Shown here: positions 1-48,657 of the stretch, piece by piece
How the letters are laid out: every line of letters begins with the position of its first letter
Numbering within the stretch: the first letter of the stretch is position 1
Source: Lachnospiraceae bacterium
GTDB lineage: Bacteria > Bacillota > Clostridia > Lachnospirales > Lachnospiraceae
NCBI GenBank assembly: GCA_021772075.1
Contig: JAETNQ010000031.1
Span: forward strand, 1 to 48,657
Length of the DNA stretch: 48,657 nt
Direction: 5' to 3'
The notes under the pieces: model-generated
What the model was told of the DNA's origin: nothing
What the model saw: the letters and a program-made list of their open reading frames with translations, nothing else
Databases searched by the model: none
Position numbers and translations under genes: made by a program

Positions 1-122
1 GCAACTGCATAACCTTAACAATCTCAATATTCAATTTTTAAAGCAGCCACCGAAAGATGGCTTGTTTGTTGTGTGCTTAAGGTAATGGATACCCTCTACT
101 TTTCATTTTCAATCTTCTCCTT

Positions 123-845
123 TCAGCGTTCCGGTTCTTCATCCATACCGGTTTCTTCCTGTACTTCATTGCGGGTTATGCCATATTCTTTCTGAATACT
201 GTCCATATCAATCTCTGACAGGTTGTTTCCCAAATAGATTCCTCTGTCCCACTCAATCCCTCTTACAATGCAGTCCTGTGAATAAATTCCTTCTTTCGGA
301 TATCTTGCGTATGCCCTTGTACCCTCTGCAATCAGAAACTGTCCGCTTTTTAGCGCCATCAGAAACAGGTCATTTTGATTCAGCACCATAAGCACACTGT
401 AATCACTTCCGTTCAGATTATGCAGTACCTCGCCCTGCCTGAAATCATATTCCATCTTCTCATAATGCAGCGCTCCGATCAGCGGATGGCCCTCATGGTC
501 CATGTTGTAGGCAGTCAGCACATCCAGACATTCTTTTGTACAGCGGTCCTTATCAAAACTGACTTCTGCCGCTGTCATGTCATGGTTTTCCACAAGGAAA
601 TCCCGAAGTTCCCATTCATCCCGGCAGAATCTGGCGTGAAAAGTTTTATTTGCCGCCAGATATACTTCTGCACATTGGTTATTCTCTTTTGTCTGACAAA
701 GCTCCTGTACCACATGAGCCAGTTCTGTTTCTGAACCCTCAAATGCCCTAAGCAGGATTGCCATATAGTCCTCCATGCTTGAAAGATACTTATATTCCGT
801 ACCTTTATTATTATTTGTAATAAGCAGAACATCCTTTAGTTTCAA
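123..845 (-). CDS. Hypothetical mobile-element protein, 240 aa
   Basis: I do not recognise this protein. It is acidic and soluble-looking, with no signal peptide or membrane segment. It begins MKLKDVLLITNNN and ends in an acidic tail (EETGMDEEPER). The start is a TTG at 845: an AGGAGG Shine-Dalgarno lies six bases upstream, and the TTG overlaps the TGA of the preceding 110-aa gene, so the two are probably translationally coupled. It is the last gene of the relaxase transcription unit inside the window. A role accessory to mobilization is only a guess from position. Bases 1 to 122 beyond its stop hold a short hairpin (about 46 to 64, AGCCA/TGGCT) that could be a weak terminator, and nothing else I can identify. 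Confidence 0.75.
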   Translation of the reverse strand: MKLKDVLLITNNNKGTEYKYLSSMEDYMAILLRAFEGSETELAHVVQELCQTKENNQCAEVYLAANKTFHARFCRDEWELRDFLVENHDMTAAEVSFDKDRCTKECLDVLTAYNMDHEGHPLIGALHYEKMEYDFRQGEVLHNLNGSDYSVLMVLNQNDLFLMALKSGQFLIAEGTRAYARYPKEGIYSQDCIVRGIEWDRGIYLGNNLSEIDMDSIQKEYGITRNEVQEETGMDEEPER

Positions 846-1174
846 TCTGTACCTCCTCCCATTTTCTTTTTCAGAGACTGTGCGTACTGCCTGCCATATT
901 TCAGTTCCGCGACTTCATAAAGCATAGCAATCCCTCTTTCCAGCTTTTCTTCTGCCTTGGATTGTCCCTTCACATATTCCCTGTATTGTTTTCTGATTTC
1001 TTCAGAAGGAATGGATGCGTCCGTATGCCCCATCAGACGCTTGTAAAAATACCATGCACAATCTCCCGGAACGGCACCCATGATACAGTCCGTGCCGCCC
1101 CTTGTAAAAACATAGGGGCATCCCCTGCACGGATGCCCCTGACTCATGATTTCATTTTGCATTTTAATGTTCAT
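842..1174 (-). CDS. Hypothetical 110-aa cysteine-containing protein downstream of relaxase
   Basis: Small protein of unknown function. The N-terminal half has a cysteine cluster (CRGCPY near residue 17, then two more cysteines in GTDCIMG and GDCAWYF), which could bind a metal, followed by a charged helical C-terminal half. The start codon ATG at 1174 lies inside the end of the relaxase gene (11-base overlap) with AAAGGA just upstream, so it is cotranscribed and probably coupled with the relaxase. The end overlaps the next gene's TTG start. Position suggests a mobilization accessory protein, but nothing in the sequence proves it. Confidence 0.75.
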   Translation of the reverse strand: MNIKMQNEIMSQGHPCRGCPYVFTRGGTDCIMGAVPGDCAWYFYKRLMGHTDASIPSEEIRKQYREYVKGQSKAEEKLERGIAMLYEVAELKYGRQYAQSLKKKMGGGTD

Positions 1175-2375
1175 ATCCTTTATCCTGATTTTTTAAGAAC
1201 AATTCTTTTTTCGCCTCCTTCGACAGTTCTCCCGACATATCCTGTCCGTCAAGGAAATCTTCTTCCTGTTTCCAAACCGCCTGCGCCAGCATATCAAGAG
1301 CCTCCATTATCATTCTGGATGCCAGATATTCTCTGTGGCTCTTTAAGTATGCCTCTCCCCGTTTCTCCTTTTCCAGTCTGCATATCACCTTAACGCCGGA
1401 TAATACCCGGTTCGCCAGTATCTTCTCCGCTTCCTTTTCAAACTTTTTCTTTTGCTTTGAAAGCCATTCCTCATCCGCAGCATACAATCCCGCCATGCTG
1501 CACTTGGCATCTACATACCGCTCAAAGCATTTTCTGATCTCCGGTATCTCCAAAAGCAGGAATTGTACCAATTCGTCCGTCTCTTCCCTGCTCTCCGGCG
1601 GTAAAAAAACATATGCAATCCTTCCGTGTTCCAGTATCATAGTCCGAAGTGCAAAGAGCCTCTCTGAAAGTTCCGATAGTATCTTTTTGTCAAAAGAAAT
1701 TCCCTGTTCCAGTTCTTCTTCCAGCCATTTTTCCGCCGCCTGAAATCTGCCGGGGCTTTTACACCGCAGTTCTTCTTCAAATTCTTCCACCAGCTCATCC
1801 GTTATCCGGCGCATTTCCTGTACTGCAAAATCTTTCTCTTTTGCAAAGGCAAGTATCTTTTCCGCAAAAGTGTCCTTTATCATCTGCTTTCGGATGGCAT
1901 TGGGTATCTGCGGCGGTGTAAACGGATTCTTCACTCTTACAGACTTGTCCCAGAACACCACATGAATATGAGGGTGGCTCTTTTCCCCATGCACCGCAGC
2001 CGCCCATTGCAGGTTTTCCCGTCTGATGCCGTTTTTCTCCGCAATCGTCATGATGTGGTTATCAATATATCTCTGCCAGCTTTTCTGATCCTTTAGAAGA
2101 AGCTCTTTTGCTGTATCTTCTGCAAAGGACACCACGCTGCGGTACATGAGGATTCCCTTTTTAGAATTGGCATAAGATAGCTTTGCCACATCCTTCCAGT
2201 CCTCAAATTCTGTAACCGCTCCCGGCTCCAGTTTTCCGAAAAGCCCATGATTCATATTTTCATTCTTCAAAACCCTTGGTCTGGTTGCGATATACCGGAT
2301 ATGGGCATAGTTAGCTCCCGGTGTATCCTTTTTGTTTGGATGCCGGAAACGCTGCTTATACACTAAGATTGACAT
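1164..2375 (-). CDS. MobL/MobP-type relaxase
   Basis: Probable DNA-nicking relaxase that starts conjugative transfer by cutting at oriT and staying covalently bound to the strand. The 403-aa protein begins MSILVYKQRFRHPNK, has the early stretch NYAHIRYIATRPRV, and carries the HUH-type metal-binding motif HPHIHVVFWD at about residues 131 to 140. This arrangement resembles the MobL relaxase family of Clostridia plasmids and ICEs. The C-terminal half is charged and helical. The catalytic tyrosine cannot be assigned with certainty; Y28 and Y33 are candidates. The start ATG at 2375 has AAAGGG upstream. The gene is divergent from the PemK-like gene, with a 90-base shared region between them. Confidence 0.8.
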   Translation of the reverse strand: MSILVYKQRFRHPNKKDTPGANYAHIRYIATRPRVLKNENMNHGLFGKLEPGAVTEFEDWKDVAKLSYANSKKGILMYRSVVSFAEDTAKELLLKDQKSWQRYIDNHIMTIAEKNGIRRENLQWAAAVHGEKSHPHIHVVFWDKSVRVKNPFTPPQIPNAIRKQMIKDTFAEKILAFAKEKDFAVQEMRRITDELVEEFEEELRCKSPGRFQAAEKWLEEELEQGISFDKKILSELSERLFALRTMILEHGRIAYVFLPPESREETDELVQFLLLEIPEIRKCFERYVDAKCSMAGLYAADEEWLSKQKKKFEKEAEKILANRVLSGVKVICRLEKEKRGEAYLKSHREYLASRMIMEALDMLAQAVWKQEEDFLDGQDMSGELSKEAKKELFLKNQDKGYEH

Positions 2376-2404
2376 TGTTTTTTCCCTTTCTCCGCGTTAT
2401 TTTG

Positions 2405-2444
2405 TTGTACTCTGTCACATTATCTGCTAAAATTAGGAGTACAA
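2405..2444 (+). promoter_or_regulatory. Promoter and inverted-repeat operator of the PemK-like gene
   Basis: TTGTAC at 2405-2410 and TAAAAT at 2428-2433 are separated by 17 bases. A perfect 8-bp inverted repeat (TTGTACTC at 2405-2412, GAGTACAA at 2437-2444) covers the -35 box and the region just downstream of the -10 box. This spacing suits binding of a dimeric repressor that would block this promoter, and perhaps the divergent relaxase promoter as well. Autoregulation by the toxin-like protein or another element-encoded regulator is inferred. Confidence 0.6.
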
Positions 2445-2464
2445 ACCCGCAAAGGAGAATTGCC

Positions 2465-3148
2465 TTGAAACATACAGCAACATTAGAAGATACGCGCCAT
2501 TCCTTTGATGAAATGGCTTCCTCATTACAAAATCATTTCAGGCAGATTGATACGGAAAACCCGGAAAACGTCAAACTTGCCAACGAATACTATAAATGGA
2601 CTTCCTTAAAAACAAATCTGATCCTGAATGAAAAAGCCTTTCAAATCCCCTCCTCCGCCCTGCCCAATGTCATCAAGCCATCTGCATTTGAATGGCTGCA
2701 CGGCGATAAACAGGCAGTGGTGTCAAAATACTATCAGTACGATAAAGCCACCGATAAATATGTGATTGCCGTCAAAAAAAGCATTGTGCCGGAACCGGAT
2801 ATTGAATTGATTATGCGCTCTCTTGTGCTGATTCGGAAAGCTGTTGTCTGGGTAGATTTCGGTTATAATATCGGCACGGAATTTGGCGGCAGGCATCCGG
2901 CAATCATACTGAAAAATTTAAAGGATTCCCTGATTGTTATTCCTTTATCTTCCCAGTCGCCGAAAAACATAGATTATAGCGTTAAAGTAGATAAAGTCTA
3001 CGGTTTTCCCGAAATGCCGCGCTGGGCAAACGTAACAAGGATTACGCAGATAAGCCTCTCCAGAGTCCACTTTGAGAAGTTCGGTGATGTAAAACCCGCT
3101 GTATTATGGGAAATCCGTGAAAAACTGGTTTCATGCGGTATTATTTAG
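2465..3148 (+). CDS. PemK/MazF-like protein with N-terminal extension
   Basis: A PemK/MazF-type fold is recognisable in the C-terminal half (VWVDFGYNIGTEFGGRHP, then VIPLSS and WANVTRITQISLSR), the pattern of this endoribonuclease toxin family. The family is usually about 110 to 120 aa; this protein is 227 aa, with about 110 extra N-terminal residues of unknown role. I chose the TTG at 2465 because AAAGGAG sits seven bases upstream, just after a good promoter; the open frame extends further but lacks a ribosome site. It is the only plus-strand gene in the element, and no separate antitoxin gene lies beside it. The extension may act as a built-in antitoxin or regulator, but that is inference. 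Confidence 0.8.
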   Translation: MKHTATLEDTRHSFDEMASSLQNHFRQIDTENPENVKLANEYYKWTSLKTNLILNEKAFQIPSSALPNVIKPSAFEWLHGDKQAVVSKYYQYDKATDKYVIAVKKSIVPEPDIELIMRSLVLIRKAVVWVDFGYNIGTEFGGRHPAIILKNLKDSLIVIPLSSQSPKNIDYSVKVDKVYGFPEMPRWANVTRITQISLSRVHFEKFGDVKPAVLWEIREKLVSCGII

Positions 3149-3184
3149 GCTTTTTCTGCATACTTTATTACTGCTACAAAATGT

Positions 3185-3213
3185 TTGACATCACTGCTGC
3201 TTTGTGCTAGTAT
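3185..3213 (+). promoter_or_regulatory. Strong sigma-A promoter for a candidate small RNA
   Basis: TTGACA (3185-3190) and TAGTAT (3208-3213) are 17 bases apart, close to consensus. No open reading frame follows before a terminator about 45 bases downstream of the predicted start point. Confidence 0.65.
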
Positions 3214-3219
3214 GATGTT

Positions 3220-3285
3220 GTAAACGCAGGAGCGATCCTGGTAATTTTGTAACCGTGAAGCCGTCATTTATGGCGGCTTCTTTTC
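3220..3285 (+). ncRNA. Candidate small RNA of about 65 nt
   Basis: From a near-consensus promoter the predicted transcript starts near 3220, folds a first hairpin (CAGGA at 3227-3231, TCCTG at 3236-3240, four-base loop), has a single-stranded U-rich spacer, and ends in an intrinsic terminator (GAAGCCG at 3257-3263, CGGCTTC at 3274-3280, then TTTT). No start codon behind a ribosome site is visible. It lies between the convergent ends of the PemK-like gene and a minus-strand operon. It could be an antisense or counter-transcribed regulator, an RNA partner of the PemK-like protein, or only a promoter pointing into a terminator. I cannot match it to a known RNA family. Confidence 0.5.
3257..3284 (+). 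terminator. Intrinsic terminator after the PemK-like gene and small RNA
   Basis: A perfect 7-bp GC-rich stem (GAAGCCG/CGGCTTC) with a 10-base loop is followed by TTTT. It lies between converging genes and could also stop minus-strand transcription, since the opposite strand has AAGAAGCCG followed downstream by a less U-rich stretch. Confidence 0.7.
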
Positions 3286-3322
3286 GTACTATAATATATT
3301 TGATACCGTTTTCACTGCTTTT

Positions 3323-3799
3323 CTATTGCTCCCAATCTTCCTCTCCCTGCCGTGTCTGTTCTTCTTCCCTGCACACCCTCTCATACTCCGACATCATTGC
3401 CGCATACCGCACCGTTTCCTCCAAAAGACCAGCGATTCCAGTTTTACTGCTTGGTTCTGTACGATCGAACTTCCGGTAAAATTCATACTCTCCACCCGGC
3501 TTCGGTGCAAGCATATCCAGGAACTCACGGTAGCCATAAGGACAGCTGCGGTTCACAGCAATGCTTACATGATTGACAGCCCCCAGACTGTCACCATCCT
3601 TTATCCGTGCAAGAATGGCCTTTCCAGCTTCATCAAGAGCCTCCATCGTAACTTTTATCTCCCCATTCCCAAGCGCCGGTATTTTTGACATGGACTGTCC
3701 TATACCAATACTCGCAAGCTGTACCGCAAGCTTATCCATCCTTATGGGCATCTGCGTATGCAGACAATCCCCCTCACGCTCCACAAATACATCTAACAT
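3323..3799 (-). CDS. Hypothetical mobile-element protein, 158 aa
   Basis: I do not recognise the family. The protein begins MLDVFVEREGDCLHTQ, has a middle with SIAVNRSCPYGYREFLDML, and ends in a glutamate-rich helix. No membrane segment or signal peptide is seen. The ATG at 3799 follows GGAGAG, which lies in the last codons of the upstream 164-aa gene; the two genes nearly touch (2-base gap), so they are one transcription unit. It is the last gene before the convergent PemK-like gene. Small proteins in this position in ICEs are sometimes anti-restriction factors, but no motif supports that here. Confidence 0.7.
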   Translation of the reverse strand: MLDVFVEREGDCLHTQMPIRMDKLAVQLASIGIGQSMSKIPALGNGEIKVTMEALDEAGKAILARIKDGDSLGAVNHVSIAVNRSCPYGYREFLDMLAPKPGGEYEFYRKFDRTEPSSKTGIAGLLEETVRYAAMMSEYERVCREEEQTRQGEEDWEQ

Positions 3800-3801
3800 T
3801 C

Positions 3802-4296
3802 TTATCTCTCCATTTCCTCCGTATCTGCTTCTTCCATCTGAACCGCCAACCGCTCTCCCATTCTTTGCAGTCCTTCGTATATACTCTTTGTTTTCTCATA
3901 AGGTGCTGCATCCAAAAGCAGCTCCGGCTCTCCACTTTCATTCTCCTGTATCTGCACAGAAACCTCTCCACTGGATATGAAGATAGCGTTGCAGGCAATC
4001 TCCATCCACGGATAGGTAAGACGGGACAGTTCATGGGGCGTGGCGGTCGTCCTGCTGTTCCACGAGAAAAGGTTATGTGCCATAGACAAAAGCTGGCTCT
4101 GGTACTCCTCCAGATTTCCTTTACATGACCTTTTGATTTTGTCAAAGGAAATACCATATGGATCCACACATTTTTTTGCTGCCTCAAAAAGCTCCGGTAC
4201 ACTGGATAAAATATAAAAGGCTGCCCGATAGTCAGAATCCAGTTTCTTCCCTTTGGTCAGCCCTACAAGATACTCATATTTTTGTGCATGATTCAT
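3802..4296 (-). CDS. Hypothetical mobile-element protein, 164 aa
   Basis: Unrecognised soluble protein starting MNHAQKYEYLVGLTKGKK. It looks mainly alpha-helical, with an acidic C-terminus (EEADTEEMER). One central segment (SLMAHNLFSWNS-like, then TPHELSRLTYPWMEIACNAIF) could form a small globular domain. The ATG at 4296 is preceded by GAGAG at close range. It lies downstream of the DUF5688 gene (54-base gap) and directly upstream of the 158-aa gene, so all three are likely cotranscribed. Confidence 0.72.
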   Translation of the reverse strand: MNHAQKYEYLVGLTKGKKLDSDYRAAFYILSSVPELFEAAKKCVDPYGISFDKIKRSCKGNLEEYQSQLLSMAHNLFSWNSRTTATPHELSRLTYPWMEIACNAIFISSGEVSVQIQENESGEPELLLDAAPYEKTKSIYEGLQRMGERLAVQMEEADTEEMER

Positions 4297-4350
4297 CTCT
4301 CGTTATCCTCCATTCCTCAAATAAATCTAGGACCATTTTATTTTCTGCTC

Positions 4351-5364
4351 TTACCCCTCCATATAATAACCTGCTTCCCTATCTTCTTCTAAACTCTCAT
4401 CTTGTCCATGCATTCCCGACATCTCTGCAATAAATTCCTTTGTCTGGCTGGGTTCTGTTGCCATGGTCAATTTCTGCTGCTTATAATCATAACAATACAC
4501 TTCATCCGACAGCACCTCTTCCGGATCAACCTGGGTTCTGTTGATTTCCATTACCATACGTTGAAGTTCCTCTGCACTCATCTCTCCATTGTCCTTTACT
4601 AAAATGAGTTCGTGGATGCTGCTTGGCAGAATAAAAAAGTTACTCCCCGTTGCCTCTCCAATCTCCTGTAACAGATTCGGATAAAGCATGACCGTTGCAC
4701 CGTTCATCTTGGCATCATTAGTAAGGACATACTGCTCATAAGGCGAAAGTACTCTGTTTTTTGCTTCTTCCTCATCACGACCTGATAAAATTGTCATTAT
4801 GTTGAACATATCCGGTTTGAAAAGACTCTCTGTATCTTTTAATGCCTGTTCATACAACGCTTCCTCAGAGATTCCCCACATTTCTAACATATTTTCTTTT
4901 ACAAGAAAACTTGCCGTTCCTATTTCTTTCCTGTTTTCACAAAGAACCCGCACAACTGCTGTTATGTCAGTATCAGGTATGTCCTTATGTACAGCATCCT
5001 TCAAATAATTTTGATTGCTGTCCCTGTTCAATACAGTTACATACAGCCTGCTCTTTACGCTTTCATAATCATCTGCATGGAAAGACAGCCACCCTGCACT
5101 CTCTGCCATACTTTCCTGATGTGTCTTTGCAAGAGCAGCCAAAATGCTATCCATATCCCGTCCATTTTGATGCATCTGATAATATCCATCCAGATAAATA
5201 GTCGGAACTATTCTGTCCACCGGACGTTTAATACACACTGCCTGAAATTTCTGATCATTATTCTTTGTTACTTCCTGTATCATTACTTCTGCATTTGCAT
5301 ATTCTTCCGGTAGGAAAGACAAAATCTGCTCCTTTACCAGTTCCATAAATTTTTCGTAAGTCAT
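4351..5364 (-). CDS. DUF5688 family protein
   Basis: The 337-aa protein begins MTYEKFMELVKEQI and has the early pattern of an LP..Y segment, a VTKNND turn, and PTIYLDGYYQMHQNG, which I recognise as DUF5688, a family common in Lachnospiraceae mobile elements. The biochemical function is unknown. Later segments (AKMNGATVMLYPNLL, ILPSSIHELILV) match the conserved C-terminal half of that family. No membrane segment is seen. The start ATG at 5364 is set by GGAGG six bases upstream. A 32-base gap separates it from the 88-aa gene upstream, which suggests cotranscription. Confidence 0.82.
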   Translation of the reverse strand: MTYEKFMELVKEQILSFLPEEYANAEVMIQEVTKNNDQKFQAVCIKRPVDRIVPTIYLDGYYQMHQNGRDMDSILAALAKTHQESMAESAGWLSFHADDYESVKSRLYVTVLNRDSNQNYLKDAVHKDIPDTDITAVVRVLCENRKEIGTASFLVKENMLEMWGISEEALYEQALKDTESLFKPDMFNIMTILSGRDEEEAKNRVLSPYEQYVLTNDAKMNGATVMLYPNLLQEIGEATGSNFFILPSSIHELILVKDNGEMSAEELQRMVMEINRTQVDPEEVLSDEVYCYDYKQQKLTMATEPSQTKEFIAEMSGMHGQDESLEEDREAGYYMEG

Positions 5365-5396
5365 GGTTTACCTCCGATTTTGCTTTTATTGTTTTT

Positions 5397-5663
5397 CTAA
5401 ATTTTATCAGCCAGCTCCCGCAGATTCGCTGTATCCTGCAGGAAACTGTTGATCTGAAAATCCTTTTTCTGCATATAATCCACACCCAGCTTGACTGCTT
5501 CAGAAAGCATCTGATCGAAATCGTCCTCACTCCCCTCATTGGCAAGGTTCATCAGAACCTTAATGAGAAGAAAGAAGATTGCTCCATTGATCTTCCCTAT
5601 CTTCATCAGCATCTTTGCAAGCCGATCCGTGTCATGGTCTGCAATCGCCTTGATTTCGTCCAC
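5397..5663 (-). CDS. Hypothetical 88-aa protein next to the ribbon-helix-helix gene
   Basis: Small, mostly helical protein (MDEIKAIADHDTDRLAK, then a hydrophobic helix IFFLLIKVLMNLA). The hydrophobic stretch is short and could be a helix core rather than a membrane segment. The start is a GTG at 5663 with TAGGAG upstream, 21 bases after the stop of the ribbon-helix-helix gene. The pairing suggests a two-gene unit: the DNA-binding protein plus a partner. A relaxosome accessory role or a toxin-antitoxin-like pair are both possible; no motif decides. Confidence 0.65.
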   Translation of the reverse strand: MDEIKAIADHDTDRLAKMLMKIGKINGAIFFLLIKVLMNLANEGSEDDFDQMLSEAVKLGVDYMQKKDFQINSFLQDTANLRELADKI

Positions 5664-5684
5664 ATGATATACTGCTGTAATCTC

Positions 5685-5882
5685 CTACCGGATGATGCGG
5701 GCAATAAAGTCTATATCCTCCCGGCTTCCTTCTATGGAAAGCCCTTTCTCCACATATCCCCGCACCAGTTCCGATGTCGTGGTATGGTTTTTGGCTGCCA
5801 GCTTATCCAGCGTTTCCAAAGTCTCCGTTGTAAAATTGATAGAACGCTTCTGTGTCGGCTTTTTGATACTTCCACCTCCCAT
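5685..5882 (-). CDS. Ribbon-helix-helix DNA-binding protein, 65 aa
   Basis: The protein has the classic short RHH layout: a basic arm (KKPTQKRSINF as the beta strand), then two helices (TLETLDKLAAKNHT and TSELVRGYVEKGLS). RHH dimers bind inverted or direct repeats as repressors, antitoxins, partition factors or MobC-like relaxosome proteins. The ATG at 5882 is used, with AGGA about ten bases upstream; curiously a much better GGGAGG lies inside codons 2 to 4 with no ATG/GTG/TTG start at proper spacing after it. Directly upstream is the hairpin array at 5899 to 6053, a plausible binding target. Confidence 0.78.
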   Translation of the reverse strand: MGGGSIKKPTQKRSINFTTETLETLDKLAAKNHTTTSELVRGYVEKGLSIEGSREDIDFIARIIR

Positions 5883-5898
5883 TTACGGTTCTTCCTGC

Positions 5899-6053
5899 AA
5901 GGGTTCTGACAAGAACCCTACGCATTATGAGATAATCCCGTTGCAGGCTTTGCCTGCAAGCTGTTTTCCGGCGGTGTGGAACCCGCCTATTCCCGCCTTA
6001 ACCTCCAAGCCAAGCTTGGTGTCAAGGCCGGTGTGCCACGGGCACACCCGGCC
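5899..6053. repeat. Array of five hairpins upstream of the RHH gene; candidate oriT or structured leader
   Basis: The 212-base gap between the 177-aa gene and the RHH gene is packed with inverted repeats: AGGGTTCT/AGAACCCT (5900-5907, 5912-5919), TTGCAGGC/GCCTGCAA (5941-5948, 5952-5959), GGCGG/CCGCC (5970-5974, 5983-5987), CCAAGC/GCTTGG (6005-6010, 6014-6019), and a 12-bp stem with one bulge GGCCGGTGTGCC/GGCACACCCGGCC (6026-6037, 6041-6053). Most loops are three or four bases. Such a set next to a RHH gene in a mobilizable element fits an oriT or a regulatory RNA. No nic site can be pointed out. Confidence 0.55.
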
Positions 6054-6094
6054 GCAGAGCAGCCTTTTCCCATAAAAAGCGGAAAAATAGTCTC

Positions 6095-6628
6095 TTATGG
6101 TTCCATGCCCTCGATCTCTGCCCCGATACCTTCAGCTGCCCTGTCCTGCAGCAATTTAGCAAAATACTCCATCGCTTCCGCTTCTTCCGGTTTCAGCACA
6201 AGCTCGACATTGTGCTTCTCATAAGTACACCCACGTCCATTCAGCATAAGGGAACATTCTGCGGCAATCCGGGACATCCAAAAGAATGCGTCTGCACCTT
6301 CCTGCAAAGTCTTTCCCGTAGCAAACCGCAGGCTTTTTTGCTCTCCATCTTCATCGCAGTAAATCAGGTCAATATCCAGATAAATCCCTTCACTACCGCC
6401 AAAATTAGGAACACACAGGGCAAAGTTGAAGTCCGGCAGCTCCCTTGCTTTCGTCCTCATATCCATATCGTACAGAAAATACTCATCCGGAAGCATCCCT
6501 TTTTCTTTCAGATGAGCCTCCAGTTTCTCAAATGTCTCTTTTGCATCCGCCATTCCGATATGCCTTACACGATGCTGTTCATCCGGCTCACTCCACCGTT
6601 CTAAATCAAAAGTCTTTATTTTTTCCAT
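6095..6628 (-). CDS. Hypothetical mobile-element protein, 177 aa
   Basis: Unrecognised soluble acidic protein beginning MEKIKTFDLERWSEPDE, with an alpha/beta look (FNFALCVPNFGGSEGIYLDIDLIYC as two strands) and a charged C-terminus. The ATG at 6628 follows the stop of the DUF4314 gene directly (TAAATG) and uses the GGAG in that gene's final codons as ribosome site, so the two are translationally linked. Its own stop is followed by the hairpin array. Function unknown. Confidence 0.72.
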   Translation of the reverse strand: MEKIKTFDLERWSEPDEQHRVRHIGMADAKETFEKLEAHLKEKGMLPDEYFLYDMDMRTKARELPDFNFALCVPNFGGSEGIYLDIDLIYCDEDGEQKSLRFATGKTLQEGADAFFWMSRIAAECSLMLNGRGCTYEKHNVELVLKPEEAEAMEYFAKLLQDRAAEGIGAEIEGMEP

Positions 6629-6910
6629 TTACCGCTCCATTTCCTCCTCATTCTCCAGATTATCCTCATACGACTCCTCTGCCTGCTCCGGCAGTATGCA
6701 AAAATCGTCAACCCCTGGAACAAGCGCTAAAGATCTGCCGTTTTCCCATGCCATGTATAGCTGCCCCTGGTCATCCACATGGTCTACGATTCCTTTTAGT
6801 CCGGGCGGCATATCTCTCTCGTCCATATATTCCAGTTCAATTCTCGTCCCTACCGGATACCGTCTGCGGATTTCGTCTACCTCTTTCTGCGTTTTCCAAC
6901 CATTCATCAT
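6629..6910 (-). CDS. DUF4314 family protein
   Basis: The 93-aa protein has the compact pattern RYPVGTRIELEYMDERDMPPGLKG, VDDQGQLYMAWENG and SLALVPGVDDFCIL, which matches DUF4314, a small beta-rich family widespread in Clostridia mobile elements. Molecular role unknown. The C-terminus is strongly acidic. Two ATG codons (6910 and 6907) are possible with GGAG about ten bases upstream; 6910 is given. It lies 21 bases after the 231-aa gene and abuts the 177-aa gene, so it is in the same operon. Confidence 0.82.
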   Translation of the reverse strand: MMNGWKTQKEVDEIRRRYPVGTRIELEYMDERDMPPGLKGIVDHVDDQGQLYMAWENGRSLALVPGVDDFCILPEQAEESYEDNLENEEEMER

Positions 6911-6931
6911 GCTTACACTTCTCCTTTCCCG

Positions 6932-7627
6932 CTATCTTTCTTCCTGAAAAGTCTCGTCCGCTTCCAAAGATGCTGCCAAGTCCTGCCGGATATCTGCTCT
7001 GCTCCCTCTCACGGATGTGCCATGGGTGCTGTATTCCTCAAAGAACTTCTCCTCCATTTCCATACTGCAGCAGGCAATCCTGCCACCCCTCGGAAACAGG
7101 AAATGCAGCGTATTGCCGGATGTCTCCTGCTCCAAAGGTACACCGTCCATAATCCCATCCACATCGCCTATAAAACACTGAGGGCTGTTTAAGATATTCC
7201 GCACCAGATAGACAGGAAGCTGCACCTGCCACAAGCCATAATCATCTTCTCCATGGCGCCAGAGGACATTTACCAGCTCATAATATTCTCCCCCGTCAAT
7301 CTGTTCCTTGGTATGGTACAGAAACGGATTGTCTGTTTCCATTTCTGTCCGCAAACGAATGATCTCCATCAGCCGTTCCACATCTTTTCTTACATTCTCC
7401 GGCACTTCCCCGTCTATGCAGCTGCCGTTTCTAAAGGGATCTGCCACACAGTCAATGTCAACAATCTTAGAATCCATGCCAAGCTGTACCGCATCCGCAA
7501 GGCTCATGTCAAAATATTCTTCCGCTTTTTCTTCCGTTTTGCACTGATACAAAAGAAGCCGGGTTAAGATTCCCTTGATTTCCCTCTGCATCTCATCCGG
7601 CAACTGGCATACATATACCGGTCTCAT
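6932..7627 (-). CDS. Hypothetical mobile-element protein, 231 aa
   Basis: Unrecognised protein starting MRPVYVCQLPDEMQREIK. The first half is helical and charged; the second has mixed strands (GLWQVQLPVYLVRNIL, TLHFLFPRGGRIACCS). No membrane segment. The start ATG at 7627 is firm, with GGAGG six bases upstream. It lies 16 bases downstream of the primase-like gene, part of the same long operon. The element's replication and transfer block is its only functional context. Confidence 0.72.
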   Translation of the reverse strand: MRPVYVCQLPDEMQREIKGILTRLLLYQCKTEEKAEEYFDMSLADAVQLGMDSKIVDIDCVADPFRNGSCIDGEVPENVRKDVERLMEIIRLRTEMETDNPFLYHTKEQIDGGEYYELVNVLWRHGEDDYGLWQVQLPVYLVRNILNSPQCFIGDVDGIMDGVPLEQETSGNTLHFLFPRGGRIACCSMEMEEKFFEEYSTHGTSVRGSRADIRQDLAASLEADETFQEER

Positions 7628-7643
7628 TCTCTACCTCCAGTCT

Positions 7644-8675
7644 TCATCTTTCCAGCACCCCCTCATCCTCATCGTCCTCCGTCATGCTCTGCTGTTGTCT
7701 GGGCTGTTCATAAAGCGAAGTCAGCACCTTATTGAAATCTTTCTCTTTGGGTGTCTGTATGGCCACCTTATACCCTAACGACTGATAATGTTTCTTCGCT
7801 TCTTCCGCCCTTACCTGACCGTGATTGTGCGGTGTACCGTCTGCAAGTTTCCCATCCACATCATTGTCATAGCAGAACACGATTTCATTAATCCCCGGAT
7901 GCTCCTCTAAGAACCGCTTCAGTGCACGGTCTGACAGGCAGCCCTCTGAAATCCGGTAATCCTTTCGCCAGTCATATCCCCGCAATTTATATAGCGTGGC
8001 ATGGCTCATGGCATCAATCGGCGCCTCAAACTCATAAACACGGTTGCTTTTTCCCTCCATAAGAAAACCGTAGGTCTTATCCGAGTTCTCCATGTCCTGC
8101 CGGAAACTGCTGTCCGCACTAGGGCCACGCAGGGCGCAGTATCTTGGCGTTCCTGTGCTGTCATACCCGACAAAAGCACAATTCCGGCGTATTTTGCCGG
8201 CTATTTCCTGCCTTGACTGATATACCTTTGCCTGCTTCATCATAGCCTGCACAATTTCGGGATCAATCTTTCTTGTCTTTGTGAGATATGCAAATACCCG
8301 GCGGTCATCCGTGTCCCTGGGCGGCAGCACCATTTTCCCACGTTCTGCTTTTTCCTGCGGTGCAACGATGTGGGCCGTCTGTTCATAAGCCCTGCATCCC
8401 AGTATCTGCTCCATAGCCTCCATCTTTTCCAGTCCCAGATAATTCATGGCAAATTCTACAATATCGCCGCCCCGTTCTTCCGTAAAAGAATAATAGCCAC
8501 GGCCATGCTTAAACAGGTACAATCCCCCATTGTGCTTCACATGAACCGTGGCTTTATCACTTTTCTCTATCTCAAAACCATTCCTTACCGCAAAATCTAT
8601 GATATTCGTACTATAAATCTGCCGCATCTGCTCCTCTGTAAAGGGCATTGGTTTATCCCTTTGCTGCACACCCAA
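7644..8675 (-). CDS. Toprim-domain primase-like protein (DUF3991/Toprim_2)
   Basis: Likely DNA primase-like enzyme of the element. The N-terminal 100 residues resemble the zinc-finger-like segment of DnaG relatives (GRGYYSFTEERGGDIVEFAM) but lack a clear cysteine set. The DUF3991-like middle has VGYDSTGTPRYCALRG, and the Toprim part has the acidic residues of FEAPIDAMS (near 215) and the DxD of CYDNDVDG (near 269). At 343 aa it has no helicase part; the neighbouring giant protein supplies one. The start is a TTG at 8675 with AAGGAGG eight bases before it; a GTG two codons later is an alternative. Gap to the giant gene is 20 bases. Confidence 0.82.
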   Translation of the reverse strand: MGVQQRDKPMPFTEEQMRQIYSTNIIDFAVRNGFEIEKSDKATVHVKHNGGLYLFKHGRGYYSFTEERGGDIVEFAMNYLGLEKMEAMEQILGCRAYEQTAHIVAPQEKAERGKMVLPPRDTDDRRVFAYLTKTRKIDPEIVQAMMKQAKVYQSRQEIAGKIRRNCAFVGYDSTGTPRYCALRGPSADSSFRQDMENSDKTYGFLMEGKSNRVYEFEAPIDAMSHATLYKLRGYDWRKDYRISEGCLSDRALKRFLEEHPGINEIVFCYDNDVDGKLADGTPHNHGQVRAEEAKKHYQSLGYKVAIQTPKEKDFNKVLTSLYEQPRQQQSMTEDDEDEGVLER

Positions 8676-8695
8676 AATGTTTCCCTCCTTTTCGT

Positions 8696-11600
8696 CTACT
8701 GCACATTTTCTTCAGAATCCTCGCTTTCCGTTTCTTCCTTATATTCCTCCTCTTTCGTGTACTCCGCATCTTCTCCATATGCCTGATATAAGGTAAATCC
8801 CTGTTCCCTGATATTCGTCAACCATTGGTCGAAAAATCCCATCAGTTCCTCTGTCTGCTCCTCTGTTCTGTCACAGGTCTCATAATAGATACCCATGTTA
8901 TCCTGCGTATAGGACAGAGCATAAATACATTGGACCGTCTCATCCATCATGAACGTAATCTCCGGATCACGCATCCTGTCACCATTCTGCGTATAATAGT
9001 GCGCAATACTGTACTCATTCTCCCCAATGGTTTCAAGTACAAGATCGTCAAAACACTCCTGCTTAAATTTCATGTTGGTATAGGTACCCTCAAATAATTC
9101 CGATGCCAGCTTATGCAGTTTCCGGTAAATACTGTTCTCATGGCTTTTTCCCGCTTTTTCTGTTCCTTCCTCATCTACGCCCGCAAATTCCAGTTCCAGA
9201 TTAAGGGACACCTGTTCTTTCAGAAGCTCCGACAGCTTTTCTTCCTCGGAAAAAGGCTTCTCTGCCTGCACTTTTGCCGCTTCATACTGTTCTTTCAGTT
9301 CCACGAGTTTCCGTTCCTCATCCTCCAGATACTGCGGTATCTTTTCTGCAAGGTTCTCAAGTCTTGTGATATTTCCCAGTGCAGATTCACCGGCATCCAC
9401 CTGATAACTGCCCTCCCCTTTCAGGCAGAGCAGTACATCATGGAATGCTCCTCTTTTTAATAATACCTGTAAACCGGCATAGGTTCCGGCCGATACGGTG
9501 TCCCCTGTCTCATGTCCCAGATTTGCCATCTGCATCTTCAGATATTCGCCCGCTTTTGCTCTCTCGTCAAACAGTCTGTGATTTAAGGTAATCGAAAACT
9601 CCTGCGGCTTTTCTTTCTGAAACCGCCCCGCATCGACTCTCCTTTGTTCAATCCGTTCCGTACACCGCTTAATCTCCTGCGGATAATGGACCGTAATCTT
9701 GTTCTGCAAGTCTGTATGCTCGGTTTTCCAAGCCGATTTCAGTGTCTGCAAACGATAGACCTCATTATCCACTTCCATCTTCCTCTTAATCTTGGGATCC
9801 GATACAGCAAGAGCTTTGAACTCAGCATACTGAAGCACCACCTCGTCCACATCCTCGCAGCTCCTTAATGCACTCCTGCCGGTCATGATCTGGCTGATAT
9901 AGCGCTGTTTCTGCTCCAGTATCTGCCAGAGATAAGCATCGAAAGTCTGCTCCGTGATGTAATTAAAGATGGATACCTCGTCATTTTCATTTCCCTGCCG
10001 CAGGATACGCCCATTTCTTTGTGTCAGGTCAGCCGGCCGCCATGGCGCATCCAGATTGTGCAGTGCTACCAATTTATCCTGCACATTTAAACCTGTTCCC
10101 ATCTTCTCCGTGCTTCCCAGCAGTACACGGACAATTCCGTTCCGTACCTTTTCCAGCAGTTCTGCCCGTTTGGTGTCTGTATTGGCGTCATGTATGAAAG
10201 CTATCTCTTTTTCCTCCACTCCAAGCCGCACCAGTTCCTGTCTGATTGCCTGATAGAAATTAAATCTTCCGTCCGCCTTCGGTGTTCCCTTATCGCAGAA
10301 AATGAGCTGTGTAGAATGGTTCTCCTCGGTATTATGATAGATTTCTGCTACACCTCGTGCACAGGTATTAAGTTTGGTGTCCGGATCGTTCTCCAGCGTT
10401 TCATCCAGGATTCTCGGATCCACGGACAGCAGTCTCGCTTCGTTTGTCAGCTTTAGAAAATTATCTTCGCTGCTGTCCACCTCCTTATTTCGGATTGCCT
10501 CTGCACGCTCCACCAGTTCCTCCATGATTGCTTTTTGAGCCGGCGTAATGGATGTCTTTACTACCTGCATCTTTCCTGTTTTCAGTTTCGGAACCGGCAG
10601 TTCCAGCATGTCCGCTGTCTTGATGTCTGCCACTAAAAACAGCATGGACATCAGTTCCGGCAGATTGTGGAACTTGGCAAATCTGGCTTTCATCTGATAG
10701 CCGGAGCCTTCTGGTTTGATTTCCAGCGATGATTCCACCTTGCCGAAAGTGCTTGCCCAAGAATCAAACATGAGAAGTCCCCTGCGCTTTAATTCGGAGG
10801 GCTGCAAGGTCTTTTGCATAACATAGAGTTCCGACATGGAATTAGATACCGGAGTGCCGGTCAGATACACTACGCCGTGTTCATTCGTAATCTCATTGAT
10901 ATACTGGCATTTCATGTGCATATCCATGGCACGCTGGCTGCTCTGTCCTCCCACGCCCGCTACTCTCTGCATTTTGGTGTAACTGTAATTATTCTTATAG
11001 GCATGGGCTTCATCCACAAACAGGTTATCCACGCCCAGTTCCTCAAAAGAAATCGTATCGTCCTTTTTCCCCGCATTGTAAAGTCTGTCAAATCGACCCT
11101 GTAAGTTATGCCTGAATATCTCCATCTGCTTTAAGGTCCATGTTTTACCGGAGATCATTTTCATTTCATCGATCTTCTCTGTAATCTCATCAATTTCTTC
11201 CTGCATGGCGGATAACTGCCGCTCTCTGGAAAGAGAAATCAGTTCAAAAGAACTGTGTCCCATGATGATGCAGTCATAATCCCCGGTGGCAATCCGGCTT
11301 ACAAATCTTCTGCGGTGCTTTTTTTCAAAATCTTTGTTCGTTGCCACTAAGATGTTGGCGTTCGGGTAAAGCCGCATAAACTCTGTCGCCCACTGTTCCA
11401 AGGTATGGTTCGGTACTGCAATCAGCGGCTTGTTGCATACTCCCAGTCGTTTTCTCTCATAAGCAATTGCGCAGGCTGTCATAGTCTTACCGGCTCCTAC
11501 CTCATGCGCCACCAGAAGATTCCCGTCACTGTAAATACCCATGGCTACCGTATCTCGTTGGTGTTTTCGCAGAGTAATGGCGTCATTCATATCCGGCAGC

Positions 11601-14600
11601 ATCAGGTCATCCCCATTGTATGTTCTGGGACGGATGTTGTTGAAGCGGTCGTTATAAAGCTGCGTAAGTGCAGCCCCTCTCTCCGGCTCCGCAAACAGCC
11701 ATGACTCAAACTCCATTTTGATCTGTGCCTGCTTCTCCCTTGCAAGCAGGGTTTCCCGCTTATTCAGCACATACCGCACCTTTTCCTCCCCAGTCTCCGG
11801 GTCCTCGTACTCCTGTCGGTCACGCACTTCCACCGTTTTCAGGTTTAGGGTGTATTCCATGATTTCGTAAGCATTCAGTCGTTCCGTTCCATAAGTGCTG
11901 TTTACTGCAATGGAATCTTTCTCTGCTCCTTTGTTTGTGATAAAAAAGGTTCCAGTATATTCCGCAAACTCAATATGGATACTGCCGTCCCTGTTGTGCT
12001 TGCTCGTTGCAAACTTCTCATACATAAAGTCCTGATAATATTTCACCGGTATCCATGTGGAACCAAGCACGAAACTGATGTCCTCCGGCTTTAACGGTTC
12101 CGGCTGCACCTGTTCTAATGCCTCCACGTTCCGCCCAAACCACTCCGGGTACTCCTCTGCCACCAGGACAGCCTGCGCCAGTTTCTCCTTCACATGACCG
12201 CTCAGATATTCCTCTGCAAGCACCCAGCCGGACGTGGCGTCTCCTTCCTTCCACTTCGCCGGATCCTGATATACACGCTCTCCCAGTTCCTCCAGAATAT
12301 CCTCCTTGCTGCATATCTGGCCGTCCTTGCGGTACAAAAACTGCATATAATCAAGGTCAAATTTTCCCTTGAAATTTAAGGTAATCCGCAGGGCTTCTTC
12401 CACATTGTCAGCCGTTTTCGGCATACTCTTTGGCCGGATTGTGGCTTTCTGGAATACCGCCGTCTTTTTGTACTCGCCTTTTACCTTTTTCCCATGCTCG
12501 TCCTTGACTTCCTCCTCAATGGAACGAAGCAGAGGTGCGTCTGCATCTTTGGAAAATGCCATGACATTCCCCTGCGAATTGAGATACCCATATTTCTTCG
12601 TATAACCGTCATACTCCCGGTTCAGGCGGTCTAACAATTCTTTCAGCCTTTTCTCGTACTCCACAGTGGGCAGCTCCCATCCCAATTCAGAATCGCCGTG
12701 AAGCTGAAAATCCATCAATTCCCGCAAGGCATCCCGGATGCGGAGCATTCCGTCCACCCTCTCTGCCTTCTTCCCCGTCAGCTCCTGACGGTACATACGG
12801 GAATCCTCCCGGTAATAGAAAACGTCCCCCACCTTGGTATAACTGTAATTCTTAACATCCGACGCTGCAGGAAGCCACTCTTTGATAACCGTGTCCTTAT
12901 CGTCCGAAAGTTCGCTTTCCGGTTCCTCATACTGTCCATGGAGCCTGCCGATTGCTTCTTCTAATAGTTCACCCAATTCCCTGTCAGAATAAGGCTTACA
13001 GGTCACAAAATCATGTCTTCCATACATACCGGTTTCCTGTGCCATAGTCCCCAGCACCATCTCCGGGTGGTCAATGAAATAACTGTTGTAGGGAATTCCG
13101 TTTTCATCCCTCTCCACGGAGAGCCACGGCGTATTCCTCTCGTCCGGAATGATTTCCTGTTCCCGCTTTTTCAAAAATAAGATGTCCGTAGTTACATCTG
13201 TTCCCGCTATCTGTCTGAACGCATTTTCCGGCAGGCGGATGGCACCGATCAGTTCCGCCCTCTGTGCAATATATTTGCGCACGGACTGGTTCTCCTTATC
13301 CATGGTAAATTTCGTGGTAATGACTGCAAGGATGCCTCCGCTTCTTACCTTATCCAGACTTTTCGCCAGAAAATAGTCGTGTATCTTGAAGTGATAGCGG
13401 TCATATCGTCTATCACTGACCTTGATACTGTGAAATGGCACATTCCCCACTACCACATCAAAGAAGCTGTCGGAAAACTCTGTGTCCTCGTACCCCTTGA
13501 TAAGAATGTCTGCCTGCGGATATAATTTCCTTGCAATGCCCCCTGCAATGGGTTCCAGTTCCACGCCATAGAGTTTTGACTGGTTCATACTTTCCGGCAA
13601 AGCGGAAAAGAAATTGCCTGTTCCCAGTGCCGGATCCAGAATGTTTCCTGAACGGAAGCCAAACTGGTAAAGGGCCTGATAAATAAACCCGATGACCTTC
13701 TGATCCGTATAATAAGAGGTCAGAGTGGAAGCCGATGCCGACTGCATTTCCTCCTCTGTCAGCAATTCTGAAATCTCACCATATTCCTTTTCCCAGCCTT
13801 CCTTTCCGGGTGTCAGGGCATTGGCAAGCCCGCCCCAGCCAACAAAACGGGCTAAAATAATCTGTTCCTCCGCAGTTGCGATACGGTTCTCCTGCTGTAA
13901 CTGTTTCAGAAGTCTGATTGCTTCCATGTTATTGCGGAACTTTGCTTTAGGGCCGCCCTCGTACAGACAATGCTCCGGCCGATAGTGATAATTCAATGCT
14001 TCCGAAAAATCTCCATCCCCTGTGGCCTGCACAACCGCCTGCGCCTCTTCCCCCTCTAAGTAAAAAGGCTGCAGAAGCTCTGCATTTTCAATCAGAGCCA
14101 CTGGAAGTCTTTCTATGATCTTATAGTCGTGAAGTCCCTGTAGCTGCTCTATATCGCCCAGTTCAACCGTATGGTTATCGTCCAGATACTGAAGCACTTC
14201 AAAAATCCGGTCGTCATACGCAATCCTGCTTCCCACCGGAAACGGCATATATCCTGTCTTTATTTCCTCCGGTTCTGCTTCCTCCGGAAGTATCTGGTCG
14301 CCCCCTTTCCCGTCATCTGCGTAAGGACCGGGATAAAGTTCAAACAGGCTGAGCTGCCCTTCTTCATCTCCTTTTCTGGAACCGGACTGCATATCCTCTA
14401 TCTCATCAGGGATGTTGAAATCGCCAATGGCATCCTCTTCCTCTGAGGGCGACTGAAAAGGTACATACTCGCCGTGTTCCATAAGCGATTCAATCACATA
14501 CGCAATCACATCCCATGACAGCCGCACAAACCCGTCCTCACCGAAAAAGAAGTCTGCCTCATCCTTTCCCGGCATGATGCCATGCGTCCGGTCACTGCTC

Positions 14601-16102
14601 TGCTGAAATCCGTAATCCAGATAAATATCCCGCACAGCGTCCCGTTTCTGTTCCATAGGTGCATCCGTATGAAATATCTGATTGATATGGTCATACAGTT
14701 CCATGGGATAAACGCCGGTATCTGTCAAAAGACTCTGCACAAAAGCCCAGTCCTTATGCTCCCTGATATTCTCTTTTGTCGCTGACTGCGGAATATGAAA
14801 AGAGGAACCCTCTGCGGTATGTTCCGCTTCGGATTCCCCTGATGATTTTTCTGTATTCTTTTTCTCGGGTTCAGACTCTGCTGACAGATTTGCTCCCGGT
14901 GTTACATCTTTTTCCCGTAATGCACCGGCTTCCGCTATCGGAGCTGATACACTACCTCGTGCAGAATGATCTCCTCCGCCTGTCTGGTTATCATCTCCAT
15001 ATGTCCGGCTCTCTCCAGCGTATCCTCGGTCTCCGGCATCGGCTGTGCCTCCAGAAGCTGCTGTATCAGCTTTTCTTTCTTCGCTTCTGCCTCCCCGTCC
15101 ACCCTGGCTATCATCTCGTTTATCTGCCCCAGTGCGATCAGCTCCGACAGTCTCTGCGGGTGCTTTGACTTCATGTAGTCCTTCCACCTTCTCCCGAACA
15201 TCCCTGTCGGTCTTATGTCGTACTCCTTGTTCACGGATATCTGAAGGTTCGGATACAGCATCCCGTCCTCCCCTTTCGTGTATTCCAGTTTCGCTAACGG
15301 TTCCCGGCTCATATCTCTGGCTCCTTTCTTCCTTGATTTCCTCAATCTGTTTATGTATCTCTGACAATACCGGTCTTGCTATGGCACAGGAATAATACCC
15401 AAGTCCCATGAACAGTTCCAGACTCCCAAAATGGCTGATATTCTCAAAGGCTCCTGTCTCCTCAAAAATCTCTGTCCTGATTCTGCATTTCCTGAAAACA
15501 ATGTAAGCTGCACTGTCTGATACAAGTTTTGCAAACTCCGCCTGCACTGCCCCGGCAGGAAGCCCATACAGCACACTGTTCTCATCTTTGACCTCCACAC
15601 GGGAAAGATATTTTTCAAGAAATGCGTCCGCCTGCATACCGGCAAGCTGGCAGAGACAGTTTTCAATGTTATTTTCGTCTGTCCCAAACTGTTTACGGAA
15701 ACGGTCTAAGATTTCCGGTTGATACTGCCTTTCCAAAGACCAGACGGCACTCATGGCTTTCCGAAATCCCTCATAATCTCCACGGGTATCTGCGAGGTCA
15801 AAATAGTAAGCAAGCGTGGCTTTCGGATTGTTCATATCCACAACGCCGATGCCTTTGGAACCAGCCTTCAAATATCTTCCGGTCTGCTTCTCCCAGCCCA
15901 TCTTCGTTGCAAGAAGTCCCGCATCCGGCCTCTGCACATAAATCAGCACGTTCTTGTCAAAGGACATCTTGTAATACTTTGACACACTGGACAAAAGCCC
16001 CATCCACTCTGTCCTGTTCTGTGTCAATGCCTGTACTGACTGACGGTACAGGTCTGCAAGGTAAGTTTCTCTACCCAACCTTTTTCTCCGGATTTTCGCC
16101 AT
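8696..16102 (-). CDS. Giant N6-methylase-like / SNF2-type helicase protein, 2468 aa
   Basis: Multi-domain DNA-processing protein typical of large Clostridia ICEs. Residues 1 to about 230 resemble the ArdC-type N-terminal domain (WEKQTGRYLKAGSKGIGVV). Residues about 260 to 450 are a low-complexity linker rich in G, R, D and E that overlaps a second gene. A methyltransferase fold follows, with DPALGTGNFF near 825 and GNVPFH near 886 in the place of NPPY. The helicase core has AHEVGAGKT (near 1530), DEAH (near 1697) and QRNGRILRQG (near 2030), then a coiled-coil-rich tail with an acidic end. The start ATG at 16102 overlaps the parB end by 32 bases. The methylase may not be catalytic, given the altered motif. 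Proposed roles are DNA handling or anti-restriction. Confidence 0.88.
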   Translation of the reverse strand: MAKIRRKRLGRETYLADLYRQSVQALTQNRTEWMGLLSSVSKYYKMSFDKNVLIYVQRPDAGLLATKMGWEKQTGRYLKAGSKGIGVVDMNNPKATLAYYFDLADTRGDYEGFRKAMSAVWSLERQYQPEILDRFRKQFGTDENNIENCLCQLAGMQADAFLEKYLSRVEVKDENSVLYGLPAGAVQAEFAKLVSDSAAYIVFRKCRIRTEIFEETGAFENISHFGSLELFMGLGYYSCAIARPVLSEIHKQIEEIKEERSQRYEPGTVSETGIHERGGRDAVSEPSDIREQGVRHKTDRDVREKVEGLHEVKAPAETVGADRTGADKRDDSQGGRGGRSEERKADTAASGGTADAGDRGYAGESRTYGDDNQTGGGDHSARGSVSAPIAEAGALREKDVTPGANLSAESEPEKKNTEKSSGESEAEHTAEGSSFHIPQSATKENIREHKDWAFVQSLLTDTGVYPMELYDHINQIFHTDAPMEQKRDAVRDIYLDYGFQQSSDRTHGIMPGKDEADFFFGEDGFVRLSWDVIAYVIESLMEHGEYVPFQSPSEEEDAIGDFNIPDEIEDMQSGSRKGDEEGQLSLFELYPGPYADDGKGGDQILPEEAEPEEIKTGYMPFPVGSRIAYDDRIFEVLQYLDDNHTVELGDIEQLQGLHDYKIIERLPVALIENAELLQPFYLEGEEAQAVVQATGDGDFSEALNYHYRPEHCLYEGGPKAKFRNNMEAIRLLKQLQQENRIATAEEQIILARFVGWGGLANALTPGKEGWEKEYGEISELLTEEEMQSASASTLTSYYTDQKVIGFIYQALYQFGFRSGNILDPALGTGNFFSALPESMNQSKLYGVELEPIAGGIARKLYPQADILIKGYEDTEFSDSFFDVVVGNVPFHSIKVSDRRYDRYHFKIHDYFLAKSLDKVRSGGILAVITTKFTMDKENQSVRKYIAQRAELIGAIRLPENAFRQIAGTDVTTDILFLKKREQEIIPDERNTPWLSVERDENGIPYNSYFIDHPEMVLGTMAQETGMYGRHDFVTCKPYSDRELGELLEEAIGRLHGQYEEPESELSDDKDTVIKEWLPAASDVKNYSYTKVGDVFYYREDSRMYRQELTGKKAERVDGMLRIRDALRELMDFQLHGDSELGWELPTVEYEKRLKELLDRLNREYDGYTKKYGYLNSQGNVMAFSKDADAPLLRSIEEEVKDEHGKKVKGEYKKTAVFQKATIRPKSMPKTADNVEEALRITLNFKGKFDLDYMQFLYRKDGQICSKEDILEELGERVYQDPAKWKEGDATSGWVLAEEYLSGHVKEKLAQAVLVAEEYPEWFGRNVEALEQVQPEPLKPEDISFVLGSTWIPVKYYQDFMYEKFATSKHNRDGSIHIEFAEYTGTFFITNKGAEKDSIAVNSTYGTERLNAYEIMEYTLNLKTVEVRDRQEYEDPETGEEKVRYVLNKRETLLAREKQAQIKMEFESWLFAEPERGAALTQLYNDRFNNIRPRTYNGDDLMLPDMNDAITLRKHQRDTVAMGIYSDGNLLVAHEVGAGKTMTACAIAYERKRLGVCNKPLIAVPNHTLEQWATEFMRLYPNANILVATNKDFEKKHRRRFVSRIATGDYDCIIMGHSSFELISLSRERQLSAMQEEIDEITEKIDEMKMISGKTWTLKQMEIFRHNLQGRFDRLYNAGKKDDTISFEELGVDNLFVDEAHAYKNNYSYTKMQRVAGVGGQSSQRAMDMHMKCQYINEITNEHGVVYLTGTPVSNSMSELYVMQKTLQPSELKRRGLLMFDSWASTFGKVESSLEIKPEGSGYQMKARFAKFHNLPELMSMLFLVADIKTADMLELPVPKLKTGKMQVVKTSITPAQKAIMEELVERAEAIRNKEVDSSEDNFLKLTNEARLLSVDPRILDETLENDPDTKLNTCARGVAEIYHNTEENHSTQLIFCDKGTPKADGRFNFYQAIRQELVRLGVEEKEIAFIHDANTDTKRAELLEKVRNGIVRVLLGSTEKMGTGLNVQDKLVALHNLDAPWRPADLTQRNGRILRQGNENDEVSIFNYITEQTFDAYLWQILEQKQRYISQIMTGRSALRSCEDVDEVVLQYAEFKALAVSDPKIKRKMEVDNEVYRLQTLKSAWKTEHTDLQNKITVHYPQEIKRCTERIEQRRVDAGRFQKEKPQEFSITLNHRLFDERAKAGEYLKMQMANLGHETGDTVSAGTYAGLQVLLKRGAFHDVLLCLKGEGSYQVDAGESALGNITRLENLAEKIPQYLEDEERKLVELKEQYEAAKVQAEKPFSEEEKLSELLKEQVSLNLELEFAGVDEEGTEKAGKSHENSIYRKLHKLASELFEGTYTNMKFKQECFDDLVLETIGENEYSIAHYYTQNGDRMRDPEITFMMDETVQCIYALSYTQDNMGIYYETCDRTEEQTEELMGFFDQWLTNIREQGFTLYQAYGEDAEYTKEEEYKEETESEDSEENVQ
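14935..15312 (-). CDS. tnpV: TnpV-like protein nested in another frame of the giant gene
   Basis: A 125-aa frame inside the giant gene, same strand, shifted by one base. Its sequence matches my memory of the TnpV family (named from Tn4451): a YPNL turn, GMFGRRWKDYMKSKHP, LIALGQINEMI, a VD.EAE helix, and the C-terminal AEEIILHEVVYQ. Length is typical. A strong AAAGGAG lies eight bases before the ATG at 15312, which supports real translation; an upstream ATG at 15345 lacks such a site. In the outer frame this stretch is the low-complexity linker (outer residues about 263 to 389), as expected if the inner frame carries the constraint. The function of TnpV is not known. Confidence 0.72.
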   Translation of the reverse strand: MSREPLAKLEYTKGEDGMLYPNLQISVNKEYDIRPTGMFGRRWKDYMKSKHPQRLSELIALGQINEMIARVDGEAEAKKEKLIQQLLEAQPMPETEDTLERAGHMEMITRQAEEIILHEVVYQLR

Positions 16103-17126
16103 TCTGAGCGAAATAAAACTCCAGTGCCTTTACAATCGTATCCTCGATTTCCTTTCTGCTCTGCTCGCTGCCAAAAAATCTGTTAATGACTGTCTCCTTG
16201 ATTTTGATGGGTCTCGGGCTGCTGCTTCTTGCAGCCTTCGTTTTTTCTCCGGTAATAATCTGCCGCAACAGTTCCTCTGTCAGCTTGCCTTTCTTGGCAT
16301 AGTCATGGATAAGGGTTGATTTTTTGGTATCTATGCGGCAGTTATCATTCACAATCAATTCCGCAATCACAGGCTGCATTTCTTCTTTCACGAATGAAAT
16401 ATCATAGGCTGCTTCAAAGCCAAGTGTCTTTGCGTCCAGACAATCAAGCAGTGGTGTGATTAAAGTTGCTATCCTGAGATACCGCGCAATACGATCTTTG
16501 CTTAATCCATATTCCTCGCTGACGGCTGCCCCTGCATCTGACTTCTTTGGGTTTTCCAACGAAGTCCCATTTTCCCCGATTTCATGCGGGTTTACGAGTT
16601 CTTCAATCTCTTTTATCAGGTCATTTCTCCGCCCTTGGCTTTTGATTGCGTCATAGTGCTGTTTCAGGCAGTATGCCTTTTCAGAAGGGCTTAAATCATC
16701 AAAGGAGCGCTGGCGCAGATTTGTCTCTGTCGCAATCAGAACCGCATCCTCATAGGTCAGATTTTCCTTGATGATGACCGGACCTTTGGTAAGTCCGGCG
16801 ATACTTCCTGCGTTCTGTCTGTTATGTCCGCTTAAAATCGTGTTTTTCCCGTCATGCACCCACACAATAAGCGGTTCTAAAATACCGAACTCACGGATGC
16901 TGTCTACCATGTCCTGAAGCCGTTGTCCGGTATAAAGCTTGAACTTATGATTTGGAAGCGGCTCCATCACGGCAAAGTCCATCTCCGTGATTCCCGTTTC
17001 TCCGTTCTTCTCCTCCGGCTGGCTTAATTCTTCCTTGGTCTTAAAATCAAAGAGGTCGTCCATACCGTCCAGAGACGAATTAAGCAATGTGCTTCTTGCC
17101 GGTATCTTTGGTGTTCTGGTCGCCAT
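16071..17126 (-). CDS. parB: ParB-family partition protein
   Basis: The 351-aa protein has the ParB/Srx CTP-binding core (LYTGQRLQDMVDSIREFGIL, ILSGHNRQNAG at about 97 to 107, ATETNLRQRSFDDLSPSEKA) followed by a helix-turn-helix segment (EEYGLSKDRIARYLRIA) for binding a parS-like site. Together with ParA it would segregate or stabilise the element when it is excised and circular. The ATG at 17126 overlaps the parA end by 47 bases, and its own end overlaps the giant gene by 32 bases, so the three are one operon. The C-terminal part is basic and likely the dimer domain. Confidence 0.88.
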   Translation of the reverse strand: MATRTPKIPARSTLLNSSLDGMDDLFDFKTKEELSQPEEKNGETGITEMDFAVMEPLPNHKFKLYTGQRLQDMVDSIREFGILEPLIVWVHDGKNTILSGHNRQNAGSIAGLTKGPVIIKENLTYEDAVLIATETNLRQRSFDDLSPSEKAYCLKQHYDAIKSQGRRNDLIKEIEELVNPHEIGENGTSLENPKKSDAGAAVSEEYGLSKDRIARYLRIATLITPLLDCLDAKTLGFEAAYDISFVKEEMQPVIAELIVNDNCRIDTKKSTLIHDYAKKGKLTEELLRQIITGEKTKAARSSSPRPIKIKETVINRFFGSEQSRKEIEDTIVKALEFYFAQNGENPEKKVG

Positions 17127-17904
17127 TTCCCATCAACTCCTTTACAAATTTTTCATAGGCTTTCGCCGCCGGATTATCCGGTTCATACTCACAGATCGTC
17201 ATACCATACTCCACAGCCTCCGGCACTTTAATAGACCGGGGAATACTGTTTGTAAAAATACGCACTTTTTCCCCAAGTGCCTGCTGTAACTGTGCTTTCA
17301 CACGCTTTGATACCCTTGTCCGTTCATTATCCATGGTGATAAGGATTCCCTCGATTTCCAATCTGGCATTTGCATGGCTCTTGATTCTGTGGAAGGCCCT
17401 TAAAAACTCTGCCATTCCTTCTACCGCCAGTGTTTCCGACTGTACCGGAATAATCAGGCTATCAGCGCATATCATCACATTTATCATGGCTGTCCCCATC
17501 TTAGGCATCCCGTCAATGAGGATGTAGTCATACTGCTCCTTAATGGTGTCCACAAACTCTTTCAGCTTGTATTCTGCAAAATCAGTATCACACATCAGCT
17601 TGTCAAAGTTATCCAGCTTATTATTCGCCGGAATTAAATCTACCCCTGTCTCCGTCCTTATCATGTAGGACTCCTTGTCCGGCAGTTCCTCATTCATCAC
17701 GATACACTTCAAAATATCATAGATTGTCACGGAAAGCTGCTCCGGTGCGGTCACTCCGCATAGTTTCGTTGTGTGCCTCTGCCCGTCAAAGTCAATCAAT
17801 GCGACCTTACAGCCCTCCTTAGACAGCAGATATGACAGGGTTGTGGCGGTCGTGGTCTTACCTACCCCGCCCTTTCTGTTTACAATTCCTAAAACCTTGC
17901 CCAT
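17080..17904 (-). CDS. parA: ParA/Soj-family partition ATPase
   Basis: Deviant Walker A ATPase: RKGGVGKTTTA at about residues 10 to 20, the switch segment ALIDFDGQRHTTK (with FDGQ instead of the usual DPQ), and a Walker B-like YILIDGMPKMG. At 274 aa the length is normal for the family. Partner of the adjacent ParB; uses ATP-dependent DNA binding to move or position the element. The ATG at 17904 has AAAGGAAG upstream. It is the first gene of the element operon, preceded by a leader with a strong hairpin terminator (18138 to 18179), so expression may be controlled by attenuation. Confidence 0.9.
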   Translation of the reverse strand: MGKVLGIVNRKGGVGKTTTATTLSYLLSKEGCKVALIDFDGQRHTTKLCGVTAPEQLSVTIYDILKCIVMNEELPDKESYMIRTETGVDLIPANNKLDNFDKLMCDTDFAEYKLKEFVDTIKEQYDYILIDGMPKMGTAMINVMICADSLIIPVQSETLAVEGMAEFLRAFHRIKSHANARLEIEGILITMDNERTRVSKRVKAQLQQALGEKVRIFTNSIPRSIKVPEAVEYGMTICEYEPDNPAAKAYEKFVKELMGNGDQNTKDTGKKHIA

Positions 17905-18398
17905 TCTATTGCTTCCTTTCTCTTGTTGAATTTGTTATTTTGGTTACATTGGATTCTCATGCAGGCAACGAGCCAAGGTCAGGCTTGCTGAACCTTGGCG
18001 ACTGCCCATGGTGTCAATTTCACATGACACTTGGATAAAAGCAGGACTGTTCACTTACCTCCTCTGTTCTTGTGCGGCAGCTAAATCAGCCTCTATCCTG
18101 CAATTTCCTTTTCCAGCCTTTTCCGGGCGAAAAAAGCGGGACTAAAAGAGCCTGCATAGAAGAAGGCTAATTTAGTCCCACCAAAAATTTTTTGCATTTT
18201 GTAGCTTATTACCGCAAACAACCCTCCTTATGTTACATAATTGCTACATCATGCGATTTTACTCCAAAATATGATTATAAACAGGCCTGTCCTAACCAAA
18301 CTTCTGAATAAAACCAGTATTTTTTATTAGGACTGAATTAGCGGAATCCCCTTTGTTTATGGGCTTCTTACTAACGTAACCTTATTATAACTCCCTCC
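17905..18398. other. Right terminal non-coding region of the mobile element
   Basis: About 490 bases without a convincing gene. Reading from parA outwards: an inverted repeat GCCAAGGT/ACCTTGGC (about 17971 to 17998), a second GTGTCA/TGACAC (about 18010 to 18029), a terminator-like hairpin (18138 to 18179), a minus-strand Shine-Dalgarno (TAAGGAGGG, 18222 to 18230) not followed by a normal gene, and an AT-rich stretch with a minus-strand TATAAT near 18272. The inverted repeats could be ParB or operator sites. The element end and attachment site should lie near 18398, where the protease frame departs from its family. Confidence 0.55.
18129..18179 (-). terminator. Terminator or attenuator upstream of parA
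   Basis: On the minus strand a 15-base arm beginning GGGACTAAA pairs with one ending TTTAGTCCC (18165-18179 with 18138-18152; one internal mismatch region), followed by GC and then TTTTTT (18130-18135). It sits between the element end and parA. It may block read-through from the broken protease gene or attenuate parA transcription. Confidence 0.65.
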
Positions 18399-20014
18399 CC
18401 CCACTCCATCATCAATGCGGCCGCTCCCGTTACAAAGGGCGCCGCAAAAGAAGTCCCTGTTACTTCCTGCGTTCCCCCATAACCGTCGCTGATCACAATG
18501 CCGACACCCGGCGCCGCCAAATCCGGTTTTACGCTTTCGTTAGCCACCAGTCCTTCCATCCGGTTCTCCAGCAGATAGCCCCGTCCTGAAAAATCCGCAT
18601 AGGAATCATATACCGCATGATAAGCTCCTACCGTAATCACTCTCCTGGACGTAGAGGGAATCGTGAAGGTCACTTCGGGAGTCGGGGCATAAAAACGCGT
18701 ACCGCTGTTTAATACCACGCTGCTTGGAAGATAAAAATAATAATTCCCGGTCACGACCTTCAAAGGCTCCAGCAGGAATGTCCAAACCCCGGAATCAATA
18801 TAATTTTGTTTTGGAATAAAGTCGAAATAAATTTCCTGGTTCACAGAATATGGCGCCGGTTCGCCAATATAGATAAGAAGCTGTGTCTGTTCCATCGACA
18901 GGCGTATCGTTCCTCCCTGTTCCGTTTCCACAATTTGCCGTTCCCCGCCGGGCGATATCAGGGTAATACGGAATATATCCGCATATTCTTTCCAGAGCTG
19001 TACATTGACTGTACGCTCATAGGGCGCTACCGCCAGTTCTACCCTTACCGCATCTTTTACCTCCCCTGCCGTATGCCCCCCTGCCGCCCCTTCATTGCCG
19101 CTTCCTACGCAGATCACGTTTTGTCCGATCTCCGAAACATTATCTATAAACCGTTCTAGCAAAGATGTCCCGTCATGGGAGCCATAGGTATTTCCAAAAC
19201 TTAAATTAATCGCTGTCGGTTTCGCCAGCTCCACCGATTTTTTTACTACATAATCCAAGGCGCGCATCAATTCCGTTGTCCTTGGGAAGGATTCCTGCCT
19301 TGGACTTCCCAGCTTTACAACAATCAGATCTGCTTGCGGAGCCACTCCCGCATATCTTCCTTCGGATGACATTCCGTTTCCTGCAGCAATTTCGGCCACT
19401 GCGGTTCCATGCCCTGTCACATCCCGGCTCGGAACTTTACTGAACCGCCCTTCTCCTTCTGCCTCCAGCGCTTCATTGATCTGTTCCTGGTTGAACTCCA
19501 CGCCGATCTGATACCCCTCCGGCGGACGCATTCCGCTGCCCTCCTCCGGTGTCAGGCTTTGATCCCATAAGAATTTGATCCGGGTACTCCCATCCCTGTT
19601 CCTGAAATCCATCCGGGAATAGTCTATACCGGAATCAATAACTGCCACCAGCGTTCCCAAGCCGGTCAAATACGGCTCCCTTACCGTTACCGGCAGAATG
19701 CAGGAAGCCTCCTTCCCTCGTTGTATAGAAAAATAAAGCCTTTTCGGCATTTCCACATATTCCACTTCTTCCAGTTCCACAAAAGATCCGATCAGGTTCT
19801 GTGGTATCGTGACAATCGCATATCCTGCGATCAGTTCTTCGATACCGATGACGGAGCCGTCCAGCCTTTTTAAGTTTCCATTATACTTTACAATCAGCTC
19901 CCAGCGGTCATCCGCCGCGTCATAACCCGTATCCAGCCCTAGGGACTTTTCCCTCTCTTCCGCTGAAGAATCCAGCGCAAGATTCAATAAATTTTCCAAT
20001 TTTTGTGAATTCAT
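18371..20014 (-). CDS. S8 subtilisin-like protease, C-terminus cut off by the mobile element
   Basis: Serine protease of the Clostridia S8 group. All three catalytic residues are present: Asp in LVAVIDSGID (near 126), His in GHGTAVAE (near 200), Ser in GTSFAAP (near 520). An inserted domain of about 200 residues lies between His and Ser, as in CspB-like members. No signal peptide. The 547-aa frame follows the family until GAAALMMEWG and then ends in the unrelated tail EGVIIRLR, so I infer that the element inserted at about 18398 and removed the last helix and tail. The ATG at 20014 has AAGG upstream. Activity may be kept or lost. It is last in the recQ operon. Confidence 0.85.
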   Translation of the reverse strand: MNSQKLENLLNLALDSSAEEREKSLGLDTGYDAADDRWELIVKYNGNLKRLDGSVIGIEELIAGYAIVTIPQNLIGSFVELEEVEYVEMPKRLYFSIQRGKEASCILPVTVREPYLTGLGTLVAVIDSGIDYSRMDFRNRDGSTRIKFLWDQSLTPEEGSGMRPPEGYQIGVEFNQEQINEALEAEGEGRFSKVPSRDVTGHGTAVAEIAAGNGMSSEGRYAGVAPQADLIVVKLGSPRQESFPRTTELMRALDYVVKKSVELAKPTAINLSFGNTYGSHDGTSLLERFIDNVSEIGQNVICVGSGNEGAAGGHTAGEVKDAVRVELAVAPYERTVNVQLWKEYADIFRITLISPGGERQIVETEQGGTIRLSMEQTQLLIYIGEPAPYSVNQEIYFDFIPKQNYIDSGVWTFLLEPLKVVTGNYYFYLPSSVVLNSGTRFYAPTPEVTFTIPSTSRRVITVGAYHAVYDSYADFSGRGYLLENRMEGLVANESVKPDLAAPGVGIVISDGYGGTQEVTGTSFAAPFVTGAAALMMEWGEGVIIRLR

Positions 20015-20056
20015 AAGATAACCTTGTATACATATGCTTTTTTTATTATATGCACC

Positions 20057-21370
20057 TCATTCCTTATAAAAACACTCCATCGCCCGGATCATGTACTCCA
20101 CGTCTTTTGCTCCCGCCGTCTCATAAGCCGAATGCATCGCCAGCTGCGGCAGGCCGATATCCACAGTGCAAACTGGAACCTGGGTCGCAGACAGATTCCC
20201 CAGCGTAGAGCCTCCGGCAATATCCGAACGGTTTGCATACATTTGGCAGGGAACCTCCGCCTTTTTGCAAATATCCTTCATCACCGCCGCGGAAACCGCA
20301 TCCGTCGTATATTTCTGGCTTCCGTGGTATTTGATGACAATTCCCCCGTTTAAGTAAGGGCGGTTGGTAGGATCGGCTTTCTCCGGATGGTTGGGATGCA
20401 CTGCGTGGGCATTGTCCGCAGAGATCATAAAGCTGTCCGCCAGCAGCCTATGATAACCGTCTTCCCCAATTCCCATGGCCAGACATATTCTTTTCAGTGT
20501 ATCCTGTAAAAAGGTAGAAGCCGCTCCCTGCCTCGTCGCACTTCCCACCTCTTCATTATCGAACACAATCATCAGATTCATATATCTTTGCGGCACGGCA
20601 TGGCACATCGCCTGTAAGGATGCATAAACACACTCTAAGTCATCCAGCCTGGGAGCGCATAGGAATTCCCCTTTCGCTCCAAATGCCCTTCCCTTTTCCC
20701 GGTTATATAAAAACAGGTCGCTGCCAAGAATATCCCCGCTTTCCACCCCTGCCGCTCTGGCAATCAGCTCCCGGAAAGAACCTTCCTTCTCCGCTCCCCC
20801 GTACAAAGGAAGCATATCCGTCTGAACATTATACTCCACGCCCTTGTTCATATCCCGGTTCATATGGATCGCCACATTGGGAATCACAAATAAATCTTTA
20901 TCCGCGTCAACATTTTTTACGGCAATATTTCCCCTGCCGTCCGCAACAGCTACCCGTCCGGCAGCCGACAGGGGACGATCCAGCCATGTGGAAAGAATCA
21001 TTCCCCCGTATTTTTCCACATTCAGCTTCACATACCGGTCTTCCACTTTTATTTCCGGCTCCTCTTTTATTTTAAAACAGGGAGAATCGCTATGGGAAGC
21101 AATCATATGGAACCCTGCCAGCTCCATCCCGGCAATTCTTTTCCCGCCGTCCTTCCCTCCCGCTGCTTTTCCTTTGGGAATGGAAAAAGCGATCAGAGAC
21201 GAACCGTTTCTGGTAACATAATATTTCCCCCCAAAGGAAAGCTCCCATTCCCGGTTTTCCATAAGAGGCACATACCCTGCCTCTTCCAGCTCCTTTTGCA
21301 CATTTTCCACTGCATGGTAGCAGCTCGGACTCTTTTCAATAAATTCCAGCATCCTTTTTGCCTGTTCCAT
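20057..21370 (-). CDS. apeB: M18 family aminopeptidase
   Basis: Cytosolic zinc aminopeptidase that removes N-terminal residues from peptides. Family motifs: ASHSDSPCFKIK (first metal ligand His and following Asp), DDLECVYA, FDNEEVGSATRQGA (catalytic glutamates), and SADNAHAVHPNHPEK. The 437-aa length is normal. No signal peptide. The ATG at 21370 follows the DUF2156 stop by only three bases and takes its GGAGG from that gene's last codons, so the two are coupled. It lies upstream of the truncated S8 protease. The specific substrate preference cannot be read from the sequence. Confidence 0.93.
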   Translation of the reverse strand: MEQAKRMLEFIEKSPSCYHAVENVQKELEEAGYVPLMENREWELSFGGKYYVTRNGSSLIAFSIPKGKAAGGKDGGKRIAGMELAGFHMIASHSDSPCFKIKEEPEIKVEDRYVKLNVEKYGGMILSTWLDRPLSAAGRVAVADGRGNIAVKNVDADKDLFVIPNVAIHMNRDMNKGVEYNVQTDMLPLYGGAEKEGSFRELIARAAGVESGDILGSDLFLYNREKGRAFGAKGEFLCAPRLDDLECVYASLQAMCHAVPQRYMNLMIVFDNEEVGSATRQGAASTFLQDTLKRICLAMGIGEDGYHRLLADSFMISADNAHAVHPNHPEKADPTNRPYLNGGIVIKYHGSQKYTTDAVSAAVMKDICKKAEVPCQMYANRSDIAGGSTLGNLSATQVPVCTVDIGLPQLAMHSAYETAGAKDVEYMIRAMECFYKE

Positions 21371-21373
21371 TCC

Positions 21374-22264
21374 TTATCCCTCCGTTACCAATCCCTTTTC
21401 CATGAGGAATACAGGATCATAGGACAACTTTGCTTTTCTGAGGCCTTCTTCGCCCGTATCCTCTTCCCGGTTGATATATTTATAACCGGAAGCTTCATGT
21501 TCCGCAAACTGCTGGTTGATCATCGGATAGGCGCCCTGCACATCGGCAAATGCCTTTTCAATATGCACGACAAACATATCGTCCCCGCATGGCTCTCCAA
21601 GAGAAAAAGCAACCACCCTGCCTCCCGCCCGGATCAATCCTCCGCGCAGCCCGAGTTTTTCCCTGCACCGCAAGGCATTAAGCGTTACACAGAACTCATT
21701 ATGTTTTTCCCCTTTTTCCATGCAGCCGTTCTGCTGACGCCAAATCTCTGCCATGGCGATACACTCTTCCATATTTTCATCCGAAATTTCTTCATAAGAC
21801 CAGTCAGGGTAATTTTCCTTAAAGCGGTTGATATGGTTCCTCTTCCCATGCAGTTTCTTCCCTGCCAGAGAGATTAACCGTTCCGTTTCATAAACATAAT
21901 CTGCAGAATCCCTGTCGTAAACTATTTGGAATCTGCCCGGATAAAGCTTTTCCAGCCTTTCAAACTGTGTTGGTGATACCAGGTGCATCTGAAAAGGCAT
22001 TCCTTTTTCCCTGAAAAATTCCATCAAAACGTCCACCGTCTTCTTCAAATCCCCTTTTCCCAAAGGAAAGCTGACAGACAGCCCATCCTCTTCCGAAAGA
22101 AAAACAAGCATGTCTTCCACCACTGCGTAATGTATATCATAAAAAGGAGCCCACAAAAAATTATTGGCATACGTAAACTCACAGTTCCTTACCGGCTCCA
22201 TATCATAATAATGTTGTATGATCCCTTCATCCTCTATTCCAAGTTCCTTCCATTCGATTTCCAT
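21374..22264 (-). CDS. DUF2156 (phosphatidylglycerol lysyltransferase C-terminal-like) protein
   Basis: GNAT-fold protein of the DUF2156 family, related to the catalytic half of MprF and to FemX-like aminoacyl transferases. Characteristic segments are the N-terminal CEFTYANNFLWAPFYDI, the KLHGKRNHINRFKENYP core, and the C-terminal YINREEDTGEEGLRKAK followed by SYDP. At 296 aa it is the stand-alone soluble form without membrane helices. I use the ATG at 22264 (GAGGATA upstream) and not an earlier in-frame ATG. Substrate unknown. It sits between recQ (about 100-base gap) and the aminopeptidase (3-base gap). Confidence 0.85.
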   Translation of the reverse strand: MEIEWKELGIEDEGIIQHYYDMEPVRNCEFTYANNFLWAPFYDIHYAVVEDMLVFLSEEDGLSVSFPLGKGDLKKTVDVLMEFFREKGMPFQMHLVSPTQFERLEKLYPGRFQIVYDRDSADYVYETERLISLAGKKLHGKRNHINRFKENYPDWSYEEISDENMEECIAMAEIWRQQNGCMEKGEKHNEFCVTLNALRCREKLGLRGGLIRAGGRVVAFSLGEPCGDDMFVVHIEKAFADVQGAYPMINQQFAEHEASGYKYINREEDTGEEGLRKAKLSYDPVFLMEKGLVTEG

Positions 22265-22366
22265 TGTATATCCTCTTTTCCTTTTTCTGTCACAGACCCT
22301 CGCCCGTCCTGCCTTATGTATTATGTCCATCTTTCCTTATCCTTTGCAGCACGAAAGAATAAGTTT

Positions 22367-24223
22367 TCACTTCCCTGCTATACAGTCCAGAAACCTTTCT
22401 CCGTATTTTTCATACTTAAATTCCCCGACTCCTGTTACCGACAGCATCTCTCCCTTTGTCTCCGGTTTCACGATGCACATATGCACCAGAGTCCGATCCG
22501 AAAAAACAATGTAGGGCGGTACTTTTTCTTCCTTCGCAATTTCCGTACGTAGCATCCGCAGTTTTTCGAACAGTTCTTCTTCCTGCCTGTTAAACTCATA
22601 ATCCCCGAAAGCCATCCCTTTCCGTTTCTTCTTTGTTTTTATTCTGGCCGGATGTTCCTGCTCTTTTGCCATCTTCATCTCGATCCGTTCTTCCCCGGAA
22701 AGCACCGATGCCGATTTCTCCGTCAGTTTTACGATGGCATATTCATCATTGGTCACATTCAAATAACCATATAACTGTAAATGATTGATGACTTTCCGCA
22801 GTTTATAAACCGGCGTCTTGGACAATTCCCCGTAATGGGGATTCCCGTCCATCCTGTAATTGCGGATCTTTGCCGTGTTCGCCCCATGCACCGTATCCAC
22901 GATTACATTGGTTCCAAACCTCTGCCCGCTGCTTTGTACACAGCCCAGAAGGCTTTCTGCAATCTCCGTCACATCCACCGTTTCAAACTGGCTCAGGCAA
23001 TTTGCGCAGTTTCCACAATAACCGCTTCCGTATTCCCCAAAATACCGCAGCATATAGTCCCTCAGGCATTCATTGGTAAAACAGTAAAACGTCATCTTCC
23101 TGAGCCTGTCCCTGTCCCTCTCTTCCACAATCCTTCTCGTTATTTCATCCAGTTCCTGGTTGTCTTTATTGTGGTCGATAAAAAACTGGTTGGTAACCAC
23201 ATCCTGTCCGGCATAGAACAGGACGCATTCCGCCGCCTCGCCGTCCCTTCCGGCCCGTCCGGCTTCCTGATAATAGCTTTCCATATTTTTCGGCATATTA
23301 TAATGCACGACAAAACGCACGTCTGATTTATCGATCCCCATGCCGAAAGCATTGGTGGCCACCATAATCTCCACCCGGCTGTATATAAAATCTTCCTGGC
23401 TTGTTTTCCGTTCTCCGTCCCCCATCCCCGCGTGGTATTTGGCAACGGAAAATCCATCTGCCTTCAGCCTCTCATAGATCTCTTCCACATATTTCCTTGT
23501 CAGGCAATAAATGATTCCGCTCTGCCCTGTGTGCAGTTCCAGAAAATTCTTCATAGACGCATACTTATCCTTTGGCGACTGCACGGCAAAATACAAGTTC
23601 GGACGGTCAAACCCCGTCGTCACTACTTTTGGTTCCTGCAGCAACAGCAGATCAATAATATCATCCCTGACCTCCCGCGTGGCTGTAGCCGTAAACGCGC
23701 TGATCACCGGCCGTTTGGACAGTTTTTTGATAAAAGCCACGATTTTTAAATAACTGGGGCGGAAGTCCTGCCCCCATTGGGAAACGCAGTGCGCTTCATC
23801 AATTACAAGCATGGAAATATCCGCATATAATGCAAATTCCAAAAACAAGTCGGTATCCAGCCTTTCCGGCGCTACATAAATCAACTTATACCTTCCCTGC
23901 TTCGCGAACTCCAGCGCCTTCCGGTACTGCCCGGCGGTCAAAGAACTGTTCAAATATGCCGCGTGTACCCCCGCCTGGTTCAATCCCTCCACCTGATCTT
24001 TCATCAAAGAGATCAGCGGGGAGACCACAAGGGTAATTCCCTCCATAATAAGGGCAGGAACTTGAAAGCATATGGATTTTCCCGCGCCTGTAGGCATAAT
24101 GCCAAAAGTATCCTTCCCATTTAATATGCTTTCTATCAGTTCCTCCTGCCCTTCCCGGAAGGAATCATATCCAAAATATTGTTTCAGGACTTTTTTCGCC
24201 TGACTCCTGTTATGATTGTCCAT
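22367..24223 (-). CDS. recQ: ATP-dependent DNA helicase RecQ
   Basis: 3'-5' helicase of recombination and replication repair. Walker A MPTGAGKS (43 to 50), DEAH box (about 140), and the aromatic-rich loop SQWGQDFRP are visible, then helicase motifs V and VI (ATNAFGMGIDKSDVRFVVHY, EAGRAGRDG). The RQC zinc site is formed by cysteines in CFTNECLRDYM and CGNCANC. The C-terminal HRDC-like domain is present (FEKLRMLRTEIAKEEKVPPYIVF). At 618 aa the length is normal. Its ATG overlaps the nth stop as TAATG, so it is translated by coupling. The nth-recQ pair suggests a DNA repair operon. Confidence 0.95.
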   Translation of the reverse strand: MDNHNRSQAKKVLKQYFGYDSFREGQEELIESILNGKDTFGIMPTGAGKSICFQVPALIMEGITLVVSPLISLMKDQVEGLNQAGVHAAYLNSSLTAGQYRKALEFAKQGRYKLIYVAPERLDTDLFLEFALYADISMLVIDEAHCVSQWGQDFRPSYLKIVAFIKKLSKRPVISAFTATATREVRDDIIDLLLLQEPKVVTTGFDRPNLYFAVQSPKDKYASMKNFLELHTGQSGIIYCLTRKYVEEIYERLKADGFSVAKYHAGMGDGERKTSQEDFIYSRVEIMVATNAFGMGIDKSDVRFVVHYNMPKNMESYYQEAGRAGRDGEAAECVLFYAGQDVVTNQFFIDHNKDNQELDEITRRIVEERDRDRLRKMTFYCFTNECLRDYMLRYFGEYGSGYCGNCANCLSQFETVDVTEIAESLLGCVQSSGQRFGTNVIVDTVHGANTAKIRNYRMDGNPHYGELSKTPVYKLRKVINHLQLYGYLNVTNDEYAIVKLTEKSASVLSGEERIEMKMAKEQEHPARIKTKKKRKGMAFGDYEFNRQEEELFEKLRMLRTEIAKEEKVPPYIVFSDRTLVHMCIVKPETKGEMLSVTGVGEFKYEKYGERFLDCIAGK

Positions 24224-24846
24224 TAAATCCTCTTCTCACACCATTGTTCCAACACACAGTTTTCACAATGAGCCTTTCTTGCCGTACATACGCTTCTCCC
24301 ATGATAAATCAGCTGAAAATTGATCCGGTTCCAATGTTCCTCCGGCAGCGTCTTCATCAGTTCTTTCTCCACCTGCACCGGATTTTTTCCTTCCGCCCAC
24401 CCGATTCTTTTGGAAATGCGGAATACATGGGTATCCACTGTCACACCCGGCACCCCGTAGGCATCAGCCAGAAATAAAGTCGCCGTTTTCCTTCCCACCC
24501 CGGGAAGCCCCACCAGTGCATCCATATTTTTCGGCACTTTTTTATCATAATCCTTCCAAAGCTTTTCACAACATTTTTTTATGTTTTTTGCCTTGACTTT
24601 GTATAAGCCGATACTTTTGATGGCATTCTCCACCTCTTCTACAGATGCCAGCATCACCGCCTCCATATCGGGAAAACGCTCCCACAGGCCGGGAAGAACC
24701 TCATCCACCTGTTTGTCGGTACTCTGGGCGCTCAACATAATGGCAATTAGGAGCTGCCAATCCTCCTGATGGAGAAACCCCTCTTTCGTCGTCCCATATT
24801 CCTGATCCAGCATATCCAAAATCATTATTGTTTTCTCTTTTGTCAT
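24223..24846 (-). CDS. nth: Endonuclease III (DNA glycosylase/AP lyase)
   Basis: Removes oxidised pyrimidines and nicks the abasic site. The helix-hairpin-helix LVGLPGVGRKTA contains the catalytic lysine, and VDTHVFRIS supplies the catalytic aspartate. The C-terminal iron-sulfur cluster site has the canonical spacing C-x6-C-x2-C-x5-C (CTARKAHCENCVLEQWC). At 207 aa the protein is of standard length. It lies 15 bases after the acetyltransferase and overlaps recQ by one base. Function is secure by motif content. Confidence 0.95.
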   Translation of the reverse strand: MTKEKTIMILDMLDQEYGTTKEGFLHQEDWQLLIAIMLSAQSTDKQVDEVLPGLWERFPDMEAVMLASVEEVENAIKSIGLYKVKAKNIKKCCEKLWKDYDKKVPKNMDALVGLPGVGRKTATLFLADAYGVPGVTVDTHVFRISKRIGWAEGKNPVQVEKELMKTLPEEHWNRINFQLIYHGRSVCTARKAHCENCVLEQWCEKRI

Positions 24847-24861
24847 TTTTCGGTTCCTGCC

Positions 24862-25335
24862 CTATAATATCGTTTCCATTCCGACTTTCTGCGGTTTTAA
24901 TCCGCATTTTTCATAGAATTTCATCGCCGCCTCATTACAGCTCCATACATTCAGCGTTACGTTATAACAGCCCTGCTCCTTCGCGAATTCCAGAATCCGG
25001 TCATACAACTTTTTCCCGATATGCTGCCCCCTGCATTCCTCGTCCACGCATAAATCATCAATATATAATGTCTTGATATCCGTCATGATATTATCGTTGA
25101 TATACTGCTGAAAAATACAGAATGCATAACCAAGCACTTTGTCCCTCTCGTCTGCCGCAACAAAAACCGGCCTTTTTTCATCGTTCAGGATCTCTTTGAG
25201 CTGATCATCCGTATATTTTCTGTTATGATCCCCTTGGAATAAATCCGGCCGCCCCCTATGGTGGACCAGACATACCTGTACCAGAAGTTCATGTATTCTG
25301 TCAATATCCTTTTCCTTTGCCCGTCTGATCTTCAT
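24862..25335 (-). CDS. GNAT family N-acetyltransferase
   Basis: Single-domain GNAT protein of 157 aa. The acetyl-CoA loop is CRGQHIGKKLYD (R/Q-x-x-G-x-G/A type), preceded by the TLYIDDLCVDEE strand, and followed by the C-terminal NEAAMKFYEKCGLKP typical of the fold. The substrate (small molecule or protein N-terminus) is unknown. I chose the ATG at 25335 because GAGGG sits five bases upstream and the fold starts right there; an in-frame ATG eleven codons earlier has no ribosome site. First gene of the operon with nth and recQ. Confidence 0.85.
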   Translation of the reverse strand: MKIRRAKEKDIDRIHELLVQVCLVHHRGRPDLFQGDHNRKYTDDQLKEILNDEKRPVFVAADERDKVLGYAFCIFQQYINDNIMTDIKTLYIDDLCVDEECRGQHIGKKLYDRILEFAKEQGCYNVTLNVWSCNEAAMKFYEKCGLKPQKVGMETIL

Positions 25336-25396
25336 TCTTCCCTCATTTCCGCGTTGTTTTCTGCACAAATTCTCTTTTCCATATACTTCCTGCTAC

Positions 25397-25433
25397 AGTA
25401 TAAATTATTTTGTCTTCGGATGCAAGTTTGCAT
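25397..25433 (-). promoter_or_regulatory. Promoter of the GNAT-nth-recQ operon with palindromic operator
   Basis: On the minus strand TTGCAT (25420-25425) and TATACT (25397-25402) are 17 bases apart, about 60 bases upstream of the first gene. A perfect palindrome with a two-base centre, ATGCAA-GT-TTGCAT (25420-25433), covers the -35 box and could be a repressor or activator site. Confidence 0.6.
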
Positions 25434-25506
25434 TGTGTACAATCAGTATTCGCTTATGGACAAACGCTGCCACGCTCCGCGGGCCAGCTTTATTGTAAAA
25501 TGAAGA

Positions 25507-25544
25507 ATCAGGCCCGGCTGCAATATATCGCAGCCAGGCCTGAT
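25507..25544 (-). terminator. Hairpin terminator downstream of the 66-aa membrane protein gene
   Basis: Two 15-base arms (25507-25521 and 25530-25544, starting ATCAGGCC and ending AGGCCTGAT, one mismatch) form a strong GC-rich stem with an 8-base loop. The U-tract on the minus strand is weak (TTCTTCATTTT), so termination efficiency is uncertain. Confidence 0.55.
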
Positions 25545-25588
25545 CCGACAGAAAATATATATAAGAAGTTTTAGAGCATCCCCTGATA

Positions 25589-25789
25589 TTAATAAAACTC
25601 ATCCATCGGCTTTCCAAAAATCATATACAGCCCTAACGGTATGGTAAGCAAAGCTATGGTCGCATCCCCTTCCAGCATTTTCACTGCAGGTATCGTGGCG
25701 ACTATAAGCACAATGCCCCCTAAACGCCTTTTGATCAAATCCTGACGGCAAGATCTCCATTTCCTTTTCCAACTTTCCATATGCAACAT
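25589..25789 (-). CDS. Small membrane protein, 66 aa
   Basis: Short protein with a basic N-terminus (ESWKRKWRSCRQDLIKRR) and two hydrophobic stretches (GGIVLIVATIPAV, ATIALLTIPLGLYMIF), so a two-helix membrane hairpin with the N-terminus inside is likely. Function unknown. AAGGAG lies just upstream; of the nearby starts (ATG 25789, TTG 25786, ATG 25780) the spacing is best for the second or third, so the exact start is uncertain. It stands alone between the recQ operon promoter and the carbohydrate locus and is followed by a hairpin. Confidence 0.55.
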   Translation of the reverse strand: MLHMESWKRKWRSCRQDLIKRRLGGIVLIVATIPAVKMLEGDATIALLTIPLGLYMIFGKPMDEFY

Positions 25790-26009
25790 CCACTCCTTTT
25801 TCGCTTTTGCAAAAATTTTTTATTTATTTCTTTTCGTTAGTATAGCAAAAAAAGAAGTTCTTTTGTCACATTATGGTATATATCGCCTTTTTCCGGGTAT
25901 CCTTTGTGCCAGAAAACCTGTTTTCTGCGGAAATCTACCGTTGCCCTTGCCGAAATTTTCCCATTTTCCCACTCCTCAAACATTTTTTCACCCCGTTTTC
26001 CGGCACACG

Positions 26010-26053
26010 AAAAAAATCGGCCCATTCATTTTCGAATGAACCGATCTTTTTTT
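26010..26053. terminator. Bidirectional intrinsic terminator after the HAD gene
   Basis: ATCGG (26016-26020) plus CATTC pairs with GAATG plus CCGAT (26041-26045), with U-tracts on both strands (26010-26015 and 26047-26053). It ends the carbohydrate operon 25 bases after the HAD stop. The rest of the 25,790 to 26,076 gap is AT-rich; a minus-strand 62-codon frame there is not convincing. Confidence 0.8.
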
Positions 26054-26076
26054 CTTCCGCCTATTCCTGTTTTTCC

Positions 26077-26946
26077 CTATTGTCCCCTCTGCTCTTTTAA
26101 AAAATTCAAAAAACGTTCCACGCCTCCCCCGATCTGCTGCACGTTCTCCGGCCTTCTGCCGTTTACGGAGGACACGTCGTAAAAATCGCCGTTCTTCGTC
26201 TTCTCCGTAATCATAAAGCTGTCGCTCCCGTAAATTCCTTCTTCCAGCCCTACAAATTCATCGCCCCAGAAACAGCATTCTTCTCCTTTGATCTGAAAGC
26301 GTTTCTCCAGTTCGTCTAAAATAGTATCTGCATTATCGCTTTTGTCGCTGATTCCTGCCTCCAGATATTTCGCGTCGCAGGTTGCCTTTATTTCTATTCC
26401 ACAGTTTTGCCCCGCTTTGCGGGCAATCTCCAGCAGTTCGCCAAGGCCTCCTTTTATGCCATGGGCATTCAAAATTGCCTTTAGCGAATCGATCTCGCTC
26501 TCCTGCATAAAAAGCTGGTCCCCCCGATCCGATCCCGCCATAAGATCGATCTTGCAATAATTCGGGCGGCAAAACACGATGTCGGTTTCCAGCCCATGAG
26601 CCGCCAAAAGCTCCCGGTGAACTCCGTAAGCCGCGTCATGGATGCGCAAGATCCCTTCCCTGTCGGGTATCCGGTCGGCAAACACCACCGGCTTCCCCTT
26701 CTCGAACCGGTAATTATATGCCCCTCTTCCCAGCCCCAGATATAGATGGTCCAATTCCCCTTCCGTAAAATATGTCTCCAGCTTTCCGCCCGCTATATTC
26801 TCATAAGTGGTACCGCTCACGATTACCAGATTCACTCCCTGGGCCAGCAGTCCTTTCATAGCGGCCGCTGCTTCCTCTGCCGGCGCTTTGCGGGAAATCA
26901 CTGCCGTTCCGTCCCAGTCAAAAAAAATCCCCCGATATTTCTTCAA
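26077..26946 (-). CDS. HAD-superfamily hydrolase, 289 aa, in GH65 locus
   Basis: Haloacid dehalogenase-type phosphatase or mutase. Motif I is FFDWDGTA (nucleophile Asp and second Asp), motif II IVSGTT, and motif IV CFWGDEFVG; a large cap domain lies between motifs II and III, as in Cof-like phosphatases. It differs from the usual GH65 partner, beta-phosphoglucomutase, which is shorter with the cap after motif I. The start is a TTG at 26946 with AAGGAG nine bases upstream, overlapping the GH65 end by 29 bases, so it is coupled to GH65. It may dephosphorylate a sugar phosphate made in the pathway; the substrate is inferred from position only. Confidence 0.82.
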   Translation of the reverse strand: MKKYRGIFFDWDGTAVISRKAPAEEAAAAMKGLLAQGVNLVIVSGTTYENIAGGKLETYFTEGELDHLYLGLGRGAYNYRFEKGKPVVFADRIPDREGILRIHDAAYGVHRELLAAHGLETDIVFCRPNYCKIDLMAGSDRGDQLFMQESEIDSLKAILNAHGIKGGLGELLEIARKAGQNCGIEIKATCDAKYLEAGISDKSDNADTILDELEKRFQIKGEECCFWGDEFVGLEEGIYGSDSFMITEKTKNGDFYDVSSVNGRRPENVQQIGGGVERFLNFLKEQRGQ

Positions 26947-29278
26947 TCCACTTTTCTCCTTTTCTTTTCAACTCTTTTTCCGCGCCCCTTGCCATAAAGC
27001 ATACCGGAACATCATTTTCCAGCTCCACTTCTGTTCCATTTCTTCGGGTGGAAATCTTTAACTGACTTCCCTGATAGGAAATGCGGAACGAATAGCCCTC
27101 CCACGCTTCCGGCAGAAAAGGCTCTATCAAAAGCATGCCGTTATATACCCTTACCCCGCCGAAACCAAAGACAATCGCCTGCCAGGTTCCCGCCATATTA
27201 GCCGCATGGATGCCGGCATAAAAATTATCGTGGTAATCGTCCAGATCCATCCGCGCCGACTCCGCAAAATACCGGTACGCCTCTTCCCGGTATCCGATCC
27301 GGCAGGCCAGCATACCGAAAATACAAGTGGAAAGCGACGAATGATGCAGAGTTACTTCCTGATAAAAATCATAATTCCGCCGCAGCTCTTCCACAGAAAA
27401 CAGGTCGCAGTGCAGCAACATGCCTAAAATGGCATCCGCCTGTTTTGACATCCGCTGCCTGTAAATAAAAAGAGGATGATAATTTTCGTAAAGCAGATGT
27501 CTTTTCTCTTCGGGAATTTTGCTTTCATCCCAAGGTTTGCGCATCATAAACCCATCATCCAGCGGATAGATCTGCCGTTCCCCATCATAGGGAAAATACA
27601 TCTTCTCTACAATTTTTTCCCAATATTCCGTTTCCTCCCCGGTAATCCCCAAGCGGCAGGAAAGCTCTTCCAGCGCTGTCCGGTTCCTCTTCCCGATTTC
27701 TTTCAGCGCCCAAAGGGCATCTTTGATATTCTCCCTCGCCATCAGGTTCGTATAAAAATTATTGTCTACAATGGCATTGTACTCATCCGGCCCGGTCACT
27801 GAGCAAATACAATAACGTCCACCTTTGGAAGGAACAAAGCAGCCCACGTCCGCCCATACCCTCGCCGTCTCCACCAGCACTTCCGCCGCCCTTTTCTCCA
27901 AATAATCATAATCGCCCGATACATCCACATAAAGCTTAAACGCATATGCAATATCCGCATTGATATGATACTGCGCCGTTCCCAGCGGAAAATACGTAGA
28001 AGCCTCCGCTCCGTTAATCGTCCGCCAGGGGTACAATGCTCCTTTTTCATGCCCCAATACCCTTGCCCTTTTCCTCGCTTCCCCCAACGTATTATAGCGG
28101 AAATCCAGCAGCGCCTTTGCAAGCGCTGGCTCCGTATAAACAAACACTGGCAGGACATACATCTCCGTATCCCAGAAATAATGCCCTTCATAGCCCTCTC
28201 CCGACAATCCCTTGGCGCCCATTCCCGTCCTGCCGTCCCTGCCCAGGGCCTGCATCACATGGAACAAATTGAATCGGATCCCCTGCTGCAACCTTTCATC
28301 CCCGGAAATTTCCACATCCGCCTTTTTCCAGAAAGCTTCCATATAAACCTTCTGCTTTTCCAGCAATTCTTCAAAGCCTTCCTCTTCTGCCCTCCGCAGC
28401 GCTTCCCGGACAAACGGCTCCATCTTTTCCCTGCCGCCTTCTTTCCAATCCAACGTACTGGTATACGCAATCCATTTAAAAAGAATCAGTTTTTCCCCCT
28501 TTTTCCCTTCCGTTTCGTATTCCAGCCATGCTTTCTTCCCTTCTTTTCCTGCCTTTACGTCATATTGCCCGGCGCTGAAAATATGGCCGGCGCCGCAGGC
28601 CATAGCAAGTCCGCTGTTTTTTGCCGTGCCTTCATAATAAAGGCTTTCCCCCCTTGCCTCTATCCTTTCTTGCAGCAAGTGTTCCCCAAACGGCCCATAA
28701 TCCACCAATGGATTTGTTTTCCTCGTATGGTTCTCCACCTCCCCGTCCAAAACCGACACCAGACGAATTTTCCCGGTAAAGTTCAGCGGTATCACTTCAT
28801 ATTCCATCGCCATCAAATTTTTATATACAAAAGAGACCAGACGCTTTGTACGGATAGATACCCGTTTTCCCGAAGGGCTTTCCCACTCCGCCTCCCTTTC
28901 CAGCACCCCTTCTTTCATGCGGAGCGTCCTCCGGCTCTTGACCAGCTTCCCTCTTCTCATATCGAACTCATCTTCCCCGAGAAACAGCTTTACCGTCTTT
29001 CCATTCGGCAGATTCAAAAGTGTCTGGCTCTTCGTCGGAAAGCCGTAGTTCCATTCCCCATAACGGATCTCTTCGCTTTCATAAAAACCATTGATAAAAT
29101 TCCCCTCCATCCCCTCGTCCTCGGAAAACGGATACCCTTCTTCAAAAGTTCCCCTTGTTCCGATATAACCGTTGGACAGCGCAAACGTCGTCTCATTCCG
29201 GTAAACATGCTCCATCCGGAATTCTTCTTCCGTAATATCCCATGCTTCCACCGGGTAGATCACCTTATTTTCTTTCAT
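26918..29278 (-). CDS. GH65 glycoside phosphorylase
   Basis: Intracellular inverting phosphorylase that splits an alpha-glucoside with phosphate to beta-glucose 1-phosphate. The protein has the N-terminal beta-sandwich (ETTFALSNGYIGTRGTFEE), the catalytic barrel with GHYFWDTEMYVLPVF, the general acid Glu in VTGPDEYNAIVDNNFYTN (near 498), and the phosphate-site segment TLHHSSLS. At 786 aa it has family length. Known GH65 substrates include maltose, trehalose, kojibiose, nigerose and glucosylglycerol; motifs do not tell which applies here. The ATG at 29278 is preferred over a GTG one codon earlier for spacing to GAGG. It overlaps the PIG-L gene by 14 bases. Confidence 0.9.
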   Translation of the reverse strand: MKENKVIYPVEAWDITEEEFRMEHVYRNETTFALSNGYIGTRGTFEEGYPFSEDEGMEGNFINGFYESEEIRYGEWNYGFPTKSQTLLNLPNGKTVKLFLGEDEFDMRRGKLVKSRRTLRMKEGVLEREAEWESPSGKRVSIRTKRLVSFVYKNLMAMEYEVIPLNFTGKIRLVSVLDGEVENHTRKTNPLVDYGPFGEHLLQERIEARGESLYYEGTAKNSGLAMACGAGHIFSAGQYDVKAGKEGKKAWLEYETEGKKGEKLILFKWIAYTSTLDWKEGGREKMEPFVREALRRAEEEGFEELLEKQKVYMEAFWKKADVEISGDERLQQGIRFNLFHVMQALGRDGRTGMGAKGLSGEGYEGHYFWDTEMYVLPVFVYTEPALAKALLDFRYNTLGEARKRARVLGHEKGALYPWRTINGAEASTYFPLGTAQYHINADIAYAFKLYVDVSGDYDYLEKRAAEVLVETARVWADVGCFVPSKGGRYCICSVTGPDEYNAIVDNNFYTNLMARENIKDALWALKEIGKRNRTALEELSCRLGITGEETEYWEKIVEKMYFPYDGERQIYPLDDGFMMRKPWDESKIPEEKRHLLYENYHPLFIYRQRMSKQADAILGMLLHCDLFSVEELRRNYDFYQEVTLHHSSLSTCIFGMLACRIGYREEAYRYFAESARMDLDDYHDNFYAGIHAANMAGTWQAIVFGFGGVRVYNGMLLIEPFLPEAWEGYSFRISYQGSQLKISTRRNGTEVELENDVPVCFMARGAEKELKRKGEKWIEEISGDFF

Positions 29279-30176
29279 CACTTTTCCTCGCTTCTTCTAT
29301 TTCCCAAAAAATCTCTTCCTCTTTGATAAAGGCGTAAAGGAAATCCGATGCATCCGGTTTTAACGCCGTGACATGTTTTGCCAGCGCCTCTGCTTTCTTA
29401 TTTTCTTCCAAACGCTTTCCTTTCATGGAATCCGGCACAGGAAAAACAACGCGATCCTCCCACTTCAGCTTCCCCAGCACCTTATCCTTTTCCCTCCTGC
29501 CCGCCCAAAGTTCCGGCGAGTCAAAAACAGTCATTCCCCCTTCCCGCTTCGGCCAATTCCCATCTCCCGCCCGGGAATGCACAATGCCGCAGTAAAGTTT
29601 CGGCAAATATTTTTCTCCTTTGCACTCCTCCAGCACATCCTTCGCAAAAAAGAACAATCCGCTATGGTCGCCGTGGGTATCCTCTTCCGAAGTCGTAAAA
29701 ATATGCGCTGGCCGGAACTTCATAAAAACCTCCTTCAAATCCCCCCGGAAACCGTTCCTCGTATACAGGCCGTGTTCTCCATAATTTTCCATATGGAATT
29801 CCGCTTTCTCCGGCAAACCGTAAGTCGAAGTGCCGCAATGGGAAGGATGGACTTTTTCCCCGTCTTTTTCATGGTACAGCCCAAACAAAAAACTATCCTC
29901 TTCGGGCATCCCCGTATCCGCATACCCGAGGAACACGACCTGCTCCTCCGGCACTCCAAGCACCTTCAGCCCTTCCAAAGTCTCCCGCAGCCTCGCCCTG
30001 CCGTCCGCGCCGTCCCTGCTTCCATAGTCCCCATTAGTCGCCACCACCACCGTCAATTCCACCCCATGCTTCACCGCATTTTCCATAATTCCAGCACACA
30101 TCAAAATCTCATCATCCTCATGCGGCACCAATACCATAATACTTCCGAACTCTTCCGTAATTTCCCGTACTTCCAT
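29265..30176 (-). CDS. PIG-L/LmbE family deacetylase
   Basis: Zinc-dependent N-deacetylase. The metal site is PHEDDE (18 to 23; usual form PHPDDE) and THGDHSG near 170. This family removes acetyl groups from N-acetylglucosamine attached to other groups (for example GlcNAc-inositol, diacetylchitobiose, teicoplanin or mycothiol precursors). At 303 aa it is slightly longer than the minimal family, with a lysine-rich C-terminus. No signal peptide, so it acts in the cytosol. Cotranscribed between the permease (9-base gap) and GH65 (overlap), which suggests it trims an imported sugar before phosphorolysis; the substrate is not known. Confidence 0.88.
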   Translation of the reverse strand: MEVREITEEFGSIMVLVPHEDDEILMCAGIMENAVKHGVELTVVVATNGDYGSRDGADGRARLRETLEGLKVLGVPEEQVVFLGYADTGMPEEDSFLFGLYHEKDGEKVHPSHCGTSTYGLPEKAEFHMENYGEHGLYTRNGFRGDLKEVFMKFRPAHIFTTSEEDTHGDHSGLFFFAKDVLEECKGEKYLPKLYCGIVHSRAGDGNWPKREGGMTVFDSPELWAGRREKDKVLGKLKWEDRVVFPVPDSMKGKRLEENKKAEALAKHVTALKPDASDFLYAFIKEEEIFWEIEEARKSDERK

Positions 30177-30185
30177 TCCTGATCC

Positions 30186-31040
30186 CTAGCCTTTCACTGC
30201 CCCGGCCGCTACGCCCGCAATAATATATTTCTGCATAAACACATAAAAAACCATCAACGGAGCCACGCCCAGCATCAGCATCGGGAATAACGCCGTCCAG
30301 TCCGTGGAAAATTGCCCGATGTTCCGCGAAACCTCCTGTAAAATCACATCTTTCTCCCGGCTTTGCAAAAACAGCAGCGGAGTCATGAATTCATTCCAGA
30401 CATTCAGCGTCACGATAATAACCACCGTAGAAATCACCGGCTTTAGCAAAGGCAGCACGATGGAAAAAAATTTCCTCCCTACCGAACACCCGTCGATTTC
30501 CGCCGCCTCTTCCAGCTCCTTTGGAATCGTTGATTCGATAAATTCCTTAAATAGGAACACGCCCTGCGGCGTATTGATCGCCACGTTGACGAGAATTACT
30601 GCAAACGCGCTGTTCATCAGATGAAAGCTCTTTACGATCTTATAAAGACTTACGATATTCATCTGGAAAGGCACGATCAGCCCTGCAAGGAAAAAGAGGA
30701 AGAACCGCATCCCCCACTTTGTCTTTGTCCTGGCCAAGGCATACCCCGCCATGGAAGCGAAAATAACGATGAAAAAAACTGCCGTTGCCGTAATAAACAG
30801 TGTATTCCCAAATGCTCTCGGAAACTGCATGTTCTGCCATGCCGTCACGTAATTTTCCACCAAAAACACTTTCGGCAGCGCGAGCGGGCTTGCCGCAGCC
30901 TCCTTGGGGCTTTTCAATGTCGTTACAATCAAATAATAAATAGGGACAAACCAGATAACCGCCAGAAAAATCATCACGATTTCCGTCACCACTAAACTTC
31001 TTTTCCGTTTTATCTGATATTTTATCTGATATTTTATCAT
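30186..31040 (-). CDS. Sugar ABC transporter permease (MalG-like)
   Basis: The 284-aa membrane protein has about six hydrophobic helices and the cytoplasmic EAA loop (EEAAEIDGCSVGRKFFSIVLPLLKP), which docks the ATPase. It matches the CUT1 carbohydrate importer MalG/UgpE type. The ATG at 31040 overlaps the malF-like stop as ATGA, and GAGG lies seven bases upstream. No ATPase gene is in the locus; as in many Firmicutes a shared MsmX-type ATPase encoded elsewhere would energise it (inference). Confidence 0.92.
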   Translation of the reverse strand: MIKYQIKYQIKRKRSLVVTEIVMIFLAVIWFVPIYYLIVTTLKSPKEAAASPLALPKVFLVENYVTAWQNMQFPRAFGNTLFITATAVFFIVIFASMAGYALARTKTKWGMRFFLFFLAGLIVPFQMNIVSLYKIVKSFHLMNSAFAVILVNVAINTPQGVFLFKEFIESTIPKELEEAAEIDGCSVGRKFFSIVLPLLKPVISTVVIIVTLNVWNEFMTPLLFLQSREKDVILQEVSRNIGQFSTDWTALFPMLMLGVAPLMVFYVFMQKYIIAGVAAGAVKG

Positions 31041-31942
31041 GATATCGCCTCACTCCATTTTCCCATCAATTTTGTCACCAAAGCACTGATTACCAGCACG
31101 ATTGCAAAGAAACATACGCCGAATGCCGCGCCGGTGGAATAAAACCCGTCCGAAATGCCTTTCTTCATCATTACCGTCATCACCGTCTCCGTAGCGTTGC
31201 CCGGCCCCCCGGAGGTCATGGAATAAATAATATCGAATACTTTCATTCCCCCGATCAGCCCTGTCACCACAATAATTTTTACCGAAGGACACATCAGCGG
31301 AAGCGTAATATAGAAAAACCGCTGCAGACCGCTCGCTCCGTCAATATCCGCCGCCTCATGCAAATCCTTGGAAATACTCTGTAAATTGGCAAGATAAATG
31401 ACCATCGCCCATCCCGTCCACTGCCATACCTGCGTGAATATTACGGAAAACAACGCCCTGTTGGCTGTAAAAAAATTAAACGTTTCCAAACCCATCCGGT
31501 GGAATAAATTATTTACCAGCCCGTAATCCGAAGAAGACATAATAAAATTCCATAAATACCCGATAATCAGGGAACTGAACACCGCCGGGAAAAAATAAAC
31601 CGCCCGCAGCAGATTCCTTGTTTTCAGCTTCTTATCCAATACCACCGCCAAAGGCAGCGCCAGTATCGTTTGAAAAGAAGTCAGCAGTATCGCATAAACC
31701 ACCGAATTTTTAATTGCCGTCGTCATCAGCGGCGTATCAAATACCTTCCGGTAATTGCTGATTCCGACAAAATGCAGATTTACCGGATTCATATCCGTAT
31801 AATCCGTAAAGCTGTAAAACACCGTATATAAAAACGGCACGATGCTAAACAACAGATAAATCAAAAACGCTGGCAGAATAAATAAAATGAAATAATACCC
31901 CAGCGTTCCCGCTTCCCTCTTTTTAACGCCCGTTTTCCTCAT
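31037..31942 (-). CDS. Sugar ABC transporter permease (MalF-like)
   Basis: The 301-aa CUT1 permease has six or so transmembrane segments and the EAA loop HEAADIDGASGLQRFFYITLPLM. The start is taken at ATG 31942 (MRKTGVKKREAG), with GGAG six bases upstream; the longer frame reading back to 31987 runs into a terminator hairpin and has no ribosome site. It partners the MalG-like protein and the binding lipoprotein. The two hairpins between the lipoprotein and this gene probably lower its expression relative to the binding protein. Confidence 0.92.
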   Translation of the reverse strand: MRKTGVKKREAGTLGYYFILFILPAFLIYLLFSIVPFLYTVFYSFTDYTDMNPVNLHFVGISNYRKVFDTPLMTTAIKNSVVYAILLTSFQTILALPLAVVLDKKLKTRNLLRAVYFFPAVFSSLIIGYLWNFIMSSSDYGLVNNLFHRMGLETFNFFTANRALFSVIFTQVWQWTGWAMVIYLANLQSISKDLHEAADIDGASGLQRFFYITLPLMCPSVKIIVVTGLIGGMKVFDIIYSMTSGGPGNATETVMTVMMKKGISDGFYSTGAAFGVCFFAIVLVISALVTKLMGKWSEAIS

Positions 31943-31971
31943 TTTCCGCTCCTTCCCATCTACACTTGTAC

Positions 31972-32039
31972 AAAAAAAGCGCCCCAAACTTCTTTTTTCA
32001 TTTGAGGCGCTTCTACTGACCCGGCGATTCTTCGCCGGG
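31972..32039 (-). terminator. Twin hairpins between the binding-protein and permease genes
   Basis: On the minus strand, first a perfect CCCGGCGA/TCGCCGGG stem with a 4-base loop (32020-32039), then a terminator: AAGCGCC plus CAAA pairs with TTTG plus GGCGCTT, followed by TTTTTT (32012 down to 31972). The arrangement would partly stop transcripts after the lipoprotein gene and protect its mRNA 3' end, giving more binding protein than permease. Confidence 0.75.
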
Positions 32040-32059
32040 ATGCCGCTTTATATACAACC

Positions 32060-33400
32060 CTATTTAGACAGCAGTTCCGCTACCGCCGCATCTACATTCT
32101 GGAGCGTAGTCGGCAAATCCTGCGCCCCAAGAAGATAGCTCTGCATCTGGGTGCCGTATTCTTCATGCGCCGGTGCTGCCGGGCCCCATTCGTTCCAAGG
32201 GCAATATACATTCCCTGCCGCCAATGCTTCGGATACGCCGTTATATGCCGCCGGAAGGTCGAAGGATGCTCCTTCCAAATAGGAAGATCCGCCTTGGTTA
32301 TTCTCCCACATAGCCGCCTGCCCTTCCACGGTGGAAATAGCCTCTACCACCTTCATTGCCGCTTCTTTGTTCGCCGAATTCTCATTGACCGCAAACCCGC
32401 ATCCCGGCCTGCCGATCAGCCAGCCCGCGCTTTCGCTCTGTCCATAAAAAGGCATCATATCAATCTGCAGATCCGGATTCTTCGCCATAATCGCATCCAA
32501 GTCCCAAGGTCCGGAGCAGAACATGGCAGCATCTCCCATAGCAAACTGTTCCAATGCCTGATCGTGGTCGATACCCGTCATATCCGTTGTATAAATACCT
32601 TCTGTTATCATCTCCGACCATTTTTCCAGATAAGGATTCCATGTGCCGTCCAACGTTACTTTTCCTTCCCTATAGTCGCTGCCGAAATTCTTCCCCGCAT
32701 CGGTGGAAAGATATTCTGCTGCCACAAAAGCCATGGAATTTTTCAGCATCGGCTCCCAGGATTTCAAACCTGCTGCCAAAGGAGTAATCCCCAGCTCCTG
32801 AAACTGTTTGCATACTGCAATATACTCGTCAAAAGTCTTGGGCAGTTCAATATTGTTGTCTTCAAACAACTGCTTATTATAGAAAATCCCTTCAAACCAG
32901 CTGATTCCAGGAAGCGCATACACGCTTCCGCCATATGCATACACACTTGTTCCCGCGTCCGAATATTTTCCTGCCAGATCATCCAAAGATGTCAAATACC
33001 CAAGCCTTGCATGTTTTAACGCCGAACCCGGGGATTCACAGATAATATCCGGCCCTTCTTCTGCCGACAGCTGCGTATCCACAATCGTGTCATAATTGGA
33101 ATTGTCTATAAACAAATATTCGATCTCCACATCCGGCACCGCTTCTGCCAGATAATCCAGCATCGCCGACATCGTATCCTCGCTGTTCCAATAGCTCATG
33201 CGTACCACCGTTTTTCCGCCGGCGCTTTCTTCCGCCGCTCCTGCGGCTGCTCCTGCGGTTGCTCCTGCGGCTTCTTCACCGCTGTCTGCCGGAGCAGCCG
33301 CCTCCTGGCTTTCCCCATTCGCCGACTTGCTTCCGCATCCGGCCAGCATCGACGCCGTCATAGCCGTACACAACAAAATGCCCAGTAACCTTCTTTTCAT
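32060..33400 (-). CDS. Sugar-binding lipoprotein of ABC transporter
   Basis: Extracellular solute-binding protein (family 1). A lipoprotein signal peptide (MKRRLLGILLCTAMTASMLAGC) ends with lipobox LAGC, so the cysteine is lipidated and anchored outside the membrane. It is followed by a low-complexity Ala/Gly/Glu linker of about 40 residues encoded partly by a 12-base repeat (about 33238 to 33275). The mature domain begins near VVRMSYWNSEDTM. At 446 aa it is of usual length. It captures the sugar for the MalF/MalG-like pair. The ATG at 33400 has GGAGG upstream. First structural gene after the sensor kinase. Confidence 0.93.
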   Translation of the reverse strand: MKRRLLGILLCTAMTASMLAGCGSKSANGESQEAAAPADSGEEAAGATAGAAAGAAEESAGGKTVVRMSYWNSEDTMSAMLDYLAEAVPDVEIEYLFIDNSNYDTIVDTQLSAEEGPDIICESPGSALKHARLGYLTSLDDLAGKYSDAGTSVYAYGGSVYALPGISWFEGIFYNKQLFEDNNIELPKTFDEYIAVCKQFQELGITPLAAGLKSWEPMLKNSMAFVAAEYLSTDAGKNFGSDYREGKVTLDGTWNPYLEKWSEMITEGIYTTDMTGIDHDQALEQFAMGDAAMFCSGPWDLDAIMAKNPDLQIDMMPFYGQSESAGWLIGRPGCGFAVNENSANKEAAMKVVEAISTVEGQAAMWENNQGGSSYLEGASFDLPAAYNGVSEALAAGNVYCPWNEWGPAAPAHEEYGTQMQSYLLGAQDLPTTLQNVDAAVAELLSK

Positions 33401-33505
33401 TCCTTACTATCCTCCCTTTCCTTTGATATACTCATTCTAAGGTTTTTCCCCCGGCATTCATATAATACATTTTTTAGAAATCTGTTCCTTTTTCATGTAA
33501 TGTTC

Positions 33506-35239
33506 CTATTCCTTTTTCTCCCTGATCCGTACCGTAAAACAAGTATATCCCTCCTCTGTAATCTTCACCGAAAGCCCGCATCCTTCCCCATAATAAATAG
33601 CAATCCTCTGCTGGATATTAAACATGCCATATCCCTTTCCCGGCTTTTCCAAAATCTCTTCCAACATCCCCACATCCATCACCGGACCGTTATTAGAAAC
33701 CGAAAAAACAAGCAGCTCCCCTTCTTTGCAGAACTCCACCGCCACCATCCCCTCCCCCTCATCTTCCCCTATATAATCAATCCCGTGTTCTATCGCATTT
33801 TCCACGATCGGCTGCAAAAGGAAATTCAGCATCTCGCAGCCAAGCCCGCTCTCATCAATCCGGTATTCTACCGCAAACCCCTTCTCCTTTGTCATCTGTA
33901 AGATTTCCACATATGCGCGGACATTCTCCAATTCTCTTTCCACCGTAGTCACCGGCTGCCCATTGTTCAGCATCGTCCTGTAAAATTTAGCAAGCAGCCC
34001 CGTAATGCCGCTGATTTCCTCCTCCCCTTTCTTCAACGCCTTCCACTTGACGGAAGAAAGCGTGTTATAGAGGAAATGGGGATTTATCATAGCCTGCAGC
34101 GCTTTCAGCTCTGTCGCCTTTTTCTCTATCTCGATTTTATACACCTGATTGATCGTTTCATTCAGCCGCTCCGTCATCTGCCCGAGGCTATTCGTTACGA
34201 TGCCGATTTCATCCGTATCTTTGGTATAACAGGGATGTTCCAGGTTTCCTCCGGAAATGATTTCTGCCTGCTCCTTTAAAGCAAGAAGCCGCCTGCTCAG
34301 CGTCCGGGAGAAAATACTGATAAAAACAACCACTACCATCATACAGGCAAGTACGACTACTAAGGTGGATATCAAAATGGAATTGGTCTGCCCGGATATC
34401 ATCCCTTTTTCCACATAATAGTAAATCCTCCAGCCGGTGCTTTCCAATATCCCTGCCTTCATAATACAGCCGGGCACCGTTTCTTCGATCGCATCCTGTC
34501 CTTCTACTTTTTTTGCCATTTCCAAAACCCGCTCGTTGATCTCCTTATCCGGCGACTTCTTCCAATCGATGACCGTCCCTTCCCCATCTATAATTAAAAT
34601 TCCATTTTCCAGATAATCCATGTTTCGTACCGGTTCCATCATCCGGTTCAAAAAAAATTCCGTCCGCATCACACCGATGGGCCGGCTGGTAGTCGCCGTA
34701 TCCAGCACCGTCCTTGTCGCATACAGACTCTCTCCTTCCACCGTCCATTTCGTCCGGAAGTTCTCCTGATGTTCCTGGTACCACGCCTCTTTTTCATATA
34801 TCCCGGAAGGTTCCAAAAAAGATCCTACTTTATCCTTTACATAAGGCGTTACAATACGGATATTCTTTATATTGGAATCGCTGCTGATAAAATACCAGAA
34901 AATAGGCTCCACTGTCTTATTCATCACTTGGGCGATCTCCACATTGTCAAAAGGATTTTTTTCCAAAGTTTCCCGGAAAGAAAGATGATAGGCGAGAAAC
35001 TTTGTAAAATCTGTTTCCCGCCCAAACCTTGCTTCCATTTCCATTACCAACGTATCCAAATTATTATCTACTGTCTTTTTTGTCTGCTCCAGCAGATTCC
35101 GGCTGGACACATGGAAAGAATATACCCCTAAAATAAAAATAGGAATGGAAACCAATGCCGCAAAGCTGATAATCAGCTTTTTCCTTATGGAAGCCTTCCC
35201 CGTAAACCAATGCCAAAACTTATATATCATTTTTCCCAT
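33506..35239 (-). CDS. YesM-type sensor histidine kinase
   Basis: Membrane sensor kinase of 577 aa. TM1 is about residues 22 to 43 (LIISFAALVSIPIFILGVYSF). An extracellular dCache-like domain of about 230 residues follows, then TM2 (near 283 to 308), HAMP, and the His-kinase domain with the phosphorylated histidine in INPHFLYNTLSS (near 387). The ATPase domain has QPIVENAIEHGI and the GKGYGMFNIQQRI G-box. It phosphorylates the AraC-type regulator next door, presumably on sensing the sugar or its binding protein. The ATG at 35239 has GGAGG upstream. Gap to the regulator is 35 bases. Confidence 0.92.
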   Translation of the reverse strand: MGKMIYKFWHWFTGKASIRKKLIISFAALVSIPIFILGVYSFHVSSRNLLEQTKKTVDNNLDTLVMEMEARFGRETDFTKFLAYHLSFRETLEKNPFDNVEIAQVMNKTVEPIFWYFISSDSNIKNIRIVTPYVKDKVGSFLEPSGIYEKEAWYQEHQENFRTKWTVEGESLYATRTVLDTATTSRPIGVMRTEFFLNRMMEPVRNMDYLENGILIIDGEGTVIDWKKSPDKEINERVLEMAKKVEGQDAIEETVPGCIMKAGILESTGWRIYYYVEKGMISGQTNSILISTLVVVLACMMVVVVFISIFSRTLSRRLLALKEQAEIISGGNLEHPCYTKDTDEIGIVTNSLGQMTERLNETINQVYKIEIEKKATELKALQAMINPHFLYNTLSSVKWKALKKGEEEISGITGLLAKFYRTMLNNGQPVTTVERELENVRAYVEILQMTKEKGFAVEYRIDESGLGCEMLNFLLQPIVENAIEHGIDYIGEDEGEGMVAVEFCKEGELLVFSVSNNGPVMDVGMLEEILEKPGKGYGMFNIQQRIAIYYGEGCGLSVKITEEGYTCFTVRIREKKE

Positions 35240-35274
35240 ACCAATCCTCCATGCCGTCCTTCGGCCCGTCTGCT

Positions 35275-36798
35275 TTATGTCGCACCTTCCCTGTATTGTT
35301 TTGGCGTTACTCCAAAATGATTTTTAAACAACCGGTTAAAATAGGACTGGTTTGGATAGCCGCAGGCCTTTCCCACGTCCACAATCTTCATCTTCCCCTG
35401 TTCCAAAAGCGTCTTTGCCTGCTGCATCCTGTAATCCGTCAAATACTTAATCAGGCTCACCCCTGTCTCCTGCTTAAAAATATAACTGACATAAGCCGGC
35501 GTCAGGCATACTTTTCCGGCAATCCCTTCCAAACTCAAATCCTCCATATATTCATTTTTTACCATCCGAATGATCTCCGCTACGGTCTGGCTCACATCTG
35601 CCGCCTTATCCTGCTGCATGGAATCCGCCTTTTCCATCACGCGGTAAAAGGCCTCCTCTACTTCATCCAAACCGCTGCATCCCATAATCTCCTCCGTCGT
35701 TTCAAACAGAATGCCTTTATGGTAAATCCCATATTCCTCATACAATGCCTTTACAATATCCAAAAAAGTATATTTGGCATACATGGCGCTGGAAGATTTC
35801 TCAACTTTCAAACAGCTTAAATAAGCCGCCATCTGTTCCTTTACCGCCGCCAAATCCCGGTTCCTTACGCTTTTCAGGACCTCCTGTTTCATCCGCTCTG
35901 TCTGTGTCAGCCGTTCTTCCTTTCCCCTATGTACTTTTCCTGCATAAATCACACCGGAAAAACAACTGAACGTATCTTCCCGGAGCCGCTCGATTTCCTG
36001 CATATTCTTCCCGAAATCCTTCCACCCCAGACAGCGTTTCCCTACAATCATGGACACCTTCCCGTTTCCCGGCCTCGTCATCTCCCGATATATTTTTTCT
36101 GCCGTCCGTTCGATTCCCTCCTGCTCCATCCGGTTCCCGCCATAAAGAAGGATATTCGCCAAATTAGGGTATTGGTTAATATACTCATAACCCATAGGAA
36201 CTGATTTTTCCAATATTTTCAAAAAATCATCATAGCAATGCTCAAAATAATTTTCCTCCGTCTCAATGCAAATCACAGCCATATACTTATTCTGCAAATG
36301 TACCCCATAGGCTTCCAGGCTTTTTCCAATCTCCTCGCAGGAAGCTTTCGGACTCATTAACTTAAAAAGCAGCAGACTTTTATCGGCCACAAGCAAAGAT
36401 TCCTTTTTCTCCTCCCATTGCCTCCTTTCCCTGCAGATAGCAATCACTTTCTCCATCACCTCGCGGAACTCTTCCACTTCGATCGGCTTTAATAAATAAT
36501 TCACCGCATTGACCTCGCAGGCCTGTCTGGCATACTCAAACTCCCCATAAGCACTGAAAACAATAATGACAAGACTGCTGTTATACCCATTGGCCGCCCG
36601 CGCCAGTTCCAGCCCGTCCATATAAGGCATCTTCACATCGGTAAGAAGGATATCCACCGGATGTTCCTTGATATACTCCAGCGCTTTCTTCCCGTTGGAC
36701 GCTTCTGCTACTTTTAACGGAAAATTGAATTTATCGATTAAGAAGCGAATTCCCTCCCGTTCCGTTCTTTCATCATCCACCAAAAGAATCCTTAACAT
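35275..36798 (-). CDS. YesN-type response regulator with AraC helix-turn-helix domain
   Basis: Response regulator receiver with acidic pocket LLVDDE, phosphoacceptor Asp54 in LLTDVKMPYMDG, and conserved Lys in YLLKPIEVEEF, then a long helical middle and a C-terminal AraC domain (DLSLEGIAGKVCLTPAYVSYIFKQ, VGKACGYPNQSYFNRLFKNHFG). Paired with the YesM-type kinase, it should activate the sugar operon downstream. The start is taken at ATG 36798 (MLRILLVDDE) with GGGGG nine bases upstream, in place of the TTG at 36816. Confidence 0.92.
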   Translation of the reverse strand: MLRILLVDDERTEREGIRFLIDKFNFPLKVAEASNGKKALEYIKEHPVDILLTDVKMPYMDGLELARAANGYNSSLVIIVFSAYGEFEYARQACEVNAVNYLLKPIEVEEFREVMEKVIAICRERRQWEEKKESLLVADKSLLLFKLMSPKASCEEIGKSLEAYGVHLQNKYMAVICIETEENYFEHCYDDFLKILEKSVPMGYEYINQYPNLANILLYGGNRMEQEGIERTAEKIYREMTRPGNGKVSMIVGKRCLGWKDFGKNMQEIERLREDTFSCFSGVIYAGKVHRGKEERLTQTERMKQEVLKSVRNRDLAAVKEQMAAYLSCLKVEKSSSAMYAKYTFLDIVKALYEEYGIYHKGILFETTEEIMGCSGLDEVEEAFYRVMEKADSMQQDKAADVSQTVAEIIRMVKNEYMEDLSLEGIAGKVCLTPAYVSYIFKQETGVSLIKYLTDYRMQQAKTLLEQGKMKIVDVGKACGYPNQSYFNRLFKNHFGVTPKQYREGAT

Positions 36799-36835
36799 CT
36801 TATGTACCCCCGCCAAATGATACTTTTCTTATTTT

Positions 36836-36864
36836 ATTATAAATTCATGGTCCGGGAAAGAAAA
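36836..36864 (-). promoter_or_regulatory. Possible promoter of the regulator-kinase-transport operon
   Basis: A consensus TATAAT on the minus strand (36836-36841) lies about 40 bases before the regulator start, with a poor -35 (TTTTCT, 36859-36864) at 17 bases. A weak -35 would suit a promoter needing activation. Confidence 0.4.
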
Positions 36865-36903
36865 TAGAAGATTTTTGGGAAAAAATTGTACTTTTTTATG
36901 AAA

Positions 36904-36941
36904 ATATCCTATACTGGCTTCCAAAAACCAATATAGGATAT
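36904..36941 (-). terminator. Hairpin after prfA, 14-bp stem
   Basis: ATATCCTATACTGG (36904-36917) pairs with CCAATATAGGATAT (36928-36941) with one G-U. On the minus strand it follows the prfA duplications and is trailed by TTTTC and AT-rich sequence, so it may be the real terminator of the prfA operon, but the U-tract is short. Confidence 0.5.
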
Positions 36942-36946
36942 CGTTG

Positions 36947-37071
36947 TTTGGCGGCTCTGGCCAACCGACCAGGCCGTTTTTTAATTTTCTCCCATCTTCA
37001 ACAATTTGGCGGCTCTGGCCAACCGACCAGGCCGTTTTTTAATTTTCTCCCATCTTCAACAATTTGGCGGC
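36947..37071. repeat. 58-bp tandem duplication covering the 3' end of prfA
   Basis: Two exact 58-base copies (36947-37004 and 37005-37062) plus nine bases of a third (37063-37071). Each copy encodes the last residues KLLKMGEN and the stop of prfA, plus a hairpin sequence with six T on the plus strand. Only the copy nearest the gene is in use. See the separate finding. Confidence 0.9.
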
Positions 37072-38112
37072 CTGGTCGGCGGCGATGCAGGCGTCCAGGA
37101 TCTCCTGGATATCTCCGTCCATAATCTTATCCAGTTTATACAATGTCAGATTGATCCTGTGGTCCGTCACCCTTCCCTGGGGGAAATTATATGTCCTTAT
37201 CTTCTCCGAACGATCCCCGGTGCCAATCTGGCTCCGGCGCAATTCAGCTTCCGCATCATGGGCCTTCTGCTGTTCGATATCGTACAGTTTTGCACGAAGC
37301 AGGGCAAATGCCTTTGCTTTATTCTGAAGCTGGGATTTTTCTGTCTGGCTGTAAACCACAATGCCTGTAGGATAATGGGTCAGGCGCACGGCGGAGTCCG
37401 TTGTATTGACGCACTGGCCTCCGTTGCCGGAAGCCCTCATGACATCGATCCTTATATCTTTCTCATCGATTACCACATCCACATCTTCCACTTCCGGCAT
37501 AACCGCTACCGTAATCGTGGAAGTATGGATACGGCCGCCGGATTCCGTCTCCGGCACACGCTGTACGCGGTGTACGCCGCTTTCATATTTCAATTTGGAA
37601 TAAGCTCCCTGCCCGGAAATCATAAAATTGACCTCCTTCATGCCGCCGATCCCGATCTCGTCCACGTTCATCGTTTCTACCTTCCAGCGCTGGCTTTCCG
37701 CATAATGCACATACAGCCGGTACATTTCCGCAGCAAACAACGCCGCCTCGTCGCCTCCGGCTCCTGCCCTGATTTCCACGATCACATTCTTGTCGTCGTT
37801 CGGGTCTTTGGGAAGAAGAAGAACTTTCAATTCCTGCTCCAGTTCTTCCACGCGCTTTTTAGAAGCATTTAATTCTTCTTTCAGCATATCGCGCATATCT
37901 TCATCATTTTCTTCTTCCAGCATCGAAAGGCTGTCCTCAATATCCTGCCCGCACTTTTTATACTCTTTATAAGCTTCTACGATAGGGGTCAGGTCGCTTT
38001 GTTCCTTCATCAGCGCCCGGAAACGTTCCTGGTTGTTTGTTACCGTCGGTTCCCCGAGTTCGCTCAATATTTCTTCAAAACGAATCAATAAATCTTCTAA
38101 TTTATCAAACAT
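37039..38112 (-). CDS. prfA: Peptide chain release factor 1
   Basis: Reads UAA and UAG stop codons and triggers peptide release. The GGQ motif that enters the peptidyl-transferase centre is [11 protein letters not shown] (231 to 233), and the stop-codon reading loop is [11 protein letters not shown] (P-x-T type, RF1). The 357-aa length is standard. The ATG at 38112 overlaps the prmC stop by 8 bases, with GGAG upstream; a longer frame to 38160 lacks support. PrmC methylates the GGQ glutamine, so the adjacency is functional. Its own stop is TAA, inside the tandem duplication. Confidence 0.97.
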
Positions 38113-38986
38113 GCTTCTCCATTCCTTTCCATCCATAGACAACCCTGTCCAGTCCGGCAAAATCTTTCACAACCGCAATATCCCGATATCCGTTTCCTTC
38201 CATTATATGCCTTACTTTTTCCGCTTGGTCGCATCCGATTTCAAAAAACAGATATCCCCCGTTTCTCAAAAAACGATATGCCTCTGCCGCTATCTTGCGG
38301 TAAAAGAAAAGACCGTCCTCTTTTCCGTCCAAAGCCTCCAAAGGCTCATAATCCCTCACTTCTTCCATCAGCGAGGAAATAACTCCCGTCGGAATGTAAG
38401 GAGGATTGGAAACGATCATATCATAGGTTCCCTCAATCTTTTCAAATAAATCGCTTTTTATCCATCGTATCAATGAATGATCCGGCGAATCCGCCGCGTT
38501 TTCCCTCTTTCCGGCCAAACGCCCGGCATTCTTTTCTGCCAGTTCCAGAGCTTCCTGCGATATGTCGGCCCCCACGCCGGAACAGCCGTTGGAATAGTGC
38601 AGAAGACTCAGCAAAATACATCCCGAACCGGTACACATATCCAGTATATCCATTCCGTCATGAAGAAAACGAAGCGCTTCCTCCACAAGAATCTCCGTGT
38701 CCTGCCTTGGTATGAGTACATGCCCATTCACTTCAAAAACAAGCCCCATAAATTCCTGCTCGCCGGTAATGTGTTGCAAAGGAACATGCCGCTTTCTTTT
38801 TTCTATATATTCCAAATAAATATTTTGATCCTTTTCCGGCACGTCACGCTCCCCATGGACGAGCAGATCATTTCGGTCCGTATGGCAGACATGCTCCAGC
38901 AGCAGTCTTGCATCCAACATGCTTTCCGCTATCCCTGCATCCATTAATTCACGAACACCATAATCATATAATGCTTTATACTCCAT
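38105..38986 (-). CDS. prmC: Peptide chain release factor N5-glutamine methyltransferase
   Basis: SAM-dependent methyltransferase that modifies the GGQ glutamine of RF1 and RF2. The N-terminal helical domain ([20 protein letters not shown]) recognises the factor; the catalytic part has [12 protein letters not shown], the SAM loop [10 protein letters not shown], and NPPYIP, which binds the substrate glutamine. I take the ATG at 38986 ([10 protein letters not shown]), overlapping the yqhQ end by 11 bases; the ribosome site is weak. About 293 aa, normal. Followed directly by prfA with an 8-base overlap. Confidence 0.95.
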
Positions 38987-39995
38987 CTGCGCTTTCTTTC
39001 TGCTCTTCTTCCTCTTCGCTGCCGTCAGCCAGCCAGGAATCATCGATTTCATAACCAAAAGTATCTTTTAGATAGGCTTTCCAGTCGAATACTGCTTCTA
39101 CCGAAGCTATCGCTACCCGGACCATATCCTCATCCGGCTCCTTGGTCGTCAGCCTTTGTAAAAACATGCCCGGAGCCGAAAGGATATTCACCAGAATATT
39201 ATCGCTTCTGCCCGCCAAACGGATAATTTCATAAGAAATCCCTGCGATGACCGGAATCAGCACCACCCGGAGAAGGACGCGCAAAGCCGGCTGTTCCGCC
39301 CGGATAAAAAAGAATACGATAATGCTGACAAAAACTACAAAAAACAGGAAACTGGTTCCGCACCTTTTGTGGAGCCGCGAACTGCGCATCACATTATGAA
39401 CCGTCAAGGGTCTTCCTTTTTCAATGCAGTTAATGCATTTATGCTCCGCGCCATGGTATTGGTACAGTCGCTTGATATCCTTCATCGTCGTTATCGCCAC
39501 AATATACCCGATAAATATAAGAATTCGTATGCCGCCCTCTATGATCGCCATGACCGATGCGTTACGGATATATTCCTCAAACAAAGAACTGATAAAATAA
39601 GGAAGTACCATAAAAATTGCGACCGCCAGCAAAATCGAAACTGCTGTTATAATGCCCATCATCACATTCTCTGCTTTTTCTTTGAAGACCTTTTGAAAAA
39701 CTTTGTCCGCCGCCGTCTCTTTCGCGTCCTCATCTTCGTAGAAAGAAACGGAATGGTTCAACGTCCTCATCCCCAATATCAAGGAATCGAGGAAATGGAA
39801 GACTCCCCGGGCAAACGGAATTTTTTTCCATATGCTTCCTTCCATCACGCCTTTATATACATCCACCTCTATATCGATTTCCCCGTCCGGTTTCCGTACA
39901 GCAACGGCATACTGTTCTTTATTTTTCATCATTACGCCTTCCAGCACTGCCTGTCCGCCAATACCGGAATAACGGCCACCTTTATCCTTTTTCAT
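38976..39995 (-). CDS. yqhQ: DUF1385 membrane protein (YqhQ-like)
   Basis: The protein begins with the family signature GIGGQAVLEGVMMKN and continues with a cytosolic region, about four transmembrane segments (ITAVSILLAVAIFMVLPYF, IRILIFIGYIVAITT, SFLFFVVFVSIIVFFFI, VLLRVVLIPVIAGISYEII), and the YHGAEHKCIN segment between them that may bind metal. At 339 aa the C-terminal tail is acidic. Function unknown; the gene is commonly next to prmC and prfA in Clostridia. The ATG at 39995 has AGGA upstream. It starts a new unit after the rpmE terminator. Confidence 0.92.
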   Translation of the reverse strand: MKKDKGGRYSGIGGQAVLEGVMMKNKEQYAVAVRKPDGEIDIEVDVYKGVMEGSIWKKIPFARGVFHFLDSLILGMRTLNHSVSFYEDEDAKETAADKVFQKVFKEKAENVMMGIITAVSILLAVAIFMVLPYFISSLFEEYIRNASVMAIIEGGIRILIFIGYIVAITTMKDIKRLYQYHGAEHKCINCIEKGRPLTVHNVMRSSRLHKRCGTSFLFFVVFVSIIVFFFIRAEQPALRVLLRVVLIPVIAGISYEIIRLAGRSDNILVNILSAPGMFLQRLTTKEPDEDMVRVAIASVEAVFDWKAYLKDTFGYEIDDSWLADGSEEEEEQKESADGV

Positions 39996-40032
39996 ATCTT
40001 TCTGTTCCTGCTAATATTCCTTTTAAGTAAAT

Positions 40033-40058
40033 AAGGTTGAGATATGCACCTCAACCTT
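40033..40058 (-). terminator. Intrinsic terminator after rpmE
   Basis: A perfect 9-bp stem AAGGTTGAG/CTCAACCTT (40033-40041, 40050-40058) with an 8-base loop lies about 50 bases after the rpmE stop; on the minus strand TTATTTACTT follows. It separates rho-rpmE from yqhQ-prmC-prfA. Confidence 0.7.
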
Positions 40059-40108
40059 TTCAGCCAATTTTTATTCGCAACATCTTAACGACGCAACCCT
40101 TAACGGGA

Positions 40109-40315
40109 TTAATTCTGTCCAACGCCGTATTTTCTGTTGAACTTATCAATACGCCCGTCAGCCCTTACTGTCTTCTGCTGGCCAGTATAGAATGAATGGC
40201 ATTTTGAACAAACTTCAACATGAATCTCCGGTTTTGTAGAACCTGTTACAAATGTGTTTCCGCAGTTGCATGTTACCGTTGCCTGATAATACTTAGGATG
40301 GATTCCTTCTTTCAT
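40109..40315 (-). CDS. rpmE: 50S ribosomal protein L31 (zinc form)
   Basis: Large-subunit protein L31, 68 aa, with the zinc-binding cysteines CNC (16, 18) and CSKC (36, 39), so the C+ form. The motif HPFYTGQ-like segment is SFYTGQQK, followed by the conserved basic tail FNRKYG. The start is ATG 40315 ([10 protein letters not shown]), with AGAGG at eight bases; the upstream GTG at 40324 sits on the ribosome site itself. It follows rho, as in most Clostridia. Confidence 0.96.
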
Positions 40316-40449
40316 CTTTTTCACCTCTCTATAGTAAATTAAGTCGTTCTGCGTTCTTATCTATGCATCTAAATAAGCCTCCGCCGTTGACTATTAACCA
40401 AACAGCTTTTTTATTTTAACACAGCTTTCCTTATCATGCAAGCAGTTTC

Positions 40450-42039
40450 TCATAAAAACTTGATCTTTTTCACGATCTGGACAAACTCTATGTTGTTTCT
40501 CGTTTTGGAAAACATATCCAATATTTTATCTACCGCTTCTTCCGGCTTTAGCCCGTTCAGCGCCTTGCGCATAATATTAATCGCCTCCTGCTCTTCGGTC
40601 GAAAGCAGCAGATCTTCCCTCCTCGTGCTGGACTTGGGGATATCGATCGCCGGAAATACCCTGCGTTCCGATAATTTGCGGTCCAGAACCAGTTCCATAT
40701 TGCCGGTTCCTTTAAATTCCTCGTAGACTACATCGTCCATTTTGCTCCCGGTCTCCACCAAAGCCGTCGCAAGAATCGTCAGGCTTCCGCCGCCGCGCAT
40801 ATTCCTGGCCGCTCCAAAAAAACGCTTCGGCATATGCAAAGCCGCCGGGTCAAGGCCGCCGGACAGCGTCCTCCCGCTGGGCGGAACGGTGAGGTTATAA
40901 GCCCTTGTCAGCCGGGTAATGCTGTCTAACAATATCATAACATCTTTTTTATGCTCTACCAGGCGCTTCGCCCTTTCGATCACCATCTCCGATACCCGTT
41001 TATGATGTTCCGGCAGTTCGTCAAAAGTAGAATATATGACTTCCACATTCGGGCCTTCAATGGCTTCTTTAATATCCGTCACTTCTTCCGGCCTTTCATC
41101 GATCAGCAGGATGATCAGATGCACCTCCGGGGAATTTCTTTTCACCGACTTGGCCACTTCTTTCAGCAGGGTCGTTTTCCCCGCTTTCGGCTGGGATACA
41201 ATCATTCCTCTTTGGCCCTTGCCAACCGGGCTGATCAGATCCATAATACGCATTGCCACGGAAGCACCCGGCGTTTCCAGGTTCAGGCGTTCATTCGGAA
41301 AGATCGGCGTCATATCTTCAAAATTACATCTTCTTACTGCCACATCAGGACTATAGCCATTGACCGTCTTTACATATAATAAAGCGCTGAATTTTTCGCT
41401 TTGTGTCTTAATTCTTGTATTGCCCTCCAGAATATCCCCTGTTTTCAGGTTAAAGCGCCGTATCTGGCTCGGTGCCACATAAACATCATTCTCCCCCGGA
41501 AGATAGTTTTCACAACGGATAAACCCATAGCCGTCCGGCATGACTTCCAGAATGCCATGCGCAGTAATTCCGCTGTCCAGATCCGATGGATACTTTTCTG
41601 ACGGAACCTTTTCCGACGGAACCTTTTCTGAAGGAGCTTTTTCCGACGGAACTTTTTCCGATGGAATCTTTTCCGACGGAACTTTTTCCGGCTGGTTTTT
41701 ATCCTGTAGATTCCTGTCCGGCTGGAATCGTTCTTCCTCTCTTGGCGTTTCGCCTTTATATTCCCGGCGGGGCTGTCCTTCCTGCCGGTTTCCCCCGGCT
41801 TTTTTCTCCTCCGGCAGATTCTTTTGGAAATTTTTCGCCGCCGTCTTCCTTGCCCGGCCAGGCTTTTCCGAAGCCGGAGCCTGGGCCTGGCGTTCTCCTG
41901 CCTCCTTTTCTTCCTCATCCTCTAAAAGCATGGCCTCGATGATCTCCGCTTTTTTCATTCCGGATGTCCCTTTCATTCCTCTGGCTTTCGCAATCTCTTT
42001 CAGATCCACAAGCGCCAGCGATTCATATTTTTCTCTCAT
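40450..42039 (-). CDS. rho: Transcription termination factor Rho
   Basis: RNA-dependent hexameric ATPase that ends transcription. Order: Rho N-terminal helical motif ([15 protein letters not shown]), a long charged disordered linker (about residues 45 to 155) with pentapeptide repeats, the cold-shock-like RNA site ([18 protein letters not shown]), Walker [11 protein letters not shown], Walker [16 protein letters not shown], and the C-terminal R-loop [16 protein letters not shown] take the ATG at 42039 ([15 protein letters not shown] upstream), giving 529 aa; the longer frame to 42108 is less likely. The linker makes it larger than the 420-aa E. coli form. Confidence 0.96.
41591..41695 (-). 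repeat. Seven 15-bp repeats in the rho linker (PSEKx pentapeptides)
   Basis: Seven in-frame 15-base units code for PSEKV/I/A/Y-type pentapeptides in the disordered linker between the Rho N-terminal motif and the RNA-binding domain. Units differ at a few bases, mostly in the variable residue. Copy number could vary between strains. Confidence 0.88.
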
Positions 42040-42196
42040 AAACTCCTCCGCATTCTTATCCGGCGGGAAACAATCTATCTTTATGTAACAGCAGACACTT
42101 TGCCTCACCGCAAATATTAAAATTATTTCTTTCGTTTCTGGGGTTTTATAGCTGATATGTGAATGGAATTGCTAATAAACACTATCTGTTGCCCCC

Positions 42197-42262
42197 ATTA
42201 TACAACAGCTTTCCTAAAATAGGAAGTCCTTTCTTGCAATTCAGTTTTAAATATTATATGAT
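42197..42262. promoter_or_regulatory. Divergent promoters between rho and malic enzyme, with shared palindrome
   Basis: Plus strand: TTGCAA (42234-42239), 17 bases, TATGAT (42257-42262), about 50 bases before the malic enzyme start. Minus strand: TATAAT (42197-42202), without a clear -35, about 150 bases before rho, leaving a long rho leader. Between them lies TTCCTA-AAA-TAGGAA (42211-42225), a possible operator. Rho autoregulation in its leader is known in other bacteria and is possible here. Confidence 0.5.
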
Positions 42263-42317
42263 AATTCCAGCATAAAAAGCGCCGGGCTGCCAAAGCCGCG
42301 CGGAAACGAGGTCAATG

Positions 42318-43472
42318 ATGAACATAAATGAAAAAGCTCTATTCCTTCACCAACAATGGAACGGCAAGCTGGAAACCGTATCCAAAACACCCGTCAAATC
42401 AAGGGAAGACCTTTCCCTCGCCTATACTCCCGGCGTTGCCGAACCGTGCCGGAAAATTGCGGAGGATAAAGAAAAAGCTTATACTTATACAATAAAATCA
42501 AACACTATCGCCGTTATTTCCGACGGAAGCGCTGTCCTTGGCCTTGGCAATATCGGTCCCTATGCGGCCATGCCTGTCATGGAAGGCAAAGCCGTTTTAT
42601 TCAAAGAATTCGGCGGAGTAAACGCGTTCCCTATCTGTCTGGATACCCAGGATACCGAAGAAATTATCAAAACCATTTCCCATCTGGCTCCCGGATTCGG
42701 CGGCATCAACCTGGAAGATATCAGCGCCCCCCGCTGCTTTGAAATCGAAGAACGGCTGAAAGCCATGCTGGATATCCCCGTTTTCCACGATGACCAGCAC
42801 GGCACGGCGATCGTCGTCCTGGCAGGAATTATCAATGCATTAAAAGTAACCGGAAAAAACAAGGAAGCATGCAAGGTCGTCGTAAACGGCGCGGGAAGCG
42901 CCGGCATCGCCATCACCAAGCTGCTCCTCACGTATGGTTTCCCGAATATTATCCTGTGCGATAAAGCCGGCATCATTTCCAGGCAGAGCGAAGGACTGAA
43001 CTGGATGCAGGAAAAAATGGCGGAGGCAACGAATCCCGCCAATGAAACCGGCAGTCTTTCCGACGCTTTAAAAAATGCCGATATTTTTGTAGGCGTATCC
43101 GCGCCCGGCATTGTTACGAAAGAAATGGTGGCTTCCATGAACGAAGATTCCATTCTTTTCGCTATGGCAAACCCGGTACCGGAGATCATGCCCGATCTGG
43201 CAAAGGAAGCGGGAGCCAGAATCGTAGGAACAGGGCGCAGCGATTTCCCCAACCAGATTAACAATGTTGTTGTTTTCCCGGGGATTTTTAAAGGCGCCCT
43301 GGAAGGACGCGCTCCACAGATCACGGAAGAAATGAAACTGGCGGCTGCAGAAGCCATCGCCCGCCTGGTTCCGGATGAAGAACTGAACGAAAACAATATT
43401 ATACCGGAAGCTTTTAACCCTATCGTGGCCGAGACGGTGGCAGAAGCGGTAAAATCCCATATCAAGCGGTAA
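42318..43472 (+). CDS. NAD(P)-dependent malic enzyme
   Basis: Oxidatively decarboxylates malate to pyruvate. Family marks: SLAYTPGVAEPC, the metal site FHDDQHGTAIVV, the nucleotide fold VVNGAGSAGIA, and SGT-like GRSDFPNQINNVV. At 384 aa it is the short bacterial form without a phosphotransacetylase domain. Cofactor choice is not clear from the sequence. Two ATG codons (42315, 42318) follow GAGG; 42318 has the better spacing (six bases). It opens a plus-strand unit with the radical SAM and DUF4364 genes. It may supply pyruvate and reduced cofactor for fermentation. Confidence 0.95.
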   Translation: MNINEKALFLHQQWNGKLETVSKTPVKSREDLSLAYTPGVAEPCRKIAEDKEKAYTYTIKSNTIAVISDGSAVLGLGNIGPYAAMPVMEGKAVLFKEFGGVNAFPICLDTQDTEEIIKTISHLAPGFGGINLEDISAPRCFEIEERLKAMLDIPVFHDDQHGTAIVVLAGIINALKVTGKNKEACKVVVNGAGSAGIAITKLLLTYGFPNIILCDKAGIISRQSEGLNWMQEKMAEATNPANETGSLSDALKNADIFVGVSAPGIVTKEMVASMNEDSILFAMANPVPEIMPDLAKEAGARIVGTGRSDFPNQINNVVVFPGIFKGALEGRAPQITEEMKLAAAEAIARLVPDEELNENNIIPEAFNPIVAETVAEAVKSHIKR

Positions 43473-43485
43473 AAGGTAATCTCAA

Positions 43486-44421
43486 ATGGACAGAACAGCA
43501 ACATGGCATGGAAGACGTTATTATTCCCTGGATGCTTATTTAAAAAATACTTATGGAAGGAAATTCAAAAAAATCGCCATCGATGCCGGTTTCACCTGTC
43601 CCAACAGAGACGGTACGCTGGATAGCCGGGGATGCATTTTCTGCAGTACGGGAGGCAGCGGCGATTTTGCCCTGCCCTATGGATCGATCACTGCGGCAGA
43701 ACCTTATATCGCCTATTTCCAGGCCTACACCTGCACCTATGCCCCCGTTGCTTCTTTAGATCAGATTTACCGAAGCGCTCTGGAAGACCCGCTCGTGGCA
43801 GGAATCTCCATCGCTACCAGGCCGGACTGCCTTCCGCCGGAAGTCCTCTCCCTCCTGTCGGATCTGAAAGCACAATATCCCGGCAAATTTATCTGGATCG
43901 AACTGGGGCTGCAGACGATCCATGAAAAAACGGCCCATTATATCCGGCGCGGTTATTCTCTGGATTGTTTTTCCCATGCCGTACGGCAGCTGCACTTTTT
44001 AGAAATACCTGTGATTGCCCATGTCATTCTTGGGCTTCCCGGCGAAAATGAAACTATGATGCTCCAAACTATCGATTATCTCAACGCAGTCTCCGTATCC
44101 GGCATCAAGCTCCAGCTTCTTCATATATTGGAAAACACCGATCTGGCGCTGGACTACGCAAAAGGGCTTTTTTCCGCTCTTTCCATGGACAGCTATTTAA
44201 ACCTCCTTATCCGCTGCATCCGCCGCCTTTCTCCAGATACCGTCATCCACAGAGTGACAGGAGACGGGCCGAAAGAACTGTTGATTGCGCCTTTATGGAG
44301 CCTCCATAAAAAAAAGATCCTGAACAGCCTCCACCACCGCATGAAGCAGGAGGACGCATATCAGGGAAAAGATTGGAAAGGAACAGAAAATTATGACACA
44401 AGAACCTTTGACGCTCTATAA
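43486..44421 (+). CDS. Radical SAM protein, YhcC/TIGR01212 family
   Basis: Iron-sulfur radical SAM protein. The cluster cysteines lie in DAGFTCPNRDG and GCIFCSTGG (C38, C50, C53), a spacing typical of the YhcC group and wider than the usual CxxxCxxC. Later conserved pieces are ISIATRPDCLP, IELGLQTIHEKTAHYIRRGY, and VIAHVILGLPGE. At 311 aa it is of standard size. The reaction is not known; tRNA modification has been suggested for relatives. The gene starts 13 bases after malic enzyme with AAAGG upstream and overlaps the DUF4364 gene by 29 bases. Confidence 0.9.
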   Translation: MDRTATWHGRRYYSLDAYLKNTYGRKFKKIAIDAGFTCPNRDGTLDSRGCIFCSTGGSGDFALPYGSITAAEPYIAYFQAYTCTYAPVASLDQIYRSALEDPLVAGISIATRPDCLPPEVLSLLSDLKAQYPGKFIWIELGLQTIHEKTAHYIRRGYSLDCFSHAVRQLHFLEIPVIAHVILGLPGENETMMLQTIDYLNAVSVSGIKLQLLHILENTDLALDYAKGLFSALSMDSYLNLLIRCIRRLSPDTVIHRVTGDGPKELLIAPLWSLHKKKILNSLHHRMKQEDAYQGKDWKGTENYDTRTFDAL

Positions 44422-44908
44422 GCTGATCGTCCTTTATATGCTGAACCAGGTTGATTTCCCTCTCACCAGCGCGCAAGTGGGCGATTTTATACTGAACAAA
44501 GAGTACACTTCTTTCCTTACCCTGCAGCAGGCAATCTCCGAACTGAATGAGGCGGATCTGATCGCCACCCGCTCCATCGGCAACCGGACTCATCTGCTTA
44601 TTACCGCAGAAGGCAAAAGTACCCTTTCCTTTTTCGAAAACCGCATCAGCGACACGATCAAAAAAGAAGTTGTACAATACTTAAAGGAAAAAGAAATGTT
44701 TCTCCGGGATGAAGTCTCCATCACCGCACAATATTACCGGTCCACAACGGGCGAATACGATGCCCGCCTCACCGCAAAAGAAAAAAATACGACGCTGGTA
44801 GATATCACGCTTTCTGTTCCCACGGAGGAATCCGCCGCCGCCATCTGCGATCACTGGCAGCAGAAAAACCAGGAAATATACCAATTTCTTGTCGAACAAT
44901 TATTTTAA
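44393..44908 (+). CDS. DUF4364 family protein
   Basis: The 171-aa protein has an N-terminal winged-helix-like segment (LTLYKLIVLYMLNQVDFPLTSAQV, LQQAISELNEADLI) resembling a DNA-binding domain, and a C-terminal mixed domain (VDITLSVPTEESA). It matches DUF4364, restricted to Firmicutes and often found next to this radical SAM gene. A regulatory role is plausible but unproven. The start ATG at 44393 lies within the radical SAM gene. Its TAA stop overlaps the converging stop of the DUF5722 gene in the shared bases TTAA, so no terminator separates them. Confidence 0.85.
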   Translation: MTQEPLTLYKLIVLYMLNQVDFPLTSAQVGDFILNKEYTSFLTLQQAISELNEADLIATRSIGNRTHLLITAEGKSTLSFFENRISDTIKKEVVQYLKEKEMFLRDEVSITAQYYRSTTGEYDARLTAKEKNTTLVDITLSVPTEESAAAICDHWQQKNQEIYQFLVEQLF

Positions 44909-46734
44909 CGTTTTTTGATGACCTGGCTCCAATCGGAAATTCCAATCAGCCCCTTTGCAAAACCTGTATATTGTTCTTCCTGTTCCGTGTCCATATGTTT
45001 ATATACCTGATATGCATATTTATGGGAGCCGTCCAAACGGTTCAGACCCATGGCAAGCCCCTGGGCTATCTCCTCTGACGCATCCGTCTGCCTGGAAAAT
45101 AAAATGGAATCGATATGCTGGTTAGCCTCTGCTATCTTATAGGCGTATGCGATAGCCGCTGCCTGTACCTCTTCCCCTCTCAACGAGGTATACCCCAGTT
45201 CGCTCAATATAACGGAACGCACCTCCCCTTCTTCCGTCAGAAAACTTTCCTGTTGCAAGTAATCGGTTACCACATGGATATTTGCCATTGTCACCATAGA
45301 AGTATCGGCAGAATCCCTCACCCATTTGGAAGGATTCCACAAATACGGCGTCGTCAGCGGCGCATTATAAGGATGGAATGCCAATCCCCATGCAATATCT
45401 CCTTCCGCTTTGATCTGCCGGTTAAATTCGTCCAGAATATCCCTTCCATTATAATTTCCTGAAGAATTGTCCCTGTTCCATTGCTGGTCCAAGGAAATAT
45501 ATACTCTCGCCGAACCGTTAGTGCTTCGGATCGCATTATAGAATATGCGGAATGCCTTTGCGTATTCCCGTACATAAGTCTCCAAATCCACATATTCCAT
45601 ATAATTCCATTCTTTTCTTGCATTTATTTCATTGCCGATTATCCAGTTTTCGACCAGCCCTCTCCCGCTCGACGCGCTGGAATACCTTTCTGCCAGAAAA
45701 GCCCCGACTGCCGCCAGGCATTCCGTCCCAGGCCCGTCGCTGGCATTAAAAGCATAATAAGGCGCCGACCCGATTCCCTGCCTCGACAAGGGATGTATCA
45801 TCTGCGGATAAGAAGCGGATACATCATTTAAAAGTATTGCCGTAATTTCAATTCCTTTTGCCGATAAAATGCTGAAAACCAGATCATATTCCGACATAAC
45901 CTGTCCGTTAAAAGAGTAGCTCTTTCCGTTATAATTATAATGAATGGTAGGATGAATACCGTCGGTGGTCTGCCCGAGAATCCTGGACACCGGAATATTA
46001 TATGCTGCATGTTTTACGCCAAGATCGTCCAATTCCTGAGAACGCAGCTTATTGGGATCCACCAGAAGCCCCTTCTTTGTAGACGGCTTCTTTCCGTCGG
46101 AACGGCGCTTTGCCGCTTCCTCCGGATTCGTAATATAATGCGGCCTGCTGACCTCCACATATTCCCCGTCCTTTTTTACCGCCACCACAAACTTATGGAA
46201 TACTTCGCCCCCCGTTCCCGTAAAATTCTTCTCCACCCGGAACTCCACCGCCTCATCCTTATACTCCTGCTCCAGATATACGCTGTCCTTGGCAATCCCT
46301 TCTTCATAGGATTCCACCGCGAACAGATAATAGTATTTATCATCGCTGACCGGAATTCCTTCTGCGGAAGCCTCCACCACGATCTTTCCGTTTTCTCCGT
46401 CAATCCGGCAGGAGCCGATCCGCGCAAATTCCCTTCGGTTTTCCTCCGTCAGATCCACCAGCGGCGGACGCATTCCCAGGGCTTCTTTGACTTTTCCGGC
46501 AGACTCTGCAAAAAATCCCAGTATTTTGTCATCCTGCTCCTTTGCCGCCCGGTCCGCCGCATTTCTTTTCTCCTCTTCTTTTTCCTTGTCCTTTGTTTCC
46601 CTCTCCATGCGGGCCGTCTCTATTACCGCCATTTTCCGATCCTGAAATATTTTTGCCGTAAAGCCGCCCGCCGCCAAAACCAGCAAACCGGACACTGCCG
46701 CAAGAACGGCTATTTTAATCTTCTTCCTGTCCAT
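44905..46734 (-). CDS. DUF5722 glycoside-hydrolase-like membrane-anchored protein
   Basis: Probable cell-surface protein of 609 aa. An N-terminal signal anchor (IAVLAAVSGLLVLAAGGFTA) is followed by a lysine/glutamate coiled coil (about 40 to 70), a beta-rich domain (IVVEASAEGIPV, EVFHKFVVAVKKDG), and a C-terminal TIM-barrel-like DUF5722 region. Two acidic candidates fit a clan-A glycosidase: Glu in NWIIGNEINARK and Glu in VILSELGYTSL. The substrate is unknown; family members look like cell-wall or polysaccharide enzymes. The ATG at 46734 overlaps the rarA end by 20 bases, so they are cotranscribed. Confidence 0.85.
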   Translation of the reverse strand: MDRKKIKIAVLAAVSGLLVLAAGGFTAKIFQDRKMAVIETARMERETKDKEKEEEKRNAADRAAKEQDDKILGFFAESAGKVKEALGMRPPLVDLTEENRREFARIGSCRIDGENGKIVVEASAEGIPVSDDKYYYLFAVESYEEGIAKDSVYLEQEYKDEAVEFRVEKNFTGTGGEVFHKFVVAVKKDGEYVEVSRPHYITNPEEAAKRRSDGKKPSTKKGLLVDPNKLRSQELDDLGVKHAAYNIPVSRILGQTTDGIHPTIHYNYNGKSYSFNGQVMSEYDLVFSILSAKGIEITAILLNDVSASYPQMIHPLSRQGIGSAPYYAFNASDGPGTECLAAVGAFLAERYSSASSGRGLVENWIIGNEINARKEWNYMEYVDLETYVREYAKAFRIFYNAIRSTNGSARVYISLDQQWNRDNSSGNYNGRDILDEFNRQIKAEGDIAWGLAFHPYNAPLTTPYLWNPSKWVRDSADTSMVTMANIHVVTDYLQQESFLTEEGEVRSVILSELGYTSLRGEEVQAAAIAYAYKIAEANQHIDSILFSRQTDASEEIAQGLAMGLNRLDGSHKYAYQVYKHMDTEQEEQYTGFAKGLIGISDWSQVIKKR

Positions 46735-48061
46735 TCGATTTTGCCTCTTTTTTTATCCTCGCCATATGTTCCCGTATTTTTTTCTCGTATCCGTTGCCAG
46801 AAGGCTTGTAAAATTCCTTTCCGCTTAACTCATAAGGAAGATACTGCTGCTCCACATAATGGTTCGGATAATCATGGGCATATTTATAGCCCAGCCCCCG
46901 CCCCAGTTTTTTCGCCCCTTTATAGTGCGAATCCTGCAAATGCACCGGTACCGGAAGATTTCCTGTCTCCTCTACGGCCTTCGATGCCTTTCCGATCGCC
47001 TCCACCGCCGCATTGCTTTTCGGCGCGCATGCCACATAAGCGGCCGCCTGGGCCAGAATAATCTGCGCCTCCGGCATTCCTATCCTTTCTGCCGCCAGGG
47101 AAGCGCTGACCGCCACCTGGAGAGCTGCCGGATCCGCATTTCCTACATCTTCCGACGCGCAGATCATGATCCGCCTTGCAATAAAAGTAACACTTTCCCC
47201 CGCATAAAGCATCCTCGCCAGATAATAAACGGCCGCATCCGGATCCGATCCCCTCATGCTCTTAATAAACGCTGATATCGTGTCATAATGGTTATCTCCC
47301 GACTTATCATAACGGATCACCCGCTTCTGAATGCATTCCTGCGCTACTTCCACCGTAATATGTATCTTGCCGTCTTTGCTCCGCTCCGTCGTCATAATGC
47401 CAAGCTCTACTGCGTTTAAAGCATGTCTCGCGTCCCCTCCCGACAGATCTGCCAGGAAATCCAACGCGTCTTCATCGATCTCCGCCTCATATGCCCCCAT
47501 TCCCCTGTCTTTATCATACACCGCACGCTTTAACAGCGTCCGTATGTCTTCCATATCCAAAGGTTTCAATTCAAACACGACGGATCTGGAAATCAGCGCC
47601 CCGTTTACTTCAAAATAAGGATTTTCCGTAGTCGCCCCGATCAGAATGACCGTCCCGTCCTCCACGAAAGGCAGCAGATAATCCTGCTGTCCTTTATTGA
47701 ATCTGTGGATTTCGTCGATAAACAGAATCGTCTTCTTTCCATACATCCCCTGCATGTCCTTGGCTTTTGCCACCACTTCTTCCATATCTTTCTTTCCGGC
47801 AACCGTCGCGTTGATCTGGGTAAACTCCGCGCTGGTCGTGTTGGCTATCACCTTTGCCAGAGTGGTCTTCCCCGTTCCGGGAGGCCCGTACAGAATAATG
47901 GAACTGAGCTTGTCCGCTTTGATCGCCCGGTACAGCAGCTTATCCTTTCCTATGATATGCTGCTGCCCCACTACCTCGTCCAACGTCCTCGGGCGCAGTC
48001 TGGCTGCCAGGGGCGATTCCTTTTCCATATTCGTATTCCGCATGTATTCAAATAGATCCAT
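46715..48061 (-). CDS. rarA: Replication-associated recombination protein A
   Basis: AAA+ ATPase of the RarA/MgsA/WRNIP1 family that acts at stalled replication forks. Walker A GPPGTGKTTLAK (near 58 to 69), Walker B ILFIDEIHRFNKGQQD, sensor GATTENPYFEVN, and the C-terminal clamp-loader-like and MgsA domains (GSDPDAAVYYLARML, RGLGYKYAHDYP) are all present. At 448 aa it is complete. The ATG at 48061 has AGGAG upstream. It lies between the broken deacetylase (52-base gap) and the DUF5722 gene. Confidence 0.95.
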   Translation of the reverse strand: MDLFEYMRNTNMEKESPLAARLRPRTLDEVVGQQHIIGKDKLLYRAIKADKLSSIILYGPPGTGKTTLAKVIANTTSAEFTQINATVAGKKDMEEVVAKAKDMQGMYGKKTILFIDEIHRFNKGQQDYLLPFVEDGTVILIGATTENPYFEVNGALISRSVVFELKPLDMEDIRTLLKRAVYDKDRGMGAYEAEIDEDALDFLADLSGGDARHALNAVELGIMTTERSKDGKIHITVEVAQECIQKRVIRYDKSGDNHYDTISAFIKSMRGSDPDAAVYYLARMLYAGESVTFIARRIMICASEDVGNADPAALQVAVSASLAAERIGMPEAQIILAQAAAYVACAPKSNAAVEAIGKASKAVEETGNLPVPVHLQDSHYKGAKKLGRGLGYKYAHDYPNHYVEQQYLPYELSGKEFYKPSGNGYEKKIREHMARIKKEAKSNGQEED

Positions 48062-48113
48062 TTTTATTCTCTCCTGTTTCGTTCCTCATCCCATTATCCA
48101 TCTTGTTTCTTTC

Positions 48114-48521
48114 TTAGTCAAACAATATTTCATCCACTGTCACAAATTCATAACCTTCCTTTTGCAGCTCATCCACTACTTCCAATGCCGCCGTCACTGT
48201 GGATGGATAATAATCGTGCATCAGAATAATGTCATTTTCCCCCGCTTTGGATATGATTTTCTGTTCAATACGTTCCACATTTGTCGAACACCAGTCCAGA
48301 GGATCTATCGTCCAAAGCACCGGAAACATGTTCAGTTCCGTTTCAAAAGATTTATCCCAGCTTCCATAAGGAGGACGCACATAAATGACCTCCTCGCCGG
48401 TAATCCCTGTTATGATCTCGTTCGTTTTGATCAGCTCTTCCTTAAAAACTTCTTTATTTCCTGACCGCAGCTGGATATGGCTGTAGGTGTGGTTGCCGAT
48501 GAGATGGCCTGCTTGTGTCAA
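48114..48521 (-). pseudogene. Polysaccharide deacetylase (NodB-like), N-terminus lost to insertion
   Basis: The remaining 135 residues contain NodB motif 2 (AGHLIGNHTYSH, metal-binding histidines), motif 3 RPPYGSWD, motif 4 WTIDPLDW, and motif 5 ILMHDYYPST. Motif 1 (TFDDG), which supplies the catalytic base and metal Asp, would lie just upstream and is missing: the frame leaves the family at about 48520 and soon reaches a stop near 48548. The gene can at most start from a TTG at 48521 without a ribosome site, so it is almost certainly inactive. Intact relatives deacetylate peptidoglycan or chitin-type polymers. Confidence 0.85.
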
Positions 48522-48657
48522 GGTAATGACACAAAAATCAGCCTTTTATTTCTTGACAATTCTTTGTTTTGTGGTAATATAAAATTAACATCTCCCTCAG
48601 GCCTCTGTGGAAACACATGCACACTTGAGGGCGTTTTGTTTATAAGGAGCTATATAT
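48513..48657 (+). mobile_element. Probable left end of an insertion sequence
   Basis: The break in the deacetylase coincides with a perfect hairpin TTGTGTCA/TGACACAA (48513-48520, 48527-48534). Then come a strong promoter TTGACA-16-TAATAT (48553-48558, 48575-48580), an inverted repeat CCCTCA/TGAGGG (48594-48599, 48626-48631) enclosing a GAAA-loop hairpin in the predicted leader, and AAGGAG (48644-48649) eight bases before the window ends. A transposase start codon just past base 48657 is expected. The family cannot be named from the end alone. Confidence 0.6.
48553..48580 (+). promoter_or_regulatory. Promoter of the presumed transposase gene
   Basis: TTGACA and TAATAT with a 16-base spacer, reading away from the chromosomal operon into the insertion sequence. 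The leader hairpin at 48594 to 48631 could limit translation from read-through transcripts, a known safeguard in several IS families. Confidence 0.6.

What the first reader, a model, noticed from the sequence alone, without database searches (positions are those of the whole stretch)
14935..15312. A TnpV-like gene is overprinted inside the giant methylase/helicase gene
Within the low-complexity linker of the 2468-aa protein, a frame shifted by one base on the same strand encodes a 125-aa protein with clear TnpV-family sequence and typical length. A strong AAAGGAG sits eight bases before its ATG. The outer frame here is a repetitive G/R/D/E linker, just what one expects if the inner frame is the constrained one. 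I know of no report of TnpV nested in these giant proteins. If conserved, two proteins of one element are made from the same DNA, and TnpV may be tied to the expression of the giant protein.
Basis: partly seen in the sequence, partly recalled or inferred. Interest (0 to 1): 0.78.

Follow-up and report, generated by a model that had tools for sequence, protein, structure and literature searches.

The report
tnpV gene nested in giant gene
Many conjugative elements of Bacillota carry a second, conserved gene (tnpV) hidden in another reading frame inside their giant DNA-methylase/helicase gene, so that one stretch of DNA appears to code for two proteins.

Summary
The 125-codon +1-frame ORF at 14935-15312 (minus strand) is a PF14198 TnpV gene (75.5 bits, cut-off 27) wholly inside the 2468-codon methylase/SNF2 gene. 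Of 215 non-edge loci with the giant's full N-terminal domain (distinct in DNA, many related), 209 carry nested tnpV in the same phase with the outer frame open; named hosts include Clostridia, Tissierellia and Bacilli. A Shine-Dalgarno match of 6 nt or more precedes the inner ATG in 144 of 149 loci, against 70 of 5604 control windows. In 49 close pairs the outer wobble base is the slowest inside the overlap (0.054 against 0.249 changes per codon in the N-terminal domain), so the inner frame is the constrained one. The outer frame is kept open as a G/S/E/D/R-rich spacer; that frame is open in 0 of 20 free-standing tnpV genes. On a weakly resolved tree free tnpV copies fall inside nested diversity. 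Eight full-text searches found no report of it. Translation is predicted, not shown. TnpV's function is unknown; my leading guess is an accessory partner of the giant transfer protein.

The parts
8696..16102 (-). outer giant gene, 2468 aa: N-terminal region, overprinted linker, methylase, SNF2-type helicase, DUF6908
15344..16054 (-). N-terminal domain of the giant, used to find homologous giants (ArdcN PF08401 matches 10 of 24 aligned relatives, best E 4.2e-5; the window member itself gives no Pfam match at E<=1)
15321..15328 (-). inner Shine-Dalgarno GAAAGGAG, 8 nt before the inner ATG; conserved across loci
14935..15312 (-). nested tnpV gene, 125 aa plus stop, +1 frame relative to the giant (outer residues about 264-389)
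13235..13642 (-). methyltransferase region of the giant (outer residues 821-956: Eco57I match above cut-off, Methyltransf_25 below)
9992..11527 (-). SNF2-related and Helicase_C region of the giant (outer residues 1526-2037)
16071..17126 (-). ParB-like gene directly upstream, overlapping the start of the giant by 32 nt
17080..17904 (-). ParA-like gene upstream of ParB

Best explanation
This is a genuine same-strand nested gene. The giant methylase/SNF2 gene of a conjugative element holds, about 790 nt after its start, a conserved Shine-Dalgarno and ATG from which ribosomes would start in the +1 frame and make TnpV. Selection acts mainly on the inner protein; the outer reading of the same DNA is kept open and serves as a flexible, acidic spacer between the giant's N-terminal domain and the rest. 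Shown by sequence: both frames open, inner-frame purifying selection, conserved start signal, one phase, co-inheritance. Inferred: that TnpV is translated, that it is made from the giant's own message, and how much. What TnpV does is inferred more weakly: my leading guess (about 0.4) is a small helical accessory protein that works with the giant transfer/establishment protein or its DNA. Free tnpV genes in other mobile elements are best read as copies that escaped from the nested state (suggestive only).
For: Pfam TnpV 75.5 bits. Searching with the giant's N-terminal domain, not with TnpV: 60 nested copies, all phase +1; 21 of 21 fetched loci of a phylum-wide sample with N-terminal score of at least 190 bits; 76 of 80 named genome contigs; 30 of 30 best hits in the family of G175 (near copies of one another, 95% or more identical to L152's domain) plus single streptococcal, Cohnella, Monoglobus and Anaerococcus records; 11 of 26 viral contigs (a few look like the same DNA). 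Pooled without the viral contigs: 209 of 215. Shine-Dalgarno of at least 6 nt: 144 of 149 against 70 of 5604 control windows scored alike; 206 of 212 in the wider set. Codon positions in 49 pairs with no shared member: inner 1/2/3 change at 0.077/0.054/0.154 per codon, the N-terminal domain's outer 1/2/3 at 0.081/0.055/0.249; inner position 2 is the outer wobble. In 46 of 49 pairs inner position 3 changes more than position 2, 2 tie. Past the inner stop the outer wobble is fast again, 0.280 (47 pairs). Free tnpV: that frame spans the gene in 0 of 20 and 0 of 7 met earlier. Simulated chance that it is open given the inner protein: 0.003 to 0.058 (60 sampled loci). In 13 of 212 loci an inner-frame stop lies within 3 codons upstream of the ATG, so a frameshift fusion cannot be general.
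Against: No expression data. In one search, six of 215: L095, L155 and L292 have no TnpV match; L230 has tnpV out of phase behind a broken outer frame; L195 has a stop in the outer frame before tnpV; L308 has a same-phase 259-codon inner ORF without a TnpV match. Outside that count: L300 has a stop in the outer N-terminal domain with tnpV intact; L153, a 2354-codon ORF with only a partial N-terminal match, has no TnpV match; viral contig L317 has the domain but no tnpV, and ArdC-like ORFs L325-L335 with weak matches have none. So the rule is for giants with this full domain. The outer residues are barely conserved beyond what the inner frame imposes (mean z 0.64, 24 of 35 pairs), so selection on the outer frame is shown for openness only. 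The accessory-partner role has no direct evidence; the TnpV model has no significant PDB match (best E 1.1). Free tnpV genes with no such N-terminal domain in the fetched stretch (20 of 20) show that TnpV can exist without a linked giant.
Confidence: 0.92

Rival explanations
1. TnpV is primarily an excision or recombination-direction factor of the element, and its place inside the giant gene only couples its expression to transfer genes.
For: PMC3158075 (passages read) reports TnpV of Tn4451 as postulated to act in excision from homology with lambda Xis; in L074, L004 and L081 a free tnpV lies near a serine-recombinase-like ORF (motif pattern only).
Against: Nested tnpV is also found in records given as plasmids, L001, L002 and L296, which need no excision to transfer; their integrase content was not examined. 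It is co-inherited with the giant's N-terminal domain (Mantel r 0.785); integrases were not compared. No significant fold match of any kind.
Confidence: 0.25
2. The inner protein is made by ribosomal frameshifting as a fusion to the giant's N-terminal domain, with the purine-rich GAAAGGAG acting as a stimulator.
For: The inner frame is open for a median of 13 codons upstream of the ATG, so a fusion is possible in many loci.
Against: SD-to-ATG spacing fits initiation; in 13 of 212 loci an inner-frame stop lies within 3 codons upstream of the ATG. I did not search for slippery sites.
Confidence: 0.04
3. The outer giant is not one protein: TnpV is the real gene there and the giant is an artefact of joining two genes on either side.
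For: Two records list TnpV and not the giant over this stretch (Cohnella L291, Monoglobus L295; the plasmid gene table is incomplete). Three outer ORFs stop 41, 92 and 128 nt after tnpV (L059, L068, L064).
Against: Outer frame open across tnpV in 209 of 215 loci against 0 of 20 free genes; in L059 a match to the giant resumes about 3 kb on, as after an insertion.
Confidence: 0.03
4. The inner frame is a decaying relic of a tnpV insertion.
For: TnpV is also a free mobile-element gene.
Against: Of the 215 loci 212 have an inner same-phase ORF of at least 100 codons and the other three show no stop-broken TnpV in that phase; inner position 2 is the slowest site.
Confidence: 0.01

Closest known systems
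TnpV of Tn4451 and related elements (Pfam PF14198)
   Same: Same protein family by profile score
   Different: The reports whose passages I saw treat tnpV as an ordinary separate gene; here it is nested in another gene in a fixed phase
PHROG 24764 (unknown function)
   Same: Window TnpV matches at 54 bits
   Different: No function or nesting given
Polyvalent proteins with methylase-SNF2 dyads, DarB-like (PMC5512222, passages read)
   Same: Methylase plus SNF2 helicase with ArdC-like part, on a conjugative element
   Different: The text has 0 occurrences of TnpV and of words beginning with overlap
comS inside srfAB of Bacillus subtilis (recalled; one search found no paper with my three terms)
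   Same: Small protein in another frame inside a giant gene
   Different: Recalled as a short gene of one group; here mostly about 110-150 codons and widespread
Phage Rz1 in Rz and phiX174 E in D (recalled)
   Same: Same-strand nested gene with its own start
   Different: Phage genes of a different function
ardD inside tniA of Tn5053 (PMC3533173, start of abstract seen in listing)
   Same: Gene nested inside a mobile-element gene
   Different: Antisense, one transposon, antirestriction

Membership tests
TnpV (PF14198) | whole-protein score above the curated cut-off | tested here: met
   75.5 bits, cut-off 27. Distant nested class L152 is just below, 25.6 bits
TnpV (PF14198) | typical length and full model coverage | tested here: met
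   125 aa, model positions 2-111 of 111
TnpV (PF14198) | known biochemical function | not testable with these tools
   I saw only a postulated excision role
Overlapping (nested) protein-coding gene pair | both frames conserved and open over the overlap | tested here: met
   209 of 215 loci
Overlapping (nested) protein-coding gene pair | purifying selection on the inner frame | tested here: met
   outer wobble 0.054 against 0.249 changes per codon in 49 pairs; not a formal dN/dS
Overlapping (nested) protein-coding gene pair | selection on the outer frame within the overlap | tested here: inconclusive
   kept open, but residue similarity hardly above null
Overlapping (nested) protein-coding gene pair | translation of both products | not testable with these tools
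   start signal only
Polyvalent methylase-SNF2 protein of conjugative elements | methylase plus SNF2 domains with ArdC-like N-terminus | tested here: met
   the ArdcN match is in 10 of 24 relatives, not in the window member itself
Polyvalent methylase-SNF2 protein of conjugative elements | delivered with DNA into the recipient | not testable with these tools
   needs experiment
Excisionase / recombination directionality factor | association with an integrase | tested here: inconclusive
   nested copies occur in records given as plasmids; integrase content not examined

The most novel reading that the evidence does not exclude
The nested state is ancestral: tnpV arose, or was fixed very early, as an overprinted gene in the linker of a giant transfer protein, has been kept in that phase through the divergence of elements now found in Clostridia, Tissierellia and Bacilli, and later escaped several times to become the free-standing 'transposon-encoded protein' by which the family is named. 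Overprinting would then be the nursery of a mobile gene family rather than an end point.
Probability: 0.45. Interest if true: 0.88.

Novelty: new variant of a known kind. Interest (0 to 1): 0.82.

Why it matters
Long nested genes conserved over such distances are rare outside viruses as far as I know (recalled; the abstract of PMC8665328, start seen in listing, says standard annotation programs disallow long overlaps outside viruses). Here one recurs in some two hundred loci with clean controls (free tnpV genes, the giants outside the overlap), so it is a natural system for studying how two proteins share one DNA. In the seven plasmid records of nested loci whose feature tables I saw, four list the giant alone over the overlap (L001, L002, L290, L296), two list TnpV alone (L291, L295) and one neither (L289) (the gene table is incomplete), so one of the two products tends to be hidden. 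It also gives a new handle on TnpV, whose function is, to my knowledge, still open.

Tried and rejected
Tried without result: viral-contig search with the inner protein (nothing confirmed); genome contigs with the wide alignment A1 (no conserved stretch; the narrower A3 worked); PDB sequence and fold searches with TnpV (nothing significant); neighbours of 20 free tnpV genes (no shared neighbour family apart from one group of 4 related ORFs); NCBIfam (no family for the inner protein). Literature searches; none of the listings shows a report of nested or overprinted TnpV. Passages were read in PMC9815147, PMC3158075, PMC5633684, PMC10782964 and PMC5512222; other papers were seen in listings only; most subscription papers are not held.

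Considered and rejected: chance ORF, relic, artefactual giant (see rivals). That free tnpV genes form one clade was tested and rejected (AU p 0.011), but the tree has 119 columns and 39 open forks. In one search one outgroup row (L152) was translated in the wrong frame; one search repeats the tree with it right. A second AU test, on the 64 rows named N, is not used because nested rows named X were left out of that group.

Dropped before counts: one search leaves out N-terminal hits under 150 model positions, 8 duplicates and 9 loci cut by an end; its 215 loci differ in DNA but many are close relatives (about 30 are near copies of L152; the 149 loci reduce to 64 at under 72% TnpV identity). One search also saw four loci without a hit to the first TnpV profile (L095-L098; L096-L098 later proved to have the divergent form). 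One search counts two loci whose tnpV is cut by the contig end (L200, L205). One search dropped 5 loci with identical DNA and required an open outer frame, so it cannot itself measure openness; searches do. The 49 pairs share no member but are not strictly independent. The inner start is the ATG with the best SD in a fixed window; controls were scored the same way. One search's linker test used 35 of 49 pairs. One search lists free and nested TnpV hits of 78 of 150 genomes together; I did not count the nested share. Partial N-terminal hits were mostly not fetched.
Full report
What is there. The minus strand of the window carries a 2468-codon gene (8696-16102) with methylase and SNF2-type helicase domains. 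Its flanking genes look like those of a conjugative element: ParA- and ParB-like genes upstream, and downstream a DUF3991/Toprim gene, DUF5688 and a MobL relaxase. Beyond about 18.3 kb the genes look chromosomal (subtilase, aminopeptidase, RecQ-like helicase); I did not map the element's end. Inside the giant, one base out of phase on the same strand, lies a 125-codon ORF with ATG at 15312 and stop ending at 14935. It matches Pfam TnpV over nearly the whole model at 75.5 bits, cut-off 27, and a PHROG of unknown function. GAAAGGAG ends 8 nt before the ATG.

Is it conserved? A protein search of plasmid and phage records gave, at 32-41% identity, three giants (Virgibacillus, Enterococcus wangshanyuanii, a faecal contig) with TnpV nested in the same phase. 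I then searched with the giant's N-terminal domain, not with TnpV, so that TnpV was not selected for. Of 150 genomes of the same family, 49 had a hit; in the regions fetched plus the first loci, 60 carried nested tnpV, all in phase +1, and four (L095-L098) had no hit to my first TnpV profile. In a phylum sample of 398 genomes, 34 had a hit; 21 of 21 fetched loci with an N-terminal score of at least 190 bits had nested tnpV; of the seven weaker ones fetched, L154 had a weak match (29 bits) in the same phase and the others no match to that profile. Of 80 named genome contigs, 76 had it, 2 were cut by the contig end, and 2 had a broken outer frame, L195 by a stop and L230 with tnpV out of phase. 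In the window's own genome three of four TnpV hits are nested.

Several apparent exceptions went the same way. L096, L097, L098 and L152 had no hit to the first TnpV profile, but each has an inner ORF of 137-151 codons in the same phase. Profile comparison relates it to TnpV (P 4.4e-5, probability 69%), and Pfam gives L152 25.6 bits, just under the cut-off. In the family of L152's genome the 30 best hits, 95% or more identical in the domain, all have this inner ORF with an SD match of at least 7 nt. Further giants (L290 S. suis, L297, L298, L302, L303, L305-L307, L309) score with both profiles and so bridge them; Pfam gives 54 to 74 bits for the three of these that I scanned, L290, L298 and L305. 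L308 has a 259-codon inner ORF in the same phase without a TnpV match.

Pooled, with duplicates and cut loci removed, 209 of 215 loci have an inner ORF of at least 100 codons in phase +1, a TnpV profile match and an outer frame that spans it. The six others are L095 and L155 (outer ORFs of 592 and 301 codons), L292 (an E. faecalis giant with a short linker and no inner ORF), L195 and L230 (broken outer frame) and L308. Left out of that count because the N-terminal match is partial: L300, with an outer stop and intact tnpV, and L153, a 2354-codon ORF without a TnpV match, among others. Of 26 viral contigs 11 were nested; L317 has the full domain, an outer ORF of 259 codons and no tnpV; the rest are cut or have weak or partial matches. 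So the rule holds for giants with this full N-terminal domain, not for all ArdC-like proteins.

Which frame is constrained? In this phase the outer wobble base is position 2 of the inner codon, and the inner wobble base is position 1 of the outer codon. In 49 close pairs with no shared member, inner positions 1/2/3 changed 0.077/0.054/0.154 times per codon over 5155 codons, while outer positions 1/2/3 of the N-terminal domain changed 0.081/0.055/0.249 over 11652 codons. So the outer wobble is about 4.6 times slower inside the overlap. Beyond the inner stop it is fast again, 0.280 (47 pairs). Among 64 representatives the inner protein is 38% identical on average; the outer reading of the same DNA is 29%, no more than the third, meaningless frame at 30%. 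The outer reading is rich in G, S, E, D, R (15.6, 10.5, 10.5, 10.3, 9.6%) and almost free of C, M, W, F: a flexible spacer, net charge about -10.

Is the outer frame also selected? It is kept open. In 20 free-standing tnpV genes it spans the gene in none, nor in 7 met earlier. Random synonymous recoding of nested TnpV leaves it open with probability 0.058 with the nested genes' own codon use and 0.003 with that of free genes. Residue by residue, however, it is hardly more similar than the inner changes force (24 of 35 pairs above null, mean z 0.64).

How is the inner protein started? At least 6 nt of SD match precede an inner ATG in 144 of 149 loci; windows scored the same way elsewhere in these genes reach that in 70 of 5604. 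In 13 of 212 loci an inner-frame stop lies within three codons upstream of the ATG, so entry by frameshifting cannot be the general rule. Translation itself is not shown.

Origin. Identities between N-terminal domains and between nested TnpVs agree (Mantel r 0.785, P 0.001), so the pair is inherited together. In a tree rooted on the divergent nested class the label nested/free changes at least 8 times (at least 3 on well-supported branches), with the 27 free TnpVs in several places inside nested diversity; holding them as one clade is rejected (AU p 0.011). The simplest reading is nested first, free later, repeatedly. The tree rests on 119 columns with many open forks, so this is suggestive. 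I could not tell whether tnpV was born in the linker or inserted there very early.

What does it do? The TnpV model (pLDDT 84.6, pTM 0.64) is two short strands followed by four helices, without a significant PDB match. It is mildly acidic (mean net charge -2.4). An excision role has been postulated in print from homology with lambda Xis (PMC3158075, passage). Its presence in records given as plasmids and its tie to the giant favour a role with the giant protein or its DNA. I put that at about 0.4, excision at 0.25, the rest unknown.

Novelty. Eight full-text searches showed no report of TnpV nested in these genes. The one paper holding both TnpV and SNF2 (PMC9815147, passages) describes mobilizable elements that carry a tnpV gene and insert into snf2, which is a different thing. 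Nested same-strand genes are a known kind (comS, Rz1, phiX174 E; recalled). What is new here is the case: a conserved nested gene in the giants of conjugative elements, in one phase, over a wide range of hosts.

Noticed in passing
L043, L048, L050, L052, L070, end of outer ORF: Five giants end at the same helicase motif (TGTP-I/V-SNSM) where sequence beginning GTGCGCCC enters; Rfam finds a group II intron (RF00029) about 2.4 kb on in L048, L050 and L070. The giant gene seems a favoured intron target.
   Followed up: partly
L074 9179-11664, L004 6795-9342: Two giants end at the same motif (S/A-PEGYT) where a long ORF (717/730 codons) with a serine-recombinase-like motif begins, with a free tnpV about 2.2 kb further (motif pattern recalled, no family search); fits the S. 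suis report of tnpV-carrying elements inserting into snf2.
   Followed up: partly
L308 reverse complement 1550-2326: A 259-codon inner ORF in the same phase with an SD match of 7 and no Pfam match: possibly an extended TnpV and a longer overlap.
   Followed up: partly
L291 3821-4159, L295 3821-4153: The feature table lists TnpV and not the giant although the outer frame is open for over 1240 codons to the end of the fetched stretch; in L001, L002, L290 and L296 it lists the giant and not TnpV.
   Followed up: partly
L059, L064, L068: Outer ORF ends 41-128 nt after the inner stop (415-421 codons); in L059 a match to the giant resumes about 3 kb on, in L064 and L068 the L066 giant found no match in the fetched stretch.
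   Followed up: partly
L195 around 8974; L300: A stop in the outer frame before tnpV while tnpV is intact and in phase: draft-assembly error or a real split.
   Followed up: no
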